Below are positions 1-64,000 of a stretch of 64,000 nucleotides of DNA, piece by piece. Both the position numbers and the translations under genes were made by a program. Position 1 is the stretch's first letter; the number at the start of each line of letters is the position of its first letter. Source of the stretch: Verrucomicrobiota bacterium. GTDB lineage: Bacteria; Verrucomicrobiota; Verrucomicrobiia; Limisphaerales; VHDF01. Below the pieces are notes generated by a model, which saw only the letters and a list, made by a program, of their open reading frames with translations, ran no database searches and had not been told where the DNA came from. The DNA lies in assembly GCA_016871495.1 (NCBI GenBank), contig VHDF01000010.1:1-64000 (forward strand). Reading direction: 5' to 3'.

Positions 1-39
1 TCCTGTCCCTGAGTATTTCGAGGATGTGGCATGGGTGCC

Positions 40-239
40 GTGCATCCCGAAATTGTCTGTCGTGTGGCGCAGGCTGCCCAGCCTGCCGTATCGCCGACGG
101 CCCGTCGGCCCGGCGGGTGAAGAACGAAGCCCTTCCATGCTCTCCACGCGCCTGGTTCCCTTCGCCGCCCTGAAGGCTGGGCAGCCTGCGAAACAGCAGA
201 CAGGGCTGTCTGCGTTACCACGACAACCCCTGGATGCAC
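40..239 (+). repeat. dispersed structured element, family A, copy 1
   Basis: A 200-bp element bounded by inverted termini GTGCATCC (40-47) and GGATGCAC (232-239). It contains several short hairpins: GCAGGCT/AGCCTGC (69-86), GCCGAC/GTCGGC with a 5-nt loop (93-109), a second AGGCTG/CAGCCT hairpin near 173-190 and CAGACAG/CTGTCTG (197-212). Highly similar copies lie at 16698-16912, 51246-51460 (inverted) and 58152-58366. It sits about 60 bp before the prepilin-like gene. Open frames across it exist only because it is GC-rich. No transposase is encoded, so it is a non-autonomous or structural repeat. Confidence 0.85.
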
Positions 240-302
240 CGCCGGGGACAGGGTCGCTCGCGCCAAGCTTGTGAACTCGCCCCGGAAGGGTTAGAAGAGG
301 GT

Positions 303-1031
303 ATGCATCTTCCCAGCCGCTTTGCCGACCGGCGCCTTTTCCCTCGCGCTTTTACCCTGATCGAATTGTTGGTCGTCATCGCCATCATTGCGATTTTGGC
401 GGGAATGCTGCTTCCGGCGCTGAGCAAAGCGCGGGAACGAGCGCGGCGCACGTCCTGCCAGAACGCACTTCGCCAACTGGGATTGGCCCTGCACATGTAC
501 GCCGGGGACAACAACGACCGCCTGCCCCAGGGTTATCGCGACAACGGGGAGTCGCACACCATTTGGATCAGCACCAACACCTACAACGCGATCCGGCAAT
601 ACAGCGCCACCAACATGAGCACGTGTCCGAGTTTGGCCGGCACATTCCAGTATTACCAGGCCCCCTACGGCTACGTGATCGGTTACAGCTACAACGGCGG
701 GCACAGGAAACCGTGGGCGGGCGAGCCCAATGCCTGGGTTTCGCCGCAACGGATGACGGATGACCCCACGCTCTGCGTCGCCGCCGACCTGAACGCTTGG
801 GCTGAGCCGCAGGGGGGCACCGGATGGGTCATCGCGCCACACGGTTCGGGAGGATCGATCAAGCGCTCGCGCAACGTCTTTATGTCCATCACTCGGAAAA
901 CCACCGCGAAAGAAGCGGGAGCAGCCGGGGGCAATGTCCTCCTGCTCGACAGTTCGGTGCAGTGGCGGAACATTCAGATCATGTCCAATCGCTGGGCCTG
1001 GCAAGGCGGCATCTATTGGAACATGTGGTGA
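303..1031 (+). CDS. prepilin-type N-terminal cleavage/methylation protein (H-X9-DG-like)
   Basis: Secreted pilin-like protein of the type II secretion/type IV pilin fold, of the kind present in many copies in Planctomycetes and Verrucomicrobia. The sequence shows a basic start, then the prepilin signature [20 protein letters not shown] with the +5 Glu, which is both the prepilin peptidase site and the N-terminal hydrophobic helix. The C-terminal part ([13 protein letters not shown]) resembles the modified H-X9-DG region of this family. I chose the ATG at 303, giving a 242-residue protein with a short leader; an in-frame ATG at 234 would start inside the family A repeat. It stands alone, with no secretion apparatus genes adjacent. 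The exact role is unknown. Confidence 0.85.
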
Positions 1032-1073
1032 GCGAGGCGATTCCCGGATTGGCCAAGGCTGGAATCTTCCGGG

Positions 1074-1292
1074 CTAGACCTCTTGTTTCGCTTCTTTTTC
1101 GATGGAGGCGATGTGCAGTCCGGTGATCGTCACGCTGCTCCCGTCGTCAAACCAGACGTGAACCCGGCTGCGTTGAGGGTCGATGCCGGCATGCTCGGTG
1201 CTCGCGACCCGATACCGATTTCCGCCGGTGGTAACGATCAGGAACGGCTCGAACGGTCGCGTGTTCAAGAGCTGACGGATATCTGAAATCAT
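1074..1292 (-). CDS. small conserved hypothetical protein, 72 aa
   Basis: A short protein starting MISDIRQLLNTRPFEPFLIV and continuing with a glycine-rich turn, an alternating hydrophobic/charged segment and VHVWFDDGSSVTITGLHIASIE. The pattern (short helix, then PFEPF and several strands) matches a widespread family of 60-80-residue proteins in Planctomycetes and Verrucomicrobia annotated only as hypothetical. ATG start at 1292, convergent with the prepilin-like gene and divergent from the isomerase-like gene. No catalytic motif, signal peptide or membrane segment. Function unknown. Confidence 0.6.
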   Translation of the reverse strand: MISDIRQLLNTRPFEPFLIVTTGGNRYRVASTEHAGIDPQRSRVHVWFDDGSSVTITGLHIASIEKEAKQEV

Positions 1293-1399
1293 GATTCCAC
1301 GCTAGCCCTTGAGGCCGCGGGTCGCAAGCCACGAGAGAACGTTCAGAACCAGGGTATGCAACGCGGTAGATCAGGAAGACTGCGCCACGCCAAGTGTCC

Positions 1400-1445
1400 G
1401 CATCCAACCCGAAAGGTCCACGGACCACGGCGTTCACGCCGCTTC
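1400..1445 (+). repeat. possible half copy of the family G element
   Basis: A GCATCC-type terminus (1400-1405) is followed after about 25 bp by GGCGTTCACGCCGCTTC (1429-1445). The second string is identical to part of the left arm of the inverted-repeat element at 5246-5471. No matching right arm was found, so this is either a decayed half copy or chance similarity. It lies in the 253-bp divergent region between the 72-aa gene and the isomerase-like gene, where I see no other clear signal. Confidence 0.35.
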
Positions 1446-1545
1446 AGCGTGGAAGATCGAGAACGCCGGGTTATACCCCCAGACCGGTCCTGGCTCCCCA
1501 ATTTTCCTGCTTTTCGGATGGACCGGGCTCGGGTTCAATTTCCCC

Positions 1546-2421
1546 GTGAAACCATCCATTCGACGGTTCAAGCGTTTCGTTTTCGTCGCCTTGTGCGCTC
1601 TCACCCTCCAGCTTTCGGCTGGCCCGGTCGGGACGGGGCCCGATTTCAAAGGTCCGCTCGGACTGCAGCTCTACAGTTTGCGCGGTCAGTTCACGCGCAA
1701 TGTTCATGAAGGGCTCAAGCTGACCCAGGGATACGGATTTCGCGACGTTGAACTTGCAGGCACTTACAATCTCTCGTCGGCCAAGTTTCGCGAGATGTTG
1801 AAGGAACACGGTCTCCGGCCCATCAGCGGTCATTTCTCATTCGAACGGTACCGGGACGACGCGGAGGGCGTGGCGCGGGACGCGAAGGTCCTTGGCTTGA
1901 AGTACGCGGGTTGTGCCTGGATCGCGCATCAACGCGAATTCGACGAGCAGGAATGCCGCCAAGCCATTGAAGTATTCAACCGAGCGGGCAAAGTCCTGGC
2001 CAAGCACGGCATCAAGTTTTTCTACCATTGCCACGGATACGAGTTTCGCGCCCACGCGGGCGAGACGTTCATGGACCTGCTCATGCGGGAGACGGATCCG
2101 AAGTATGTCCGCTTCGAAATGGATGTTTTCTGGGTGAAACATCCCGGCCACGATCCGGTGTACTGGCTGCAGAAGTATCCCAAGCGCTGGGAGCTCATGC
2201 ACGTCAAAGATATGAAGAAGGGGATGAAGACGGGCGATTTCTCGGGCAAAGCCGACGTGACGAATGATGTGCCCATCGGCACGGGCCAAATGGATTGGGC
2301 GGCGATCCTGAAAGCGGCCAAGAAGTCCGGCGTGAAGCATTACTTCATCGAGGATGAATCTCCGACCGTGGTGGACCAAATCCCTCAATCCTTGCGTTAC
2401 CTGGAACAACTGCGGTTCTAA
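1546..2421 (+). CDS. secreted sugar phosphate isomerase/epimerase-like protein (TIM barrel)
   Basis: Xylose-isomerase-like TIM-barrel (AP endonuclease 2 family) protein of about 291 residues. From the GTG at 1546 it begins with a basic stretch and hydrophobic core ([19 protein letters not shown]), a likely signal peptide. The barrel follows: [19 protein letters not shown], the FYHCHGYEF strand, [18 protein letters not shown] and YFIEDE. The His, Asp and Glu residues in these strands fit the metal site of the fold. An upstream in-frame ATG at 1309 would bury the signal peptide, so the GTG is preferred. The next gene starts within 10 bp or overlaps, so the two are probably cotranscribed. The substrate cannot be told from sequence. 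Confidence 0.82.
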
Positions 2422-2428
2422 CTTCCGA

Positions 2429-4021
2429 TTGGGACATCCGCCACGATTCGGGTTCCTCTTGCTCGCGGCATGGCTGGCGTCCGGCGCCGCGTTGGTTCCG
2501 GTTGCGTCCGAGTTGGCGGTCAGGGGTGGCACCTTGCGGTTATGGTATCCGACCGACTGGCGGTCGCTCGATCCGGCGATTGCGTTTGATACGGACAGCG
2601 TCGTCCTCACGAAGCTTCTTTTTCGAGGGTTGCTTGATTATGACAGCCAGGCGCGGATCGTTCCTGATCAAGCGCGGAAGTGGTCGGTGACGTCCGATGG
2701 CAGGACCTATTCTTTCGAGTTGCATCCGGACGCGCGATTCAGCCACGGGCGGGTGGTTGAGGCGGAGGATTACGTTTTTGCCCTGGAGCGGATCTTGGAT
2801 CCCAAGACGGGATCTCCGGGGCAAACCTATTACCTGGAGATCGAAGGAGCGCGTGATTTCGCCGAAGGCCGCGCGACACGGGTTCGAGGATTGGAGGCCG
2901 CGGACCGGTTTACCCTGCGCATCACGCTGGAGAAACCGTCGTATACGTTTCGATACGTCATGGCCATGTCCTTTGCCTCCGCGTTGCCGCGCGAATTGGT
3001 GCGCAAGCATGGTGCGGATTTCCAATATCACATGGCGGGGTCTGGTCCTTATCGGGTCACGGCGTGGAAGCGGGGCGTCGGTTGGAGATTGGAGCGCAAC
3101 GCGCATTATTTCGGGAGCGACGGGTATGTGGACGCGTTCGATCTCATGATTGGAGGCGATCAGGCATTGGCGGCAATGATGGTGGAGCGGGGAGACCGCG
3201 ATTGGGCGAATGGAGGCGCGGTGTGCGGCGTTAGTTTTCTTCGCGATCCGGCGCGACGGCACCTGGTTGAGAGGGTTCGCTCGGTGAGCATTCAGTATTT
3301 TTTTCTCAACACCGAGCTGAAGCCCTTTCAGGACCCGCGGGTGCGCCGCGCCATGAATTATGCCATTGACCGTGAGCGGTTGGTGAAATTGGCGGCTGGA
3401 TTTGGCATGGTGGCCACGGGGATTGTTCCCTCGTCGATGCCTTGGACGAATTCAACCCTGCCGAGTTATCCTCTCGATCGGGCCGCGGCGAAGAGACTTT
3501 TGGAAGAAGCGGGATACGCGGACGGATTTGAAACGGAGATCTACTATATTCAAACGCGGGTCCCCGATGTGAAGGCGGCGCAATCGATCCAAGGTGACCT
3601 GGCCCAGGTGGGCATCAAGGTGGCGTTGAAGCCTCTGAGCCAGCCCGCTTTCGAGGTCAAGGCTCGGACCCGGCGGGAAGTGGCGTCCGGAGTGTGGGGC
3701 TGGGTGCAGGACTATCCGGACCCGAGCAACTTTCTCGATGTGCTGTTGAGCGGGAAGCGGATCACGGACCGCGATTGCAACAACCTGTCGTTTTATGGCA
3801 ATCGCCAGGTGGACGATTTGTTGCTTAAGGCCGAAGCGACGCTTGAAGGCGGGGAACGTCAGTCGCTTTACCAGCAAGCCGAGCGGTTGATGATGCTCGA
3901 TGCGCCGTGGGTTCCTTTGATGGAAGAGCAGTATGCGATTTTGAAAAACCCCAGGGTGCGGGGCTCTCCGTGGCATCCGGTCTGGTTGTGGAGATTCGAG
4001 AAAGTATGGCTGCGGAATTGA
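2429..4021 (+). CDS. peptide ABC transporter substrate-binding protein (family 5)
   Basis: Extracytoplasmic oligopeptide/dipeptide-binding protein (SBP_bac_5 fold), about 530 residues. It has a signal peptide (hydrophobic run ending near VASELA), then the hallmark opening GGTLRLWYPTDWRSLDPA. Further family features are LLDYDSQARIVPDQARKWSVTSDGRTYSFELHPDARFSHG, VRRAMNYAIDRERLV and WVQDYPDPSNFLDVL. The start is uncertain: TTG at 2429 gives a well-formed signal peptide; an ATG at 2354 would overlap the isomerase-like gene by 68 bp. It is followed by a DppC-type permease, but no DppB or ATPase is nearby. A paralogue lies at 49557-51239. Confidence 0.88.
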   Translation: MGHPPRFGFLLLAAWLASGAALVPVASELAVRGGTLRLWYPTDWRSLDPAIAFDTDSVVLTKLLFRGLLDYDSQARIVPDQARKWSVTSDGRTYSFELHPDARFSHGRVVEAEDYVFALERILDPKTGSPGQTYYLEIEGARDFAEGRATRVRGLEAADRFTLRITLEKPSYTFRYVMAMSFASALPRELVRKHGADFQYHMAGSGPYRVTAWKRGVGWRLERNAHYFGSDGYVDAFDLMIGGDQALAAMMVERGDRDWANGGAVCGVSFLRDPARRHLVERVRSVSIQYFFLNTELKPFQDPRVRRAMNYAIDRERLVKLAAGFGMVATGIVPSSMPWTNSTLPSYPLDRAAAKRLLEEAGYADGFETEIYYIQTRVPDVKAAQSIQGDLAQVGIKVALKPLSQPAFEVKARTRREVASGVWGWVQDYPDPSNFLDVLLSGKRITDRDCNNLSFYGNRQVDDLLLKAEATLEGGERQSLYQQAERLMMLDAPWVPLMEEQYAILKNPRVRGSPWHPVWLWRFEKVWLRN

Positions 4022-4131
4022 GAGTGGGCAGGCCAGGGTCCCTTTGGCAGCATGGTTTGATATGAATTTAGAAGCCGGAAAGTGGTTGCCCTGGATGTCG
4101 CGTGATCGCGTGAGCCGGGAGTGAATCCTCG

Positions 4132-5088
4132 ATGAACGAGACTCCGACTTCGGGCGAAGCGACCCTTCCTGGAAGGGGTTGGTCCGCATTGATTCGCAAC
4201 CGGCTTGTGTTGGCTGGAGGCTTGATCCTGCTGGGGATGGTCTTGGCGGCCCTGGTCGCGCCTTTGGGGGTGAAGGCGGGGTTCTTGGCGAATCCGATTC
4301 AGCAAACTTCGTCCGGGCTGGATGACGATGGCATGCCGTTGCCGCCAGGACGCGCGAATTGGGCGGGAACGGATAACCTGGGCCGGGATGTGGCCAGCCG
4401 GGTGATTCACGGGACCCGGGTTTCTTTGACCGTGGGAGTGGCGGGAATGCTGACCGCGACGTTGATCGGCGTGGCGGTGGGCATTTTGGCGGGGTTCTAT
4501 GGCGGCAAGCTGGACCTGATCTTGATGCGGTTCACGGAGATGAACATGACCATTCCCGGCATCCTTTTGGCGGTGGCCTTTGCGGGGGTGATGGATGGAC
4601 GCGTGCTGCATTTGCATCCCCCGGGATGGGATTGGCATTTTCTGGATTTGGAGTTGAAGCGGGGCATGGTCAGTTTGTTTTTGATCATTGGTTTCGTCTG
4701 CTGGCCCGGCATGGTGCGGGTGGTGCGCGCCCGGGTCTTGGAGTTCAAGGAGCGGGAGTTTGTCACTGCTTCGCGCGCTCTGGGAGCCACCGATCTCCGG
4801 CTGATCTTCCGCCATATTCTTCCCAACATCATGCCCACGGTGGTGGTTTTGGCGGTGATGATGACCGCGAGCACGATCCTCTTGGAGGCGGGCTTGGGAT
4901 ATCTGGGCATTGGCGTGCCGCCACCCGCTCCGACGTGGGGCTCGATGATCAATGACGGCCAGCCCTATTTCATCTCCGCCCCCCATCTCGTCATCGTTCC
5001 TGGACTGGCCATCGTGCTTGCGGTGCTGGGGTTCAATCTGCTCGGCCAGGGATTGCAAGAGGTCATGGAGCCGAAGCGGCGGCCGTGA
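4132..5088 (+). CDS. dppC: peptide ABC transporter permease, DppC type
   Basis: Inner-membrane subunit of an oligopeptide/dipeptide importer, 318 residues. After a cytoplasmic N-terminus comes a first membrane helix (LVLAGGLILLGMVLAALVAP), a periplasmic loop with GTDNLGRDVASRVIHGTRVSL, which is typical of DppC/OppC, and then further helices. The EAA loop that contacts the ATPase is intact: EFVTASRALGATDLRLIFRH. The end GLGYLGIGVPPPAPTWGSMI is also characteristic. It lies 110 bp after the binding-protein gene. DppB, DppD and DppF partners are absent here but present 41-45 kb downstream, where dppC is missing. Confidence 0.92.
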   Translation: MNETPTSGEATLPGRGWSALIRNRLVLAGGLILLGMVLAALVAPLGVKAGFLANPIQQTSSGLDDDGMPLPPGRANWAGTDNLGRDVASRVIHGTRVSLTVGVAGMLTATLIGVAVGILAGFYGGKLDLILMRFTEMNMTIPGILLAVAFAGVMDGRVLHLHPPGWDWHFLDLELKRGMVSLFLIIGFVCWPGMVRVVRARVLEFKEREFVTASRALGATDLRLIFRHILPNIMPTVVVLAVMMTASTILLEAGLGYLGIGVPPPAPTWGSMINDGQPYFISAPHLVIVPGLAIVLAVLGFNLLGQGLQEVMEPKRRP

Positions 5089-5245
5089 GCGTAGAATCGG
5101 AATGGCGTCTCGCCGCCGAAGTGGCCGTCGTGCAGTCGGCCACTCGAGCTGGCTTTGATCAACCCCACCAACCTCGACACCATGCTTCACAACGGTGCTT
5201 TCCGGAGCGCGTCGTGCTGGCTTGGAGATCGTCCATTCGCGACCA

Positions 5246-5471
5246 GCACATCCACTCGTTGTCGGTGATGCGCGCAGCAGCGCCGGGGCGCGGCGTTCAC
5301 GCCGCTTCCGCTCGTGACGACCAGCCGCGGCGATTTCCTCCCGCTCCATGGCCCGCCCGGGGTGAATGCCTTCGCCCTCGCAGCACCCTTGCCCGTTGAA
5401 CCTTCCATGCCCCTTTGAAGACACGCCTTGAAGCGCCGTGAACGGCGCGCCCCGACGGCTTGCGGATGCAC
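5246..5471 (+). repeat. inverted-repeat element, family G
   Basis: Two 28-bp arms, 5281-5308 and 5430-5457, are reverse complements with only about three mismatches, separated by about 120 bp. The outer limits GCACATCC (5246-5253) and GGATGCAC (5464-5471) resemble the termini of family A, and the left flank contains GTTGTCGGTGA as in family A copy 3. It fills most of the 450-bp gap between dppC and the TPR/peptidase gene. The remaining 5089-5245 holds nothing I recognise. No protein is encoded. Confidence 0.7.
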
Positions 5472-5540
5472 GGCTTCACCGCGAAAACGCCACTCGATCA
5501 TTGCTTCCGCTCCTGTTTCTGATTGGATTTGGCCCAGCTT

Positions 5541-8144
5541 ATGAGCGACTTCCGCGCGGCCTCCATCCCGCTTTGGGCGAAGCGCGGTCATTTCCGAGGG
5601 GTGTTCCGGCTGTTCGGTTGCGCGTCGCTGCTGTCGTTGGGGTTGATGCTGACGGCAGGATGGGGTGGCCGCGCGGCTGCGGTGGAAGTTTCGGAGGGTA
5701 GGGAATGGATCCGGGCGGGAGATTATCGAAAAGCGGCCGAGGCGGCGGGGGAGGTGCTTTCCAAGAATGAGCGCCACGAGGAGTGGCGGCTTTTGCAATT
5801 CGAGGCGCTCCTGGCCGAAGGGCGTTATCCCGAGAGCTACCACATCGCCACCAATGCGCTGCGCCGGTTCGGTTCGAGTTTGAGGCTGCGCTGGGCGGCG
5901 AGGGAAGTGTTCCTCAAGAACAACGACGCGGAACGCGCGCAGGAAATGATGGAAGACCTCGTCCGCCTGGGGACGCAGCGGTTTTCCGTGCGGGATGCTG
6001 CGAGTGTCGTGGCGCTGGGGCGCGCGGCCCTGCTGACGGGGGCGGATCCCAAGGCGGTTTTGGACAACCTCTATGAACGAGCCAAGACGCTGGAGGCGGA
6101 TTCCCGGGATCCGTGGATGGCGGCGGGCGAATTGGCGCTCGCGAAGGGTGATTTCCAATTGGCGGCGAAGACTTACGAGGCGGCCCTGAAGAAATTCGAG
6201 AAGGATCCGGATTTGCTGCTCGGGCTGGCCCGGGCCTACGCGCCCAACCAGCGTTCCGCGATGGTGGAGATGGCGGGCAAGGCGCTCGAGATCAATCCGC
6301 GGCATGTGGGAAGCATGCTTTTGCTCGCGGAGTCCGCCATCGACGCCGAGCAATACGAGCAGGCGGAAGAACAAATCGCCAAGGCGCTCAAAGTCAATCC
6401 CCACGACGCGGAAGCGCTTGCCTTGCGCGCCGTCATCAGGCATTTGCGCCACGACCTGGACGGGGAAAAGGCCGACCGCGAGGCGGCCTTGCGATTCGGT
6501 TCGAGCAATCCGGCGGTGGATCATCTGATCGGGCGCAAGCTTTCGCAGAAGTATCGATTTACCGAGGGCGCGGAGCGGCAGAAGCGCGCGCTGGCTCTGG
6601 CGCCCGATTTTCTGCCGGCCAAAGTTCAATTGGCGCAGGACCTGTTGCGGTTGGGCGAAGAGACCGAGGGGTGGGGACTGGCGGACGAGGTTCACGAGAA
6701 GGACGGTTACGATGTGACCGCGTTCAATCTCATGAATCTCAAGGATGTCATGCGAAAGTTCCGAACCTTGACGAACGAGCATTTCATCGTGCGCATGGAA
6801 GCCAAGGAGAGCGAATTGTACGGCGACAAGGTGTTGGAAGTGCTCGAAATGGCCCGCACCAATCTTTGCGCAAAATATCAAGTGACGCCGCCGAGACCGG
6901 TCATCGTGGAGATTTTTCCCAACCAAAAAGACTTTGGGGTCCGCACGTTTGGCATGCCGGAGAACCCGGGCTTTTTGGGCGTGTGTTTCGGCCCGGTGAT
7001 CACCGCCAACAGCCCGGCGACGCAGAAGACCGGCGTGGCGAACTGGCATGCGGTGCTCTATCACGAATTTTGCCACGTCCTGACCCTGCAATTGACCCGC
7101 AACCGCATGCCGCGCTGGCTCAGCGAGGGGATCTCGGTGCATGAGGAACGCCTGCGCCATCGCGGATGGGGCCAGCAAATGACCGAACGCTTCCGGGAGC
7201 GAATCCTGGAAGGCAAGGCCAAGCCGGTGGCGGAAATGAGCGGCGCGTTCCTGACTGCGCGCACCAGCGAGGACATGCAGTTTGCCTATTACCAATCCTC
7301 GTTGGTGGTCGATTTCCTGGTGGAGAAATACGGCTACTCGAAGCTCCGCGAGATTCTTGTGGATTTGGGCGAGGGCGTCTGGATCAACGACGCGATTCAA
7401 AAACGAACGGCGCCGATGGCGGAGATCGAGAAAGCGTTCGCGGCGTTCGCGCGGGCGCGCGCCGAAGCGCTGGCGCCGGGATTGGATTTTCGCAAGCCGG
7501 CGGTCCTGGGGTTGAGCGAACCCGACGCGAAAGTGGCCTGGGAATTCCCCACCAACGCGGTGGTGCAAAGGGCGTTTGTCCAACGGTTGCTGGAAGAAGA
7601 GAAGTGGGAGGAGGCCAAGGCGCCCCTGCGCCGGCTGGCCGAACTTCATCCCAACCATGCCGCAGCGGATTCGGCTCTGGTCCTCCTGGCCCGTGTGCAT
7701 CGGAAGTTGAAAGAGGCCGCCGCCGAGCGCGATGCGCTCGAGCGTTTGGCAGGGATCGACGCGGACGCCACCGAGGCGTATGCCCGGCTGATCGAGTTGG
7801 CGATGGATGCGAAGGACGACTCGGCCGTGCGCACCAACGCGCTTCGATGGCTGGAGGTGAGTCCGGCTTCGATGCCCGCCTATCGAGCCCTGGGCGAGTC
7901 CGCGGAGCGGCTTTCGCGCTGGGGCGAGGCGGTGATGGCTTGGCGGTCCGTCTTGAAGCTGGATCCGCCGGATCTGGCGGACGTGCATTTCAAGCTGGCG
8001 ACGTTGTTGTGGCGGCAGCGGGACGCCGGGGCGCGCCGCCACGTGCTGCTGGCGCTGGAGGAGGCTCCCCGCTATCGGGAAGCGCAAAAGCTGTTGTTGG
8101 AGATGGCGTCCGCCCGTCCGGCGGCAGTCCGGCGCGAGCCATGA
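5541..8144 (+). CDS. TPR-repeat protein with gluzincin (peptidase MA-like) domain
   Basis: A large exported protein, about 867 residues. An N-terminal hydrophobic segment (LFGCASLLSLGLMLTAGWGG) is followed by many tetratricopeptide-like helical pairs (roughly residues 45-380), then a zinc metallopeptidase domain with HEFCH at residues 508-512 and the downstream Glu in WLSEGISVHEE (E529), the gluzincin arrangement of the peptidase MA clan. A second TPR block occupies about 650-860. The ATG at 5541 is preferred over a TTG at 5523. Its stop overlaps the start of the DUF4159 gene by 4 bp (ATGA), so the two are translationally coupled. Likely role is envelope proteolysis or scaffolding; the substrate is unknown. 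Confidence 0.85.
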   Translation: MSDFRAASIPLWAKRGHFRGVFRLFGCASLLSLGLMLTAGWGGRAAAVEVSEGREWIRAGDYRKAAEAAGEVLSKNERHEEWRLLQFEALLAEGRYPESYHIATNALRRFGSSLRLRWAAREVFLKNNDAERAQEMMEDLVRLGTQRFSVRDAASVVALGRAALLTGADPKAVLDNLYERAKTLEADSRDPWMAAGELALAKGDFQLAAKTYEAALKKFEKDPDLLLGLARAYAPNQRSAMVEMAGKALEINPRHVGSMLLLAESAIDAEQYEQAEEQIAKALKVNPHDAEALALRAVIRHLRHDLDGEKADREAALRFGSSNPAVDHLIGRKLSQKYRFTEGAERQKRALALAPDFLPAKVQLAQDLLRLGEETEGWGLADEVHEKDGYDVTAFNLMNLKDVMRKFRTLTNEHFIVRMEAKESELYGDKVLEVLEMARTNLCAKYQVTPPRPVIVEIFPNQKDFGVRTFGMPENPGFLGVCFGPVITANSPATQKTGVANWHAVLYHEFCHVLTLQLTRNRMPRWLSEGISVHEERLRHRGWGQQMTERFRERILEGKAKPVAEMSGAFLTARTSEDMQFAYYQSSLVVDFLVEKYGYSKLREILVDLGEGVWINDAIQKRTAPMAEIEKAFAAFARARAEALAPGLDFRKPAVLGLSEPDAKVAWEFPTNAVVQRAFVQRLLEEEKWEEAKAPLRRLAELHPNHAAADSALVLLARVHRKLKEAAAERDALERLAGIDADATEAYARLIELAMDAKDDSAVRTNALRWLEVSPASMPAYRALGESAERLSRWGEAVMAWRSVLKLDPPDLADVHFKLATLLWRQRDAGARRHVLLALEEAPRYREAQKLLLEMASARPAAVRREP

Positions 8145-8974
8145 ACACCCACTGGTTTCGACGGAGTTGGACGGTCGCCTTGCTCGTGGCGGGGAGTCTG
8201 GCGGCCGCGCCGCGAACCGCCCGTGAGATGGAGCGCCACAGCGTGGCCTTTCCGGAGTGGACCGTTCCGCCGGAGTTCCGCCGGGATGTGTTCACCTTCG
8301 CGCGCATCGAGTACTCGAGTCCGTTTGGAGGCGGTTACTACTACGGATCGCCCCGGTGGGCCATTGACGCTCCCGACAGCGACTTGAATTTGTCGTATCG
8401 ACTCCAGCAAATGACCTCCTTGCGGGTCGATCCCGAGGGGCGGATCTTCAAGTTGACGGATTCCGAACTTTGGGATCATCCCTTCATTTACATTGTGGAG
8501 CCGGGCGGGCTGCAATTCTCGGAGGACGAGGTCAAGGCGCTTCGAACCTTCCTGCTCAACGGCGGGTTTTTGATGGTGGATGATTTCTGGGGCGAGCGCG
8601 AGTGGGAGAACTTTTACGCCGAGATCAAACGTGTGTTTCCCGACCGCGAGCCGGAGGAACTGTCGATGGATCATCCGATTTTCCACTGTGTTTTTGATTT
8701 GGGGCAGGACAAGCAGGCCTTGCAAGTGCCCAACGTCTACACCGGCATCCGCAGCCAAAGGACGGGCGTGACGTGGGAGCGCGACGGAAGAGATTTGAGC
8801 ATTCGCGGGATTTACGACGACCGGGGGCGCTTGATGGTGGTCATTTGTCACAACACGGACAACGGCGACGGATGGGAAAGGGAGGGCGAGAACGAGTATT
8901 ACTTCCGCACCTTTTCGGAAAAAAGGGCGTATCCTTTGGGGATCAACGTGGTCTTTTACGCCATGACGCACTGA
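8141..8974 (+). CDS. DUF4159 domain-containing protein
   Basis: Exported protein of 277 residues with signal peptide MNTHWFRRSWTVALLVAGSL followed by AAA. The body matches DUF4159, a family with a GATase/VWA-accessory-like fold that usually sits beside MoxR, DUF58 and BatA-type genes. Recognisable stretches are the FTFARIEYSS segment, TDSELWDHPFIYIVEPGG, FLLNGGFLMVDDFWG and HNTDNGDGWE. The start overlaps the preceding peptidase gene by 4 bp and MoxR begins 20 bp after its stop. Molecular function is unknown; the context suggests envelope stress or protein assembly. Confidence 0.85.
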   Translation: MNTHWFRRSWTVALLVAGSLAAAPRTAREMERHSVAFPEWTVPPEFRRDVFTFARIEYSSPFGGGYYYGSPRWAIDAPDSDLNLSYRLQQMTSLRVDPEGRIFKLTDSELWDHPFIYIVEPGGLQFSEDEVKALRTFLLNGGFLMVDDFWGEREWENFYAEIKRVFPDREPEELSMDHPIFHCVFDLGQDKQALQVPNVYTGIRSQRTGVTWERDGRDLSIRGIYDDRGRLMVVICHNTDNGDGWEREGENEYYFRTFSEKRAYPLGINVVFYAMTH

Positions 8975-8994
8975 AATTGGCAACAGAATCCATT

Positions 8995-10032
8995 ATGATT
9001 AAACCATGGGCGGAATCGCCCCAACACAATCGCGAGTTCGAGAAGGAAATGGTGGAGAAGCTGGTTCAGGCCAGGGCTTCGATCCGGGAGTTACTGGCCC
9101 AAGTGATCGTGGGCCAGGACGAGGTGGTGGAGCAGATCCTGATCGCCTTGTTTTCGGGGGGGCATTGTTTGATTACCGGCGCCCCGGGGCTGGCAAAGAC
9201 CCTCTTGGTGAAATCGATCGCGCGCATTTTTCATCTGAAGTTCCAGCGCATCCAATTCACGCCTGATTTGATGCCGGCGGACATCACGGGCACGGAGATT
9301 TTGCAGGAGAGTGACCAGGGACGGAGGATGACCTTTCTGCAGGGACCGGTTTTCGCCAACATGCTTTTGGCGGACGAAATCAACCGCACGCCGCCCAAGA
9401 CGCAGGCCGCGTTGCTGGAAGCGATGCAGGAGCATCAGGTGAGCGCGGCGGGTGTGCGGCACGTGTTGCCCGAGCCGTTTTTCGTGCTGGCTACTCAAAA
9501 TCCCCTCGAGATGGAGGGAACGTATCCGCTCCCCGAGGCGCAGCTCGACCGTTTCATGTTCAACGTGGTCATCGATTACCTGGGCGAGGACGACGAGGTG
9601 AAGGTGGTGGCGCGCACGACGACCCACGAATCGGCAGTGATCGAGCCGTTGTTTCACGGCGAGGACGTGCTTCGTTTTCACGAGGTCGTGCGCCGGGTGC
9701 CGGTCGCGGAAGACATCATCCGCTATGCGGTGAAGCTGGCGGCCTCTTCGCGACCCCGCCGCGCGGGTTCCGCCGCCTGGGTGAACGATTGGATCAGTTG
9801 GGGGGCGGGCCTTCGCGCCGCGCAGTTCCTCGTCTTGGGAGGCAAGGCGCGCGCCTTGCTCCAGGGCCGTTCGCACGTCACGGTGGGGGATATTCAGAGT
9901 TTGGCTCCGGCGGTATTGCGCCACCGCATCCTGCTGAACTACCGGGCGGAAGCCGAGGGTGCGACCGTCGAGCAAGTGATAGGCCGTCTGATTGAAGCCT
10001 TGCAGACCCAAGCGGTGGTGGCGAAGAAATAG
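8995..10032 (+). CDS. MoxR-family AAA+ ATPase
   Basis: Cytoplasmic AAA+ chaperone-like ATPase, 345 residues, close to the family's usual 310-350. The Walker A motif is GAPGLAKT, Walker B is LLADEINRTPPKTQAALLEAMQE, and the sensor segment is FFVLATQNPLEMEGTYPLPEAQLDRF, all diagnostic of MoxR. The ATG at 8995 lies 20 bp after the DUF4159 gene. MoxR proteins normally act with VWA and DUF58 proteins in maturing metal- or envelope-linked complexes, but no DUF58 or VWA gene follows here; an SRPBCC protein follows instead. Confidence 0.93.
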   Translation: MIKPWAESPQHNREFEKEMVEKLVQARASIRELLAQVIVGQDEVVEQILIALFSGGHCLITGAPGLAKTLLVKSIARIFHLKFQRIQFTPDLMPADITGTEILQESDQGRRMTFLQGPVFANMLLADEINRTPPKTQAALLEAMQEHQVSAAGVRHVLPEPFFVLATQNPLEMEGTYPLPEAQLDRFMFNVVIDYLGEDDEVKVVARTTTHESAVIEPLFHGEDVLRFHEVVRRVPVAEDIIRYAVKLAASSRPRRAGSAAWVNDWISWGAGLRAAQFLVLGGKARALLQGRSHVTVGDIQSLAPAVLRHRILLNYRAEAEGATVEQVIGRLIEALQTQAVVAKK

Positions 10033-10041
10033 CAGGATCCC

Positions 10042-10611
10042 ATGCGCAAGAAAATCCTCGGCGTGGTGCTGGTGTTGGTGGTGGTTTTCGTCGTGGCGGT
10101 GTCTTCGCGGCCCGCCCAGTTCAGCATTGAACGCTCGGCGACGATGGCGGCGCCGCCGTCGAGAGTCTTTGAACACGTCGACGACTTTCGCAAGTGGGAG
10201 TCATGGTCGCCCTGGGCCAAACTGGATCCCTCGATGAAGGTTGAGTTTTCCGGCGCGAGCTCGGGGCCCGGGGCGGTTTATCATTGGACGGGCAATCAAG
10301 AAGTGGGGGAGGGGCGCATGACGTTGCTCGAGAGCCAGACATCCGAGCGCGTCAAGATCAGGCTGGAGTTCATCAAGCCCTTTGCGACCGTGAACCTGAC
10401 GGAGTCCAGCTTTCGAGAGGAAGGAGGACGGACGACTGTGCGGTGGGCCATGAGCGGCGAGAACAGTTTCTTCATGAAGGCGTTCCACCTTTTCATGAAC
10501 ATGGACAAGATGGTGGGCAAGGATTTCGAGAAGGGGTTGGCGAATCTGAAAGCGGTCGTGGAATCGAGCGCGCCCAAGCCCAAGGAGCCGGTGAAATCGC
10601 CGAATCCCTAG
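10042..10611 (+). CDS. SRPBCC (START-like) family protein with N-terminal membrane anchor
   Basis: A 189-residue protein with a single N-terminal hydrophobic helix (ILGVVLVLVVVFVVAVSS) and then a START/polyketide-cyclase-like domain. It shows the strand-helix opening IERSATMAAPPSRVFEHVDD, the WESWSPWAKLDP turn, and the family's GPGAVYHWTGNQEVGEGRM and FFMKAFHLFMNMDKMVGKDFEKGL elements. Such domains bind hydrophobic ligands. It starts 9 bp after MoxR and is probably the last gene of the run. The 10612-10880 gap downstream holds no recognisable signal. Ligand unknown. Confidence 0.82.
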   Translation: MRKKILGVVLVLVVVFVVAVSSRPAQFSIERSATMAAPPSRVFEHVDDFRKWESWSPWAKLDPSMKVEFSGASSGPGAVYHWTGNQEVGEGRMTLLESQTSERVKIRLEFIKPFATVNLTESSFREEGGRTTVRWAMSGENSFFMKAFHLFMNMDKMVGKDFEKGLANLKAVVESSAPKPKEPVKSPNP

Positions 10612-10880
10612 AATTCTCCCCAAATCCACGGGTGCGGGAGTCATCCGCCCACGAATCAGACGAATCACACGGATGAAAACGGGCTTTCGGTCGGCTCGAT
10701 GAGAATCAGGAATATCGACCGGCTGTCTGGAACTTCAGGATAGAGGGGAATTCTCCATTTTTTGCCTCGAATCGAAGTTCTCTCTCGCACGCCGTCCGCA
10801 GCCCCGGCCTCGAGTCCTCTTTGCATCTTTCTGAAATTGAGGCCAATGATTCATCACGTCCCAGAAATCATCGAGATGTC

Positions 10881-12188
10881 ATGAGCATGAACCTCCTTCA
10901 CATTCGAACGTTCGTCGCCGGCGTGTGGACCATGGCGATGATGGCCTGGTCCGTCCAGGCAGCCGACGGCCAACTCCGCTGGGTATCTTCTCCGGAAGCC
11001 GGCTGGCCTCAATTCCGGGGGCCGTCGCGGGACGGCGTCAGCCGGGAAACAGGACTTTTGCAGTCCTGGCCGGAAGGCGGACCGAAACGGATTTGGGAAG
11101 TCCAGGGATTGGGCCGCGGATACTCTTCTCCCATTCTCGTGGGATCACGAGTTTTCGTGACCGGAGACGTGGGGGATCATCTAAAGATCTCGGCGTTGGA
11201 CCTTTCCGGTCGTTCGATCTGGAGCGTGACGAACGGCGCGGCCTGGAAGGATCCCTATCCCGGGGCTCGTTCGACCGTGACCTTTTTCGGTGGTCGCCTT
11301 TTCCACATGAACGCCCACGGGCGGCTGGTCTGTTTGGATCCGGCGAACGGACGGGAGCACTGGTCCATCGATGTGTTGCAGAAATTCGAAGGCGAGAACA
11401 TCACCTGGGGGCTCAGCGAGTGTTTGGCGGTGGATGAGCACGGTGTCTATGTGACGGCAGGAGGAAAGAAGGCGCTGGTCGCGGCGTTGTCCACGCAGGA
11501 CGGCAGTGTGTTATGGAGAACCCCCGGATATCAGGACGCGGCGGCCGGGGGGAAGTGGGAGAGTGCGAGTTATGTTTCGCCCATTTTGGTGGAGCAAGGG
11601 GGGAAGCGCTGGCTCGTGGGATCTTCGTTGAAGAATCTTTTCTGTGTGGATGCGCGGACGGGCGCGCTGCAATGGATGGAGAAGCGGCCGACCACCTACT
11701 CTGTGTTGGCGATGCCTCCGGTCGTGGTGGGAAATGGAATTTTCACGACGGCGCCGCACGGCAAAGGCGGGCATTGGTTCAAATTGAGCGTGGAGGGCGG
11801 GAAATCAAGAGCCGAAGAGGGCTGGCAGACCCGGTTGGATACCTGCCAGGGCGGGGTTGTGGTGTGGGATGGAAAGATCATCGGCGCGCATTATTCCTCC
11901 CGCAAAGGTTGGGTCGCCTTGGATGCGAAGTCGGGCGAGGTGCTCTATGACATGGCGGATCGCGTGAAAGGGTCGGCGCTGGCGGCGGACGGGCGCGTCT
12001 ACGCTTACAGCGAGGACGGATGGGTTTTGCTTCTGGAATCCGGAAAATCGGGTTTTGAAATTCGGGGGCGATTTCGCTTCGCGGAAGCTTCCGCGATGGA
12101 CGCCTGGGCGCATCCGGTGTTGTTGGATGGACGATTGTATCTTCGCTATCATGACCGCCTCGCCTGCTTCGATGTGAAAGCGAAGTGA
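10881..12188 (+). CDS. PQQ-binding-like beta-propeller repeat protein (secreted)
   Basis: Exported protein of about 435 residues built from PQQ/quinoprotein-type beta-propeller blades. After a signal peptide (FVAGVWTMAMMAWSVQAADG) comes the common opening WPQFRGPSRDGVSRE. Blade motifs include VFVTGDVGDHLKISALD, LVCLDPANGREHW, VAALSTQDGSVLWRTPG, GWVALDAKSGEVLYD and RVYAYSEDGWVLLL. The fold is that of BamB and quinoprotein dehydrogenases, but Verrucomicrobia have many such proteins without dehydrogenase function, so no enzymatic role is assigned. ATG at 10881 (or 10887). It converges on the fusion gene across repeat C1. Confidence 0.85.
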   Translation: MSMNLLHIRTFVAGVWTMAMMAWSVQAADGQLRWVSSPEAGWPQFRGPSRDGVSRETGLLQSWPEGGPKRIWEVQGLGRGYSSPILVGSRVFVTGDVGDHLKISALDLSGRSIWSVTNGAAWKDPYPGARSTVTFFGGRLFHMNAHGRLVCLDPANGREHWSIDVLQKFEGENITWGLSECLAVDEHGVYVTAGGKKALVAALSTQDGSVLWRTPGYQDAAAGGKWESASYVSPILVEQGGKRWLVGSSLKNLFCVDARTGALQWMEKRPTTYSVLAMPPVVVGNGIFTTAPHGKGGHWFKLSVEGGKSRAEEGWQTRLDTCQGGVVVWDGKIIGAHYSSRKGWVALDAKSGEVLYDMADRVKGSALAADGRVYAYSEDGWVLLLESGKSGFEIRGRFRFAEASAMDAWAHPVLLDGRLYLRYHDRLACFDVKAK

Positions 12189-12212
12189 GTGCTCAATTTC
12201 CAAACAGCCGTT

Positions 12213-12552
12213 CAGCCCGGAGATTTCGTGCTTTTTCCGCGACCGGGAATTTCCGGGCCAGGGAAACCGCGCCCTGTCGCACGAAACGCCTCCTTTTGGC
12301 AGGCTTTTTTCAGTCAAGCTTTTGCGTAGCTCGAGGCTGCTGGATTGCCGTTTTAAGCCAAAGAACTCCGCCGGGCCGGGGTGCGGAATGGTGAGTCACT
12401 TCACCATCAAGTTAGTCGGGAGGTTCAATAGTGTGTCGAACGGGAAATGCATAAGTTCGTTGAACAGGGGCGCGGTTTGATCTAACCCGCATGGCGGAAT
12501 GCTCGATGGTGAGCGTTTCCCAACCCAGTCGAGTGTGAATGATGCGGGTTAG
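12213..12552 (+). repeat. nested inverted-repeat element, family C, copy 1 (interrupted)
   Basis: A first hairpin with arms 12213-12225 and 12248-12260 (CAGCCCGGA.../...TCCGGGCCA), an inner pair AAACCGCGCCC (12264-12274) / GGGCGCGGTTT (12468-12478), and a second hairpin CTAACCCGCAT (12482-12492) / ATGCGGGTTAG (12542-12552). Compared with copy 2 (27400-27637) the middle is about 100 bp longer. The extra material contains a family F segment (12294-12353) and a half family D hairpin (12394-12426). The right terminus contains the TAA stop codon of the fusion gene on the minus strand. The element fills the whole convergent gap. Confidence 0.8.
12294..12353 (+). repeat. family F repeat segment, copy 1
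   Basis: About 60 bp starting TTTTGGCAGGC and containing CTTTTGCG and GCTGCTG, roughly 70 per cent identical by eye to 27928-27989. Located inside the extra central portion of element C1. Two copies only, so the family is provisional. Confidence 0.4.
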
Positions 12553-14174
12553 CCTTCAATCTGAAGCCAGCAGGTTTTGAGATAGGCGGGACGGCTTTGA
12601 GAAATCGGAAAATCGATCGGCTGCGGAACGTAGTGCGAGCGGAGGATCTTGCGGCGGGCGCGTTCGATGGGGGCGCGTATTTGGGCCAGGAATTCATCGG
12701 GCCGCAAGGAAGCCGAATTCGTGCTGGCCAGCATCACACCGCCTGGTGCCAGCAAGGGAAGTGCGGAGTCAACGAGCCGGTGGAAGTCGCTGGCGACCCG
12801 GAAGACGCCACTTTGGCGGGATTGCGAGAACGTGGGCGGGTCGAGCAGGATCACGTGAAATTTCCTTTGTTTTCGAGTCCACCGGCGCAGCCAGTCGAAG
12901 GTGTCGCCAAAGACGAAGTCGTGCCGGGCGGAATCAAGGCGGTTGAGTTCGAAATTCTTCCGTCCCCAATCGAGATATTTCTTCGAGAGATCGAGGCTGG
13001 TGGTGACGGCTCCTGCGGAGGCGGCGGCGACCGAAAAGGCGCAGGTGTAAGCGAACGTGTTGAGCACCTGCGGTTCCCGATGTTCCGAATGCCAGACTGG
13101 AAAATCGGCGGCGATCCAGTTCCGGGCCAGACGGCGGCGGTTGTCCCTTTGATCGAGGAACAGTCCGACAGAGTACCCTTCCTGGAAGGAAACCGAGAAG
13201 CTCAAACCATTCTCGCGGATGACCGGCGCGTCCGCGGGTTCGCCCAATACCAAGCGTGTTGAATGAGCCTCAGGCCGGGAGGTTCGTAATTTCCGGTCCA
13301 ACTTCTTGAAGTAAACACCACGGGTGGCCGTTTGGGTTTGGATCTGCTGGAGGGCGTTCAACTCGTGCTCGCCGGGATCTTGTTCACCGAGGGCGAGCAG
13401 CCAGTGGCCGTATCGCTCGATGTCGGGGTTGGTGGGTGCTGGTGGCAGCGGTGAGTCGTGGCGGATTGGCTCGCCGTGGAGAAGCCGGAACGCATCGGTT
13501 TCGCGGGGGTCGAGGATCGCTTGCCGGAGCAGGCTCCATCCCGGGGATTCGAAGTCCGCTTTCGCGTCGAATTGAAGATGTTCTCCGGAAACGGGATGAA
13601 GAAATTCGAGCCGCGTGGCGTGCAGGCAGAGCCGGGGGAATGGAGCGCCTCCGTAGAGCTTGTCGCCGAGCAAGGGGATGGCGTGTTCGGCGGCGTGCGC
13701 GCGAATTTGATGAGTGCGTCCGGTTTCGGGGCGGACTTCGACCAGCCAGCCGAGCGCGTGAGGGCCGGACAAGGAAAAGTGGGTGACGGCGAGGTTTCCG
13801 GTTTCGGCGGAGCGGTAGCGCGCTCCATCGCGGGTGAGGCGGGTGCGGACGGAGAATTGAGGCGACCTCGGTTTTTGGCGGGTGAGGCCATGGTAGGTTT
13901 TCTTGATGGCGCGGCTCTCGAACTGCGCGCTGAGGGAAACGTTGGCGACCCTTGTTTTTCCAAACACGATCAGGCCGGAGGTTTCTTTGTCGAGGCGGTG
14001 GAGAATGGACAGACCAGCCCAGCGTGGTTCGCGATCGCGCAGCCAATCGTAGAGTCCGTCGCCTGCGAAGGGATCGGGTTTATGGGTGTTCAAGCCTGGA
14101 GGCTTGTGGACCACGAGCAGGTGCTCGTCCTCGAACACCACACAAGGCGGAACGCCGTTCACCAGAAGATCCAA
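12549..14174 (-). CDS. RluA-type pseudouridine synthase fused to RlmI/RlmK-type methyltransferase
   Basis: A 541-residue two-domain RNA-modification enzyme. Residues about 1-225 are an RluA-family pseudouridine synthase: VVHKPPGLNTH, then the catalytic HRLDKETSG (Asp62), and RPETGRTHQIRAH (149-160). Residues about 285-541 form a class I SAM methyltransferase of the 23S rRNA 5-methylcytosine (RlmI/RlmK) group: GLFLDQRDNR (337-346), the SAM-binding NTFAYTCAFSVAAA, LDLS (394-397) and DPPTF (445-449). There is no PUA domain. Expected action is uridine isomerisation and base methylation on 23S rRNA; target positions cannot be read from sequence. The start overlaps the CPBP protease gene by 16 bp, and the stop lies inside repeat C1. 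Confidence 0.9.
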   Translation of the reverse strand: MDLLVNGVPPCVVFEDEHLLVVHKPPGLNTHKPDPFAGDGLYDWLRDREPRWAGLSILHRLDKETSGLIVFGKTRVANVSLSAQFESRAIKKTYHGLTRQKPRSPQFSVRTRLTRDGARYRSAETGNLAVTHFSLSGPHALGWLVEVRPETGRTHQIRAHAAEHAIPLLGDKLYGGAPFPRLCLHATRLEFLHPVSGEHLQFDAKADFESPGWSLLRQAILDPRETDAFRLLHGEPIRHDSPLPPAPTNPDIERYGHWLLALGEQDPGEHELNALQQIQTQTATRGVYFKKLDRKLRTSRPEAHSTRLVLGEPADAPVIRENGLSFSVSFQEGYSVGLFLDQRDNRRRLARNWIAADFPVWHSEHREPQVLNTFAYTCAFSVAAASAGAVTTSLDLSKKYLDWGRKNFELNRLDSARHDFVFGDTFDWLRRWTRKQRKFHVILLDPPTFSQSRQSGVFRVASDFHRLVDSALPLLAPGGVMLASTNSASLRPDEFLAQIRAPIERARRKILRSHYVPQPIDFPISQSRPAYLKTCWLQIEG

Positions 14175-14818
14175 GCTCCCTGCCAGGCGATCCAGATTCC
14201 CAACAGGATGTTGGTGATCGCGTGCGCCGTCATGGCTTCACCCAGTTGGCCCCGGCGCCACACCAGCCACTGATAGCAGACGCCACAGAGAATGCCGGCG
14301 AGCCATTCTGAATGGGCGAAGCCGAAGGCGACGGCGGTAATAGCCGCGCCCCGATAATCCCGCTGGCTCAGCGGAACCGAGGTGAAATCGGCGCTGGACC
14401 AATAGCGTGTCATGAACGACCGGTAAAAAACCTCCTCCAGCATGGGAACGATCAGTCCTGAACCCAAAATACGCAGCACGATGAAGAACCAAGCCCAGGG
14501 GCTGTCTTGTCCGAAGAAACGGTGAGGATTCCAGCCCGGTCCGCTGCGACCGATGGCGGGATAGTAGGGGTCGAGTCCGACCCAAATCACCAGCACGAGA
14601 AGGCCGATGAACGCGGCGGGCAGGCTGAAGGCCCATCTCATTTCGGGGACATGTTTGCGCCAGGCGAGAACGAGAGCGCCGGCCAGCACGGTTTTGAGCG
14701 CGTAGCCCCAATAGAGTGAGGCTTCGCCCAGCTTGCCTTGCAAGAAAGTGAGGGCGAGATAGAGCGCGAACGGCGCCACTCGCACTGCGGTTGGATTTTG
14801 AGCCCAAGAGGACAGCAT
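14159..14818 (-). CDS. CPBP family intramembrane glutamic protease (CAAX protease-related)
   Basis: Polytopic membrane protein of 219 residues with about six hydrophobic helices. The ABI/CPBP motifs are intact: EEVFYR (Glu128-Glu129), His169 in FGFAHSEWLAG and His199...Asn203 in TAHAITNILLG. These form the presumed glutamate/histidine active site of Rce1-type proteases. The sequence resembles the CAAX prenyl protease-related subgroup often linked with exosortases, but no exosortase is present here. It overlaps the downstream RNA-modification fusion by 16 bp and follows the GspB-like gene by 18 bp, so it is probably the third gene of a four-gene minus-strand run. Substrate unknown. Confidence 0.85.
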   Translation of the reverse strand: MLSSWAQNPTAVRVAPFALYLALTFLQGKLGEASLYWGYALKTVLAGALVLAWRKHVPEMRWAFSLPAAFIGLLVLVIWVGLDPYYPAIGRSGPGWNPHRFFGQDSPWAWFFIVLRILGSGLIVPMLEEVFYRSFMTRYWSSADFTSVPLSQRDYRGAAITAVAFGFAHSEWLAGILCGVCYQWLVWRRGQLGEAMTAHAITNILLGIWIAWQGAWIFW

Positions 14819-14836
14819 CCGAAGCGCGGGGATCGT

Positions 14837-15778
14837 TTAAGGCAGGAACAGGATCTTGTGCTGCCCGCGGATTTCGAGATAGACGGCTTGCCGCTCGATG
14901 CGAATGACTTTGGCGCCTTCCACGGTATCCCCCAGGAAAACAGTCATGCCGTTGATGCTCGCGGAAGGCCGGGCCAGCCGGTAAAAGATGCCTTGAAGCT
15001 TCAGCGCGGGCCATTCGACAGGTTCCGAGGGTGTTTGAGCCACCGAGGTCGAGGGTTGCGTCGCAGCGTTGGCCGGGCGGGCGGGGGGCGTGGACGGAGT
15101 CGCAGGGGCGGTGGGCGGGGATGCTGTGGCGGCGCCGGAAGTGGTCGAAACAGGCGGGGGAGAAGTGGCTTCCGATTTTGGCGGGGTGGAAACTTCGACG
15201 GGTTTCGTGGCCGCGGTCCTCTGAGCGGGTTCAGAAGTTGGGGGGACAGAAATTTTCGTTGCCGGGCTGCCTTCATTTGCCGTGGCCGTGGGCTGAGGAG
15301 GTTTGGCCGGGGGAGCTACCGGGGTGGTTTCGACGGAAGCCTGCGCGGCCGCCACAAGTGTGGTGCGTGTGACCAGATTGGTCTCCACCTGGACGGGTTG
15401 ACGGGGGGTGGTGGCTACTTTGGCGGCGGCGGGCAGAGTGGCGGGGTTGGCAGTAGGCACGGGAGCCGAGGTCGGGGAAACTGTTGCGGAGCCGGGTGCT
15501 GTGGTGGGGTCATTACGAAGCGAGGCGGCGGGCGGGGTCGATGGGGTCGGGGTTTTAGCCGAGGCTTGCTGGGTGCGTTTCGAGACGTTCCATCCGTAGT
15601 AGAGCAGGCCGCTGGCGGCGATGAGGCAGACGACGATGACGACGGGAATCAGCCAGACGGGGAGTCCACGCAGGCCGTTGGCGGAGACAGGCTCGAGGTT
15701 GACCCCAAGCGGGCGTTCGGGCGGTTTTTGCGCTTGGGCTTGTTTGGCGCGTTTGAGAGCGTCGTTGATGAGGCTCAT
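14837..15778 (-). CDS. GspB-like general secretion pathway protein
   Basis: A 313-residue protein with the characteristic start SLINDALKRAKQAQ, one membrane helix at about residues 40-62, a long low-complexity Pro/Ala/Thr/Ser periplasmic linker (about 75-245) and a C-terminal GspB-like domain (LKLQGIFYRLARPSASING, then VFLGDTVEGAKV and VYLEIRG). In known systems GspB works with the ATPase ExeA/GspA to insert the secretin through peptidoglycan. The start overlaps the ExeA gene's stop by 4 bp, as expected for the pair. Confidence 0.85.
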   Translation of the reverse strand: MSLINDALKRAKQAQAQKPPERPLGVNLEPVSANGLRGLPVWLIPVVIVVCLIAASGLLYYGWNVSKRTQQASAKTPTPSTPPAASLRNDPTTAPGSATVSPTSAPVPTANPATLPAAAKVATTPRQPVQVETNLVTRTTLVAAAQASVETTPVAPPAKPPQPTATANEGSPATKISVPPTSEPAQRTAATKPVEVSTPPKSEATSPPPVSTTSGAATASPPTAPATPSTPPARPANAATQPSTSVAQTPSEPVEWPALKLQGIFYRLARPSASINGMTVFLGDTVEGAKVIRIERQAVYLEIRGQHKILFLP

Positions 15779-16590
15779 GAGTCGAGTTTCCCTTCAAGTT
15801 CGCGAATTGCCAACCCGGCAGTGCGGTAATCGATGCGATCCGTCTGGCGGACGAAACCGGCAAGCAGACATTTGTCACAGAGCGCGTTGACCAGCCTGGG
15901 AATGCCTCCGCTGTAGCGGTGAATGCGCCAGAGCGCGGGGGCGGAAAAGTAGGGTGCTCCTCTGGCTCCGGAGACTTGGAGCCGATGGTGGATGTATTGC
16001 CCCAGTTCCGCGAATCTCAAGGGGCGAGGGTGATATCGCACGGTAATGCGCTGCCGCAACTGACGAAGCCGGTGATCGTCGAGCCGGTCCCTCAGCTCGG
16101 GCTGGCCCATGAGCACGATCTGCAGGAGTTTCCGATCGTCCGTTTTCAGATTCGACAGCAGCCTGACTTGTTCCAGCAAGTCGTTGGTCAGGTCCTGCGA
16201 TTCGTCGATGATGAGGACGGCGTCGCGATTCTGGTGGGCGTGTTCAAGGAGGAATTCGTTGATGGCGGCGACCGTCTCCAGGCGGTCCATGCCTTTGACT
16301 TTGAGCCCGAACTCCATGGCGATGGCCTTCATGAGCTGGTCGGCGTCCAGCACGGGATTCAGGATCAAGGCGGTGGAGAAGCGGTCTCCGAGCTGTTCGA
16401 GCAAAGCGCGGCAGAGTGTGGTCTTGCCCGCGCCGACCTCGCCGGTGAGCTGGACGAAGCCCTTGCGCTCGCGAATGCCGTAGAGGAGGTGATTGAAGGC
16501 TTCGCGATGTTTGGCGCTAAAAAAAAGGAAGCGCGGGTTTGGGGTGATGTCGAATGGCGGCTCCTTGAGTCCGTAGTATTCGAGATACAC
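15775..16590 (-). CDS. ExeA/GspA-type AAA ATPase of type II secretion
   Basis: Membrane-associated ATPase of about 271 residues. From the GTG at 16590 it begins with the family's opening YLEYYGLKEPPFDITPNPRF. Walker A is GEVGAGKTT (residues 50-58), Walker B is VLIIDESQDL, and the arginine-rich sensor segment LRQRITVRYHPRPL follows. Longer upstream frames run into repeat family A and are not credible. It is coupled by 4 bp to the GspB-like gene; the two together are expected to assist secretin assembly. Other type II secretion genes are not in the window. The divergent neighbour trpA is separated by repeat A2. Confidence 0.9.
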   Translation of the reverse strand: MYLEYYGLKEPPFDITPNPRFLFFSAKHREAFNHLLYGIRERKGFVQLTGEVGAGKTTLCRALLEQLGDRFSTALILNPVLDADQLMKAIAMEFGLKVKGMDRLETVAAINEFLLEHAHQNRDAVLIIDESQDLTNDLLEQVRLLSNLKTDDRKLLQIVLMGQPELRDRLDDHRLRQLRQRITVRYHPRPLRFAELGQYIHHRLQVSGARGAPYFSAPALWRIHRYSGGIPRLVNALCDKCLLAGFVRQTDRIDYRTAGLAIRELEGKLDS

Positions 16591-16697
16591 GGGCGAATTA
16601 AGCCCGAGGGCGGAACCGAAGAAAAGGAAAACCGTCGAAGGGCCCTGAATCATGGCTGGGCCGCTGCCGGCCCGGGAGTGATTCAGGTTCCGGCCCG

Positions 16698-16912
16698 GTG
16701 CATTCCGAAGTTGGCTGTCGTGTGGCGCAGGCTGCCCAGCCTGCCGTATCGCCGACGGCCAGTCGGCCTGGCGGGTGAAGAACGAAGCCCTTCCATGCTC
16801 TCCACGCACCCGGTTCCCTTCGTCGCCCCGCAGGCTGGGCCGCCTGCCCAACGGCAGACAGGGCTGTCTGCGTTACCACGACAACCCGGTCACCGGCAAA
16901 TTGCGGATGCAC
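16698..16912 (+). repeat. dispersed structured element, family A, copy 2
   Basis: Termini GTGCATTCC (from 16698) and GGATGCAC (16905-16912). Same internal order as copy 1: GCAGGCT/AGCCTGC, GCCGAC/GTCGGC with loop GGCCA (16751-16767), GCAGGC/GCCTGC, and CAGACAG/CTGTCTG. It fills most of the 388-bp divergent gap between exeA and trpA, so it would lie in or beside both promoters. Nothing else was recognised in the gap. Confidence 0.85.
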
Positions 16913-16978
16913 GGGTTCGGTCCAAGATCGAGCATTGAACCTTGAAAGTTGGAGGGGGTCTCGAAACACTGGATTGCA

Positions 16979-17776
16979 ATGAATCGCATTGCGGGGCGTT
17001 TCGAGGCGCTCAAACAGCGGAAGCAAAAAGGATTGATCGTGTACATTGGGGCGGGCGATCCCCATTTAGCCGCCACCCGGGACTTGGCGTGGGGCTTTGA
17101 CGAGGCGGGGGTGGACGTGCTGGAGCTGGGTGTTCCCTTCAGCGATCCTCTCGCCGACGGCATTGTCAATCAACTGGCGGCGCAACGTGGGTTGTCCTCG
17201 GGTGCGACTCCACCCAAGGTTCTGGCGACCGTCGCGGAGATTCGACGGCGATCGCAGATCCCGATCGTGCTCTACATCTACTACAACCTGCTGCATCGGG
17301 TGGGATTGGAGAAGTTCATTCGCGACGCGGCCGCCGCGGGTGTGGACGGATTGCTGGTGCTGGATTTGCCGCCGGAGGAATCCGAAAATTACGAGACCTT
17401 GATGGAAACGCACGGACTCTGCCGGATTTATTTGGTCGCGCCGACGACTCCGGAGGAACGCATCAGTCTGATTGTGCGGCGGGCCACGGGATTCGTGTAT
17501 TATGTTTCCCGGGAAGGCGTCACCGGCATGAGGGACACCATTGCGGACACGATTCCGGCGAGGGCGGCGCTCATTCGCGCCCACACGGCGCTTCCGCTGG
17601 CGATTGGATTTGGGATTTCGAATCCTGATCAAGCGCGGCAGGTGGCGGCCTATGGGGATGCCATCGTGGTTGGGAGCGCGATTGTAAACCGCATTGCCGA
17701 GCTTGGCGATACGCCCGCATTGGTGCCCACGGTGGCGGGTTGGGTGCGCACCCTGGCCCAAGCCATCCGTGAATAA
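16979..17776 (+). CDS. trpA: tryptophan synthase alpha subunit
   Basis: Cytoplasmic enzyme cleaving indole-3-glycerol phosphate to indole and glyceraldehyde 3-phosphate, the penultimate step of tryptophan synthesis. The 265-residue TIM barrel contains YIGAGDPHLAAT, the catalytic Glu and Asp in VLELGVPFSDPLADG, GLLVLDLPPEE, the phosphate-binding IGFGISNPDQA and the final VVGSAIVNRI. ATG at 16979 is preferred; an in-frame TTG lies 30 bp upstream. No trpB or other trp genes are adjacent. The 12-bp gap to manC suggests cotranscription with that gene. Confidence 0.95.
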   Translation: MNRIAGRFEALKQRKQKGLIVYIGAGDPHLAATRDLAWGFDEAGVDVLELGVPFSDPLADGIVNQLAAQRGLSSGATPPKVLATVAEIRRRSQIPIVLYIYYNLLHRVGLEKFIRDAAAAGVDGLLVLDLPPEESENYETLMETHGLCRIYLVAPTTPEERISLIVRRATGFVYYVSREGVTGMRDTIADTIPARAALIRAHTALPLAIGFGISNPDQARQVAAYGDAIVVGSAIVNRIAELGDTPALVPTVAGWVRTLAQAIRE

Positions 17777-17788
17777 TCGATTTTGAAT

Positions 17789-18952
17789 ATGGCCACGAAG
17801 AAGTCATCCCAAAGTAAACGGGGCGCCGTCCCGTCGGCGACCGGGTCGAACCGCTTCGTCATCATCATGGCGGGCGGGCGCGGCGAGCGCTTTTGGCCTG
17901 TGAGCCGGGAGAAATCTCCCAAACAGTTGGTGAAGATGCTCGGGGAGGAGAGCTTGCTGCAACAGGCGGTCCGGCGGGTTCTGCCTTTGGTGCCGGAGAA
18001 GAACATTCTGGTGATCACCCAGGAAGCTCAAGTCGCCGAGACGAGGAAGCAGTTGCCGAAGATTCCCAAGGACAACATCGTCGCCGAGCCGGTGGGACGC
18101 GACACCTGCGCGGCGGTGACCTTGGGCGCGGCGATCGTGGGGGCGCGCTGCACGACGGCCGTTATGGCGGTCCTTCCGGCGGACCACGTCATCCCGGACG
18201 AAAAGGATTTTCAGAAGGTCCTGGCTGATTGTTTCGATTTGGCCGGCCGGGGCCAGGTGATCGTCACCATTGGAATCCCGCCCACGGAGCCGGCCACAGG
18301 TTATGGCTACATTCAGTTCGGAAATCCTTTACCCGCGCCGCATGGGGCCAAGCCCTACAAGACGCATTTTCACAAGGCCGAGCGGTTTGTGGAGAAACCG
18401 GTCTACGAGAAGGCGGTGGAGTATGTCCAGAGCGGCCAGTATCGCTGGAACGCGGGGATGTTTGTCTGGTCGTTTGTCACGATTACCGAGGGATTGGCGA
18501 AGCATCAACCGGAAATGGCGGAAGCCTGCCGCCGATGGTTCGCGGCGGCCTCCCAGGGCAAGCTGGCCAAAGTGCTGGCCAAGGAATATCCGGAGATCAA
18601 GCGGATCTCCATCGATTACGCGTTGATGGAGCGAGCGCAGAACGTGGTGGTGGCGGACGGTTCGTTTGGGTGGGACGACTTGGGCGCCTGGAACGCGCTG
18701 TCCCGCCACCTGAAGTCCGACGCGGAAGGAAACTGCGCCCAAGCGGATTTTCTGCATGTGGACGCGGCCCGCAATTTGGTCATCGATGCCCGGACTTCGA
18801 AGCGCGGGCCCATCGCCTTGGTGGGTTTGCGGGACGCGATCGTGGTGCAGACGGACGACGCGTTGCTGGTGATGCACAAATCCCAGGCGCAAAAAGTGAA
18901 GGAGCTTGTGAAGCGGTTGGGGGAGGACCCCAAACGGAAGCATTTGCTTTAG
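17789..18952 (+). CDS. manC: mannose-1-phosphate guanylyltransferase
   Basis: Forms GDP-mannose from mannose 1-phosphate and GTP for polysaccharide synthesis. The 387-residue protein has the nucleotidyltransferase signature MAGGRGERFWPVSREKSPKQ near residue 28, LPADHVI, TGYGYIQFG, the active-site Lys in FVEKP, RWNAGMFVW and DGSFGWDDLGAWNAL. The C-terminal phosphomannose isomerase domain of the long (about 480-residue) form is absent, so this is the single-function type. ATG at 17789. It follows trpA by 12 bp; other polysaccharide genes are not adjacent. Confidence 0.93.
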   Translation: MATKKSSQSKRGAVPSATGSNRFVIIMAGGRGERFWPVSREKSPKQLVKMLGEESLLQQAVRRVLPLVPEKNILVITQEAQVAETRKQLPKIPKDNIVAEPVGRDTCAAVTLGAAIVGARCTTAVMAVLPADHVIPDEKDFQKVLADCFDLAGRGQVIVTIGIPPTEPATGYGYIQFGNPLPAPHGAKPYKTHFHKAERFVEKPVYEKAVEYVQSGQYRWNAGMFVWSFVTITEGLAKHQPEMAEACRRWFAAASQGKLAKVLAKEYPEIKRISIDYALMERAQNVVVADGSFGWDDLGAWNALSRHLKSDAEGNCAQADFLHVDAARNLVIDARTSKRGPIALVGLRDAIVVQTDDALLVMHKSQAQKVKELVKRLGEDPKRKHLL

Positions 18953-19232
18953 GAAAGGAGATATTTGTGGCCTGCCCGGCTGCCCTCAATTGAGGGTCGA
19001 TAGGTTCGAATCCCCGGCGCCAGGGCAGGAGGCGCCTCAGTTGGCAGTGGACGATTTCTAACCCCTCCCGCGCAGATGTCTTGGTTGAAGGCAAGACCGA
19101 GGACACGTGGACAGCCTGAGGAAAAGGATCGTCGTCAAACCTGATCCGGAGATAGGGGCCGATGTCCGTATTATCGGGCTGAGGTTAAGTTCGAAGGTCA
19201 CGGTTTCTCCACTTTGCCGAACCCTGAAGGTC
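18953..19232 (+). other. intergenic region with palindromes before the pilin cluster
   Basis: Contains the perfect palindrome CCCTCAATTGAGGG (18983-18996) inside a wider inverted pair CCTGCCC (18971-18977) / GGGCAGG (19023-19029). A T-loop-like GGTTCGAATCCC is nearby, but no tRNA fold can be completed around it. No open frame is convincing. It may end the trpA-manC transcript, although no U-tract follows the palindrome. Confidence 0.4.
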
Positions 19233-19250
19233 TTGGCACGAGGGTTGCGA
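19233..19250 (+). promoter_or_regulatory. sigma-54 (RpoN) promoter candidate
   Basis: TTGGCACG, four bases, then TTGC. The invariant GG (-24) and GC (-12) are separated by exactly 10 bp, matching the consensus TGGCACG-N4-TTGC almost completely. It lies immediately upstream of the first pilin-like gene, with predicted transcription start close to 19260. Major pilin genes are RpoN-dependent in several phyla. The very short or absent leader that follows is the odd point. Confidence 0.7.
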
Positions 19251-19259
19251 CAGTGGGAG

Positions 19260-19739
19260 ATGAGAAAGATGAAAATCTATCAGCATCCCGGAAGTCATCG
19301 AAAAGCAAGAGGGGGCTTTTCCATCGTGGAAGCCCTGACCGCGGTGAGCATTATTGGAGTGACGTTCACTTCGCTCTACACGGGACTCGCCAGCGGGTTT
19401 GCGGTGATTCAGTTGGCGCGCGAAAACCTTCGTGCGACGCAAATTCTTCAAAAGAAGTTCGAGACCTTGCGTCTCTACACGTGGGAGCAAATCAACTCAA
19501 ACGGTTTCATTCCGACCAACTTCACCGCCTACTACTACCCGACGACAAACATCCACGAGTCACAGGGGATCACTTACACGGGAACGGTGTCGATCGCGAA
19601 TTCGGGGTGGTCTGAAAGTTATGCGACCAATCTCAAGATCGTTCAGGTGGAGGTGGAGTGGGATTCGGGTTCGCAGAGGCGAACCCGATCGATGGAGACG
19701 CTGGTCGGACGCAAGGGATTGCAAGCTTACGTGTATTGA
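19260..19739 (+). CDS. type IV pilin-like protein, PilV type
   Basis: Minor-pilin-like protein, about 159 residues. The prepilin site GGFSIVEALTAVSIIGVTF with +5 Glu is preceded by a basic leader of 15-18 residues. The rest is a small globular domain with a C-terminal GRKGLQAYVY. ATG at 19260 or 19269 (a GGGAG lies 10-15 bp before the latter). It is the first of three pilin-like genes that follow each other within 20 bp, behind the sigma-54 promoter. Minor pilins of the PilV/W/X kind prime pilus assembly in the inner membrane; which apparatus they serve cannot be told here. Confidence 0.8.
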   Translation: MRKMKIYQHPGSHRKARGGFSIVEALTAVSIIGVTFTSLYTGLASGFAVIQLARENLRATQILQKKFETLRLYTWEQINSNGFIPTNFTAYYYPTTNIHESQGITYTGTVSIANSGWSESYATNLKIVQVEVEWDSGSQRRTRSMETLVGRKGLQAYVY

Positions 19740-19752
19740 AAGGGAGTTTCCT

Positions 19753-20295
19753 ATGAGGATTGATCGAACGAAGACGACACGATCTGCCGCAGGCCTCTCG
19801 ATTGTTGAGATGCTGATCGGGCTGGGGATCGGAGGAATGGCCATGGTCGCGATGTGCGCCGCGACGTTTTACAGTGGTCGGAGTTTTGCGGCGCTTTCCA
19901 ACTATGCGGAATTGGACGGGGACAGCCGGAATGCCCTCGACACCTTGACCCGTGAGGTGAGGCAGGCCAACTACCTCAGTTCGGGCACGACGAACCGGCT
20001 GGAGTTTAACGATTCCGACGGCCAGCCCCTGGTGTATGAGTATTTCCCGCTCAGCAAGCAACTGTTGCGATCGAAGTCCGGCACCAGCACGGTGCTGCTT
20101 CGCGAATGCGATCATCTCAGTTTTAGCCTCTTCCAGCGCAATCCGGTCGGCGGAACCTACGACCAGTACCCTTCGGCGACCGCGACCAACGCCAAGGTGG
20201 TGCAAGTGACGTGGACTTGTTCCCGCAAAATTTTTGGCAGCACGGCGAACACGGAAAGCGTGCAGTCCGCCAAGATCGTGATTCGCAAACAGTAG
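19753..20295 (+). CDS. type IV pilin-like protein, PilW type
   Basis: Pilin-like protein of 180 residues. The prepilin motif is AGLSIVEMLIGLGIGGMAMVA with +5 Glu after a leader rich in Arg and Thr. The globular part resembles PilW-like minor pilins: LDTLTREVRQANYLSS, LVYEYFPLSKQLLR and LLRECDHLSFSLF. A good ribosome binding site (AAAGGGAG) precedes the ATG at 19753, 13 bp after the PilV-type gene. Probably assembled with its two neighbours at a pilus tip. Confidence 0.8.
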   Translation: MRIDRTKTTRSAAGLSIVEMLIGLGIGGMAMVAMCAATFYSGRSFAALSNYAELDGDSRNALDTLTREVRQANYLSSGTTNRLEFNDSDGQPLVYEYFPLSKQLLRSKSGTSTVLLRECDHLSFSLFQRNPVGGTYDQYPSATATNAKVVQVTWTCSRKIFGSTANTESVQSAKIVIRKQ

Positions 20296-20314
20296 ATTCA
20301 CTACCGAAAGCATT

Positions 20315-21058
20315 ATGAAAACGCGTCGATTCGCGCCCCAATCTGCCCAAGCTGGCGGAGCCCTGGTCTACACCCTGGTTTCCTCTGCGGTGCTTGGAGT
20401 TTCCATGGCCAGTTATCTCGGCCTGGTCTCCACTCAGAACCAGTCCGTCATGAGATCCATAGCATGGAACCATGCCGTTGGAGTGCTTGAGGGAGGAGTT
20501 GAAGAGGCGCTGATGCATCTCAATCAAAACCACGCCAGCTCGCTCGCTTCACAGGGGTGGACCACTCAGTCCAGCCTTGATCTCGGCGTCACGAACTTGA
20601 CGGGCACTTTTTACGTGAAGGAGCGATCGCACGACGAGGTGCGTTATCGGGTCGCAATCTCATCCGGCAGTGCGCCAACCATCTATTCGCAAGGCTGGGT
20701 GCGGGTGCCTTCTTCGACCAACGAAGTGTTCCGTGTGGTGCGGGTCACGACCCTGAGCGACGGGATGTGGATGAAGGCGATGGTCGCGAAAGAGCAGATC
20801 GACATGAACGGCCAGAATGTGATGACCGACAGTTTCGATTCCTCGAATCCACTTTACAGCACCGGCGGGCAATACGATCCCCTCAAGGCTCGCGACAATG
20901 GTGACGTGGCGACGAATGGAGGGATCGAGGGGATTCTCACTGTCGGGAACGCCGATATCTACGGGCGCGCCAGCACCGGACCCGGAGGGACCGTGTCCCT
21001 CGGTCCCGGCGGCGGCATTGGCAGCCGAGCCTGGCGAACCTCGAATAATGGCGTTTAG
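20315..21058 (+). CDS. PilX-like protein, N-terminal part up to an in-frame amber codon
   Basis: Residues 1-247 of a longer protein. It starts 19 bp after the PilW-type gene and has a PilX-like hydrophobic N-terminus (GGALVYTLVSSAVLGVSMASYLG) with a small N-terminal domain. It continues into a surface-protein-like region (GDVATNGGIEGILTVGNADIYG, then GPGGTVSLGPGG). It ends at TAG 21056-21058 in the middle of what looks like a continuous domain: the same frame resumes as PGWPDDD then MNVQF and stays open for another 188 codons. Either a nonsense mutation or a sequence error; a truncated product could still be made. Confidence 0.75.
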   Translation: MKTRRFAPQSAQAGGALVYTLVSSAVLGVSMASYLGLVSTQNQSVMRSIAWNHAVGVLEGGVEEALMHLNQNHASSLASQGWTTQSSLDLGVTNLTGTFYVKERSHDEVRYRVAISSGSAPTIYSQGWVRVPSSTNEVFRVVRVTTLSDGMWMKAMVAKEQIDMNGQNVMTDSFDSSNPLYSTGGQYDPLKARDNGDVATNGGIEGILTVGNADIYGRASTGPGGTVSLGPGGGIGSRAWRTSNNGV

Positions 21059-21079
21059 CCGGGCTGGCCCGACGACGAT

Positions 21080-21646
21080 ATGAACGTGCAATTTCGGGAT
21101 GTGACGGCGCCTTATGCCAGCGGCTTGACCATGGCGCCGGCCACGGTGGGTGGAACCAATTACACCTATTATCTCAATGGGGGCGACTATTATCGCAGCG
21201 AACTCTCCCTGAATGGAACCAAGGTGATGCTGGTGACCAACCACTGCCGGCTTTACATTCCAGGCGATGTTGCTTTGACGGGCAACGCGTTGATCCGGAT
21301 CGCGCCGAACTCGAGTTTGAAGGTCTACGTGGGCGGTTCCGCCTCCTTCGGTGGCAATGGCATCATCAATCAGTCCGGCTGCGCCACCAATCTCTACTAT
21401 TACGGATTGCCTTCCAACACGAGCTTGTCGATCTCCGGCAACGGAGCCTTTATCGGCGCGATCTACGCTCCGAGCGCCGCCTTTGTCATGAATGGGGGTG
21501 GAAGCAGCAGCACCAACGATTTCATCGGCGCCAGTGTGTCGAAGACCGTTCGCATGAACGGACACTTCAACTTCCACTACGATGAATTGTTGGGGCGGGT
21601 AGGACCCTCCACGGGATTCGATGTCACGTCGTGGAACGAACTTTGA
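21080..21646 (+). CDS. PilX-like protein, C-terminal part downstream of the amber codon
   Basis: Same reading frame as 20315-21058, separated from it only by TAG 21056-21058 and seven sense codons. The sequence is rich in Gly, Asn, Ser and Tyr with a repetitive beta-solenoid look (LYIPGDVALTGNALIRIA, LKVYVGGSASFGGNG, LSISGNGAFIGAIYAPSA). This resembles the polymer-forming or adhesin-like C-terminal domain seen in pilus-associated surface proteins. No ribosome binding site was seen before the internal ATG at 21080, so independent translation is doubtful. It overlaps the convergent ceramidase-like gene by 23 bp. Confidence 0.7.
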   Translation: MNVQFRDVTAPYASGLTMAPATVGGTNYTYYLNGGDYYRSELSLNGTKVMLVTNHCRLYIPGDVALTGNALIRIAPNSSLKVYVGGSASFGGNGIINQSGCATNLYYYGLPSNTSLSISGNGAFIGAIYAPSAAFVMNGGGSSSTNDFIGASVSKTVRMNGHFNFHYDELLGRVGPSTGFDVTSWNEL

Positions 21647-23045
21647 GCCGCGATTCCTCTGCTTCCATCGCCCGGCGCATGGCTTCCAAGAGCGTGCTTT
21701 CGCTGTCAGGGTTGACCCAGCACCAATCGGTCAGATTCGAGTCCCCTTCCTCCCAATGTCGTCTCGTGGGGACGTAGCCGGTGGCGCCATCGCCGTAACC
21801 CGCCACGCAAACGAACCGGTCGGGACGCAAACGCTGGGCCGCGAGTTGAAACTCGACGTAGGTTTCCCCCGGGAGCAGCAGCAGCATGGCGGCTCCGAGG
21901 TCCAGGCAGGGCACCTGGATGGGCCGGCCCCGTTTCACGCGTTCTTGCCAGCTCAGGCCCATGGCGGCCAGACACTGCTGAAAGGGGGCGTGGCCGGGAC
22001 TCAGCTTGGCCTCAAGTTCCAGGCGTGAGAAACCGGTGCTATCGCGCGGCGTGAATGGCACCGGTTCGGTCCGCAATCGCCAGCGCGACACCGGATATCG
22101 CTCGGTCGTGTTCCAGGCGGCGCGCATTGCTTCTCCGAGCCGGTCGGCGAGTTTCGGGCGATTCTCTCGCGACCCGTCGTTGTATTTTCCAGCGGTGACA
22201 TTCCCGGAACACCCGGACGCGTAGAGTTGAAACACGGAGGGATTCTCGCGCTGGCGCCGTCGGCGTGCGAGGCCTGGAAAATCGGCTGAAACTTCCCCCT
22301 GCCCGTAATAACTCATGGGATGCACCGCGTAGAAACTCAAAGCCGCCAACGGCGTCTCGTCATCCCAGAAACTCAAGCAACGCAGCCACGGATCGATCAA
22401 TCCTTCCTCTGCTTGGATGGCAAACGCATTCCGAGTGGCGCTGGTCCGGTCGAATCGAACGGCGCCGTCGGGCATGGTGTAGCGTCGATTGGAGGCAAGT
22501 CGTTCCACCTTCGCGATTCCCGTGCCCACATGGCTGACGCGACGGCGTTGAGCCATGGCGCTGGACAGAACCGACGCGGTCTGCCGGACCGCTTGCTCGT
22601 GGAAAACGGGATCGCAGATCGAACCCGCCAGTCCACGCGATCGGAGGAGGGATTCGGCGGCGAGGTCCGCGATCGGAGCGTCGTGCTGATGGATGGTGGA
22701 GAGGAGGACTCGTTCGGGGGTTGTGCCGGCGGCCGAGGCCAGCCTTTGCTGCCAGAGCGTGTAGGCGTCGTTGCGGATTTCGCACCAATCGACCGAGACG
22801 AACACGACCGGTCTTCCGGAGCCGCACAGCACGATGCCACGGGCCTCGAGCGGATCCGCGACGGATTTCGAGACCCAAGCGCCGCCCATCATTCCATGGC
22901 CAAGCGGCACGGTGACTTCGGTTGAGAACGCCGCGAGGCTGAGGCCTCCCGACCGGCGGGCTACACAACCGGGAGCGGCGCCCAATCCGGCGGCTGCCAT
23001 GGCGGCCAGTGCCCTGCGACGAGAGATGCGGGGGGGCGAGCGCAT
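21624..23045 (-). CDS. neutral/alkaline ceramidase-like exported protein
   Basis: Exported protein of 473 residues. The N-terminus has a twin-arginine-like SRRRALAAMAAAGLG followed by APGC, so Tat export or lipidation is possible. The body resembles the N-terminal domain of neutral ceramidases: FSTEVTVPLGHGMMGG, VVFVSVDWCEIRN, LLSTIHQHDAP (metal-binding His pair), FYAVHPMSYYG, a GCSGNVTAGKYND segment and LLLPGETYVEFQLAAQ. Similar proteins in Verrucomicrobia and Planctomycetes lack a proven substrate. The stop overlaps the convergent pilin-like gene by 23 bp, and the SEL1 gene lies 3 bp upstream of the start. Confidence 0.82.
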   Translation of the reverse strand: MRSPPRISRRRALAAMAAAGLGAAPGCVARRSGGLSLAAFSTEVTVPLGHGMMGGAWVSKSVADPLEARGIVLCGSGRPVVFVSVDWCEIRNDAYTLWQQRLASAAGTTPERVLLSTIHQHDAPIADLAAESLLRSRGLAGSICDPVFHEQAVRQTASVLSSAMAQRRRVSHVGTGIAKVERLASNRRYTMPDGAVRFDRTSATRNAFAIQAEEGLIDPWLRCLSFWDDETPLAALSFYAVHPMSYYGQGEVSADFPGLARRRRQRENPSVFQLYASGCSGNVTAGKYNDGSRENRPKLADRLGEAMRAAWNTTERYPVSRWRLRTEPVPFTPRDSTGFSRLELEAKLSPGHAPFQQCLAAMGLSWQERVKRGRPIQVPCLDLGAAMLLLLPGETYVEFQLAAQRLRPDRFVCVAGYGDGATGYVPTRRHWEEGDSNLTDWCWVNPDSESTLLEAMRRAMEAEESRLKVRSTT

Positions 23046-23048
23046 CGG

Positions 23049-24191
23049 TCAAGGTGGGTTGGACGGGGAGGAGGGAGCCTCCGCGCGAGTGCTCCGGCGA
23101 TACGCTGAGACGCGCCGGACCCCTTCGGCCAGTTGGGCGGGAGTCATCGTGGCCACTGTTTCTTTGACGGCCGCTTCGGCGTCCTGATCGCCCTGTTGAG
23201 CGGCGAGCGAAAGCCAGAAATAGGCGCTGACCAAGTCTTGATCGATTCCATCGCCCTTGGCGAGCGCGGTGCCGAGATTGAAGCGGGCGCCGGGGTGGCC
23301 TTGATCCGCGGCGCGTCGGTACCATGTCAACGCCTCATTGCGGTTGGTTTCGCCGGCGCCGCCGTGAAAAAGGAGCACCCCGAGATTCACCTGAGATTTG
23401 ACATGTCCTCGATCGGCGGCCACTCGGAAGGCGCGAGCGGCGCCCGCCGGGTCCGGTTGGTTTCTGATTCCCCGCAGCCGGATGACTCCGAGTTGGTAGG
23501 CGGCCTCGGCGTGGCCTTGGGCGGATGCCTTTTCAAGCCATCCGGCGGCCTCCTCCAGCGGCGCTTCCCCCTGGGAGACGAGAAGAGCGCTGAGTTTGAA
23601 CTGAGCCTCGGCAAAGCCCTGTTCTGCAGACTGCCGCAACCAGCGGGTTGCCGCGGCTTGGTTGCTGGCCACCCCTGTCCCATGCAGGTAGAACACGCCG
23701 AGATTGTGTTGCGCCGCGGGGAGGCCAGCCTCGGCGCTCGCTTGAATTTGTTGCAGGGCGTTGCTGCGTTCGGTGGCCGAAGCCGACTTCAACATTCGCA
23801 TGGCCCGCAGAAAAGCGGCTTCCCGGTCCGCGATCCCGAGGGCCGGCGGCAGAGTGGAAACCGCGGCCGGCGGATCCGTGGGGAGCGCCGCGACAGGAGG
23901 GGGGGCAGCGGCTTTCGGCGGTGTGACTTCCACGATCGTGGGCGGTGCAGTTGTGACTGCGACGTTGGGATCGGGAGCGATCGGGATGGATGCGGGAGGA
24001 GGGACCGGGTTCGTCGAAGTGGCTAGGGATAGAGAATTCGACGTGTTCCGGGAGGTTGGCTTCGGGGGGGAGTCTGATTTGTCGGAGCAAGACACGGCCA
24101 GAAGGAGCAGCCCGCAAGCAGCGCCGGCGAGTCGCCGGCTGAGAGATTTGACCGGGCGCTCAGGCCCTGGCGTGGGCTTGCATGAAAGCAT
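23049..24191 (-). CDS. SEL1-repeat lipoprotein
   Basis: About 380 residues from the ATG at 24191 (a longer start at 24230 would overlap the methyltransferase gene further). A hydrophobic segment ends in LLLLAVSC, a plausible though imperfect lipobox, followed by a Pro/Ala/Thr-rich spacer. Then come at least five SEL1/TPR-like units, for example AAQHNLGVFYLHGTGV, AAYQLGVIRLRG, SQVNLGVLLFHGGAG and ARFNLGTALAKGDGI. SEL1 proteins are protein-protein scaffolds. It is part of a tightly packed minus-strand run. Partner unknown. Confidence 0.82.
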   Translation of the reverse strand: MLSCKPTPGPERPVKSLSRRLAGAACGLLLLAVSCSDKSDSPPKPTSRNTSNSLSLATSTNPVPPPASIPIAPDPNVAVTTAPPTIVEVTPPKAAAPPPVAALPTDPPAAVSTLPPALGIADREAAFLRAMRMLKSASATERSNALQQIQASAEAGLPAAQHNLGVFYLHGTGVASNQAAATRWLRQSAEQGFAEAQFKLSALLVSQGEAPLEEAAGWLEKASAQGHAEAAYQLGVIRLRGIRNQPDPAGAARAFRVAADRGHVKSQVNLGVLLFHGGAGETNRNEALTWYRRAADQGHPGARFNLGTALAKGDGIDQDLVSAYFWLSLAAQQGDQDAEAAVKETVATMTPAQLAEGVRRVSAYRRSTRAEAPSSPSNPP

Positions 24192-24975
24192 AGAAAAACA
24201 CTGAATCATCGATGCGAGCAAGGAAGTCAAATTCCTGGTGGAGCGCTTCGACTGTGGTCTGGGAAACGAGCTTCCGCTCCAGGAGTGGACGCGAAGCGCT
24301 GAGCAGAAGGTCTCTCCAGTACTGAAAGATTGCGGTGCGGGAGGCAGGATGGCGAGCGTCGAACAAGAGGGGGCGTGGTTCCACTTGGATGTCGGAGAAT
24401 CCGGCTTGCAGAAGGAGATGGCCGAGTTTCACCCCCACGCAGGGGTCGCCGCCGATCTCTTCCTGCAGTGTGTTATAGGCTTTCCAGTAGGCTTGCAGAT
24501 GGGGCTGGGTTGGATGAATGAAGAGTCCTGAGTTCCAAACCTCCGTGAGGATGACGGTTCCACCCGGGGCCAAAACCCTTCTGGTCTCCCGCAGCATGGC
24601 CAGAGGATCCGCGACGTGCTCCAGGACCCAAATGAACCAGGCGCCGTCGAAGTGTTGGTCCGGAAATTCGAGATGGCCGGCGTCCATCTGGACGAACTCG
24701 ACGCGGGTATGAAATGCGGGCCGGGCTGAGAAATAGGGCCGGGCGCGATTCAGCTGGGCGGGTTCGCGGTCGATGGCGGTGATCTTGAGTTCGGGATAAC
24801 GTTCCAGGAGGAGTTCGGTCTGGGCGCCGGTGCCGCAACCGACTTCGAGCAGTCTGCGCACGCCGTTCAAGCGGACGCGTTCGAAGACATAAGGAGCCAG
24901 AAATCGCGCTTGCTGCCAGAGCCGGTCTTGTTCGGCGGAATCGAATCCGTGGAGATACGGCGTGGACTCGCTCAT
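24160..24975 (-). CDS. class I SAM-dependent methyltransferase
   Basis: Cytoplasmic protein of 271 residues with the Rossmann SAM-binding motif LLEVGCGTGAQTELLLE, the acidic loop ITAIDREPAQL, VQMDAGHLEFPDQHFDGAW, the FIWVLEHVADPLAMLRE helix and LAPGGTVILTEVW. This is the Methyltransf_11/25 arrangement. The C-terminal third (DARHPASRTAIFQYWRDLLL and the remainder) is helical and may recognise the substrate, which is not identifiable. ATG at 24975 overlaps the stop of the PhoPQ-related gene by 4 bp, suggesting translational coupling. Confidence 0.87.
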   Translation of the reverse strand: MSESTPYLHGFDSAEQDRLWQQARFLAPYVFERVRLNGVRRLLEVGCGTGAQTELLLERYPELKITAIDREPAQLNRARPYFSARPAFHTRVEFVQMDAGHLEFPDQHFDGAWFIWVLEHVADPLAMLRETRRVLAPGGTVILTEVWNSGLFIHPTQPHLQAYWKAYNTLQEEIGGDPCVGVKLGHLLLQAGFSDIQVEPRPLLFDARHPASRTAIFQYWRDLLLSASRPLLERKLVSQTTVEALHQEFDFLARIDDSVFFYAFMQAHARA

Positions 24976-26420
24976 CGCACTGGTTTGGGGACCCATCGGT
25001 GAGGGGCGACGTCAGGGACCACGCGGACGTCGGTGGTGAACTTGAACGGCTGAGTTTCGTTGGGGAAGGTCAACTCGACAAAGTAAGCGGTGAAGCCGGA
25101 TTCGGGCTTGGCCACTTTGGCGGCATAGCTTCCGTTGCCCTGATCGCTGAGGGGTTGGCTCTGGTAAAGGGGACCCAGCGTGTCGAGGCGGAAGTCACGA
25201 GCTTTGGGGTTGGTGGCCGTCCAAAGCTTCACTTCTGAAGGTCGCGTCTGGGTCCGAACCTTGACTTCCCCGGCGCGCGGATGATTCCAGGTGAATTGGG
25301 GGAGGGGACGGTTGTAGATCACCGCGTCGTAGCAGGCCAGCAGGGTGAGGAGCGCGTCCGTGTTTTTCAGTCCGTGATCGGAGTTGGGCACGTAGCGGAG
25401 GTATTTGGTGCCCGGCAGGTCGTCGAAGTAGAAGCGGGCCGAGTCCGGCAGGAAGAACTGGTCTCCGGCGGAATTGACGATGAATTTGGGCATGGTCAGC
25501 CGGTCGCGATACTCGTAAGGCTCCTCGATTTTCAGCAACGCTTTCATCTCCGGCGTGCCCATCCAGTTCATGATGCCTTGGGCTTCGTAGTCGCCCACGG
25601 CGGGGGCCCAAAAGCCGTACGAGGCGTAATGGTGTTGCATCGAGGGTTCCATGTTGAGCACGTCGATGACGAACGGGATGACGCCCACAACGCGTTTGTC
25701 CACGGCCGCAGCGGTCCAGGTCGTCCAGCCGCGCTTCGAGCCCCCCGCGATGACGAAACCGTCGATTTGGACACCTCCCCCTTCGGCTGTGGCGCAGTAT
25801 TCGCTGACGGCATCCATCGCTCGAACCGCGCTTTTCGTCATCGGGAGACGGGCCGGCCATTTTTCGTCACCGGTTCGGAGAAACTTGTCCCACGTGTAAG
25901 CGATCATGGAGTCCTCGCTGCGTTTTTCGGTTTCCCCGGCGAACACGAGCGGTTGGTTCGGCACCATGCGGAGTTGGGCGGTGACGGATTTCGTGCGCAA
26001 CGCGATCTGCGCGATTTTTTCGTCGGGAGACTTGGGAGGGTTGGGTCCGTTCCCGCCTCCTTCGATGAAGAGCAGCGCCTTCTGGCTTTTCACCTCCGCG
26101 GGTTGAATGATGGTCAGCCAATGCTTCCACTCCGGACGATCGACTTCATTGGTTGTGAGCCAGGTTTGAGACGTCATCTCCAGCACGTGGGCTTTGAACC
26201 CCGGGCCCTCGTGGGTTTTGACCCGTTGATGACGGTAGGAAGCGTCGGGTGTTCGGACGTAGCGGTCCAAGGCCGTTTCACTGGATCGATAAGGGGTTTT
26301 CGAGGCGGCCGCAAGGTGCGGGCTGGAGCACGCGACGAGGGCTGCGAACAGGGCCAATCCGCGAATGGAATTCGGGAGGCGGCGGGGCAAGGTAAGTTTC
26401 ATGATGGTCTTGTATCGCAT
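24972..26420 (-). CDS. PhoPQ-activated pathogenicity-related (PqaA-type) alpha/beta hydrolase
   Basis: Exported 482-residue protein of the PhoPQ_related family, known for PqaA in Salmonella and common in Planctomycetes and Verrucomicrobia. A signal peptide (RGLALFAALVACSSPHLAAA) is followed by the family core: LDRYVRTPDASYRH, LFIEGGGNGP, the nucleophile-elbow-like FVIAGGSKRGWTTWTAAAVD, VLNMEPSMQHHYASYGFWAPA, FIVNSAGDQFFLPDSARFY and YVPNSDHGL. The Ser/Asp/His-type layout suggests a hydrolase, but no activity is established. The name does not imply pathogenicity. Start at 26420, with a possible alternative at 26402. Confidence 0.88.
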   Translation of the reverse strand: MRYKTIMKLTLPRRLPNSIRGLALFAALVACSSPHLAAASKTPYRSSETALDRYVRTPDASYRHQRVKTHEGPGFKAHVLEMTSQTWLTTNEVDRPEWKHWLTIIQPAEVKSQKALLFIEGGGNGPNPPKSPDEKIAQIALRTKSVTAQLRMVPNQPLVFAGETEKRSEDSMIAYTWDKFLRTGDEKWPARLPMTKSAVRAMDAVSEYCATAEGGGVQIDGFVIAGGSKRGWTTWTAAAVDKRVVGVIPFVIDVLNMEPSMQHHYASYGFWAPAVGDYEAQGIMNWMGTPEMKALLKIEEPYEYRDRLTMPKFIVNSAGDQFFLPDSARFYFDDLPGTKYLRYVPNSDHGLKNTDALLTLLACYDAVIYNRPLPQFTWNHPRAGEVKVRTQTRPSEVKLWTATNPKARDFRLDTLGPLYQSQPLSDQGNGSYAAKVAKPESGFTAYFVELTFPNETQPFKFTTDVRVVPDVAPHRWVPKPVR

Positions 26421-26468
26421 TCCTGCCTCACCGATTTCAAGCGGCGGCCGGGCTTGCGTTCGCCCGCA

Positions 26469-27398
26469 TTAACTCGTGGGGGCGGTTGCAGGTGTCAATG
26501 CAAAAGGTCGAATGCGCACGGCCCGGCGCCGGACGCTCATCACGCAGGGCAGCACCCCTGCAAAGTCTCCGTCGATCTGGAGCGGGACACGCTCCTGCGA
26601 GACCGGATCCAGCCGGATCTCGGGCGAAGCAGCTTGCCAGGCTGGCGGAGGGGCGGAGGGGTCTGATGCGTGAAGCCATTGTGCCAACCGGAGCGCTTTC
26701 GACCATGTCGTTCTGGGCCATCCGTAAAGGTGGATGAGGCCGTCGTCGAGTTCGGCGGTGGGGAACAGGCGGCGATCACCCGCGAATCGTTTGCCTTTGC
26801 CCACAAAAAGCTGGTCCAATTCCGCGCTGATTCCCGAGGCGGATTGGATTCGAAAGCGTCCTCGCTTTTCGGTCAGGGCTTGGCAGGCCGACCAGGCATA
26901 GGCGTACCGCCCGATCCTTTGTTTGAGCTTGTAACTCGCGATTTCCACTGCGCGGGCATCCAGTCCGGCGCCTCCGAGTTGCAGCATCCAGAGGGCTGGG
27001 TTCCTCGTCGGGTCTGGAAACTGAATCTCGACGAGATCGACCCAGCGGTCGTTGGAGGCATCGTCCAGATCCGGCGGTAAACGGGGTACGGCTGCCAGGC
27101 CGAGTTCGAGGGCATAGACATTGACGGTGCCAAAGGGGAGGATGCTGAGCGCGGTGTTGGAGGGGTTGGCGCCTGCCCGCATGAATCCGGTGACGACTTC
27201 GCGGATTGTGCCGTCACCGCCTGCGGCGATGACCCAACGGCATCCTTCGTTGACGGCCTGGCTGGCGAGGCGAGTCGCATCGCCGGCGCCTTGGGTTGGC
27301 TGGATAAGGAGGCCGGGTTGGGCCTGCCAGCGGGCCAAGTGTCGTCCGGCGCGTCCTCCTTGAGCCGAAGGGTTGAAAATCACGCGGACCGGCATCAT
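26469..27398 (-). CDS. diacylglycerol kinase family lipid kinase (YegS/DagK-like)
   Basis: A 309-residue lipid kinase. The N-terminal DAGK catalytic domain shows RVIFNPSAQGGRAGRHLARW, the nucleotide-binding WVIAAGGDGTIREVVTGFM (GGDGT) and LSILPFGTVNVYALELGL. The second beta-rich domain contains LQLGGAGLDARAVEI and the closing VPLQIDGDFAG motif. It should phosphorylate diacylglycerol or a related lipid using ATP at the inner membrane. ATG at 27398 lies only 2 bp from element C2, so the element occupies the leader or promoter of this gene. Confidence 0.9.
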   Translation of the reverse strand: MMPVRVIFNPSAQGGRAGRHLARWQAQPGLLIQPTQGAGDATRLASQAVNEGCRWVIAAGGDGTIREVVTGFMRAGANPSNTALSILPFGTVNVYALELGLAAVPRLPPDLDDASNDRWVDLVEIQFPDPTRNPALWMLQLGGAGLDARAVEIASYKLKQRIGRYAYAWSACQALTEKRGRFRIQSASGISAELDQLFVGKGKRFAGDRRLFPTAELDDGLIHLYGWPRTTWSKALRLAQWLHASDPSAPPPAWQAASPEIRLDPVSQERVPLQIDGDFAGVLPCVMSVRRRAVRIRPFALTPATAPTS

Positions 27399-27399
27399 T

Positions 27400-27637
27400 T
27401 AGCCCGGAAATTTCATACTTGTTCCGCGACCGGGAATTTCCGGGCTAGGGAAACCGCGCCCTGGTTGCCCGAAACGCTTCCTTTTCGATGGGTCCGAAGA
27501 AGAACTTCCTTTCACAGGATGTGGAATGAGAAAAGCATGAGTTGATTGAAGAGGGGCGCGGTTTGATCTAACCCGCATTGCTGAAACTCGATGGTGAGCG
27601 CTTCTCGTTCAAGCCGAGTGTGAAATATGCGGGTTAG
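27400..27637 (+). repeat. nested inverted-repeat element, family C, copy 2 (reference copy)
   Basis: Three pairs of inverted arms with no mismatch: TAGCCCGGAAATT (27400-27412) / AATTTCCGGGCTA (27435-27447); AAACCGCGCCC (27451-27461) / GGGCGCGGTTT (27554-27564); CTAACCCGCAT (27568-27578) / ATGCGGGTTAG (27627-27637). The middle pair encloses about 90 bp; the outer two are separate hairpins at each end. Other copies lie at 12213-12552 and 47298-47536. It encodes no protein and has no recognisable transposase. Confidence 0.85.
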
Positions 27638-27694
27638 ACGATGCGGGCCAGGGTTGGAAAGAAAAGGAAAAAACCGATGGGTATTCAACCTGCC

Positions 27695-27824
27695 GTGTAT
27701 CCCGATGTTGTTGGTAGGGCGGGCCTGTCCCAGCCCGCCGCCCACGGGATGCAAAACATCATGCTCCGGCGGCGCGCCGGGACGGACGCGCCCTACCTGC
27801 ATCACCGGCAACATCGGGATGCAC
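27695..27824 (+). repeat. REPIN-like element, family B, copy 1
   Basis: A 130-bp element with termini GTGTATCCCGATGTTG (27695-27710) and CAACATCGGGATGCAC (27809-27824). Inside are two opposed hairpins, each with GTAG at its outer 5-prime base: GTAG plus GGCGGGC/GCCCGCC (27714-27739), and on the other strand GTAG plus GGCGCG/CGCGCC (27771-27796). Two inverted GTAG-headed hairpins are the layout of REPINs mobilised by RAYT transposases in other bacteria. A near-identical inverted copy is at 58010-58139. Confidence 0.82.
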
Positions 27825-27927
27825 CGTTCAACCTGGCAACGGCAATTCAGTAACGATCTCTCGCAAGATCTTGGCGGCAAAAGCCTTTTTCAAGTTTCGA
27901 TGGTTCACCCGGAGGATCCGCCTCAAC

Positions 27928-27989
27928 TTTTGGCAGGCCTTTGACGCTCAGACTTTTGCGCATCTCGACGCTGCTGAATTTCCGGTTCG
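27928..27989 (+). repeat. family F repeat segment, copy 2
   Basis: About 60 bp beginning TTTTGGCAGGC with CTTTTGCG and GCTGCTG, similar by eye to 12294-12353. It is unlinked here to a C element, 290 bp past C2. Provisional because only two copies are seen. Confidence 0.4.
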
Positions 27990-28398
27990 AGACTACAGAG
28001 AACCGGTGGCCTGCGGAAACACAGACCACCGGGTTTTCTTAGAAGAGCGTGGCCCGAGGGCCACACCAAGGTGGGATTACGGATTTGCCTTTTTGCCTCC
28101 ACCATGATGATGGAGACGGTGGGCTTCTAACTCATTCCGTTTTCCGAAATGCGCCAGTTTTTCCATGGTTCATCATAAAGCATTAACTGTGCCATGGCCT
28201 TTCCAAGGTGTGGAATGGGGCTAAATCGTCGAATTTGACCTAAAAGGGCTCGGAATCAGACAGGAGTGTCCTAAAACGGAACACTCAGGCGCTTCTCAAA
28301 ACCTCAAAAGAATCAAGAATTGGAAGTTCCTTCCTCCTCATGAGTTGGATGCGAGACAATCCATTCCCTCACCAGGATTGGGCGGGGCTCATTCTGGG
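27990..28398. other. non-coding gap with no clear function
   Basis: About 400 bp between the repeat cluster and the HscB-like gene. It holds a perfect short hairpin GTGGCCC/GGGCCAC near 28050 and a weak stem GAGTGT/ACACTC near 28264-28287 that could end the HscB-like transcript, without a U-tract. Base composition is lower in GC than the genes. No credible open frame. Confidence 0.5.
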
Positions 28399-29040
28399 TC
28401 AATCTGACGCGAGGAGGAGTTGAAGGGCAGCCGACTTTCGCTCGGCAATTTGGGCCAGCCATTTTGAGGTGTAGCTCAACGTGGTGTAAACCTCTTGCAA
28501 CTGTTGCAGTTGCATGGGGGTGGTTGAGGGAGGGAAATCGGGTGGCCACTGGGCGTCTAAATCTTGGAGGGACTGCAATGCGAGGGTTTGGATTTCGACG
28601 ATTCGTTGATTCATGCTGTCCAATCTGTCCTGAGTTTCTTGCACCTTCGAGAACAGCCGCACTTTGAGCAGTGGTGAGGTATTCTTGGGGACGCTGACCA
28701 GAGCCAGATCGGTCTCGCGGAGAATTCCGGCAAGTTCGAAGTAGAGGTCGGTGAGATTGGCCGGGGGGTTCTTCTGAAGGGGAATGCCCAGAAGGTCGAG
28801 CAGGTGTCGAAGCCTGGAGGACGGTTCCGAGAGGGTCTTGAACGCCGCATTGAGTTTTGCGGCGGCTTCGTCGGCTTGGCCTTCGGGGCCATCGAGACCC
28901 TGTCGATCCGGGTGAGCTCTCGAGATGCGTTGGAAGTAAGCTTCTTTGATCGACGCCGGATCCAAGGCTGGACGCATGGGGAGTCCCAGGGTGAAGAACC
29001 TGTTTTCGATCGGGGGGGCGTTATGGATGGGGGAGGTCAA
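28399..29040 (-). CDS. J-domain co-chaperone, HscB-like
   Basis: A 213-residue protein with an N-terminal J domain: NRFFTLGLPMRPALDPASIK, YFQRISRAHPDRQG with the essential HPD, and AAAKLNAAFKTLSEPSSRLRHLLDLLG. The C-terminal helical half (LYFELAGILRETDLAL onward, heptad-like) corresponds to the oligomerisation region of HscB, which delivers the IscU scaffold to HscA during iron-sulfur assembly. No isc genes are adjacent, so HscB function is inferred; a general J-domain role is possible. It is divergent from rpmI. Confidence 0.75.
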   Translation of the reverse strand: MTSPIHNAPPIENRFFTLGLPMRPALDPASIKEAYFQRISRAHPDRQGLDGPEGQADEAAAKLNAAFKTLSEPSSRLRHLLDLLGIPLQKNPPANLTDLYFELAGILRETDLALVSVPKNTSPLLKVRLFSKVQETQDRLDSMNQRIVEIQTLALQSLQDLDAQWPPDFPPSTTPMQLQQLQEVYTTLSYTSKWLAQIAERKSAALQLLLASD

Positions 29041-29134
29041 AATGGGGTGGTGGGTGGTGGGAAGCAGGCAAGATGGGTGCTCCCAGGGGATTTTTCGATT
29101 GAAAGCCGGGTCATTTCCAAGGCCAAAATACGTC

Positions 29135-29163
29135 TTGCAGCGTCCAGGGTCGGTACCTATAGT
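29135..29163 (+). promoter_or_regulatory. sigma-70-type promoter candidate for rpmI-rplT
   Basis: TTGCAG (29135-29140), a 17-bp spacer, and TATAGT (29158-29163). The predicted start is near 29170, leaving a leader of about 17 nt before the rpmI ATG at 29187. Position directly upstream of ribosomal protein genes supports it. The short leader leaves no room for the L20-binding operator found upstream of rpmI in other bacteria. Confidence 0.5.
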
Positions 29164-29186
29164 TCGCGCTCTTTTATTATCGAGTT

Positions 29187-29396
29187 ATGCGAAGACCCAA
29201 AGGCGTCAAGACCCGTAAGGCGGTGGCCAAGCGCTTCAAAATCACCGCGACGGGCAAAGTATTGCGCTCCCGCGCCGGGCGCCGCCATCTTCTTTCCACC
29301 AAGAACGCCAAGCGCCGCCGCAGTTTGGGCGAAATGAAGGTGGTGGATCCGACGGATGCTTATCGGATCAAGCAGAACCTCCCGTTCAGTCATTGA
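29187..29396 (+). CDS. rpmI: 50S ribosomal protein L35
   Basis: A 69-residue, strongly basic ribosomal protein. Starts MRRPKGVKTRKAVAKRFKIT and contains the L35 signature GKVLRSRAGRRHLLSTKNAKRRR shifted slightly from the consensus KHLLTKKSxKRKR. Usual length is 64-67. It precedes rplT by 40 bp, as in most bacteria, but infC, which normally leads this operon, is missing; the upstream gene is a divergent J-domain protein. Confidence 0.95.
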   Translation: MRRPKGVKTRKAVAKRFKITATGKVLRSRAGRRHLLSTKNAKRRRSLGEMKVVDPTDAYRIKQNLPFSH

Positions 29397-29436
29397 TTTC
29401 GAGAAGCCTTTTTCAACTTCGACTTTTTGACATCCC

Positions 29437-29808
29437 ATGCGAGTTACTAACGCCCCCGCTTCTTGGAAGCGACGCAAACGAGTCATCCGGGCCGCCAAAG
29501 GCTTCCGGATGCGTCGCTCGAAACTTTACCGATACGCTTCCGACGCGGTCGATCATGGACGGCAATACGCTTACCGGGATCGCCGGGCGAAGAAGCGCAC
29601 GTTTCGCGCGCTCTGGCAAATCCGCATCAACGCGGCAGCCCGCGCCGCGGGCATCACTTACAGCCGGCTCATTGAAGGGTTGAAGGCCGCTCAAGTGGCT
29701 TTGGATCGCAAGATCGTGGCGGATCTCGCGGCGACCGATGCGGCGGCTTTTGGCGAGCTGGTGCGCGTCGCCCAGGAAGCGCTTCGGACCAAAGCGGCCA
29801 AGGCCTGA
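29437..29808 (+). CDS. rplT: 50S ribosomal protein L20
   Basis: A 123-residue basic protein of the large subunit, needed early in 50S assembly. It has the conserved start MRVTNAPASWKRRKRVIRAA, then KGFRMRRSKLYRYASDAVDHG, the YRDRRAKKRTFRALW segment and RINAAARAAGITYSRLIEGL. Slightly longer than usual (about 117) because of the C-terminal tail. In Escherichia coli L20 represses its own operon; no matching operator can be seen here. A strong hairpin with a U-rich tract follows, then pheS. Confidence 0.95.
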   Translation: MRVTNAPASWKRRKRVIRAAKGFRMRRSKLYRYASDAVDHGRQYAYRDRRAKKRTFRALWQIRINAAARAAGITYSRLIEGLKAAQVALDRKIVADLAATDAAAFGELVRVAQEALRTKAAKA

Positions 29809-29845
29809 CCGAAATTCCTTTTCGCCCCCACATGGGGTTGCGGCG

Positions 29846-29886
29846 ACGCGGGCGTCCGGATGAGACCGGGCGCCCGCGTTTCTTTT
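29846..29886 (+). terminator. intrinsic terminator or pheS attenuator
   Basis: A 14-bp stem: left arm 29846-29859 (ACGCGGGCGTCCGG), 6-nt loop, right arm 29866-29879 (CCGGGCGCCCGCGT). It is perfect except for one T-G wobble, and is followed by TTTCTTTT. This is a textbook Rho-independent terminator placed between rplT and pheS. The pheS ATG at 29908 is only about 20 bp past the T-run, so pheST transcription must either read through it, as in attenuation, or start very close to the gene. Confidence 0.85.
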
Positions 29887-29907
29887 GCCCGGGCGATCAT
29901 TGACCCG

Positions 29908-30930
29908 ATGTTTATGAGCCTTTTTCAGGAAATTGAAACGATCCGCGAGCAGGCGGAGCACGAACTCGGCGCGGCCCCCACGCCGGCGGCCTTGGAGCAG
30001 TGCAAAGGCAAATGGATCGGACCTTCCGGCCGCTTGACTTCCCTGATGAAGGGGTTGGGCGGGCTGGCCAAGGAGGAACGGCCGGCGGCGGGCAAGGCCT
30101 TCAATGCCGCCAAAGAAAAACTCGAAGCCTTGCTTGCGGCCCGTCGCGCCGAACTCGAGACGCAGGCCGCGATGCCCAAGCATCCTTCGGACTTCAGCCT
30201 CCCCGGGCGCCGCCGATCGTTGGGACGTCCGCATCCCTTGACGCAGATCACGGACGACATCGTCCGCGCTTTTCGCAAGATTGGGTTTGTGGTGGCGGAC
30301 GGTCCTGAGATTGAGGACGACTATCATTGTTTCGATTCCTTGAACACCCCGGCGGATCACCCGGCTCGGGACGCGCAAGACACGTTCTATGTGGCGGGAG
30401 GTGCGCCCGGGGGCAAGCCGCCGCTGTTGCGCACCCACACCTCGTCGGTGCAGATCCGGGTCATGGAGAAGCAGCCTCCGCCGGTGCGCATCATTGCGCC
30501 CGGGCGCGTTTACCGGCGGGACCATGCTGACGCCACGCACAATCCGACCTTTCACCAAATCGAAGGGCTCTACGTCGATCGCGGTGTCACCGTGGGGGAC
30601 TTGAAGGGCACGGTGGAGTTTGTGTTCAAGGAAGTGCTGGGTTCGGAAGTGAAGCTGCGTTTTCGTCCGCATTATTTCAGCTATACTGAGCCGAGCTTCG
30701 AAATCGACTTTAGCAACGCGCTGGTGAGGAAGCTCGGCAAGGATTGGCTGGAAATCGCCGGGTGCGGCATGGTGCATCCGCAAGTGTTCCGGAACGTGGG
30801 TTACGACCCCGAAGTCTGGAGCGGCTGGGCGTTTGGTTTCGGCATTGAACGCCTGGCCATGTTGCGCTTCGGGGTGACGGATATCCGCCTGTTTTACGAA
30901 AATGACGTTCGCTTTCTGCGCCAATTCTGA
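29908..30930 (+). CDS. pheS: phenylalanine-tRNA ligase alpha subunit
   Basis: Catalytic subunit of the (alpha-beta)2 class II synthetase charging tRNA-Phe. The 340-residue protein has an N-terminal coiled-coil for tRNA contact (about 1-85), then the core: HPLTQITDDIVRAFRKIGF, THTSSVQIRVM, motif 2 FHQIEGLYVD and motif 3 GFGIERLAMLRFG ending NDVRFLRQF. ATG at 29908 or 29914. An in-frame ATG at 29860 falls in the loop of the terminator hairpin and is not credible. The partner pheT is separated from it by an unrelated gene. Confidence 0.95.
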   Translation: MFMSLFQEIETIREQAEHELGAAPTPAALEQCKGKWIGPSGRLTSLMKGLGGLAKEERPAAGKAFNAAKEKLEALLAARRAELETQAAMPKHPSDFSLPGRRRSLGRPHPLTQITDDIVRAFRKIGFVVADGPEIEDDYHCFDSLNTPADHPARDAQDTFYVAGGAPGGKPPLLRTHTSSVQIRVMEKQPPPVRIIAPGRVYRRDHADATHNPTFHQIEGLYVDRGVTVGDLKGTVEFVFKEVLGSEVKLRFRPHYFSYTEPSFEIDFSNALVRKLGKDWLEIAGCGMVHPQVFRNVGYDPEVWSGWAFGFGIERLAMLRFGVTDIRLFYENDVRFLRQF

Positions 30931-30937
30931 GATTTCG

Positions 30938-32092
30938 ATGATGTCCTTCGCCAAGCTTTTTTCCCGGATGTGGCCGCCCGTCGCGCGGGCGCGCGGGTTG
31001 ACCGCCTGCAGTTGCGCCGTGTGGGCGATGGCGTGGGCCAGTGTGAATCTGGAAGCGGCGGGACCGGTGCGCGCCAAGAACGTGTTTCTTGTCACGACCG
31101 ATGGATTGCGCTGGCAGGAACTTTTTGAAGGGGCCGAACGGCCCTTGATCGACGCGGAGGTGGGGCGGGTCAAAAACACCAATCAAGTTTTGAAAGCCTT
31201 CTGGCGCGAGACGGAGACCGCGCGTCGAGAAGCCTTGCTCCCTTTCTTTTGGGGAACCCTGGCGCCGCGCGGCCAGGTTTGGGGCAATCCCAAGCGCCAG
31301 AGCCACGTGCGCGTGACCAACGGACACAACTTTTCTTATCCCGGCTACAACGAGTTCCTCACCGGAGCTCCGGACAGCCGCATTGATTCAAACGATGCCA
31401 AGCCCAACCCGAACCTGAACGTCTTCCAGTGGCTGAACACTCAGCCCGGATTTCGCGGGCGCCAATTCGCGGCCGTCAGTTGGGGCGTGATTCCTTGGGT
31501 CCTGAACGCGGGTCAAACGGGGATCCCGGTCTGGAGCGCGTTCCCGTTGCCGCCGGGGGCCAAGCCGCTTCCGGTATCCGCCGAGTTCCAGGAGTTGGTG
31601 GATCGAGTCACGCCGATTTGGGGGGATGTTTCACTCGACACGTTTTGCGCGGCGGTCGCGAAGAAAGCCGTGCGGGATCGGAAACCTCGCGCGGGATACA
31701 TCGCCCTGGGGGAGACGGACGACTGGGCGCACGATGGGCGTTATGACCTGTATCTCGAATCCGCCAGGCGTTTCGATCGCTTCCTGCAGGAATTCTGGGA
31801 GCTCCTGCAATCGATGCCGTTTTATCGGGATCAAACCGCCTTGATCGTGACGACGGATCACGGGCGCGGTTCGGGTCCTGTGGCTTGGAAGAATCACGGA
31901 CGCGCCTTGCCCGAGTCGGCGGCCAGTTGGATTGCCGTGATGGGCCCGGGTGTCCCTGCCCTGGGTGAACGTTCGCAACAGACCGCCACCGCGGGGCAGG
32001 TGGCGGCGACCGTGGCGGCTTTGGTGGGACACGATTTTGTGGCGGCCTCCCGGCGCGCGGCGCCTCCACTGTCCCTGGGTGAAACACGCTGA
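30938..32092 (+). CDS. alkaline phosphatase superfamily (sulfatase-like) exported protein
   Basis: About 384 residues. A signal-like N-terminus (LTACSCAVWAMAWASVN) is followed by an alkaline phosphatase/sulfatase-type core: VFLVTTDGLRWQELFEGAE (first metal Asp), GHNFSYPGYNEFLTG (possible nucleophile region), YIALGETDDWAHDGRYD, IVTTDHGRGSG and the late NHGRALPESAASWIAVMGPG. Hydrolysis of phosphate or sulfate esters in the periplasm is inferred from the fold; the substrate is unknown. It starts 7 bp after pheS and ends 38 bp before pheT, an unusual insertion into pheST. Confidence 0.8.
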   Translation: MMSFAKLFSRMWPPVARARGLTACSCAVWAMAWASVNLEAAGPVRAKNVFLVTTDGLRWQELFEGAERPLIDAEVGRVKNTNQVLKAFWRETETARREALLPFFWGTLAPRGQVWGNPKRQSHVRVTNGHNFSYPGYNEFLTGAPDSRIDSNDAKPNPNLNVFQWLNTQPGFRGRQFAAVSWGVIPWVLNAGQTGIPVWSAFPLPPGAKPLPVSAEFQELVDRVTPIWGDVSLDTFCAAVAKKAVRDRKPRAGYIALGETDDWAHDGRYDLYLESARRFDRFLQEFWELLQSMPFYRDQTALIVTTDHGRGSGPVAWKNHGRALPESAASWIAVMGPGVPALGERSQQTATAGQVAATVAALVGHDFVAASRRAAPPLSLGETR

Positions 32093-32130
32093 GGCAGGGG
32101 AAAGGCACGGTTGCCGGCGCATTTGATGAC

Positions 32131-34566
32131 ATGAAGATCTCGCTCAATTGGTTGAAAAAATACGTGGAGGTTCCGTGGAACGCCGCGGAATTGGCCGACC
32201 GTCTGACCATGCTCGGCGTGGAAGTTGAAGGCGTCCAAACCCTGACCGCAGAGTTCGAGGGCATTGTGGTGGCGGAAGTGTTGACGCGGGATAAGCATCC
32301 GAACGCGGACAAGCTTTCTCTCTGCCGTGTTCGTGACGGGGCGGGCGAACGACAGATCGTCTGCGGCGCGCAGAATTTCAAGGCGGGGGACAAGGTTCCG
32401 CTGATCCTGCCGGGCAGCGCTCTGCCGCCCAAGCCCGGGGAGAAGGAACCGTTTGTCATCAAGATTGGAAAAATCCGCGGGGTGGAGTCCCAAGGCATGA
32501 TGTGCTCGCCCCAAGAACTCGGGCTGCCCAACGCCGTGGACGGTCTCTTGATTCTGAAGGGGAACGCGGTCGTGGGTCAGTCTTTCGCGGAATATCTGGG
32601 CCGGTCGGGGGGAGACGTCATTTATGATTTAGAAATCACTCCCAACCGGCCCGATCTCAACAGCCATCTGGGCATCGCGCGGGAAATCGCGGCTCTGACC
32701 GGCGGTTCCTTGCGCATGCCTTCCACCGCTTTGCCTCCTGCTGCAGAGGACCGAGTTGAGAATCGGGTGGCCGTCCGGTTGGACGCGCCGGAGCTCTGTC
32801 CGCGCTACACCGCGAGGGTCATTCGGGGTGTCAAAGTGGGGCCCAGCCCGGAATGGCTGCGCGTGGCCCTGGAGCGGGTGGGGTTGCGGTCCATCAACAA
32901 TGTGGTCGATGTCACCAATTACGTGTTGATGGAGATGGGCCATCCACTGCATGCGTTCGATCTTCGGCTGGTGGGTAACGACAGCTCCGGCCAGGCGACG
33001 GTCGTGGTGCGCCGGGCGGGGGAAGGGGAAGCCTTTGTCACGCTGGACGGGCAGAGGCGGGTCCTGGACGCCGAGATGGTGGTGATTGCCGATTCGCACC
33101 GGGCGATCGCGCTCGCGGGAGTGATGGGAGGATTGAACAGTGAAATCCAGGCGGACACTCGGGACGTGTTGATTGAGAGCGCGTGGTTCCTGCCTTCGGC
33201 GATTCGCCGCGCCTCGAAGAGGCTTGGCTTGCGGACGGATGCCAGTTACCGGTTTGAGCGGAGCGCCGATTTGGAGGCGTGCGATGAGGCGAGCCGACGG
33301 TGCGCCCAACTCATTTTGGAGACTGCGGGGGGCGTTTTGTTGGAAGGTTGTGTCGATGCGCGGCATGGCCGGTCTGAGGTCAAGCGGATCGGACTGCGTC
33401 CGCAGCGTGTGGCGCAGGTGTTGGGTGTGGAGATCCCGGAATCGGAGGTCCAGGAATCTCTGGTCCGGCTTGGGCTCAAGCCGGTCGGCGGGTCGGGAGG
33501 GCTCCGGGAACTTGAAGTTCCGAGTTGGCGGGTGGATCTGAAGGAGGAGATCGATCTGATTGAGGAAGTCGTGAGGTTGCATGGCGTGGACCGCATTCCG
33601 GCCACGCCTCCGCGGGGCGCGGTGGGCGACAATCCTTTTGACGCCCGTTTTGACGAGCTAGATGAAGCTCGCCGATTGCTGACGGGCTTGGGCCTGCACG
33701 AAGCGCAGGGGCAGACATTGATTGCGTCGGAGTCCGCATCTTATTGCGTGGAGGAGACTCGTCGCGTGGGGTTGGCGCATCCCTTGAGCAGCGACATGGA
33801 CGCGTTGCGCCCCAGTTTGCTTCCGGGGCTGCTTGATTCGCTGAAGCACAATCAGTCGAGGCGGGAATCGGATGTGCGGCTGTTTGAGATAGGACGGGTG
33901 TTTGTGGGCGGGACCGCGGGCGTGCAAGAGGAACGCCGTGTGGCGATGGTGCTCTCCGGGTTGCGTGAGCGGGGCTTCTGGCAGGGAAGTGGACGGGACG
34001 AAACCCTCGACGTGTTCGATTTGAAGGGGGTGGTGGAGGAATTCCTCGAAGGGTTGGGAGTGAAAGGGGTGGTTTTGACGAAGCGCGCGGAAGCGGCGGG
34101 ACTTTGGGCCGAGTCGGCCGCACTGGCTTTGGGGGGCAAACTCCCGGTGGGCGAATTAGGACAGCTTTCTCCTCAAGCGGCCCGGCGTTGGGATCTCAAA
34201 GGGGCGATCTTTCTGGCCGAAATGAATCTCGACTTGCTGCTGGCGCGGCGCCAGCAAGGGCGGTCGTTCAAGCCGCTGCCCCTTTTTCCGGGCATCCGGC
34301 GCGATGCCGCTCTGGTGGTGGCGGAATCGATCACCCACGAGGCAATCGTGGCCGCGATCAAGCAAGCCAAGCCGGCTCACTTGGAAAGTGTCGAGATCTT
34401 CGATGTTTTCCGGGGCCGGGGCATCCCCGAGGACCACAAGAGTTTGGCGTACGCTTTGCGCTATCGCCACGCGGAGCGGACGTTGACCGACGCCGAGGTC
34501 AACGAGGCACATGAAAAAGTGCTGGCGAAATTGAAGGAAGCGGTGCAGGCCGTGATCCGGGCTTGA
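32131..34566 (+). CDS. pheT: phenylalanine-tRNA ligase beta subunit
   Basis: An 811-residue subunit with all expected domains in order: N-terminal B1 (MKISLNWLKKYVEVPW), an EMAP-II-like tRNA-binding domain (VLTRDKHPNADKLSLCRV, about 45-160), B3/B4 editing region (EITPNRPDLNSHLGIAREIA onward), B5 (about 405-480), a catalytic-like core (HPLSSDMDALRPSLLPGLLD) and a C-terminal FDX-ACB anticodon-binding domain (PLFPGIRRDAALVV and ALRYRHAERTLTDAEVNEAH). Length is typical. It forms the enzyme with PheS encoded 1.2 kb upstream. The next gene converges with a 3-bp gap and no visible terminator. Confidence 0.96.
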   Translation: MKISLNWLKKYVEVPWNAAELADRLTMLGVEVEGVQTLTAEFEGIVVAEVLTRDKHPNADKLSLCRVRDGAGERQIVCGAQNFKAGDKVPLILPGSALPPKPGEKEPFVIKIGKIRGVESQGMMCSPQELGLPNAVDGLLILKGNAVVGQSFAEYLGRSGGDVIYDLEITPNRPDLNSHLGIAREIAALTGGSLRMPSTALPPAAEDRVENRVAVRLDAPELCPRYTARVIRGVKVGPSPEWLRVALERVGLRSINNVVDVTNYVLMEMGHPLHAFDLRLVGNDSSGQATVVVRRAGEGEAFVTLDGQRRVLDAEMVVIADSHRAIALAGVMGGLNSEIQADTRDVLIESAWFLPSAIRRASKRLGLRTDASYRFERSADLEACDEASRRCAQLILETAGGVLLEGCVDARHGRSEVKRIGLRPQRVAQVLGVEIPESEVQESLVRLGLKPVGGSGGLRELEVPSWRVDLKEEIDLIEEVVRLHGVDRIPATPPRGAVGDNPFDARFDELDEARRLLTGLGLHEAQGQTLIASESASYCVEETRRVGLAHPLSSDMDALRPSLLPGLLDSLKHNQSRRESDVRLFEIGRVFVGGTAGVQEERRVAMVLSGLRERGFWQGSGRDETLDVFDLKGVVEEFLEGLGVKGVVLTKRAEAAGLWAESAALALGGKLPVGELGQLSPQAARRWDLKGAIFLAEMNLDLLLARRQQGRSFKPLPLFPGIRRDAALVVAESITHEAIVAAIKQAKPAHLESVEIFDVFRGRGIPEDHKSLAYALRYRHAERTLTDAEVNEAHEKVLAKLKEAVQAVIRA

Positions 34567-34569
34567 GAA

Positions 34570-35463
34570 CTAGGCCGGAGTCAGACCCAGTTGCCTCAGC
34601 ACCGAGACGACGGAGCGCGCTTTGTTGAGCGTGTAGAAGTGGATGCCGGGCACGCCTTCACGGAGGAGTTCGGCGCATTGCCGGGCGGCAAAATCGATGC
34701 CGAACTCGAGGGAACCTTCCTCATCGCCCGCCAGGCCGTCCAACGTCTCAACCATCGGCGGAGGGAGTTTGGCGCCGCAAAGAGAGGCGAAGCGCTTGAT
34801 TTGGGGGCCGTTCAACACGGGAAGAATGCCGGGGACGACCGGGACGGAAACGCCGAGGCGCGTGACGAAATCGCGGAATCGCAAAAAGTCGGCGTTGTCA
34901 AAGAACAATTGGGTGAGAACGAAATCCGCACCCGCGTCCACTTTTCCTTTGAGATGCCGCCAATCCGCTTCCCGGCCTTCCGTGCAGGCCACGTGGCCCT
35001 CGGGGAATCCGGCGACACCAATGGAAAAATCGCCCTGCCGGCGAATGAACGCCACCAGTTCCGAGGCGTATTCGAATCCGCCCGGGGTCTTGAGGAAAGC
35101 GCCGCCGCCTGGCGGGTCGCCCCGCAAAGCGAGCAAGTTTCGAATGCCCAGCGCGCGGGCTTGTTCGATGATGGCGCGAATTTCCTCCGCGGTGTGATTG
35201 ACGCAAGTGAGGTGGGCGACCGTGGTGAAGTCGTGCAGCCGCTGGAGGCGGTCCACCAGCGAAAGCGTTTTCTCGCGAGTGGATCCTCCCGCGCCATAAG
35301 TGACGGAGGCGAAGCGGGCGCCGGCGGCTTTAAACGCGGGCGCGGTTTTTTCGATCAGCGTTTTTTCGCCTTCCTCGGTTTTGGGCGGGAAGAACTCCAC
35401 AGAGATGACCGGGTTTCCGGAGGGTCCGGAGACCTGATAGAGGTCGCGCACCGTTTGAATCAT
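34570..35463 (-). CDS. metF: methylenetetrahydrofolate reductase
   Basis: Reduces 5,10-methylene-THF to 5-methyl-THF for methionine synthesis; FAD enzyme of 297 residues, the bacterial MetF length. Signatures: VISVEFFPPKTEEGEKTL, the FASVTYGAGGSTREKTL segment, AHLTCVNHTAEEI, NLLALRGDPP, GVAGFPEGH and the FVLTQLFFDN strand. ATG at 35463, divergent from the glutathione peroxidase gene. No SAM riboswitch fold was recognised in the 86-bp divergent region. Confidence 0.95.
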   Translation of the reverse strand: MIQTVRDLYQVSGPSGNPVISVEFFPPKTEEGEKTLIEKTAPAFKAAGARFASVTYGAGGSTREKTLSLVDRLQRLHDFTTVAHLTCVNHTAEEIRAIIEQARALGIRNLLALRGDPPGGGAFLKTPGGFEYASELVAFIRRQGDFSIGVAGFPEGHVACTEGREADWRHLKGKVDAGADFVLTQLFFDNADFLRFRDFVTRLGVSVPVVPGILPVLNGPQIKRFASLCGAKLPPPMVETLDGLAGDEEGSLEFGIDFAARQCAELLREGVPGIHFYTLNKARSVVSVLRQLGLTPA

Positions 35464-35515
35464 GGGCGCGAGTATGCCAAGCGACCCGGGCGGATCAATG
35501 TTTTGAGCTCAAAAA

Positions 35516-35543
35516 TTGACAAAAGCGGGATGCCTGCTACTTC
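35516..35543 (+). promoter_or_regulatory. sigma-70-type promoter candidate for glutathione peroxidase
   Basis: TTGACA (35516-35521, perfect -35), a 16-bp spacer, and TACTTC (35538-35543) preceded by TG in the extended -10 position. The predicted start is at about 35550, on the ATG itself, so the transcript would be leaderless or nearly so. No ribosome binding site precedes the ATG, which fits. Confidence 0.45.
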
Positions 35544-35549
35544 TCAGCC

Positions 35550-36092
35550 ATGAAACAACTCGCCACCCTCCTCGCTCTGACCATGGCCTCCCTCACTTCG
35601 TTCGCCGGATCGATCCATGAAATCCCGGTTAAAGACATTCATGGCAAGTCCACGTCGCTCGCGCCTCACAAGGGAAAGGTGATCCTGGTGGTCAACGTGG
35701 CTTCCCAATGCGGATTGACCCCGCAATACAAAGCGCTCGAGTCCATTTACCAGAAGTACAAGGATCAAGGGCTCGTCGTGGCGGGGTTTCCCTGCAATCA
35801 GTTCGGGAAGCAGGAACCTGGCACGAACGAAGAAATCCTGAGCTTCTGTTCGAGCAAGTACAACGTGAGCTTTCCCATGTTCGACAAGATCGAGGTCAAC
35901 GGTCCCAATCGTCATCCGCTGTATCAAGCGCTCGCCGGCAAGGAATCCCCCTTTCCTGGCGACATCAAATGGAACTTCGGGAAGTTTCTCCTCGACCGCC
36001 ACGGTAAGGTCGTGAAGCGGTTCGACCCGGGGACCACGCCTGACGCGGCCGAAGTGGTTCGCGCGATCGAGTCCGCACTGGCCGCCAAGTAG
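35550..36092 (+). CDS. glutathione peroxidase family (thioredoxin-dependent type), exported
   Basis: A 180-residue peroxidase with a signal peptide (LATLLALTMASLTSFAG). The catalytic residues are present: Cys54 in VNVASQCGLT, Gln in FPCNQFGKQEPGTNEEI, and Trp-Asn in IKWNFGKFLLDRHG. A second Cys in ILSFCSSKYNVSFPMFDKI sits where thioredoxin-dependent enzymes carry the resolving Cys, so reduction by thioredoxin is more likely than by glutathione. It would reduce peroxides in the periplasm. Cysteine, not selenocysteine, is encoded. Confidence 0.9.
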   Translation: MKQLATLLALTMASLTSFAGSIHEIPVKDIHGKSTSLAPHKGKVILVVNVASQCGLTPQYKALESIYQKYKDQGLVVAGFPCNQFGKQEPGTNEEILSFCSSKYNVSFPMFDKIEVNGPNRHPLYQALAGKESPFPGDIKWNFGKFLLDRHGKVVKRFDPGTTPDAAEVVRAIESALAAK

Positions 36093-36135
36093 TGCCGAAG
36101 CCCTGCTTTGGACCGGGCGTGATTGCTCCGCCTGG

Positions 36136-36960
36136 TCAGAGGCCCGTGGGGTGATCGACGAATGACCAGGGGACGTTGAAGCGATCCGAGAGAGCAGCGG
36201 CCAGCGCCTTCACTCCAAACGTTTCAGTAGCGTAGTGGCCGCCGTAAAAGAGGTTGACCCCGAGGTCCTCCGCCAGGGCGGCAGTCCAGTGCTGTCCCTC
36301 CCCGGTGACGAAGGTATCGACCGATTCCTGAGCCACTTTGACAATTTCCGAACCGCCACCGCCCGTGATGACCCCCACCTGCCGGCAAAGTTCGGGGCCT
36401 CCCGGAATGAGAATGGGCGGCACCCTCAGAACGCCGCCCATGCGCCGATTCAATTCGAGCCTCGGAAGCCTGGTTTCAAAGCGCAGTCCGATCTTCGCAC
36501 CTTGGTGTTCGAAAAACGGGCGGCCGCGGCCCAGGCCCAGAGCGCGTCCGAGCAGGGCGTTGTTTCCCAGTCGCGGATGAGCATCGAGGGGAAGGTGAGC
36601 GCTATAGACGGCCATGTCGCTGTCCATGAGCTCCCGGATCAGGGCGTAACGTCGACCCGTCCAGGGATGGGTTGTTCCCCAAAACAATCCATGATGAACG
36701 ACGAGTAGATTCGCGCCTTGGGAAACGGCCTTGCGCACGGTGGTGAAGCTCGCGTCCACCGCAGCGGCAATGCGATGCACGCGTCCCTGGTTCTCGACTT
36801 GGAGACCATTCACGGCCCCGGGGTAGTCCACAAAAGCCGGGAGACGAAGGGTGCGGTTGGACCACTCGACCATGGATGCCAGCGACGCGGAGGGTCGTCG
36901 AGTCGGCTTCGGGCCACGGAGGGGAGTTGTACGAGCGTTGGAGGGCGGACGGACGCTCAT
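36136..36960 (-). CDS. Nif3-like dinuclear metal centre protein
   Basis: A 274-residue protein of the NIF3/YbgI/DUF34 family, which forms hexamers with a two-metal site. The sequence shows YPGAVNGLQVENQGRVHRIA, VDASFTTVRKAVSQGANLLV then VHHGLFWG (metal His pair), AVYSAHLPLDAH, ITGGGGSEIV and FVTGEGQHWTA followed by NLFYGGHYATETFGVKAL. Biochemical role is unsettled; a metallo-hydrolase or metal chaperone has been suggested. The start at 36960 overlaps the DUF6797-like gene by 4 bp; an internal ATG at 36873 would give a more typical N-terminus. Confidence 0.9.
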   Translation of the reverse strand: MSVRPPSNARTTPLRGPKPTRRPSASLASMVEWSNRTLRLPAFVDYPGAVNGLQVENQGRVHRIAAAVDASFTTVRKAVSQGANLLVVHHGLFWGTTHPWTGRRYALIRELMDSDMAVYSAHLPLDAHPRLGNNALLGRALGLGRGRPFFEHQGAKIGLRFETRLPRLELNRRMGGVLRVPPILIPGGPELCRQVGVITGGGGSEIVKVAQESVDTFVTGEGQHWTAALAEDLGVNLFYGGHYATETFGVKALAAALSDRFNVPWSFVDHPTGL

Positions 36961-39176
36961 GGAAGTTTCTCTCCGAAGGCAGGTCGAGGTTTGTTGACGG
37001 TGAACCAGACCGGGGATGACACAGATTCGCCGGTTTCGATCGCCAGATTGTATTTCAGTTCCATTTGCATGGCGGGACCAAGAGGTCCGGTCTTAAGGAA
37101 CACCGAACGTCCGTCGAGGGAGAGCTTGGCGGACTCGATGGCTACCTCTTCGCGCCCTTCCTGGTCGGGAAGGGAGACTTGGTAGTCCTTCGAACCGTAC
37201 TGGGAAGTGTAGCGATAGTTCCAGCGCTTGAGCGCGTAGCTGCCTTGATCCATGGCGGTGGATTTTTCCAGCGGCAGGCTGAAGCGGATCCAGACGCCGT
37301 CTTGGTGCGCGCGGAGTTGGAGGGGAAGCCGTGGCGCTTTGTTCGTGAAACGGACCCGGGCCAGATTGCCGTCCTTCACCGCGCTGGTCTGCCAGCCGGT
37401 CGAGCCGGCGACGTAGAGCGCGCCTTGATGAAAGCGACCCCTCATGGGGCCAGAAAGGAACTTCGCCGGCAATCCCACCACCCCCCCCTGAACCGTCCCC
37501 TCGTCTGGGTCTCGCAGCACGAGCATCATGTTGCAGCGCCCCCAGACCAAGTGCAGCATGGACCCGGTGAGTGGACCCCATTGGCCGGCTGGCACCCAGA
37601 CTTGGCTGGAACTGGAATTGTCCACCGCGTGGGGGATCCAACACAGGGGCGGGTGGTAACCGAGCGGGCCGGCTTTGTCGGGTTTGGGACCCCCGAACCC
37701 ATAGTAACCGCCAGGAGTGACTTCGAATATCGCCGAGGCAGGCGTCCAAGTGCCTTGCTGTGGAGTCACCGTGAGGATGTTGCCAGGGCCCAGTCCCATG
37801 CCATTGGGATTTCTCCAGCCCGTGGCCAGAAGTTCGTCGCGAGTTCCATCCGCGGAGACGCGGTGAGCTCCGCGGGGATCGACGTAATAGAATCGCCCTT
37901 CATCGTCCGTTTCCAGGTTCGTGACGTAGTCGTGTCCGCCGATCGAAGTGGCGATGACATTGGAGACATTTTCGTAGCGATCGGCTTCCCCATCGTCGTT
38001 GGTGTCGACCAAGCGGGTGATCTGGTCTTTTCCGAGCACGCAAACATGTCCGGCGACGACTTTGAGCCCGAGCGGCTGGAACAAGCCGGTGGCAAATCGC
38101 TTCCACTTGACGAGGGTGAGTGAATCATCGAGCCCGCGCACTCGCCAGACATCGCCGTGAATCGAGCAGACATAGGCGTCCCCGTTTGGAGTGAAGTCGA
38201 TGCCGGAGAGAAACATCAACGCATTCCAGGGATTGTCGAAGGGAACGGGAATCTCGTCCACCGCGAGAAAATCGCGATCGAGGGAGCGTTTGCCTTCCAA
38301 CTCGAGTTCTGCGCCCCAGCGACGGTGATCGTGGGCTTCAAGCCAGGCTTCCAGCGAGTCGGCGGGGACGGAGGCCTGGAGCTCGAAATCCACCGCACGC
38401 AAGGGCTGGCTCAATTCCGGAAAGATGCGAATCTCGATCTGGCGAGGCGCCGGGGAGGCTTCCACCACCAGGTAAATATCGGACCCGCGGGGTTTGAGGC
38501 TGGCTTGAGCATTTCCGAAGAGCCCGGCCCATACCTCGGTCGTGTCCCGGACGACGCCCGCCCATTGCTCGGAGGACGCGACCGCGCGGTCGCCTTGAAA
38601 GAGTGGAACTTCGAGCGGTTGGACCGAGGGACCGATGCGAAGAAGACGGACGAGGCAAACGCGAGGCCCCCGGCGGGCGATCCCCGGGGATTCCAGGATG
38701 CTGACGCCTCCGACATCATATTCGAGGACGACGCGTTCTCCCCGCAGGGACAATCCCTGATGCCGGGTCGGAACGGGCCTGCCATCCATGAGCCAGCTGG
38801 CGTCGGCGCGGCTTTGGAATACCACATGTCCGCCGACTTGGGGCGCGTCCGTGAGGCCAAATCTCGCGGGGGAGAATTTCAAAAAGTTTCCCATCCAAGC
38901 ACCGCGGAGCACTCCCTGAAGCGTGTCATACAGCACGGTGGTGTTGTCCATGTTGCCCGCGCCTTTCAAGCGGATGGAGAGGCCTTTGGCGACCCAGCCG
39001 CTGGGAAGCTTGACGCTGCTGGCCAGGAAAGGGCCGGTCTCGGTCTTCTCCCATCGGCCGTCCACCCAATCCGCTTCCTTTTGGGCTTCGGGCTCTTTGG
39101 GGGTGGCGGACGAGGCGGGCAGGGGAGCGAGGATTCCCGCGCAAGCGAGACTGAAAACGAGGCGCAAGGTAATCAT
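36957..39176 (-). CDS. DUF6797-like / propeller-domain exported protein
   Basis: A 739-residue secreted protein with a signal peptide (LVFSLACAGILAPLPASSA). Residues about 45-300 resemble the DUF6797-type N-terminal domain (VAKGLSIRLKGAGNMDNTTV and following), from memory. Residues about 315-600 form a six-bladed sorbosone-dehydrogenase-like propeller: LMFLSGIDFTPNGDAYVC, VWRVRG, TRLVDTNDDGEADRYE, NPNGMGLGP and GRFHQGALYVAG. The C-terminus is beta-rich and may bind carbohydrate. No CxxCH haem site is present. Such proteins are abundant in Verrucomicrobia and thought to act in periplasmic breakdown of polymers; no activity is proven. Confidence 0.72.
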   Translation of the reverse strand: MITLRLVFSLACAGILAPLPASSATPKEPEAQKEADWVDGRWEKTETGPFLASSVKLPSGWVAKGLSIRLKGAGNMDNTTVLYDTLQGVLRGAWMGNFLKFSPARFGLTDAPQVGGHVVFQSRADASWLMDGRPVPTRHQGLSLRGERVVLEYDVGGVSILESPGIARRGPRVCLVRLLRIGPSVQPLEVPLFQGDRAVASSEQWAGVVRDTTEVWAGLFGNAQASLKPRGSDIYLVVEASPAPRQIEIRIFPELSQPLRAVDFELQASVPADSLEAWLEAHDHRRWGAELELEGKRSLDRDFLAVDEIPVPFDNPWNALMFLSGIDFTPNGDAYVCSIHGDVWRVRGLDDSLTLVKWKRFATGLFQPLGLKVVAGHVCVLGKDQITRLVDTNDDGEADRYENVSNVIATSIGGHDYVTNLETDDEGRFYYVDPRGAHRVSADGTRDELLATGWRNPNGMGLGPGNILTVTPQQGTWTPASAIFEVTPGGYYGFGGPKPDKAGPLGYHPPLCWIPHAVDNSSSSQVWVPAGQWGPLTGSMLHLVWGRCNMMLVLRDPDEGTVQGGVVGLPAKFLSGPMRGRFHQGALYVAGSTGWQTSAVKDGNLARVRFTNKAPRLPLQLRAHQDGVWIRFSLPLEKSTAMDQGSYALKRWNYRYTSQYGSKDYQVSLPDQEGREEVAIESAKLSLDGRSVFLKTGPLGPAMQMELKYNLAIETGESVSSPVWFTVNKPRPAFGEKLP

Positions 39177-39261
39177 GGGCCGAGGGACGATGCGGGAATG
39201 CTTTCCTGAATTTGGGCCGGCGAGAGTCTCTCCGGGGCGTGGCGTCCGATCGCGTCTCGAA

Positions 39262-39783
39262 TCAAAAGCCGAGCTTGGAGAGCTCGCTCTCGAGGCTCGC
39301 TTGGAAGGATTGCAGGTCCGAAGGACTGGGTTTGTAGCCCTTCTCCTCGGGAACTAACCCCAGGCGCCCCATTTGATCCAGATACCACTGGGCGGCTTTG
39401 CCATCGCTGAATTTCACTTGGCCGCTGGCGACGGCGCCGGGTCGCGTGACGCGGTCCACCACGACAGAAACGTTGCCCATGGGAGCAGCTTCTTCCCGCG
39501 TCAGCGAGGGCGGGGAGGACTTGGGGGCCGGTGCGGGGGATGGGGGCGGCGGGGGCGTGGATGGAGGCGGCGCGCCTCCGGGCTTCAGGTTGGGCATGGG
39601 CGGCGCCGCGACCTTTTCGACATCTTTCGGAGCCAGCTTCAGATCATCCAACAGGAAGCGGACTTCCATGTAGGTCAGGATCAGGCCCCATTCCTTGTCC
39701 AACCTCTTTTGGATGTCGCCGAGTTGCAGTCCTTCCTGGATCCAAGAGGAAACCTTCTGTCGTTGCGATTCGTCCAATTTCAT
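39262..39783 (-). CDS. hypothetical protein with proline-rich linker
   Basis: A 173-residue protein that I do not recognise by family name. Residues 1-55 are helical (MKLDESQRQKVSSWIQEGLQ, then LILTYMEVRFLLDDLKL), with an HTH-like look. Residues about 60-95 are a Pro/Ala/Ser linker. The remainder has a short beta segment (NVSVVVDRVTRPG...GQVKFSDGKAAQWYLDQMGRLGLV) and a C-terminal helix. No signal peptide or membrane helix. The linker arrangement suggests a cytoplasmic two-domain adaptor. Confidence 0.65.
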   Translation of the reverse strand: MKLDESQRQKVSSWIQEGLQLGDIQKRLDKEWGLILTYMEVRFLLDDLKLAPKDVEKVAAPPMPNLKPGGAPPPSTPPPPPSPAPAPKSSPPSLTREEAAPMGNVSVVVDRVTRPGAVASGQVKFSDGKAAQWYLDQMGRLGLVPEEKGYKPSPSDLQSFQASLESELSKLGF

Positions 39784-39894
39784 AAGTCCTGGCTATTGGT
39801 GCGGAATCACCGCAGTGGATTCAACCCTAAACTCGGTCTTCTTCGAAACCGGGCATTGAATTTGGGAGCCGGTCACTTAGTCTTAGAGTCGCCC

Positions 39895-41481
39895 ATGAGA
39901 TCGCCGATGTCACAGAACTTGAAGTTCGCGCACCCCTCGGTTCCCCGATCGCCACGCCGTGCGAGGCGGTCCGCGGGACGGCCCGGCAAGCGATGGGGTT
40001 TCCCGGTTTGCTGGGTCCTGGGGTGGGTGCTGCTCTGGAGTGCGGGCCGGGTGGCGGCTGCGCCGGGTGTGGACCTTGCCCCACCGCCCGAGTTGAGTTT
40101 CGATTCGATCGTGAAACTCGTGTTCACCCGCAATCCCACCGTCCGGGCCTCGCGCGAGGAAATGGATGCGGCGCGGCATGGGTTGGACGAGTTTCGGGCG
40201 AACTTGAGTCGATTGGAGCCGTTCGTGGAACTCCGCTCGGATTTGTCGGATTTCCCGAATCGCCGCGACGCGTTCGGCAACACGGTGGAGACCGTGGTGG
40301 GATTGAAGAAGGAGACGTTCGAGGGGGCGGTCTTGAGCACCGAGGTGGGCGGCGCGTATTCGCGTTACGAGTTCGGCCCGTTCATGGACGGCAGCACCGA
40401 CGTGGAGGCGGGGAGCGGCGCGCTGGTGCGGACGCGGTTGGAAATGCCGTTCCTGGGATCGCGGCGGAGGCAGGAACGCATTATCGCGCAGGCCTTTCAG
40501 GAATCGACGGCGCGCAAGGCTCAGTTGGATTACCTGAAGAACTACAGCGGCGTGGTGGACGACGCATTGGAGTTTTTCAACGAGGCGGTCTATTATCAGG
40601 CCTTGGTGGAGGTTTACGACCGTTACGCGTCGGACTTGGCCAAGATTTTGGCGGATTCCAGGCTGCCAGCCGGAGACCAGGCGCGAGTGGAATCGGTCCG
40701 CGGGAGCGCGGAATCATCCCGCAATCTCTATGCCTCGCGAGGCAAGGAGGACACGGAGATTCTGCGATCGTATCTGGCGCTGGCACCGGGGACACCCCTT
40801 CAGATTCGGGTTCCCGAGTATCGCGTGAGTCCCTTTGCCGATTCGGCGGATGATCCGGCCAAGCTCGCTGCCCTGCTGGACCGGGCCCGTGAGAACAACC
40901 CTGCCTTCACCGTGCTGCGAGACGCGAAGAACAACGCGGAGTTGCAGCGGCAGCGGGCGATCAACGGCCGCTACGATGTGACCGCGTTTCTGGAGGGCAC
41001 CACCTTTCCCCTGGGATCGCAAAGTTTCGACGACCGTTTTCGCGGATGGACGGTGGGTGGAGGATTGAACGTTCGTTTGAACGACCGGCGAGTTCTGAAA
41101 TCTTCACAACTCAAAGCGGAGGCGGAAATCCGCCAGTTCGAAGCGGAAATCGAGGCGGAGGAATTGCGAGTGCGCCGCCGCATCACCACCGAGACCCGGG
41201 CCTTGCTCGATAACGATCGGAATCGAACGCAAAACATGGAGGTCATTCGAAAGAAGGCGCAGGAATTCGAGAGCCGGCTCCAGGAGTATTTCGAGGGCAA
41301 GATCAACATCGACCAGCTCGTGGACACCCGGTCCGGGCTGACCAGCTCTGAAACCACGCTGGCCTCGAATTGGTATTATTCCGCCAATCGCGAATCCCGG
41401 TTGCTGCTCGCCACCGGCAAGGCCTATGAGCTCGTGGGGTTGAAGGTCAAAACCGCGGCCTCGAACACGTTGTCGCGCTGA
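39895..41481 (+). CDS. TolC family outer-membrane efflux protein
   Basis: A 528-residue protein with a long basic start and hydrophobic signal segment ([24 protein letters not shown]). The body has the TolC pattern of long helices: [29 protein letters not shown], then a beta-barrel strand region and a second helical half beginning [21 protein letters not shown] and containing the coiled [17 protein letters not shown]...[19 protein letters not shown]. It forms trimeric outer-membrane channels for efflux or type I secretion. No inner-membrane pump or adaptor is beside it; the next gene starts in a 1-bp overlap (TGATG) and is an anion permease. Confidence 0.85.
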
Positions 41482-42227
41482 TGCCGGACACGCGGGATTA
41501 CTGGGCGGTGGGGATATTCGCGGTGACCTACGCCTTGATCAGCGGTCGGCGGCTGAAAATCCTCCCGCTGAACCGGCCGGCCGCGGCGTTGCTTGGCACA
41601 GCGGGCATGGTGGCGGCCGGGGTGCTGACTCCAGAGCAGGCCTATCGCGCGGTGGATCACGACACGTTGGTGCTGTTGCTGGGGATGATGCTGGTGGCTT
41701 CGTATCTTTCCCTGGGAGGCTTCTTCGAATGGGCCGCTGATTTTATTCTGCGAAGCGCGGGTTCGCCCCAACGTTTGTTGATTGGACTGACCCTGGCCTC
41801 GGGTGTCCTCTCCGCCCTCCTGGTCAATGACACGGTCTGTCTGATGCTGACCCCGCTGGTGGTGCGGGTGATGGTCAAAGGAAAGCTGCCGTTGCCCCCT
41901 TATCTGCTGGCACTGGCCATGAGCGCGAATGTGGGAAGCGTCGCCACGCTGGTGGGAAATCCCCAAAACGTCCTGATCGGAACTTTCTCAAAAATCCCAT
42001 TTGCCACTTTCAGCGCGTCCTTATTGCCGGTGGCCCTCGTGGGATTAGCGATCCAGTGCGCGGTGCTGGGCTTTGGGTTTCGCCGCGAACTCGCGGCCTG
42101 CCGGATTGAATCTCCAGAGGGTCCAGCGCCTTCTCCCGACGCGCGTCTCTGCGGTCTGGCGCTGGGAGCCTTGGTCTTGTCTTCGCGGGATTCCTGGCGG
42201 GCTGGCCCATGGCATGGACCGCGCTGA
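41481..42227 (+). pseudogene. ArsB/NhaD-superfamily anion permease, N-terminal part (frameshifted)
   Basis: N-terminal half of a polytopic permease of the ion transporter superfamily (SLC13/ArsB-like). Helices and motifs seen: [66 protein letters not shown] and [20 protein letters not shown]. The last two are the duplicated re-entrant loops of this family. The frame is lost at about 42171-42185, after which it reads [15 protein letters not shown] and stops. Continuing with one extra base restores [14 protein letters not shown] in the next frame, which begins the second half. A one-base deletion or sequencing error explains this. Confidence 0.8.
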
Positions 42228-42727
42228 GCGGGGCGGCGGTGCTCATGGTCTTGGCCCGGCGGGACACCCACGAGGTATTGAAAGGTGTGGATTGGCATCT
42301 TCTGCTCTTCTTCGCCGCGCTCTTCGTGGTGGTGGAGGGCTTGAACGGCACCGGTCTGTCGGAGCGGGCCTTTCAGTCCGTGCGGGGTCTCTTCGGAGCG
42401 AGCGTGGAATCGCAGGCATGGAACTTGGCCTGGTTTTCGGCTGTGGGATCGAATGTTTTCTCGAATGTCCCGTTTGTGCTCGTGGCGGGAAAGTGGATCC
42501 CCGGATTTCAGGATCCGGAACTGATGTGGAAAGTGCTGGCGCTCTGCACCACGTTCGCCGGGAATCTCACAATTCTGGGATCCGTCGCCAACGTCATCGT
42601 GGTGGAGTCGGCGCGAGGCCACTGCGAAGTGGGTTTTTGGGACTACGCGCGCTGGGGCATTCCCGTGACGCTGCTTTCGGCGGTGCTCGGGATGGGGTTG
42701 CTCCTGATGATGGACGCTCCTGGCTAA
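42209..42727 (+). pseudogene. ArsB/NhaD-superfamily anion permease, C-terminal part
   Basis: Second half of the same permease in the -1 frame. It contains VLKGVDWHLLLFFAALFVVVEGL, the second family loop GSNVFSNVPFVLVAGKW, a CTTFAGNLTILGSVANVIVVESA segment equivalent to the first-half loop, and a last helix (GIPVTLLSAVLGMGLLLMM). Together with 41481-42227 it makes a complete carrier of about 415 residues. The two open frames overlap at 42209-42227. It converges on the SEL1 gene with a 4-bp overlap of stop codons. Confidence 0.78.
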
Positions 42728-44946
42728 CGCCCGGCGGAGGGCGGGGCTTTTCGCGCCAGCAACTCCTGCCATTTTCCACCGGCCTGGCGGGCGCGCAGGA
42801 GTTGAGGGCCTAGCTCTTTATAAAGGGCAGTGGCTCGCTTCTGGGCTTCCGCGGATTGTTCCGGGGTCAGGGCTTTGAGGGCATTGTCCCGATAGGCGAC
42901 CGCAGCGCTGTATCCAAGCGCGGCGGACAGATTAAGCCAGGTGTAGGCCTCGACCAAGTTTGTCGAGATGCCCCGGCCTTGTTCGAATCGGCGGCCGAGG
43001 TGGAATTGCGATTCCGCATGACCTTGCTTTGCGGCGCGCCCGTACCACTGGACCGCTTCGGCCTCGTCCCGCTCAACCCCAAGTCCTTGTTCGCGGTAGC
43101 GTGCCATCATGATTTCGGCTTCGAGGACGCCTTGTTCCGCGGCGGCGAAAAACCACTTGGCCGCCATGGCGTGATCCTGGCCGACCCCGATCCCTTGGTC
43201 GAAGTATTGGGCGAGGCGCAGTTGAGAATCGGCGTCCCCTTGTTCGGCTGCCTCGTGAAACCATTGGGCGGCTCCGGAAGGATCCTTGACGGTGCCGAGG
43301 CCGGCATCGAGCATTTGGGCGAGCCGCTTTTGTCCTTGGAGAAATCCTTGCGTCGCTGATTTTCGGTACCACTCGGCGGCTTGGTCCAGAGCGGGTGTGA
43401 CGCCACGTCCTTCCTCGAGGCAGCGTCCGAATCTCCACTGGGCTTCTGCCTCGCCTTGTTCCGCGGAGGCCTTGAACCACTTGGCGGCTTCCGCCCAATC
43501 CTGCTTTATGCCGAGTCCATCGGAAGCGCACAAGGCCAGTTGCAACTGAGCGCCCGCGTGGCCGGCTTCGGCGGCTTTGCGGAAATAGCGCACGGCGCCC
43601 AACGCGTCTTGTTTTCGGCCGTTGCCTTTCTGAGTCATGAGCCCCAGGGCATGCCATGCCTCGACTTCGCCTTGTTCGGACGCCGCCTCGAGCAATCGGG
43701 AGGCTCCCGCCGGATCGGGGTTCACTCCGCGTCCGTGGAGCAGTGCCAATCCGGCTTTCACCTGGCCTTTGGCGTTGCCTTGGGCGGCGGCCTTGGCAAA
43801 CCAATGATAGGCGGCGGAAGGATCGAGGCGGCCATGGGAGCCGGTGTTCAGCGAATACCCGAGTTTGATCTGGCCTTCGACGTGGCCTGAGGCGGCGGCT
43901 TTTTCGAACCACTTGAGGCATTCCGCCGGATCGCGCGGAACGCCTTCCCCGCGCTCATAACAAACGGCGAGGCGCATTTGGCCTTCCGCGCTGCCCTGAC
44001 CGGCGGATCGGGCATACCACGCGGCCATTTCCGTGTAGTCTTGAGGCACCCCGCGGCCTTGCTGGCAGAGTTCGGCCATGGCCATTTGCGCCTCGACGCT
44101 GCCGCTTTCGGCGGATTGGCGGTAGAGCAGCGAGGCGAGGACTTCATCCCGGGCCACGCCCACACCGGTGAGATACTGCTTGGCCAGTTGGTTCATGCCC
44201 GCAACATCGCCAGCGGCAGGCAGGGGCAAATCGTCTTGTTTCATGATCTTCGGCAAAGAATCGGATGCGGCCGGAGGTGTCGAAGCGGCAGGTGTCTTGG
44301 GTTGATTTTCGGGAACAGCAGAAACCGAGGCCATCTCGGGCAACTTCATGTCCGCCGGTTGGACCGGGCTGGAGACCGGCGGGGGAGGCGGCGCCGGGGG
44401 TTCGATGGCGGCCAAGGGAAGGCTCGGTTGCAATTCCTCTTCATAGATCTCGGTGGCCTTTGGCGGTTCCGCCGGTTCTGAAAGCGGAGGATCCAGCTTG
44501 AGCTCTTCGGGTGCCGGGGGCGAGGCCGGAAGGGGCTCCGGTGGAGGGGTTGCAACGGCAGGCGCGGCGGTGACCACAGGCGGGGCAGCGGACTCCTGGC
44601 CGGCTCGTTCTTGTTCGAGATCGAGCAAAGCTTGCTGAGCGTCAGGATCCCCCAGTTTGGCGGAAAGTTGATACCACTTCAGGGCTTCTTTCAGATCGAC
44701 GTCCACACCCTCGCCGGTTTCGTAGGCGAATCCAAGGTTGAACGCCGCCGCCGCGTGATCATGAGCGGCCGCGAGCCGGTAATAAACCAGCGCTGTTTCG
44801 AGATTCTTCTCGACTCCCTGGCCTGAGCGGTGAAGCGATCCGAGGGCGAATTGAGCGTCGGTGTTCCCCAGATCGGCCGCTCTTCGAAGCAAACTGACCG
44901 CTTTGTCATAATCCCGGGATGCCTCGTCTCCTTCAAGATAGCGCAT
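42724..44946 (-). CDS. large SEL1-repeat protein, main part
   Basis: A 740-residue open frame with three opening SEL1 units, a long Pro/Ala/Glu-rich region (about residues 110-240) and at least eleven further SEL1 units of about 36 residues (for example AQMAMAELCQQGRGVPQDYTE, AQWRFGRCLEEGRGV and SQFHLGRRFEQGRGIS), ending in a helical tail. No signal peptide occurs at this start, and the ATG at 44946 lies inside a SEL1 unit (GGDATAQFCLGMRYLEG). The true beginning is therefore upstream: the same frame continues to 45498 but for one TAG codon at 44980-44982. SEL1 arrays act as scaffolds; partner unknown. Confidence 0.8.
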   Translation of the reverse strand: MRYLEGDEASRDYDKAVSLLRRAADLGNTDAQFALGSLHRSGQGVEKNLETALVYYRLAAAHDHAAAAFNLGFAYETGEGVDVDLKEALKWYQLSAKLGDPDAQQALLDLEQERAGQESAAPPVVTAAPAVATPPPEPLPASPPAPEELKLDPPLSEPAEPPKATEIYEEELQPSLPLAAIEPPAPPPPPVSSPVQPADMKLPEMASVSAVPENQPKTPAASTPPAASDSLPKIMKQDDLPLPAAGDVAGMNQLAKQYLTGVGVARDEVLASLLYRQSAESGSVEAQMAMAELCQQGRGVPQDYTEMAAWYARSAGQGSAEGQMRLAVCYERGEGVPRDPAECLKWFEKAAASGHVEGQIKLGYSLNTGSHGRLDPSAAYHWFAKAAAQGNAKGQVKAGLALLHGRGVNPDPAGASRLLEAASEQGEVEAWHALGLMTQKGNGRKQDALGAVRYFRKAAEAGHAGAQLQLALCASDGLGIKQDWAEAAKWFKASAEQGEAEAQWRFGRCLEEGRGVTPALDQAAEWYRKSATQGFLQGQKRLAQMLDAGLGTVKDPSGAAQWFHEAAEQGDADSQLRLAQYFDQGIGVGQDHAMAAKWFFAAAEQGVLEAEIMMARYREQGLGVERDEAEAVQWYGRAAKQGHAESQFHLGRRFEQGRGISTNLVEAYTWLNLSAALGYSAAVAYRDNALKALTPEQSAEAQKRATALYKELGPQLLRARQAGGKWQELLARKAPPSAGR

Positions 44947-44979
44947 GCCGAGGCAGAATTGGGCGGTGGCGTCCCCACC

Positions 44980-45498
44980 CTAGGCGCGCGGCACCAAATT
45001 CTCACGTGAAGTTTCAAAGCCTCCGGACTGGAGCTGGGTATCCGCCAATTGCTCTAATTCGTGGAGGCTTTGCGGGGAATGGGGTGTGCCGAGCAGCTCC
45101 TGCAGGGCCGCTCGTGCGTCCTCATCACCTTGCGAGGCGGCCAGACGATACCAGAGCACCGCGTCGTCTTTTCCTTTGGGGACGCCTTCACCGGTTTCGT
45201 AGCAATAGCCGAGATTGAATTGGGCGGCAGCATGGCCCTTTTCGGCCGCTAAATGATACCAGTGGGCGGCTCGTTCCGTGTCGCGAGGAACGCCCTGTCC
45301 GTTTTGATAAAGCGCTCCCAGCACAAACTGGGCTTCAGGCAGGCCCGCCGCGGCCGCCTTGGACAGCCAGGAGACTGCCGCCGTGTAATCGAGGGCCACG
45401 CCCTCGCCTCGCGTGTGGCGCAGACCGAGCTCATACTGAGCCTGCACATCACCGAAGTAGGCTTTGAGTTGCAGGTCGCTTTGTTCTTTGAAAGCCAT
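44980..45498 (-). CDS. large SEL1-repeat protein, N-terminal part ending at an in-frame amber codon
   Basis: A 172-residue frame with three SEL1 units (VQAQYELGLRHTRGEGV, AQFVLGALYQNGQGV, AQFNLGYCYETGEGV) and a linker that ends ETSRENLVPRA then TAG. The frame is identical to that of 42724-44946 and is interrupted only by this codon, after which a SEL1 unit begins at once. An intact gene would encode about 924 residues. No signal peptide is seen at MAFKEQSDLQ, so the protein would be cytoplasmic. Confidence 0.75.
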   Translation of the reverse strand: MAFKEQSDLQLKAYFGDVQAQYELGLRHTRGEGVALDYTAAVSWLSKAAAAGLPEAQFVLGALYQNGQGVPRDTERAAHWYHLAAEKGHAAAQFNLGYCYETGEGVPKGKDDAVLWYRLAASQGDEDARAALQELLGTPHSPQSLHELEQLADTQLQSGGFETSRENLVPRA

Positions 45499-45803
45499 GA
45501 ATGGTCAGCGTTCGGCCCTGAGTCGGTTCCAGGACGAGAGCCAGGGGAGTGTAGAACCGAGTCCGGCCATCGACAAGACGTGTTTGCATTCCCCTGTTCC
45601 ACGACTAACGGCTGAGCTTTTTCCGGGGCAACCACGGATCAGACGGACGGATGGAGAATTCTTCTCTGTTTGGGTGGTGGATGGGAACGCGGCGACGCGC
45701 CTCCCTCGGCAGGCGCCAAAGAAAGGATGTCAGGGATATTCGAGGCGGCGGACGTCGATTTTCGCTCGACGAGAACGCCGTTTAGCCGAACCTTCGGGGC
45801 CGC
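45499..45803. other. divergent intergenic region, nothing recognised
   Basis: About 305 bp between the divergently transcribed SEL1 gene and the TMEM14-like gene. It presumably holds both promoters, but I could not pick out a convincing -35/-10 pair, repeat or hairpin with a U-tract. Confidence 0.4.
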
Positions 45804-46130
45804 ATGAACTTGTTCGATCTTGGTCCGGTCCTTGGCTTGATCAATCCCAACACGGTGCTTTGGGTTTACATCGTCTTGCTGGTGGCGGGCGGATTGGTGG
45901 GGTTTTTCAAGGCTGGCAGCAAGGCCTCGCTGATCGCGTCCGTGTCTTTCGCCGCCATCCTGAGCTTGAGCGCGTCCGGAATTATTTTCCAATCCTACGT
46001 CGCCGATATTGTCCTGGCCTTTCTTCTCGTGTTCTTCGGCATGCGGCTCGCGAAATCGAAAAAATTCATGCCGGGCGGAATGATGGTGATCCTGACCGTG
46101 CTCGCCTTGGTGTTGAGACGGCTGGGGTAA
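45804..46130 (+). CDS. TMEM14 family small membrane protein
   Basis: A 108-residue protein with about four hydrophobic helices and the TMEM14/UPF0136 signature GGLVGFFKAGSKASLIASVSF followed by LAFLLVFFGMRLAKSKKFMPGGMM. Length is normal. Eukaryotic relatives (TMEM14C) assist mitochondrial porphyrin transport, and plant FAX proteins export fatty acids; bacterial members are uncharacterised. It precedes the dppB gene by about 250 bp, a stretch with no visible feature. Confidence 0.82.
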   Translation: MNLFDLGPVLGLINPNTVLWVYIVLLVAGGLVGFFKAGSKASLIASVSFAAILSLSASGIIFQSYVADIVLAFLLVFFGMRLAKSKKFMPGGMMVILTVLALVLRRLG

Positions 46131-46377
46131 GTCGCGGGGATTCTCGTTTTCCAGTCGTTCTCGTCTGGCCCCGGAGCGCGGCTGGGTCGTCCTTCGAGCC
46201 CCGCCGCACGTTGAAAAATCTGGAGTCTTCCGACCTGTCAGCGCGCTGCGGCTGGTCTCCGACACAGCCGCGCTCCTCCCGATGAGCGTTGCTGCTCGTT
46301 TTCCCCTCGACCTCGGTTTGGGGGACATTCTAGGTTTGCTTTGTGAGCTCCCGAGTATCTTTGGATCGCCGATTTCC

Positions 46378-47301
46378 ATGATGACCCGGCTGTTCCAACG
46401 TCTAGCCGGGGCTCTGGTGACGTTGTTGGGGACGGCGGTGCTTACTTTTTTGTTGGTCAATGCGGTGCCGGGTGACGTGGCTCGAGTGATCGCCGGGCCC
46501 AAAGCGACTCCCGACGTCATCAAGGCCATTCGTGAGAGATTTCATCTGGACGAACCGATGTGGAACAGGCTGGGGCTGCATTTGGCCCGGATCGCTCGCG
46601 GAGATCTGGGACAATCTTATGTCACTGACCAGCCCGTGGCGGAGGCCATCTTAAGTCGACTCCCGGTCACCGCGGCGTTGTCCGGCCTGGCGGTGTTGTT
46701 TTGGCTGGCCTTGGCGGTGCCCTTGGGCGTCTACACCGCGCGATGCCAGGGCACTTGGCTGGATCGGTCCGTCCTGGTTCTGGCGACATTGTCGCTTTCG
46801 ATTCCCTCGTTCTGGCTGGCACGCATGCTTCAATACTCGTTGTCCTACAAGCTGGGTTGGTTTCCGGTGGCCGGATTTCACGGCTGGCAGCATTTGTTGT
46901 TGCCGGCGGCGACACTGGCCTTGCTTTCGGTGGGTTACTACTCGCGATTGATCCATGCCAGCATGGTGGAGGTGCTGCGTAGTCCGTTCGTCCGCGCGGC
47001 GCGCGCCAAGGGTGCGTCCGAGTCGGCAGTGCTCCTCCGGCACGGATTGCGGAACGCCCTCATTGCGGTGGTGACCGTGCTGGGGATGGACGTGGCCGCG
47101 TTGCTGGGAGGGGTGATGTTCGTCGAGAACGTTTTCGCGCTTCCCGGCATAGGCACTCTGGCCGTGCAAAGCGTGTTCAATCTGGACGTGCCCGTGATCA
47201 TGGGCACGGTGCTCTTCAGCGCGTTGTTGGTGGTCGCGGCCAACCTCGCGGTCGATCTGCTCTACGGCTCGATCGATCCTCGCATCCAAACCGGGACCTA
47301 G
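46378..47301 (+). CDS. dppB: peptide ABC transporter permease, DppB type
   Basis: Inner-membrane permease, about 307 residues. Start at the ATG of 46378 (MMTRLFQRLAGALVTLLGTA), the usual DppB opening; a start at 46282 adds an unlikely extension. Family features: FLLVNAVPGDVARVIAG, FHLDEPMWNRLGLHLARIARGDLGQSYV, and the EAA loop SPFVRAARAKGASESAVLLRHGLRNA. It pairs with a DppC subunit, which is absent here and encoded at 4132-5088. Its TAG stop (47299-47301) lies inside the terminal arm of element C3, which separates it from dppD. Confidence 0.92.
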   Translation: MMTRLFQRLAGALVTLLGTAVLTFLLVNAVPGDVARVIAGPKATPDVIKAIRERFHLDEPMWNRLGLHLARIARGDLGQSYVTDQPVAEAILSRLPVTAALSGLAVLFWLALAVPLGVYTARCQGTWLDRSVLVLATLSLSIPSFWLARMLQYSLSYKLGWFPVAGFHGWQHLLLPAATLALLSVGYYSRLIHASMVEVLRSPFVRAARAKGASESAVLLRHGLRNALIAVVTVLGMDVAALLGGVMFVENVFALPGIGTLAVQSVFNLDVPVIMGTVLFSALLVVAANLAVDLLYGSIDPRIQTGT

Positions 47302-47536
47302 CCCGCATGTTTCACACTCGACTGGAATGGAAAACGATCACAAACGAGTTTATACAATGCGGGCTAGATAGAACCGCGTCCCTGCTCACCCTGATGCATG
47401 CATTTTCCTCTCAACACACGGTTGAACGAAGTCATTCCTCGGGCGTAACCAAAATGAGTTGTTTCGTGCCACGAGGGCGCGGTTTCTCCAGCCCGGAAAT
47501 TCCCAGTCACGGGACAAGTATGCAATTTCCGGGCTA
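47298..47536 (-). repeat. nested inverted-repeat element, family C, copy 3 (inverted)
   Basis: Inverted relative to copy 2. Arms CTAGCCCGCAT (47298-47308) / ATGCGGGCTAG (47357-47367); AACCGCGTCCC (47372-47382) / GGGCGCGGTTT (47475-47485, one mismatch); CAGCCCGGAAATT (47489-47501) / AATTTCCGGGCTA (47524-47536). The left arm contains the dppB stop codon and the right arm ends 10 bp before the dppD ATG, so the element is the entire dppB-dppD spacer. Confidence 0.85.
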
Positions 47537-47546
47537 GGCGCTTTTC

Positions 47547-48515
47547 ATGCCGCTCCTCGAGATCAAAAATCTTCAGCTCGAATTCGGTTCCGGCTCGTCG
47601 GCGTCCCGGGCGGTGGATGGAGTTTCGCTTTCCCTCGAAGCGGGCAAGACGCTCTGCCTCGTAGGCGAGAGCGGATCGGGCAAGAGTGTCACGGCGCTGT
47701 CCATCGCCCGGCTGCTCCCCAGTCCACCGGCGCGTTACGCGGGTGGAGAGATCTGGATCGAAGGACGCGACGTTCTCAAGATGAACGCGCGGGAATTGCG
47801 CGGCATTCGCGGAGGGGTGGTGAGCTATGTCTTTCAGGAGCCGGGAGCTTCCCTCAATCCGGTTTTCCGGGTCGGATCCCAGATCAAGGAGGCGTTGCGT
47901 TATCATCGCCCGGACGCCGCCACCGACGCCGAAGTCGTGCGACTGTTGAAACAGGTCGGCATCCCCGCTCCCGAGACGCGAGCGCGTAGCTATCCGCACG
48001 AGTTGTCCGGCGGCATGCAGCAGCGCGTGATGATCGCGATGGCGCTGGCGTCGCGTCCCCAGTTGCTCATTGCCGACGAACCCACGACGGCGCTCGACGT
48101 CACCATCCAGGCCCAAATCATCGATTTGTTGAGGGACTTGCGCGCCCAGTTGGGCATGGCGGTCCTGCTGATCACCCATAACCTTGGCTTGGCCGGGGAT
48201 TTGGCCGACGAGGTGGCGGTGCTTTACGCGGGACAGATTGTGGAGTCGGGTTCGGCGGGCGACATTTTGCGCCGACCGTTGCACCCTTACACCCGGGCGT
48301 TGATCCGTTCCATTCCTTCCCTTGAAAACGCAGGGGAACGCCTGGAAACCATCCCGGGAAGCGTGCCGTTGCCCGGCGCTTTTCCCGCCGGCTGCCGTTT
48401 TCACCCGCGCTGCTCGCAGGCGAAACCGGAGTGCCGCGAGGAACAGCCCGCGCTCTTGACTCAGGAGGGAGGACGCGCCGTGCGTTGTCCCTGGACGGGG
48501 GCCGGGGCGAAATGA
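47547..48515 (+). CDS. dppD: peptide ABC transporter ATP-binding protein, DppD type
   Basis: Cytoplasmic ATPase of 322 residues driving peptide import. Walker A GESGSGKS (residues 40-47), Q-loop YVFQEPGASLNPVFRVG, signature LSGGMQQRVMIA, Walker B LLIADEPTTALD and the switch His in LLITHNLGLAG. The C-terminal oligopeptide/dipeptide-specific extension (GSVPLPGAFPAGCRFHPRC with further Cys) is present; in relatives this Cys-rich tail can hold an Fe-S cluster. Works as a heterodimer with DppF. Confidence 0.94.
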   Translation: MPLLEIKNLQLEFGSGSSASRAVDGVSLSLEAGKTLCLVGESGSGKSVTALSIARLLPSPPARYAGGEIWIEGRDVLKMNARELRGIRGGVVSYVFQEPGASLNPVFRVGSQIKEALRYHRPDAATDAEVVRLLKQVGIPAPETRARSYPHELSGGMQQRVMIAMALASRPQLLIADEPTTALDVTIQAQIIDLLRDLRAQLGMAVLLITHNLGLAGDLADEVAVLYAGQIVESGSAGDILRRPLHPYTRALIRSIPSLENAGERLETIPGSVPLPGAFPAGCRFHPRCSQAKPECREEQPALLTQEGGRAVRCPWTGAGAK

Positions 48516-48588
48516 AAAAAATCCAGGCATCCTCCCGCCAAGCTGAACCTCGAACCCCATCCGTTTCTTGACCACAAGCACCCTCGGC

Positions 48589-49560
48589 ATGGCCACGCTG
48601 TTGGAAGTTCAAGACCTCGAAGTTCGATTTCCGGTCAAGCGGCCCTTTTTCGGGCCGCCCACGGAATGGGTGCGGGCCGTCCAGGGCGTCAGCTTGTCGC
48701 TGCAACCCGGCGAGACGGTGGGATTGGTCGGAGAAAGCGGCTGCGGCAAGACCACGCTGGGGCGCGCGTTGATCCGGCTCCTGGAACCCGCCGCCGGACG
48801 CATTCTTTTTGAAGGCAACGAGATCACGCACTGGGGCGAGCAACAGCTCCGACCCCTGCGCCGCCGCTTTCAAATGATCTTTCAAGATCCGTACGGATCG
48901 CTCAATCCGCGCCTCACCGTGGAGGACATCATCGGGGAGGCCTTGGATATTCACCGGCTGGCCGCGAACGCCGCGGATCGCCGCCGCCGAGTGGAGCAGT
49001 TGCTCGCCGACGTGGGCTTGGATCCGGTTCACGCCGCGCGATTCCCCCACGAGTTCAGCGGCGGTCAGCGCCAGCGCATTGGCATCGCGCGCGCTTTGGC
49101 GGTGGAGCCCCGGCTGTTGGTGTGCGACGAGCCGGTCAGCGCGCTCGACGTGAGTGTGCAGGCGCAGATTGTGAATCTGCTCCAGGATTTGCAACAGGCT
49201 CGCGGAATGGCCTACCTGTTCGTGGCGCACGACCTCGCGGTGGTGGAACACATCAGCGATCGCATCCTGGTGATGTATCTCGGGAGGATTGTGGAGGAAG
49301 GGCCTGCTTCCGAGATTTGCGCCAGCCCGAAGCATCCCTACACCCAGGCCTTGATTTCCGCCATTCCCACGGTCGATCCGGATCGCAGACGAAAGCGCAT
49401 GGTGCTGGGGGGCGACCCTCCTTCTCCGATCAATCCTCCGGCGGGGTGTCCCTTTCACCCGCGCTGTCCCGTGGCGGAAACTCGATGCCGGACGGAACTC
49501 CCCGCATTGCGGGCCCTGAATGAGAAGCGTTCGGCGGCCTGCCATTTGGCAAGAAGATGA
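48589..49560 (+). CDS. dppF: peptide ABC transporter ATP-binding protein, DppF type
   Basis: Second ATPase, about 323 residues. ATG at 48589 ([20 protein letters not shown]). Walker [11 protein letters not shown]-loop [19 protein letters not shown], signature [15 protein letters not shown], Walker [13 protein letters not shown], switch His in [11 protein letters not shown]. The C-terminal tail [14 protein letters not shown] matches the Dpp/Opp type. It follows dppD by 73 bp and overlaps the binding-protein gene by 4 bp, so the three are an operon. Confidence 0.94.
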
Positions 49561-51239
49561 GGGGGCGCCGTGCTTTGGCTCTGGCTTGGGCGGCGGTGCT
49601 GGTGGGGGGATTTCAAACACGCTCACTCGCGGCCTCTTCGACGAAACCCGCCCGTGATACGCTGCGATTGGCAGTGGAAGCGGACCCGCGCAGCCTGGAT
49701 CCAGTTCGAGCTTTTTCCAATGAGGAAGGAACGCTTTCGCGATTTGTCTTCGATACGCTTTTGGAAGCGGGGGTGGATGGGCAATTCAGACCGGTGCTGG
49801 CAGAATCGCTGCCGGAGATTTCCAGCGACGGATTGACTTATACCTTTCGACTTCATCCGGGCGTGCGGTTTTCCAATGGCCAACCGTTGACGTCGATCGA
49901 GGTGGTCAAGTCCTTCGAGCGAATCTTCAATCCCGTGCATGGCGCGCTCCTGACCGTCTATTTCAAGAATCTGCTCGGCGCGGCGGAGTTTGAGTCGGCC
50001 CGCAAGCGGGAGCAGCAGGATCCGGGTCGGGACGCGCGGGGCAAGGGGGAGCGGTGGATCGAACCTGTGGCCTTGGCCGGGGTGGAATCCATGGATCCGC
50101 TGACTTTTCGCTTTCGGCTCAAACAGCCGGATCTCGCCTTTCTTCATGTGCTGGGCACCCCCGCGGGAGGCATTGCCCGGGTCGATGCCTCGTGGGATGG
50201 AAAGAGGTCGCCCATCCCCCTTGCCGGCACGGGCGCTTATCGAATTCGACGATGGGTTCCGGGCGCTGCGTTGCGATTCGAACAAAATCCCCACTCTTTC
50301 AGAACGGTCTCAAAGCCGTTTCGCGGCATTGATGTTTTGATCAACGTCCATCGCACGACACAAGCGATGATGTTCGAAAGAGGTGAACTCGACTTCCTCT
50401 ATTTCCTGGCCGATCAGGACTTTATTCGTTTCCGCCGCAATCCCTCGCTCCGCTCCTTGTTGCGTGTGGTGCGCGGGACGACGCCCACCTATGTGGTCAT
50501 GAACTGCGAAATGGGGCCCTTTACGAACCGGCTGGTTCGGGTGGCGCTCAATCACGCGGTGGATCGCCAGGGCTTGATGAAAGTTCTTTCCCACCGCGGC
50601 CAGCCGCAGCGGGGTCCGCTGCCGTTGGTGGTCAGCGGGTTCAACCGCGGCCTGCCCGAATACTCCTACGATCCGGTGCTCGCCCGCCGCCTCCTCGCGG
50701 AAGCAGGCTTTCCGAACGGTTTTGCCACGCAGCTCTGGGCGCCGCAGGAGAACCCGGTTTGGATGAAGTCGGCGCTCTTCGTGCAGCAAAATCTACGCGA
50801 GATCGGAGTGGAGGCGCGGATTCACTCCGTGAGTTTTGCCGCGCTCAACGATTCCGTAGGGCGCCGCCGCACGGTGCCCCTGTCGATGTACAACTGGGTG
50901 ACGATTGCGGACGACCCGAAGGAAACACTCGATTGCCTGCTTAATGGAGACAACATCACGGAGCAAGCGTGCATGAACACCTCCTTCTACTCCAACCTGG
51001 ACGTGCAAGAACTCTTTCGCCAGGCGGATCGCGAGGTCAATCCCGCCCAACGCATTTCCCATTACCAGTCCATTGAGCGCCAGGTGGTGCGGGATGCGCC
51101 CTGGATCTTCCTGATCCAGCTCGACCACGAGATGGCGGTCCAGCCCTGGTTGCGTGGATTCGAATTTCGCGGATTCTGGCCGCCCGCGCGGCTCGAAGCG
51201 TGCTCTTTCGAGGGTTCGACCGAGGCTCGACGCCCGTGA
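49557..51239 (+). CDS. peptide ABC transporter substrate-binding protein (family 5)
   Basis: A 560-residue exported binding protein with signal peptide (ALALAWAAVLVGGFQTRSLAA). Core motifs are DTLRLAVEADPRSLDPVRAF, LPEISSDGLTYTFRLHPGVR, RVALNHAVDRQGLMKVL and YNWVTIADDPKETLDCLL. It is homologous to the protein at 2429-4021 but clearly diverged, so the two may bind different peptides or share one permease. The start overlaps dppF by 4 bp (ATGA). The stop is 7 bp before the inverted repeat element A3. Confidence 0.9.
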   Translation: MRGRRALALAWAAVLVGGFQTRSLAASSTKPARDTLRLAVEADPRSLDPVRAFSNEEGTLSRFVFDTLLEAGVDGQFRPVLAESLPEISSDGLTYTFRLHPGVRFSNGQPLTSIEVVKSFERIFNPVHGALLTVYFKNLLGAAEFESARKREQQDPGRDARGKGERWIEPVALAGVESMDPLTFRFRLKQPDLAFLHVLGTPAGGIARVDASWDGKRSPIPLAGTGAYRIRRWVPGAALRFEQNPHSFRTVSKPFRGIDVLINVHRTTQAMMFERGELDFLYFLADQDFIRFRRNPSLRSLLRVVRGTTPTYVVMNCEMGPFTNRLVRVALNHAVDRQGLMKVLSHRGQPQRGPLPLVVSGFNRGLPEYSYDPVLARRLLAEAGFPNGFATQLWAPQENPVWMKSALFVQQNLREIGVEARIHSVSFAALNDSVGRRRTVPLSMYNWVTIADDPKETLDCLLNGDNITEQACMNTSFYSNLDVQELFRQADREVNPAQRISHYQSIERQVVRDAPWIFLIQLDHEMAVQPWLRGFEFRGFWPPARLEACSFEGSTEARRP

Positions 51240-51245
51240 AGAGCA

Positions 51246-51460
51246 GCGCATCCATAAGTTGTCGGTGACCGGGCTTTCGTGGTAACGCCGACAGCCCTGT
51301 CTGCTGTGGCGCAGGCTGCCCAGCCTGCGGGGCGGCGATGGGAACGAGGCGCGTGGAGAGCATGGAGGGGCCTCGATCTTCACGCGCCGGGCCGACTGGC
51401 AGTCGGCGACACTGCAGGCTGGGCAGCCTGCGCCAGTGTGCCGACAACTTCGGGATGCGC
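51246..51460 (-). repeat. dispersed structured element, family A, copy 3 (inverted)
   Basis: Inverted copy with termini GCGCATCC (51246-51253) and GGATGCGC (51453-51460). The GCCGAC/GTCGGC stem is kept with a different loop, TGGCA (51391-51407); the GCAGGCT/AGCCTGC and CAGACAG-type stems are also kept. It fills the convergent space between the binding-protein gene and the DUF1592-class gene, and could act as a bidirectional transcription block, although no U-tract is present. Confidence 0.85.
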
Positions 51461-51474
51461 CCACTGAAGAGTGT

Positions 51475-54400
51475 TCACAGTTTCTCTTCCACGGTGGCTT
51501 CCAAACCGCGTTGATAGCGGAACTGACGGCTTTTCAGAATGGTTTCCATCGCGGCGGACACCCGGTATTGCTTGCGCTTGAGCTCCGTCATCATTCGCTC
51601 GACGAGAGGCTTGTCCGAAAGTTTGAGCGCGCGTCCCAGGGAATAGCCGAGAAGCTTGCGGCAAAAAACCCGCACAATCTCGTCGCCGCGTTCCTCCGCG
51701 AGGTAACGGCGCAATCCGGCCATGTCCTCCACGACCGGTTTGCCGGTGAGCGGCAGTTCCACCTTCACGTCGATGGGGCGTCCGGCCGCATCACGGTCGC
51801 GGCGAGTGCCAATGGCATCGTAACGTTCCAAAGCGTAGCCGAAGGGATCGATCCGCACATGGCACACCGCGCACTCGGGCACTTTGCTGTGCTTCTCGGT
51901 GATGTCTCGGACGGTCAGCTCGCCCGTTTCCGCTTCCGTTTGGGGCAATGGGGGAACGTTGGGCGGAGGCTTGGGGAGCTTCTCGCCCAGCAGCGTTTCG
52001 ACCAGCCAGTTGCCGCGGAGAATCGGGCTGGTGCGGGAAGCGCCGGCTTGTTTCGAGAGCACCGCCGCCATGCCCAGCACGCCGCCTCGTCCGTAGTGTC
52101 CGGCGCGTTCCACGCGCTTCCACTCAGCCCCCTCGACTCCGGGGATGCCGTAATGGCGAGCCAGCTCCGCGTTGACCCAAACATGATCCGCGTTGAGGAT
52201 TTCGAGCACCGATCCGTCCCGTTGAAACAGATCGACGAAGAATCGGATCGCCTCCTCATACATGGCTCCGCGCAGCGAGGCGAAGGCCGGGAAATGCCGT
52301 TCGCTTTTCTCGTCATGCGTGTCGAAATCGCGAAGGTGCAACCATTGGCAGGCGAATTCCACCGCGAGCGCGCGCACTTTAGGATCTTGAAGCATGCGCC
52401 GCCCTTGAACCACCAGGTCTTCTTCGCGCAACAACCGGTTTTGTCGCGCGGATTGAAAAAGGGCTTCGTCCGGCAACGAAGACCACAAGAAGTAACTCAA
52501 ACGGTTCGCCATTTCCCAGGAAGACACCGGCCTCGGCTCGGCTCCGGGTTGAGGTTGTTCCACCCGGTAGAGAAAGGAGGGAGCCACGAGCACTCGGGCC
52601 AGCGTCAGTCGAAAAGCCTCCTCATGCCCCAGCTTTTCCGCCCGCAGGGACCCGTAAAGGCGCCGTAATTCCGACTCCTCGGCCGAGGTGGTGGGACGGC
52701 GCCAAGCCTTGTGCGCAAACCGGATCAAGTGGTCCAGGTGCCTCGGCTCGGCGGCTTCCATCTCGGACCGAAACGCAGCCGCGCGGGACGTGATGGGTTC
52801 GCGCAGATGTTCGAACAGCTTCGGATTGCTGTCCTGCGTCGCGTACTCCATGAGCTGCGCGTAGGCGTCCACGATGGTGAGCGCGTCTTGACCGACAAAG
52901 CGAAGCTCGGCCCAGAGCTTGTCGAGTTGCGCTTTTTCCTCTTCGTTCAACATGAGCCGCAGGAGCGGTTCATCTTCGCGATGGAACACGGTCAGGGTGA
53001 TCACCTCATCGACCGGCACGATTTTGGTGTAGCCAAGCGCCGCCGGAAACCACGTCCGGAACGTTTCGAACCCTTTCTTCGCCGAGTTCCAGGCTGTGCT
53101 GCCGGGCTTGGCCAGCACGGGCGCGGTGTGCGACACCCCGCCCGCATCCGAGCCCCACGCGCCGCGTCCCGCTCCCGTGGCGACGAACGGTGCGGGAGAG
53201 AGTCCGCTTGCCGCCCCCGGCTTAGAGCTCGAGACGGAGACTTGAACACTCCCGGCGCCACCCGCCGATTCATGGAGTTTCGCGGTGGTCAGGAATTCGC
53301 AGCCGGCGAACAAACTCCCCGGCAATTTCATTTCCAGCCAGGCCGGAGCCTTCACGCAGAGATCCGCGGCCGCCAGAGCACCGTGGTTTGGATGACGGCC
53401 AAAAATGTCGGGAGGCAACGCCCAATCGGAGTTGCCTTCGGTGGGTTGCTTTTCATCCGACTTCAAACACGCGGCCACTTGTGGGAAAAGGAGTGGACCC
53501 GTCGCAGAGGCGAGTTGGAGGAAGAGCGTCCGATCCGGGTTGTTCGTGCCGGAGGGCGGACCCGTTCGCAGCAGGTTTTCGAAGTCCCGGGCGAGGGACG
53601 CACGCTGGGACGGGCTCCGTTCCGTGGACCATCGGGACAGAATTGAGCCTGGAGGAATGACCGAAGGAACGGCTCCCGACTCGGCGATGGGCTCCATGTA
53701 AAAGTGCCATACCGCGGCATGGCCCCAGCGATCGGCGTGAGGATTGCCCGCCAGCACGTCGTCGGCGATGTCTTTGGCGAGGTCCCACTCGCGGCGTGCG
53801 CCTTCTTTTTCGCGCAGAGAAAACTCGACACCCGTCAAATCGCACGAGTGGTTCCCATCGCGGGGTCCAACCACGACGGAGAGCAGATCACCCTCTTGCA
53901 CGGAAACATCCTCGATCGGCCCCAAGGTCCCCGCGCGATTGCCCTGGGCGATCCCGGATGCGAGGCGCTGGCGCATGCCGCCCCGGCGCAATTCCAGCGA
54001 CCAAGTCACCCCGTTGCCGCATTCGGGATGGGCGTGGGTCAGTTTGCCTTGGACCCGGACCAATCCGCGGAGGGGACTGCGCCAGCCCGCGGCGACCGCG
54101 TGCTTCGGCGCGGGATGCATGGCGACGCCTCGACCCGGAACATTACCCGGGATGCGCACGTGTTGCGTCGAGGCGTTGGCCACGAGGTTGGGGGTGTTGC
54201 CGGATCCCCAGCCTTTGACGAAATCGTAGTTGGCCGATTTCTCGATCCGGCCGGTCATCAGTTCCAGTTTGTGGGAACCGGGAGATCCGAGACCCAGGCC
54301 ATCAAACCAAGCCTGCAGGTCGGCGGGATCCAACTGATGTTTCGCGGCCAAAGCTTGGCGGTCGGCGCGATCCGGAGCATCGAGAAACTCCGCGGCGGCG

Positions 54401-55710
54401 GCCAGGCTTCGGGCCGCGCTGGCGAAGACACGTTCGCGGCGGGCCAGCATCCGCTCGGTAAAAACGCGCAGGTCGCGCAGGGGAACTTGGGCGCCACCCG
54501 CCAAGGCGAGCCGCGGATTCTCCCAGACGACGACATCCTCGGTGGCCCCGTCACCCGCGTCGTTCACGCCCAGCACCACGTTGGCAGTGGCTTCGCGTTC
54601 CGGGACGGGAATGACGTGGCGAATTTCCTGTTTTTCGGCGATTGGATCGACCGGGACCATCCAAGGGCGCATGTGCCCCACGGTTTGAAACTTCGTGAGG
54701 GCGCCTTGCCAGCGGGTGATTTCTTCGACCCATTCCTTTTCCAAACCCGGGCGGGCGGACTTCCAGCGCGCCCGCAGCCCGTCGATGAGGAAGAGCGGTT
54801 CTCGGCCTTCCAGGAGATTCCATAAGCCGCGGAGATACTTGGCGTGCAAACCGCGCCGGATCGCGACGGCCTCGAAGCGGTCAGACTTGCTTTGGCGAAG
54901 CTGGTCTCGTTCCTCGATCAACGCGGCAAGGTAACGTTCGATCGGGAGCCGCCCGCCGGTGTTGGTGTCAAACTGGATTCCTTGAAGATTGATCCGGGTG
55001 CCGCCCTGGTTGTCCGTGTAACGGGCGTAGAAAGCCTTGATCTCGGCGAGCAACCCGGCCACCCAATCCCCGCGGCGCGAACTCGCGGAAAAACGGAACC
55101 CATCCGGAAGCAGCACGGCATGGCCAGCGATCGTTTTGCCGGCGTCGAGGTATTTGTCCACCAACGCCGGGGACATGACCAACGCTTCGCCGGTGTTGAC
55201 AAAGCCTTCGCCCGCGGCGCCGTCCACCGGGAATTCCCGGGAAGGCTTGAGGTCCACGCCGGTGAGGTCGCGCACGGTGGCGTCATACTCGGCGTTGCTG
55301 AGCCGGCGCATCAGGACCCGACCGGGATCGCCCGCTTGAGCCAGACTTTCCTGATGCAAGTAATCCCGGATCCAGCGCCGCATGCGCTGCCGTTCCGCTT
55401 CCGATGGCTGCGGACTTTTTGCGGGCGGCATTTCGCCGTGGGACAGTTGTTCCAGCGCTTGTTCCCAAACCCGGGGATCCTTGCGCACTTCGGACAGCGT
55501 TCGAAAACGCTGCAGGTCCAGGTCGCCCTTCTGTTTCTCGGTGGAATGGCAATCGTAACAGTAACGTTCCAGGAGCGGATGGACTCTGGAATCGAATTCC
55601 TTTTCGACCGCGGCAAAGCTGGCTCGAGCCGCCGAGGCCTCTGCGCCTGAGAGGAGGAGGGCCAGAATCGATGTAAAGGTCAGGAAGGAAGCTTTGGGAG
55701 CGCGGTGCAT
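51475..55710 (-). CDS. DUF1592/DUF1588/DUF1587/DUF1585/DUF1595 cytochrome-like protein
   Basis: A 1411-residue exported protein of the Planctomycete-type cytochrome family. After a signal peptide comes a c-type haem motif CYDCH (residues 51-55) in VHPLLERYCYDCHSTEKQKG. A DUF1587-like segment follows (LMRRLSNAEYDATVRDLTGV), then a long middle region with carbohydrate-binding-like character. The C-terminal third holds DUF1595/1592 (ANRLSYFLWSSLPDEALFQSA), DUF1588 with a second CxxCH (VPECAVCHVRIDPFGYALERYD) and DUF1585 (LLGYSLGRALKLSDKPLVERM). Periplasmic electron transfer or polysaccharide breakdown is suspected for the family. The usual DUF1552 partner gene is not next to it. Confidence 0.88.
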   Translation of the reverse strand: MHRAPKASFLTFTSILALLLSGAEASAARASFAAVEKEFDSRVHPLLERYCYDCHSTEKQKGDLDLQRFRTLSEVRKDPRVWEQALEQLSHGEMPPAKSPQPSEAERQRMRRWIRDYLHQESLAQAGDPGRVLMRRLSNAEYDATVRDLTGVDLKPSREFPVDGAAGEGFVNTGEALVMSPALVDKYLDAGKTIAGHAVLLPDGFRFSASSRRGDWVAGLLAEIKAFYARYTDNQGGTRINLQGIQFDTNTGGRLPIERYLAALIEERDQLRQSKSDRFEAVAIRRGLHAKYLRGLWNLLEGREPLFLIDGLRARWKSARPGLEKEWVEEITRWQGALTKFQTVGHMRPWMVPVDPIAEKQEIRHVIPVPEREATANVVLGVNDAGDGATEDVVVWENPRLALAGGAQVPLRDLRVFTERMLARRERVFASAARSLAAAAEFLDAPDRADRQALAAKHQLDPADLQAWFDGLGLGSPGSHKLELMTGRIEKSANYDFVKGWGSGNTPNLVANASTQHVRIPGNVPGRGVAMHPAPKHAVAAGWRSPLRGLVRVQGKLTHAHPECGNGVTWSLELRRGGMRQRLASGIAQGNRAGTLGPIEDVSVQEGDLLSVVVGPRDGNHSCDLTGVEFSLREKEGARREWDLAKDIADDVLAGNPHADRWGHAAVWHFYMEPIAESGAVPSVIPPGSILSRWSTERSPSQRASLARDFENLLRTGPPSGTNNPDRTLFLQLASATGPLLFPQVAACLKSDEKQPTEGNSDWALPPDIFGRHPNHGALAAADLCVKAPAWLEMKLPGSLFAGCEFLTTAKLHESAGGAGSVQVSVSSSKPGAASGLSPAPFVATGAGRGAWGSDAGGVSHTAPVLAKPGSTAWNSAKKGFETFRTWFPAALGYTKIVPVDEVITLTVFHREDEPLLRLMLNEEEKAQLDKLWAELRFVGQDALTIVDAYAQLMEYATQDSNPKLFEHLREPITSRAAAFRSEMEAAEPRHLDHLIRFAHKAWRRPTTSAEESELRRLYGSLRAEKLGHEEAFRLTLARVLVAPSFLYRVEQPQPGAEPRPVSSWEMANRLSYFLWSSLPDEALFQSARQNRLLREEDLVVQGRRMLQDPKVRALAVEFACQWLHLRDFDTHDEKSERHFPAFASLRGAMYEEAIRFFVDLFQRDGSVLEILNADHVWVNAELARHYGIPGVEGAEWKRVERAGHYGRGGVLGMAAVLSKQAGASRTSPILRGNWLVETLLGEKLPKPPPNVPPLPQTEAETGELTVRDITEKHSKVPECAVCHVRIDPFGYALERYDAIGTRRDRDAAGRPIDVKVELPLTGKPVVEDMAGLRRYLAEERGDEIVRVFCRKLLGYSLGRALKLSDKPLVERMMTELKRKQYRVSAAMETILKSRQFRYQRGLEATVEEKL

Positions 55711-55861
55711 AGGCGTGGAATCTCCGGTGAGAGTGGCGGATCAAACGCCCGTTGGCAATCGCTTCCACCAAGCACGGGGGTGCTGAGGTTCAATGATCGC
55801 CGATGCAGACGAATGAGTGTCCATGGGCAGAATGGACCTCCAAACTGAACGTGAGTTGAAG

Positions 55862-55969
55862 CCATGAACCTGAGGCGGGAGGGATGCGTTCCACCGCATC
55901 CCATCCTCTTTCCCGATCGAAAATGCAGGGTGGCGGTGGAACGTCGCCCTCACACCTGAAGGTTCATGG
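55862..55969. repeat. palindromic intergenic element upstream of the DUF1592-class gene
   Basis: Outer arms CCATGAACCT (55862-55871) and AGGTTCATGG (55960-55969) are perfect reverse complements. A second inner pair, GCGTTCCACCGC / GCGGTGGAACG, nests inside them. It lies about 150 bp upstream of the DUF1592-class start, in its likely promoter region. Single copy in this window. Confidence 0.6.
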
Positions 55970-55976
55970 AGAGTTG

Positions 55977-56017
55977 AACCTCCCGACTCACTTCACCACC
56001 AAGTTAGTCGGGAGGTT
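55977..56017. repeat. family D hairpin
   Basis: AACCTCCCGACT (55977-55988) and AGTCGGGAGGTT (56006-56017) form a perfect 12-bp stem with a 17-nt loop. The loop and right arm recur at 12394-12426 inside element C1, where the left arm is lost. Immediately after it comes AACGGTTCCGAACCGTT (56019-56035), another palindrome, between this hairpin and the end of the histidine kinase gene. Confidence 0.65.
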
Positions 56018-56053
56018 GAACGGTTCCGAACCGTTTCCGTCCGCAACGACCGG

Positions 56054-57250
56054 CTACGTTTCAGCCCGGGGTTCCTTGTGGAAGGGCATGCTGATTCGCA
56101 CGACCGAGCCGCCTTCAGCGCGCGGCCCGGCTTCCAGCTTGGCGTCGTCCCCGTAAAGCGCTTGCAGCCTTGCCCGCGTGTTGGACAACCCCACGCCTTC
56201 GCGCGAGGCCCCGCTCCAGCCCCGGCCGTTGTCCGCAATCTCGAGCTGGAGCCGACCTCCACGCAAACTCGAGAGGATCTCGATCTGGCCGGGACGCCCG
56301 GTGGGTTCAAGGCCGTGCCGAACGGCGTTTTCAACCATGGGCTGAAGGATGAGGTTCGGCACCAGCGCTTCCCGCGTTTCCGGCGCGATGTCGAATCGCG
56401 TCGTCAAGCGCGGACCGAACCGCGTCTGCTCGATGTCCAGGTAGAGTTCCAAGGCCTCCAGCTCGCGTTCCAGCGTGACTTCCCGAGTCTCGGAATGATC
56501 GAGCGAGTATCGCAAGAGGTTTGCCAGGCGCGCGATCATGCGGTCCGCGAGTTCCACGTCCCGGTGCATCAAGGTGGAGATGGAATGCAGGGTGTTGAAA
56601 AGAAAGTGGGGGTTCAGTTGCATCTGCAGCGCCTGCAATCGGGCTTGGACCAGGCCCCGCTCCAACTCCGCCGCCCGCTGGGCTCGCTCCTGAAACCGGC
56701 GCGCGTTTTCCAACGCCTGCACCACCGCCAGGAGCACGCCGTAGATCAGGATGTTGAAGTGCCAGGTTTTCACGAGCAACGGGGAGAACGCGTCGGCAAA
56801 CGTGGCGCTTCTTCCCGACCATTGTCCCTGCCATTGCCCGACCCACGCCCGGAGCACCATGTAAAGCAGGGAGAAAACAGCGCCGGCGATCAAATGTTGC
56901 AGCGCCGGCCTCCACCACGATGCCCGGCGCAAGGGATGACTTTGAATCCAGCGCGAAGCGGGCCAGGAAAGCAGGGCGAAGACATACCAATCCCCCAGCG
57001 ACCAGGCCAATGCCTGCCTCCAGCTCACCGGACTGCCCGCGTTGGCACTCGAGATGTAGAACTGTCCGGCAAAACTCAGCCCAATCAACGTCCAAATCCC
57101 GGCGAAGAAAAGCAAGCGCATGGCGCGCGGAATTTCCCACGCTCCTGGCGTGGACACCGCGCCTGGGGGCTCGCTTGCCCCGGATCGAGCAGGGGCGGAC
57201 ATCGCGCGGTCCCCGGGAGGGACGACACCCGCGGGGGATGCGTTCTTCAT
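56054..57250 (-). CDS. LytS/YehU-type sensor histidine kinase
   Basis: A 398-residue membrane sensor kinase. About four hydrophobic helices (residues 45-180) precede a coiled linker and the His_kinase domain with LQALQMQLNPHFLFNTLHSI (phospho-acceptor His215), LLRYSLDHSETREVTLERELE, the N-box ILQPMVENAVRHG (Asn308) and G-box DNGRG. This class normally pairs with a LytTR response regulator, but none is adjacent, so it is an orphan here. No extracellular sensory domain is present; the signal is likely sensed within the membrane. The downstream FMN reductase gene lies 18 bp upstream of its start and may share its transcript. Confidence 0.88.
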   Translation of the reverse strand: MKNASPAGVVPPGDRAMSAPARSGASEPPGAVSTPGAWEIPRAMRLLFFAGIWTLIGLSFAGQFYISSANAGSPVSWRQALAWSLGDWYVFALLSWPASRWIQSHPLRRASWWRPALQHLIAGAVFSLLYMVLRAWVGQWQGQWSGRSATFADAFSPLLVKTWHFNILIYGVLLAVVQALENARRFQERAQRAAELERGLVQARLQALQMQLNPHFLFNTLHSISTLMHRDVELADRMIARLANLLRYSLDHSETREVTLERELEALELYLDIEQTRFGPRLTTRFDIAPETREALVPNLILQPMVENAVRHGLEPTGRPGQIEILSSLRGGRLQLEIADNGRGWSGASREGVGLSNTRARLQALYGDDAKLEAGPRAEGGSVVRISMPFHKEPRAET

Positions 57251-57268
57251 GCGTCCTCCTTTTCGGAA

Positions 57269-57916
57269 CTATCCCGTCGGGATGCGATAACGCGCCATGA
57301 AGCACGCGTCGTTGCCGGCGAGATCCTCCCGGCGCTGGCCGGACAGAAGCCCTCCGTAAATCCGCGCATCCCGGGACATCATGCGCAAGCGATGTTTCAA
57401 GTTGTCACTCGAAACTTCTCCATCCTTCAAATCTTCCTTGTCCGAGAAAGTAACGGCGTAGGGCAGCGACCACGCGTAGCATTGCCGGGCGACGGTGCGA
57501 ATCTGATCGGCAACGGTCAGCCCCTTCTCCGGCGAGCCGACGACCGGCACAAACAACTTGCCGGCGAACTCTCTCCAGAAATGGTCGAGGAAATTCTTCA
57601 GCGCTCCACTCATGCTTCCGTGATAGTCGGGAGTTCCAAGGATGAGCGCGTCCGCGCGCTCCACCCTCACTTTGAGCGTGGGATAGCCCGGCAACGCGTA
57701 GGACGCATTGGCGTCGAACATGCTCAGCGACTCGACGGAGAGATCGAGGACATCCGTGGAACAACCCTGCGAGCGCATGATGTCGGCGGCTCGGAGGACG
57801 ACCGTCCGTGTGCCCGACGCGGGGTGCAGGTTGCCCACCACGGCAAGCACATGGGGCTGGGGATTGGGCTGGGGATCCTTGTTTTGAGAATCAGGAAGAG
57901 TATCGATTGGGGTCAT
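57269..57916 (-). CDS. NADPH-dependent FMN reductase family protein
   Basis: Flavodoxin-like flavoprotein of about 215 residues. From the ATG at 57916, after a Pro/Asn-rich N-terminus, it shows VLAVVGNLHPASGTRTVVLRAADIM, the flavin-binding ADALILGTPDYHGSMSGALKNFLDHF, and KLFVPVVGSPEKGLTVADQIR. It should use NAD(P)H to reduce FMN or small electrophiles such as quinones or azo compounds. A longer upstream frame runs only through repeats B2 and A4 and is rejected. Confidence 0.87.
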   Translation of the reverse strand: MTPIDTLPDSQNKDPQPNPQPHVLAVVGNLHPASGTRTVVLRAADIMRSQGCSTDVLDLSVESLSMFDANASYALPGYPTLKVRVERADALILGTPDYHGSMSGALKNFLDHFWREFAGKLFVPVVGSPEKGLTVADQIRTVARQCYAWSLPYAVTFSDKEDLKDGEVSSDNLKHRLRMMSRDARIYGGLLSGQRREDLAGNDACFMARYRIPTG

Positions 57917-58009
57917 GGCATCCAGCCGGTCGCGCGCGACAGGCGGATGAAAAGATAGCCAAGGAACGCGGTCATGGAAATGGTTAAAACCCAGGCCCGG
58001 AGATGACCG

Positions 58010-58139
58010 GTGCATCCCGAAGTTGCCGGGGATGCAGGTAGGGCGCGTCCGTCCCGGCGCGCCGCCGGAGCATGATGTTTTGCATCCCGTGGGCGGCGGG
58101 CTGGGACAGGCCCGCCCTACCAACAACATCGGGATGCAC
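58010..58139 (-). repeat. REPIN-like element, family B, copy 2 (inverted)
   Basis: Inverted copy of 27695-27824, with termini TGCATCCCGAAGTTG (from 58011) and CAACATCGGGATGCAC (58124-58139). Two opposed hairpins carry GTAG (58038-58041) and CTAC (58117-58120) at their outer bases. It is followed after 12 bp by family A copy 4, so two elements with the same kind of terminus lie in tandem. Confidence 0.82.
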
Positions 58140-58151
58140 GGGGAGATGGCC

Positions 58152-58366
58152 GTGCATCCCGAAGTGGTCTGTCGTGTGGCGCAGGCTGCCCAGCCTGCTG
58201 TATCGCCGGCTTCGAGTCGGCCCGGCGGGTGAAGAACGAGGTCCTTCCATCCTCTCCACACGCCTGGTTCCCTTCGTCGCTCCGCAGGCTGGGGCGCCTG
58301 CGCAACAACAGACAGGGCTGTCTGCGTGACCACGGCAACCCGGTCCCCGACAGCCTCCGGATGCAC
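58152..58366 (+). repeat. dispersed structured element, family A, copy 4
   Basis: Termini GTGCATCC (58152-58159) and GGATGCAC (58359-58366). The stem GCCGGC/GTCGGC (58205-58221) has a changed loop, TTCGA, and a G-T pair in place of A-T, so pairing is kept despite a base change. Other stems are as in copies 1-3. It sits 65 bp before the DUF1549 gene. Confidence 0.85.
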
Positions 58367-58431
58367 CGCCGGGGATCTTTTCCCAGCCTCCAGGGTTGCG
58401 CCACAGTGTCAGCGCCGCTAGACTTCCCGTC

Positions 58432-61400
58432 ATGTTGGCCTTTGTCCATCTTCCGCCCGGAAACCCGGCGCGTTCGCTGCTTTTGGACCTCGCGACATCG
58501 CCCCGGCGGCGATGGCTTGCGCTGGCGCTTTTTTTCGGCCTCGCGGCCTCGGCGGCCTTCGGCCAGGACCGAGTCCAATTCGACCGCGATATCCGTCCGA
58601 TTCTCTCCGATCATTGCTACGCCTGCCATGGACCCGATGAAAACAAGCGGAAAGGCGGCCTTCGCCTCGACGTCCAGGAAACCGCTTTCCTTCCTGCCAA
58701 ATCAGGCAAGAAGGCCATTGTTCCTGGTGATCGCGCTCAAAGCGAGTTGATCCACCGGATCACGACCCAGGACGAGGACGATCGCATGCCGCCCGCCAAA
58801 GGGGGCAAACCGCTCTCTTCCGGCCAGATCGCAATCCTCCAGAAATGGATCGATCAAGGCGCTGCCTGGCAGGGCCACTGGGCTTACGCAAAGCCCGTCG
58901 CGTCCGAGTTGCCCAAAGTTCAGGCTGAGGCCAAGGTCCGCAATGAAATCGATCGCTTCATCCTGGCCCGTCTCGAGAAGGAAGGGCTGACCCTGTCCCG
59001 CGAAGCCGATCGCGCCCGGCTCATTCGCCGCGTGACACTCGATCTCACCGGCCTCCCCCCCATACCCAAGGAAATCGACGACTTCGTCCAGGACACCAGC
59101 GCGGGCGCCTACGAGAAGCTCGTGGATCGATTGATGAAGTCCCCCGCGTACGGGGAGCGCATGGTGATGTTTTGGCTGGATTTGGCCCGGTTCGCCGACA
59201 CCCAAGGCTATCATCACGACGATCACCGCGATGTTCACCGCTGGCGTGAATGGTGCATCAAGGCCTTCAACAACAACATGCCGTTCGACCAGTTCACCGT
59301 TGAACAACTGGCCGGAGATCTCCTCCCGAATCCAACGGAGGACCAAAAAATCGCCACCGGTTTTCACCGCAATGAAATGACCACGTCCGAAGGCGGCGCC
59401 ATGCCCGAGGAATATTCGGTGAAATACGTCGTCGGACGGGTCGATACGACCGCTCGCGTCTGGCTCGGCTCCTCACTCGCCTGCGCCGAATGCCATGACC
59501 ATAAGTACGATCCCATCTCTCAGAAAGAGTTCTATCAGATGTTCGCCTATTTCAACAATGTCCCGGAGAACGGGCTGGACGCCGGACAGAACCCCGTGCC
59601 GCGCCTCATGTTGAGCTCGTCCGAGCAGCGCAACCGGCTCGAACAATTCAACAAGGAAATCGGCGCGCTCGAATCGCTCGATCGTGCCCTGCTCGAAGAG
59701 GCCCACGGCGCACGGGACAAGGATCGCGACACGTGGATCGCGAAGATCGATGAACAAGTGATGGACACCTGGCAGGCGCGGAAGCCCCTCGCCGCCAGCG
59801 CCCGGTCCGGCGCCACACTCTCCGTGACCGACGACGGCACGGTGCTCGCCTCGGGCAAGAATCCCCCCAAGGAAATCTACGAAGCCCGCCTGAGCATCGA
59901 AGGGACGAACTTGATCGGGCTGCGGCTCGAGGCTCTCCCGGATTCCTCTTTGCCCGAGGGAAAATCCGGGCGCGGCGCCAAAGGCGAGTTCGTCTTGACC
60001 TCCGTTTCGGTCCTGGCCCGAGCCGCCGGGGACCTTCCCTCTGCGCCCAAGCCCTCCCGACAAGACGCTTGGTCCATCCTCGGCCCGTTTTCCGCAGGGT
60101 CGCTCAAGGAAGCTCTTGAGAAAAAGTGGGGGCCGGAAGACGGCCTGGACCTCGCCAAGACCTATCAAGATGGCAAGTTGAAATGGCGGGAGCTGAAGGA
60201 TCATCCGTCCGATGAGTTCACTTTTGAAGGAACCAACGCCGCCACGTTCGTCACGCGCAAGATCCACTTCGACTCGCCCGTGCGTGCCTTCGTCAGCCTG
60301 GAAGATCAGCTCGGCGCGCAACTGTGGGTGAACGGACGCCGGCTCCATGCGACGGAAGGAGACCAGGCAGGCCAGAAATCTACGGTCAAAATCCCCGCTT
60401 ATTTCAAGTCCGGCGAGAACACGCTCCTGGTCAAAGTCGTCCATCACGCCGGTCCCGGCCTCAAAACGGCGCTGCTCACCGAGCCCGTGAAGGAATATGC
60501 GGTGGATCTGGCCGCCGCGACGGCGGACTTCAATGGGGGCGGATATTCGGCGGGGGGCGTTCTGGACGACCGCAACACCACCGGATGGAGCCTGGGCGAG
60601 GACGATGCCGCGAAGAAGCCGCGTTCGCTCTACCTTCGCGCGCATGATCCGTTCGGATTCGCTGAACGCGGCGAATTGGTGGTGACCCTCAAGTTCGAGT
60701 CGCCCAAACCCGCGCAGACTTTGGGGCGATTCAAACTCTCGACGACTTCGTCCGCCCTCCTGGGTGATTTCTTCGATCTGCCCGAGAACGCGCGCGGCAT
60801 CTTCGCGGTCTCGAAGTCCGAACGTAACCCGGATCAGCGGCTCGAATTGCAGCGCCATTACCGCCGCACGTTCGTCCCCGAAATCAAGGAATGGGTCAAA
60901 ACGCTGGGCGAAAAGCGCAAGCAACGCGACGATCACCGCAACAGCATCGATGTCTCGATGGTGATGGAGGACATGTCGAAGCGAAGGGATTCTTTCTTGC
61001 TCGTGCGCGGAGAATTCGGCAACCGCGGGGCCAAGGTTGAGCCCGGAGTGCTCACGAATGTCTTCCCTTTGCCTGAAGGACTTCCCCCGAACCGGCTGGG
61101 GCTGGCCAAGTGGTTGGTTCATCCCGAACATCCGCTTACGTCCCGGGTCACGGTCAACCGCTATTGGCAGCAGTATTTTGGAACGGGCCTGGTCAAGACC
61201 GCCGAGGAGTTTGGATCCCAAGGGGAACGGCCTTCCCACCCCGAATTGCTCGACTGGCTTGCCGTGGAGTTCGTCAAGCGTGGTTGGGACATGAAGGCGA
61301 TGCACAAGATGATCGTGATGTCCGCCACCTACCGGCAGGATTCAGAAGTCGAGGCGGCTTTGCTCAAGCGCGATCCCGAGAGCCGGTTGCTCGCCCGTTT

Positions 61401-62034
61401 TCCTCGCAGCCGTCTGGAAGCCGAAACAATCCGGGACAACGCACTCGCGATCAGCGGCCTGCTCAAGCCGCGCGTGGGTGGAAAGTCGGTTTATCCCTAT
61501 CAGCCGCCTGGCATGTGGGAAGCCATGGCCTTCGAGGGCACACGTTCCTGGGTGCAAAGCCAGGGCGACGAAAATTACCGGCGCGGCATCTACACGTATT
61601 GGCGCCGCTCCGTTCCCTATCCCTCCTACGTCATCTTCGACGCGCCCACGCGCGAAACATGCACGGTCCGGCGCCCCCGCACCAACACCCCTCTCCAGGC
61701 GCTCACCCTCATGAACGACCCGGTCTATGTCGAAGCTTCGCGCGCGCTCGGCCACCGCATCATGACCCAGGGGGGCAAGACCCTCCGCGAACAAATCGAG
61801 TTCGCCTTCAAAACCGCCCTGGGCCGCCCGCCATCCGCGAAAGAACGCCGTATTCTTGAAAACGCTTACAAACGCGAACTCAAACAGTTCGAGAAAGACC
61901 GCGTCAGCGCCGCCAAACTCGTCCACGTGGGCGCCAGCAAACCTCCCCTCGAAGCCGACATTTGCGAACTCGCCGCCTGGACCATCGTCGGCAACCTGCT
62001 GCTCAATCTCGATGAAACTGTGACCAAAGGCTGA
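58432..62034 (+). CDS. PSCyt1/DUF1549/DUF1553 cytochrome-like protein
   Basis: Exported protein of about 1200 residues. A signal segment ([18 protein letters not shown]) precedes a c-type haem domain with CYACH (residues 62-66) in [21 protein letters not shown]. DUF1549 follows ([25 protein letters not shown] and [21 protein letters not shown]), then a beta-rich insert and C-terminal DUF1553 ([63 protein letters not shown]). The family is restricted largely to Planctomycetes and Verrucomicrobia and is suspected in periplasmic oxidation or glycan degradation. ATG at 58432. It is followed 2 bp later by its usual DUF1501 partner. Confidence 0.93.
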   Translation: [1200 protein letters not shown]

Positions 62035-62036
62035 TT

Positions 62037-63512
62037 ATGGACCTTCACTTCGGCAACGAAATCCGGCGCATCATGAATCGCCGGGCGTTTTTCGGACGCT
62101 CCAGCACGATCCTCGGCTCGGCGGCTCTCGCCTCGCTGGCCGCCCCCTCGCTGTTCGGCGCGGCCAAAAAGACCGCTTCAAAGCCAGCCGCCGCCGCGGC
62201 CCGGTCGTTGGGTGTGATCAACCCGTTTCATTTCGCTCCCAAAGCGAAACGGGTGATTTACCTGTTCATGTCCGGCGCGCCCTCCCATCTCGATCTCTTC
62301 GATTACAAGCCGAAGCTGGTCGAAATGACGGGATCGGAACTCCCTGATTCGATTCGCAAGGGCCAGCGCATCACCGGGATGACCAGCGGCCAGAAACATC
62401 TGCTCTGCGTCGGAACCCCATTCAAGTTCAACAAGCACGGGCAGAATGGCATGGAGTTGTCGGAAGTCCTTCCTCACACGGGAAGCATCGCCGACGAAAT
62501 CACTCTCATCCGCACGCTCCACACCGACCCGATCAACCACGATCCGGCGGTGACCTACTTGTTTTCCGGCCATCAACAACCGGGCCGCCCCACGCTGGGC
62601 GCCTGGGTTTCCTACGGCCTCGGCAGCGAGAACAGCAACCTGCCCGCCTTCATCGTGTTGCTCTCAGGCCGCGGTGGCCAATCCCTGCAAACCCGTTATT
62701 GGGGCAATGGATTCATCCCCAGCAACCATCAAGGGGTTCAGTTTCGGGGGGTCGGCGACCCCGTGCTCTTCTTCTCAAACCCGCCCGGACTCAGCGCCAA
62801 AACCCGCCGCCGAATGCTCGATGACCTCCAAGATCTCAATCGCATCCAGTTGAGCGCGCTCGGAGATCCCGAAATCGCCACCCGCATCGAACAGTATGAA
62901 ATGGCCTTCCGCATGCAGACAAGCGTGCCGGAACTGATGGATCTCTCCAAAGAACCGAAATCCGTTCTTGAAGAATACGGAGCGGAGCCCGGCAAGGCTT
63001 CCTTCGCCAACAACTGCCTGCTGGCCCGCCGGCTTGCCGAGCGCGGCGTTCGATTCATCAAGCTGCTGCATCGCGACTGGGATCATCACGGCGACCTGCC
63101 GGGCGGCATTCGCGCGCAAGCCAAACAAACCGATCAACCCTCGGCCGCGCTGGTGAAAGACCTCAAACGGCTCGGCCTGCTCGACGATACCCTCGTGGTG
63201 TGGGGCGGCGAATTTGGACGCACCGCCTACAGCCAGGGCGATATCAGCAAGACCAGTTTTGGACGCGACCATCATCCCCGTTGCTACAGCTTGTGGATGG
63301 CCGGTGGCGGCATTAAGGGAGGATTGACCTACGGCCAAACCGACGATTTCGCCTACAACATCGTCGAAAACGGAGTGCATGTGCACGACCTGCACGCCAC
63401 TCTCTTGCATCAACTCGGCATCGATCACGAAAAGTTCACCTACCGCTTCCTGGGCCGCGACTTCCGCCTCACCGATATCGCAGGCCAGGTGGTGAAGGAC
63501 ATTCTGGTCTGA
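62037..63512 (+). CDS. DUF1501 domain-containing exported protein
   Basis: A 491-residue protein with a twin-arginine-like signal (NRRAFFGRSSTILGSAALAS), suggesting Tat export in a folded state. The DUF1501 core, related to sulfatase/alkaline phosphatase folds, shows RVIYLFMSGAPSHLDLFDYK, HTGSIADEITLIRTLHTD, DPAVTYLFSGHQQPGRP, RFIKLLHRDWDHHGDLPG and LVVWGGEFGRT followed by GRDHHPRCYSLWMAGGG and VHVHDLHATLLHQLGID. It starts 2 bp after the DUF1549/1553 gene and is its standard partner. Function not established. Confidence 0.93.
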   Translation: MDLHFGNEIRRIMNRRAFFGRSSTILGSAALASLAAPSLFGAAKKTASKPAAAAARSLGVINPFHFAPKAKRVIYLFMSGAPSHLDLFDYKPKLVEMTGSELPDSIRKGQRITGMTSGQKHLLCVGTPFKFNKHGQNGMELSEVLPHTGSIADEITLIRTLHTDPINHDPAVTYLFSGHQQPGRPTLGAWVSYGLGSENSNLPAFIVLLSGRGGQSLQTRYWGNGFIPSNHQGVQFRGVGDPVLFFSNPPGLSAKTRRRMLDDLQDLNRIQLSALGDPEIATRIEQYEMAFRMQTSVPELMDLSKEPKSVLEEYGAEPGKASFANNCLLARRLAERGVRFIKLLHRDWDHHGDLPGGIRAQAKQTDQPSAALVKDLKRLGLLDDTLVVWGGEFGRTAYSQGDISKTSFGRDHHPRCYSLWMAGGGIKGGLTYGQTDDFAYNIVENGVHVHDLHATLLHQLGIDHEKFTYRFLGRDFRLTDIAGQVVKDILV

Positions 63513-63653
63513 CGAAGTCCTGAAACGAATCCGGCACGGACTCGATTCCTCGATCGCTCCAACTTTGGCACGAGCCGGGAATGGAAAGACCCGGGGGAAC
63601 CTCCCTCCGTAGTCCTGCACCGCATCCGCTCCCTTTTTGCGCGGGATTGAAAC

Positions 63654-64000
63654 TCACGGCTTTCCGGCGGCACGCTTCTCCATGTCCAAGAGCCATTCCT
63701 TGCGCCAAACTGCGCCACCGTAACCCGAAATCGAGCCGTCCGACGCGATCACACGGTGGCAGGGGACGAGCAGATAGATTCCGTTCGATCCGTTCGCTCG
63801 ACCGATGGCGCGAACCGCCTTTGGACGCCCCACCGCCCGGGCGATGTCCGCGTAACTCCGGGTTTCTCCAAACGGGATCTCTTCCAGCGCCGACCAAACC
63901 CGCTGCTGGAACTCTGTTCCACGGCGATCCATCGGCAAACTCCAACGCTTCAAGGTTCCTCGAAAGTAACGCGCCAACTCTTGCTCCAACGTGTTCAGCA
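63654..64000 (-). CDS. ogt: methylated-DNA-protein cysteine methyltransferase (partial at window edge)
   Basis: C-terminal part of an O6-alkylguanine-DNA alkyltransferase, a suicide repair protein. It has the DNA-binding helix (FQQRVWSALEEIPFGETRSY), the Arg finger region ARAVGRPKAVRAIGRANGSN, the acceptor Cys in LLVPCHRVI and the closing GSISGYGGAVWRKEWLLDME. The frame stays open to the last base, and the visible part (about 115 residues) is shorter than the usual 155-180, so the N-terminus lies beyond the window. A TTG at 63989 is an unlikely start. The 140-bp gap to the convergent DUF1501 gene has no clear terminator. Confidence 0.9.
   Translation of the reverse strand, partial: LNTLEQELARYFRGTLKRWSLPMDRRGTEFQQRVWSALEEIPFGETRSYADIARAVGRPKAVRAIGRANGSNGIYLLVPCHRVIASDGSISGYGGAVWRKEWLLDMEKRAAGKP

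Follow-up and report, generated by a model that had tools for sequence, protein, structure and literature searches.

Hundreds of gene-less inserts in one Verrucomicrobiota genome carry a single type of end around differing, hairpin-rich middles. The three families described here, A, B and G, form a new superfamily of MITEs; the kind of IS and of transposition is already known. They very probably belong to one ISKra4-like IS lineage, with common termini, target duplication and promoter address, and with interiors that are cargo whose cores probably entered by insertion or recombination. The window, a stretch of 64,000 nucleotides, contains all three families (Table 1). A preliminary description of it had counted four copies of A and two of B, all of which were located, and had placed a B and an A element 12 bp apart at 58010-58366, which is correct; it also rightly saw four small hairpins in A and two opposed GTAG hairpins in B. 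G, suspected of being perhaps a half copy, turned out to be complete, with a decayed left end. The two B copies are 98% identical. No Rfam match was obtained in the window. Another dispersed repeat family, in pieces of up to 140 bp that are 76 to 91% alike, occupies 12211-12552, 27398-27637 and 47298-47536; one copy lies next to the B element at 27695.

Table 1. Elements, target duplications and promoter boxes in the window. Offset 29 is defined in the text.
Feature	Position (elements with CN/NG tips)	Position without tips	Strand	Remarks
A copy, 200-bp variant	38-241	40-239	+	Shortened right end; -35 box TTGTGA at offset 29, right side
G element	5244-5473	5246-5471	+	Left end decayed (CAGCACATCCACTCGTTGTCGGTGATG)
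TTGCTT beside G	5501-5506			Offset 29, counted from the sequence; precedes gene starting at 5523 (+)
A copy	16696-16914	16698-16912	+	-35 box TTGAAA at 16942-16947, offset 29
Target duplication of B copy	27684-27692 and 27827-27835			Perfect 9 bp, TTCAACCTG
B copy	27693-27826	27695-27824	-	-35-like box at offset 29, left side
A copy	51244-51462	51246-51460	-	In convergent gene spacer; no promoter at the expected offset
-35 box TTTCCA	57975-57980		-	-10 TATCTT, 17-bp spacer; offset 29 from B; reads toward gene 57269-57916 (-)
Left target duplication of B	57999-58007			9 bp, GGAGATGAC
B element	58008-58141 (134 bp)	58010-58139	+	Two opposed GTAG hairpins within 18- to 22-bp inverted termini
Right target duplication of B	58142-58150			9 bp, GGAGATGGC; 8/9 identical to left GGAGATGAC
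A element	58150-58368	58152-58366	+	Four small GC hairpins; directly adjoins B
-35 box TTGCGC	58396-58401		+	-10 TAGACT 58419-58424; offset 29 from A; toward gene starting at 58432 (+)

The genome assembly comprises 5.06 Mb in 201 contigs, and a sample of 861 kb was used for the terminus matrix, pairing and typing, alongside search matches and short pieces of sequence. The elements measure 130 bp (B), 215 bp (A) and about 225 bp (G), have no coding capacity and end in terminal inverted repeats. Termini of the form CNGTGCATCCNNANGTTGTCGGT occurred about 150 times in the sample, compared with 0 to 5 times in the reversed sequence. A position weight matrix gave 151 matches at 16 bits or more (reversed control, 0) and 165 at 10 bits or more (reversed control, 5), and these counts, scaled to the genome, indicate of the order of 450 elements. 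Over the whole genome, the pattern GTGCATCCCGAWGTTG with at most one mismatch was found 330 times and its reversed form not once; the common termini therefore extend beyond chance throughout the genome. Aligned flanks placed the start of the element two bases outside GTGC, as C-N-GTGCATCC, with a symmetrical far end. The preliminary description had given A and B a common end of about 15 bp: the termini are indeed common, but they run to about 22 to 26 bp, and the true boundary lies two bases further out, with CN directly before GTGCATCC.

A and B are each present in at least 40 copies genome-wide, with identities of about 87 to 90% and 98 to 99%, respectively, and the 62 sampled elements that were paired and typed comprised 33 B, 17 A, 9 G, 2 mixed A and G, and 1 untyped. 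All three families carried a target duplication of constant length, 9 bp, which matched at seven or more of nine positions in 78 of 95 elements and at all nine in 49. Perfect duplications flanked 44 of 64 B elements but only 5 of 26 A elements, 19 of which matched at seven positions or more. From its high identity and its many perfect duplications B is young, and A, by the same two measures, is older. Contigs ending at or next to B elements were observed (L032 on C96 and L080 on C5). The high-copy B repeats are therefore a probable cause of breaks in the assembly, which may lack IS copies. A separate repeat, GTGCATCCCGGAGGGATGCCAGC, occurs at C2:68629, C6:48195, C12:18760 and C18:37684; at the last of these a B element with the duplication CTGCGACGC is inserted into or beside it.

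The flanks of the B elements contained a -35/-10 pair that started at one offset, 29, which means 29 bases after GCAC, 18 bp beyond the 9-bp duplication and 27 bp from the end of the inverted repeat (IR). With promoters predicted from sequence, a sigma-70 -35 box stood at this offset at 48 of 128 B junctions, against about 2.5 at other offsets, and the same peak was seen with A (17 of 51 junctions) and G (4 of 8). MITEs with unrelated interiors in three other genomes also showed it (G013, 6 of 32; G003, 12 of 30; G090, 4 of 14). Across the families, other offsets averaged 0.15 to 2.5 junctions each, and the binomial p value for offset 29 ranged from 3e-3 to 4e-48. Plain counts of TTG at offset 29, made without a promoter model, were 39 versus 1.9 for B, 19 versus 0.8 for A, and 19 versus 1.6 in the other genomes. 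The one complete IS with an intact duplication (L219/L273) had a -35 box on both sides. The insertion address is common to A, B, G, the unrelated MITEs elsewhere and this IS.

Thirteen pairs of neighbors in the 861-kb sample were less than 60 bp apart, and in 11 of them, with about 0.02 expected, the gap was 12 to 14 bp, the length of one duplication plus tips. The layout is duplication, first element, duplication, second element, duplication, as in GATTTGTCG-A-GATTTATCG-B-GATTTTTCG. Were the promoter to define the address, the second element of a tandem would be expected on the promoter side; a promoter-like pair lay outside B in 10 of 13 tandem cases and outside the partner in 2 of 7, although these numbers are small. 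A fixed promoter address explains the tandem pairs, including that in the window, where the two promoters are divergent and B faces that of the leftward gene and A that of the rightward gene, each at offset 29 from its own element.

The same ends surround other cores elsewhere. The comparison set was 293 genomes of the same order, this genome included as the only member of its family and genus. The pattern CNGTGCATCCNNANGTTG was found in 52 of them, and at least five times in 19, with counts of 81 in G013, 51 in G090, 47 each in G089 and G273, 46 in G003, and 38 in G084. The interiors under these ends differed, the elements being 159 bp in G013, 157 bp in G003 and G090, 168 to 195 bp in G089, about 137 bp in G084, 150 bp in G151, 186 bp in G051, and of further kinds in others; several had 9-of-9 duplications. 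The 157-bp family is common to G003 (L303-L322) and G090 (L333-L342), which belong to two taxonomic families, and this suggests transfer or an old shared element. One MITE with the same left 9 bp, GGCGGCAGC, was likewise seen in two families (L359 in G166 and L369 in G114), the G166 copy bearing an extra insert of about 290 bp.

The A and B cores also occur without these ends. A search of the 293 genomes with B matched the GTAG hairpin dimer in 69, this genome included, and the matches elsewhere were mostly confined to query positions of about 25 to 113, with the terminus alone (108 to 130) matched in a few genomes; the hairpins of A (25 to 70 and 127 to 179) were matched in 66, again including this one. 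Read directly, L343 and L344 are opposed GTAG dimers and L349 is a GTAG-tagged A-like core, all without GTGCATCC ends. GTAG-tagged palindromes in the form of inverted dimers are present both in the B core and in free homologs in other genomes. Other GTAG hairpins lie within the MITEs of G051, G084, G089 and G151, and none was found in the elements read from family G and from genomes G013 and G003. With free cores on one side and the same ends on other cores on the other, cores and ends are separable in both directions. Two mosaics were found in this genome: C5:29272-29523, which has one G-type and one A-type end and a duplication in common with a neighboring B, and C20:13810-13939, a B core with an A/G-type end. 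The interchangeable cargo proposed in the preliminary description is supported by these mosaics and by the end-less cores. Inversion of the core inside B, an idea raised by the two end types, was dropped, as aligned copies kept one orientation, a few terminal substitutions aside.

The likely mobilizer was traced from genome G056, in which six contigs break just inside such an end, where the last 38 residues of a transposase are encoded. These residues gave no identification against Pfam and NCBIfam, and relatives of the peptide were found in 28 of the 293 genomes. For the near-complete open reading frames (ORFs), the best full-profile family was NF033572 (transpos_ISKra4), with E values of 2e-53 to 6e-52, and 8e-45, and scores of 154 to 182 bits, under the equivalog cutoff of 205; ISLre2 and ISH6 were the next-best models. 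D185, D275 and E392 are invariant in the transposase alignment and would fit a DDE triad. Complete ISs of about 1.5 to 2.2 kb with the same inverted ends were found in other families of the order (among L194-L221). One of them, L219 (= L273, JAKANS010000006.1), has a perfect 9-bp duplication, GTCCGCAGC, and its end matches the termini of the mini-elements at 17 to 21 of the first 22 bp; a deletion derivative in L197 has the duplication CCCTTCGCG. In many full ISs the duplications have decayed or the ORFs are broken. The named relatives in GTDB genomes come from Verrucomicrobiota MAGs, except one labeled only "bacterium."

The preliminary description had proposed looking for a transposase that covaries with copy number, and such a match was present in 12 of the 19 high-copy genomes versus 28 of 293 overall (Fisher p of 1.6e-9, uncorrected for kinship), leaving 7 of the 19 without one. 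The genome under study gave no match to the 38-residue peptide or to the full IS transposase, and no autonomous partner was found in it; its best match to NF033572 comprised 43 residues and 20 bits. This stretch, C16:8413-8544, was considered as a decayed ISKra4 relic and was unconvincing on reading. An assembly in 201 contigs may have dropped IS repeats. We infer from the sequence comparisons that A, B and G are mobilized by the ISKra4-like transposase, possibly by a local copy that was lost or left unassembled.

In the 2.2-kb ISs an upstream ORF belongs to the DruA family, PF14236 in Pfam (L268:159-1022, L273:2321-3064, and L216), and in L268 it overlaps the transposase reading frame. DruA is named after the Druantia anti-phage system. 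PADLOC gave no match to this ORF, which is possibly a transposon-borne relative of DruA.

Three other explanations were weighed. The elements could be REP/REPIN-type repeats moved by RAYTs (REP-associated tyrosine transposases), with the GTGCATCC ends as incidental flanks. GTAG-tagged hairpin dimers in B, in free-form A and in several cores of other genomes point that way, as do five Y1_Tnp (PF01797) ORFs in this genome (L061-L065). However, no GTAG stem-loop was found beside any of these five, the cores of G and of the G013 and G003 elements hold no GTAG hairpin, and the duplicated unit extends from one terminus to the other, with a 9-bp target duplication around it. To our knowledge, tyrosine transposases of the IS200/IS605 kind make no such duplication. 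A RAYT was accordingly rejected as the mobilizer, and the explanation as a whole is very unlikely. We consider it about equally unlikely that insertion is random and that selection keeps those elements which lie upstream of promoters as regulatory parts. In keeping with selection, 60 of the 62 sampled elements were intergenic although 86% of the sample is coding, and sampled B elements occurred in co-directional and divergent spacers and never in convergent ones. Selection would not, however, set the distance to a single base pair, nor would it put tandem copies in exactly the same 9 bp.

The least probable of the three, to be given hardly any credence, is that there was no common mobilizer and that the termini of A, B and G converged under different transposases or were spread by gene conversion. 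Mosaics with the ends or cores of two families do show that ends are exchanged, but the 9-bp duplication and the promoter address, which are alike in all families and in the complete IS, require a common enzyme specificity and more than a likeness of sequence.

Mobilization by one ISKra4-like lineage also agrees with the single mobilizing activity that the preliminary description had postulated, as A, B and G have termini, duplication and address in common. As we envisage it, a DDE transposase of the prokaryotic Mutator superfamily would bind the termini of about 22 to 26 bp, C-N-GTGCATCC-NNANGTTGTCGGT, whatever lies between them, and would insert the element with a 9-bp target duplication whose end lies 18 bp upstream of a sigma-70 -35 box, so that the promoter is not disrupted. 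With its place fixed by the promoter, a later element could enter the duplicated 9 bp next to an earlier one and so produce the tandem layout. The route of core capture is likewise deduced: the A and B cores, which elsewhere are dispersed hairpin repeats without ends, probably entered the frame by insertion or recombination.

The preliminary description did not recognize a described family, and this fits a limited literature search as far as the mini-elements are concerned; the kind of IS is itself described, as ISKra4/p-MULT 4, with IRs of 18 to 39 bp, a terminal C, and a duplication of 8 or 9 bp (PMC3942029). The autonomous IS found here resembles it in its similarity to NF033572, in an IR that starts with C and is within the published size, and in its 9-bp duplication. 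It differs in bit scores under the NCBIfam equivalog cutoff, in the upstream DruA-family ORF, and in that pattern-scan matches came only from Verrucomicrobiota (one record being labeled only "bacterium"); A, B and G differ in carrying no gene. ISKra4-group ISs with near-perfect IRs insert at a fixed distance upstream of sigma-70-type promoters, on either side (PMC3942029), and so do A, B, G, the G003, G013 and G090 elements, and L219. In published ISKra4-group and ISLre2/TnGBS elements the IR end is 13 to 17 bp upstream of a sigma-A -35 box (PMC3942029). Here the box lies 27 bp from the IR and 18 bp beyond the duplication; targeting is of the same kind, while its register may differ.

The cores of B and of the G051, G084, G089 and G151 elements, and the free relatives of A, are GTAG-tagged and mostly opposed dimers, like GTAG REP dimers and REPINs (PMC3733652, PMC3116915), and nesting of REP dimers in long palindromes has been described for GTAG-15 of Anabaena variabilis (PMC3733652). 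Unlike REPINs, the moving unit here has IS-type termini and a 9-bp duplication and lies upstream of promoters, while REPs lie downstream of genes. Correia/NEMIS, RUP, Nezha and MITEAba12 (PMC10969869) are similarly short, gene-less and intergenic, with IS-related inverted termini and a target duplication; the present elements differ in that a single genome combines one terminus with several unrelated cores, in a promoter address exact to a single base pair, and in the tandem re-use of one target site. The text of this review of bacterial MITEs (PMC10969869) mentions neither ISKra4 nor Mutator.

Several unrelated mini-elements and an IS, in different families of one order, have one terminus, one duplication length and one base-pair-exact address in common. 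Promoter-targeted transposition has been described for TnGBS, ISLre2 and some ISKra4-group ISs (PMC3942029); the present elements add high-copy MITEs to that list. They also suggest a simple reason for the tandem stacking of bacterial mini-elements and for the repeat of the target sequence that goes with it. In bacteria that have not been cultured, the insertions pinpoint promoters with base-pair accuracy, and the elements amount to a natural experiment in which structured DNA stands at a constant distance upstream of many promoters. More tentatively, and with somewhat more doubt than confidence, the ISKra4-like transposase may act as a shuttle that repeatedly frames REP dimers which exist independently, brings them to one exact position ahead of promoters and stacks them there, docking on promoter-bound RNA polymerase or sigma factor. 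If so, a bacterial lineage would repeatedly re-equip hundreds of promoters with new structured upstream DNA.

At two loci of this genome, C6:54501-54575 and C11:55122-55196, GTAG hairpin dimers lie within a different inverted terminus, approximately AGTTCTCATTT, making two types of frame for cores of this kind in the genome.
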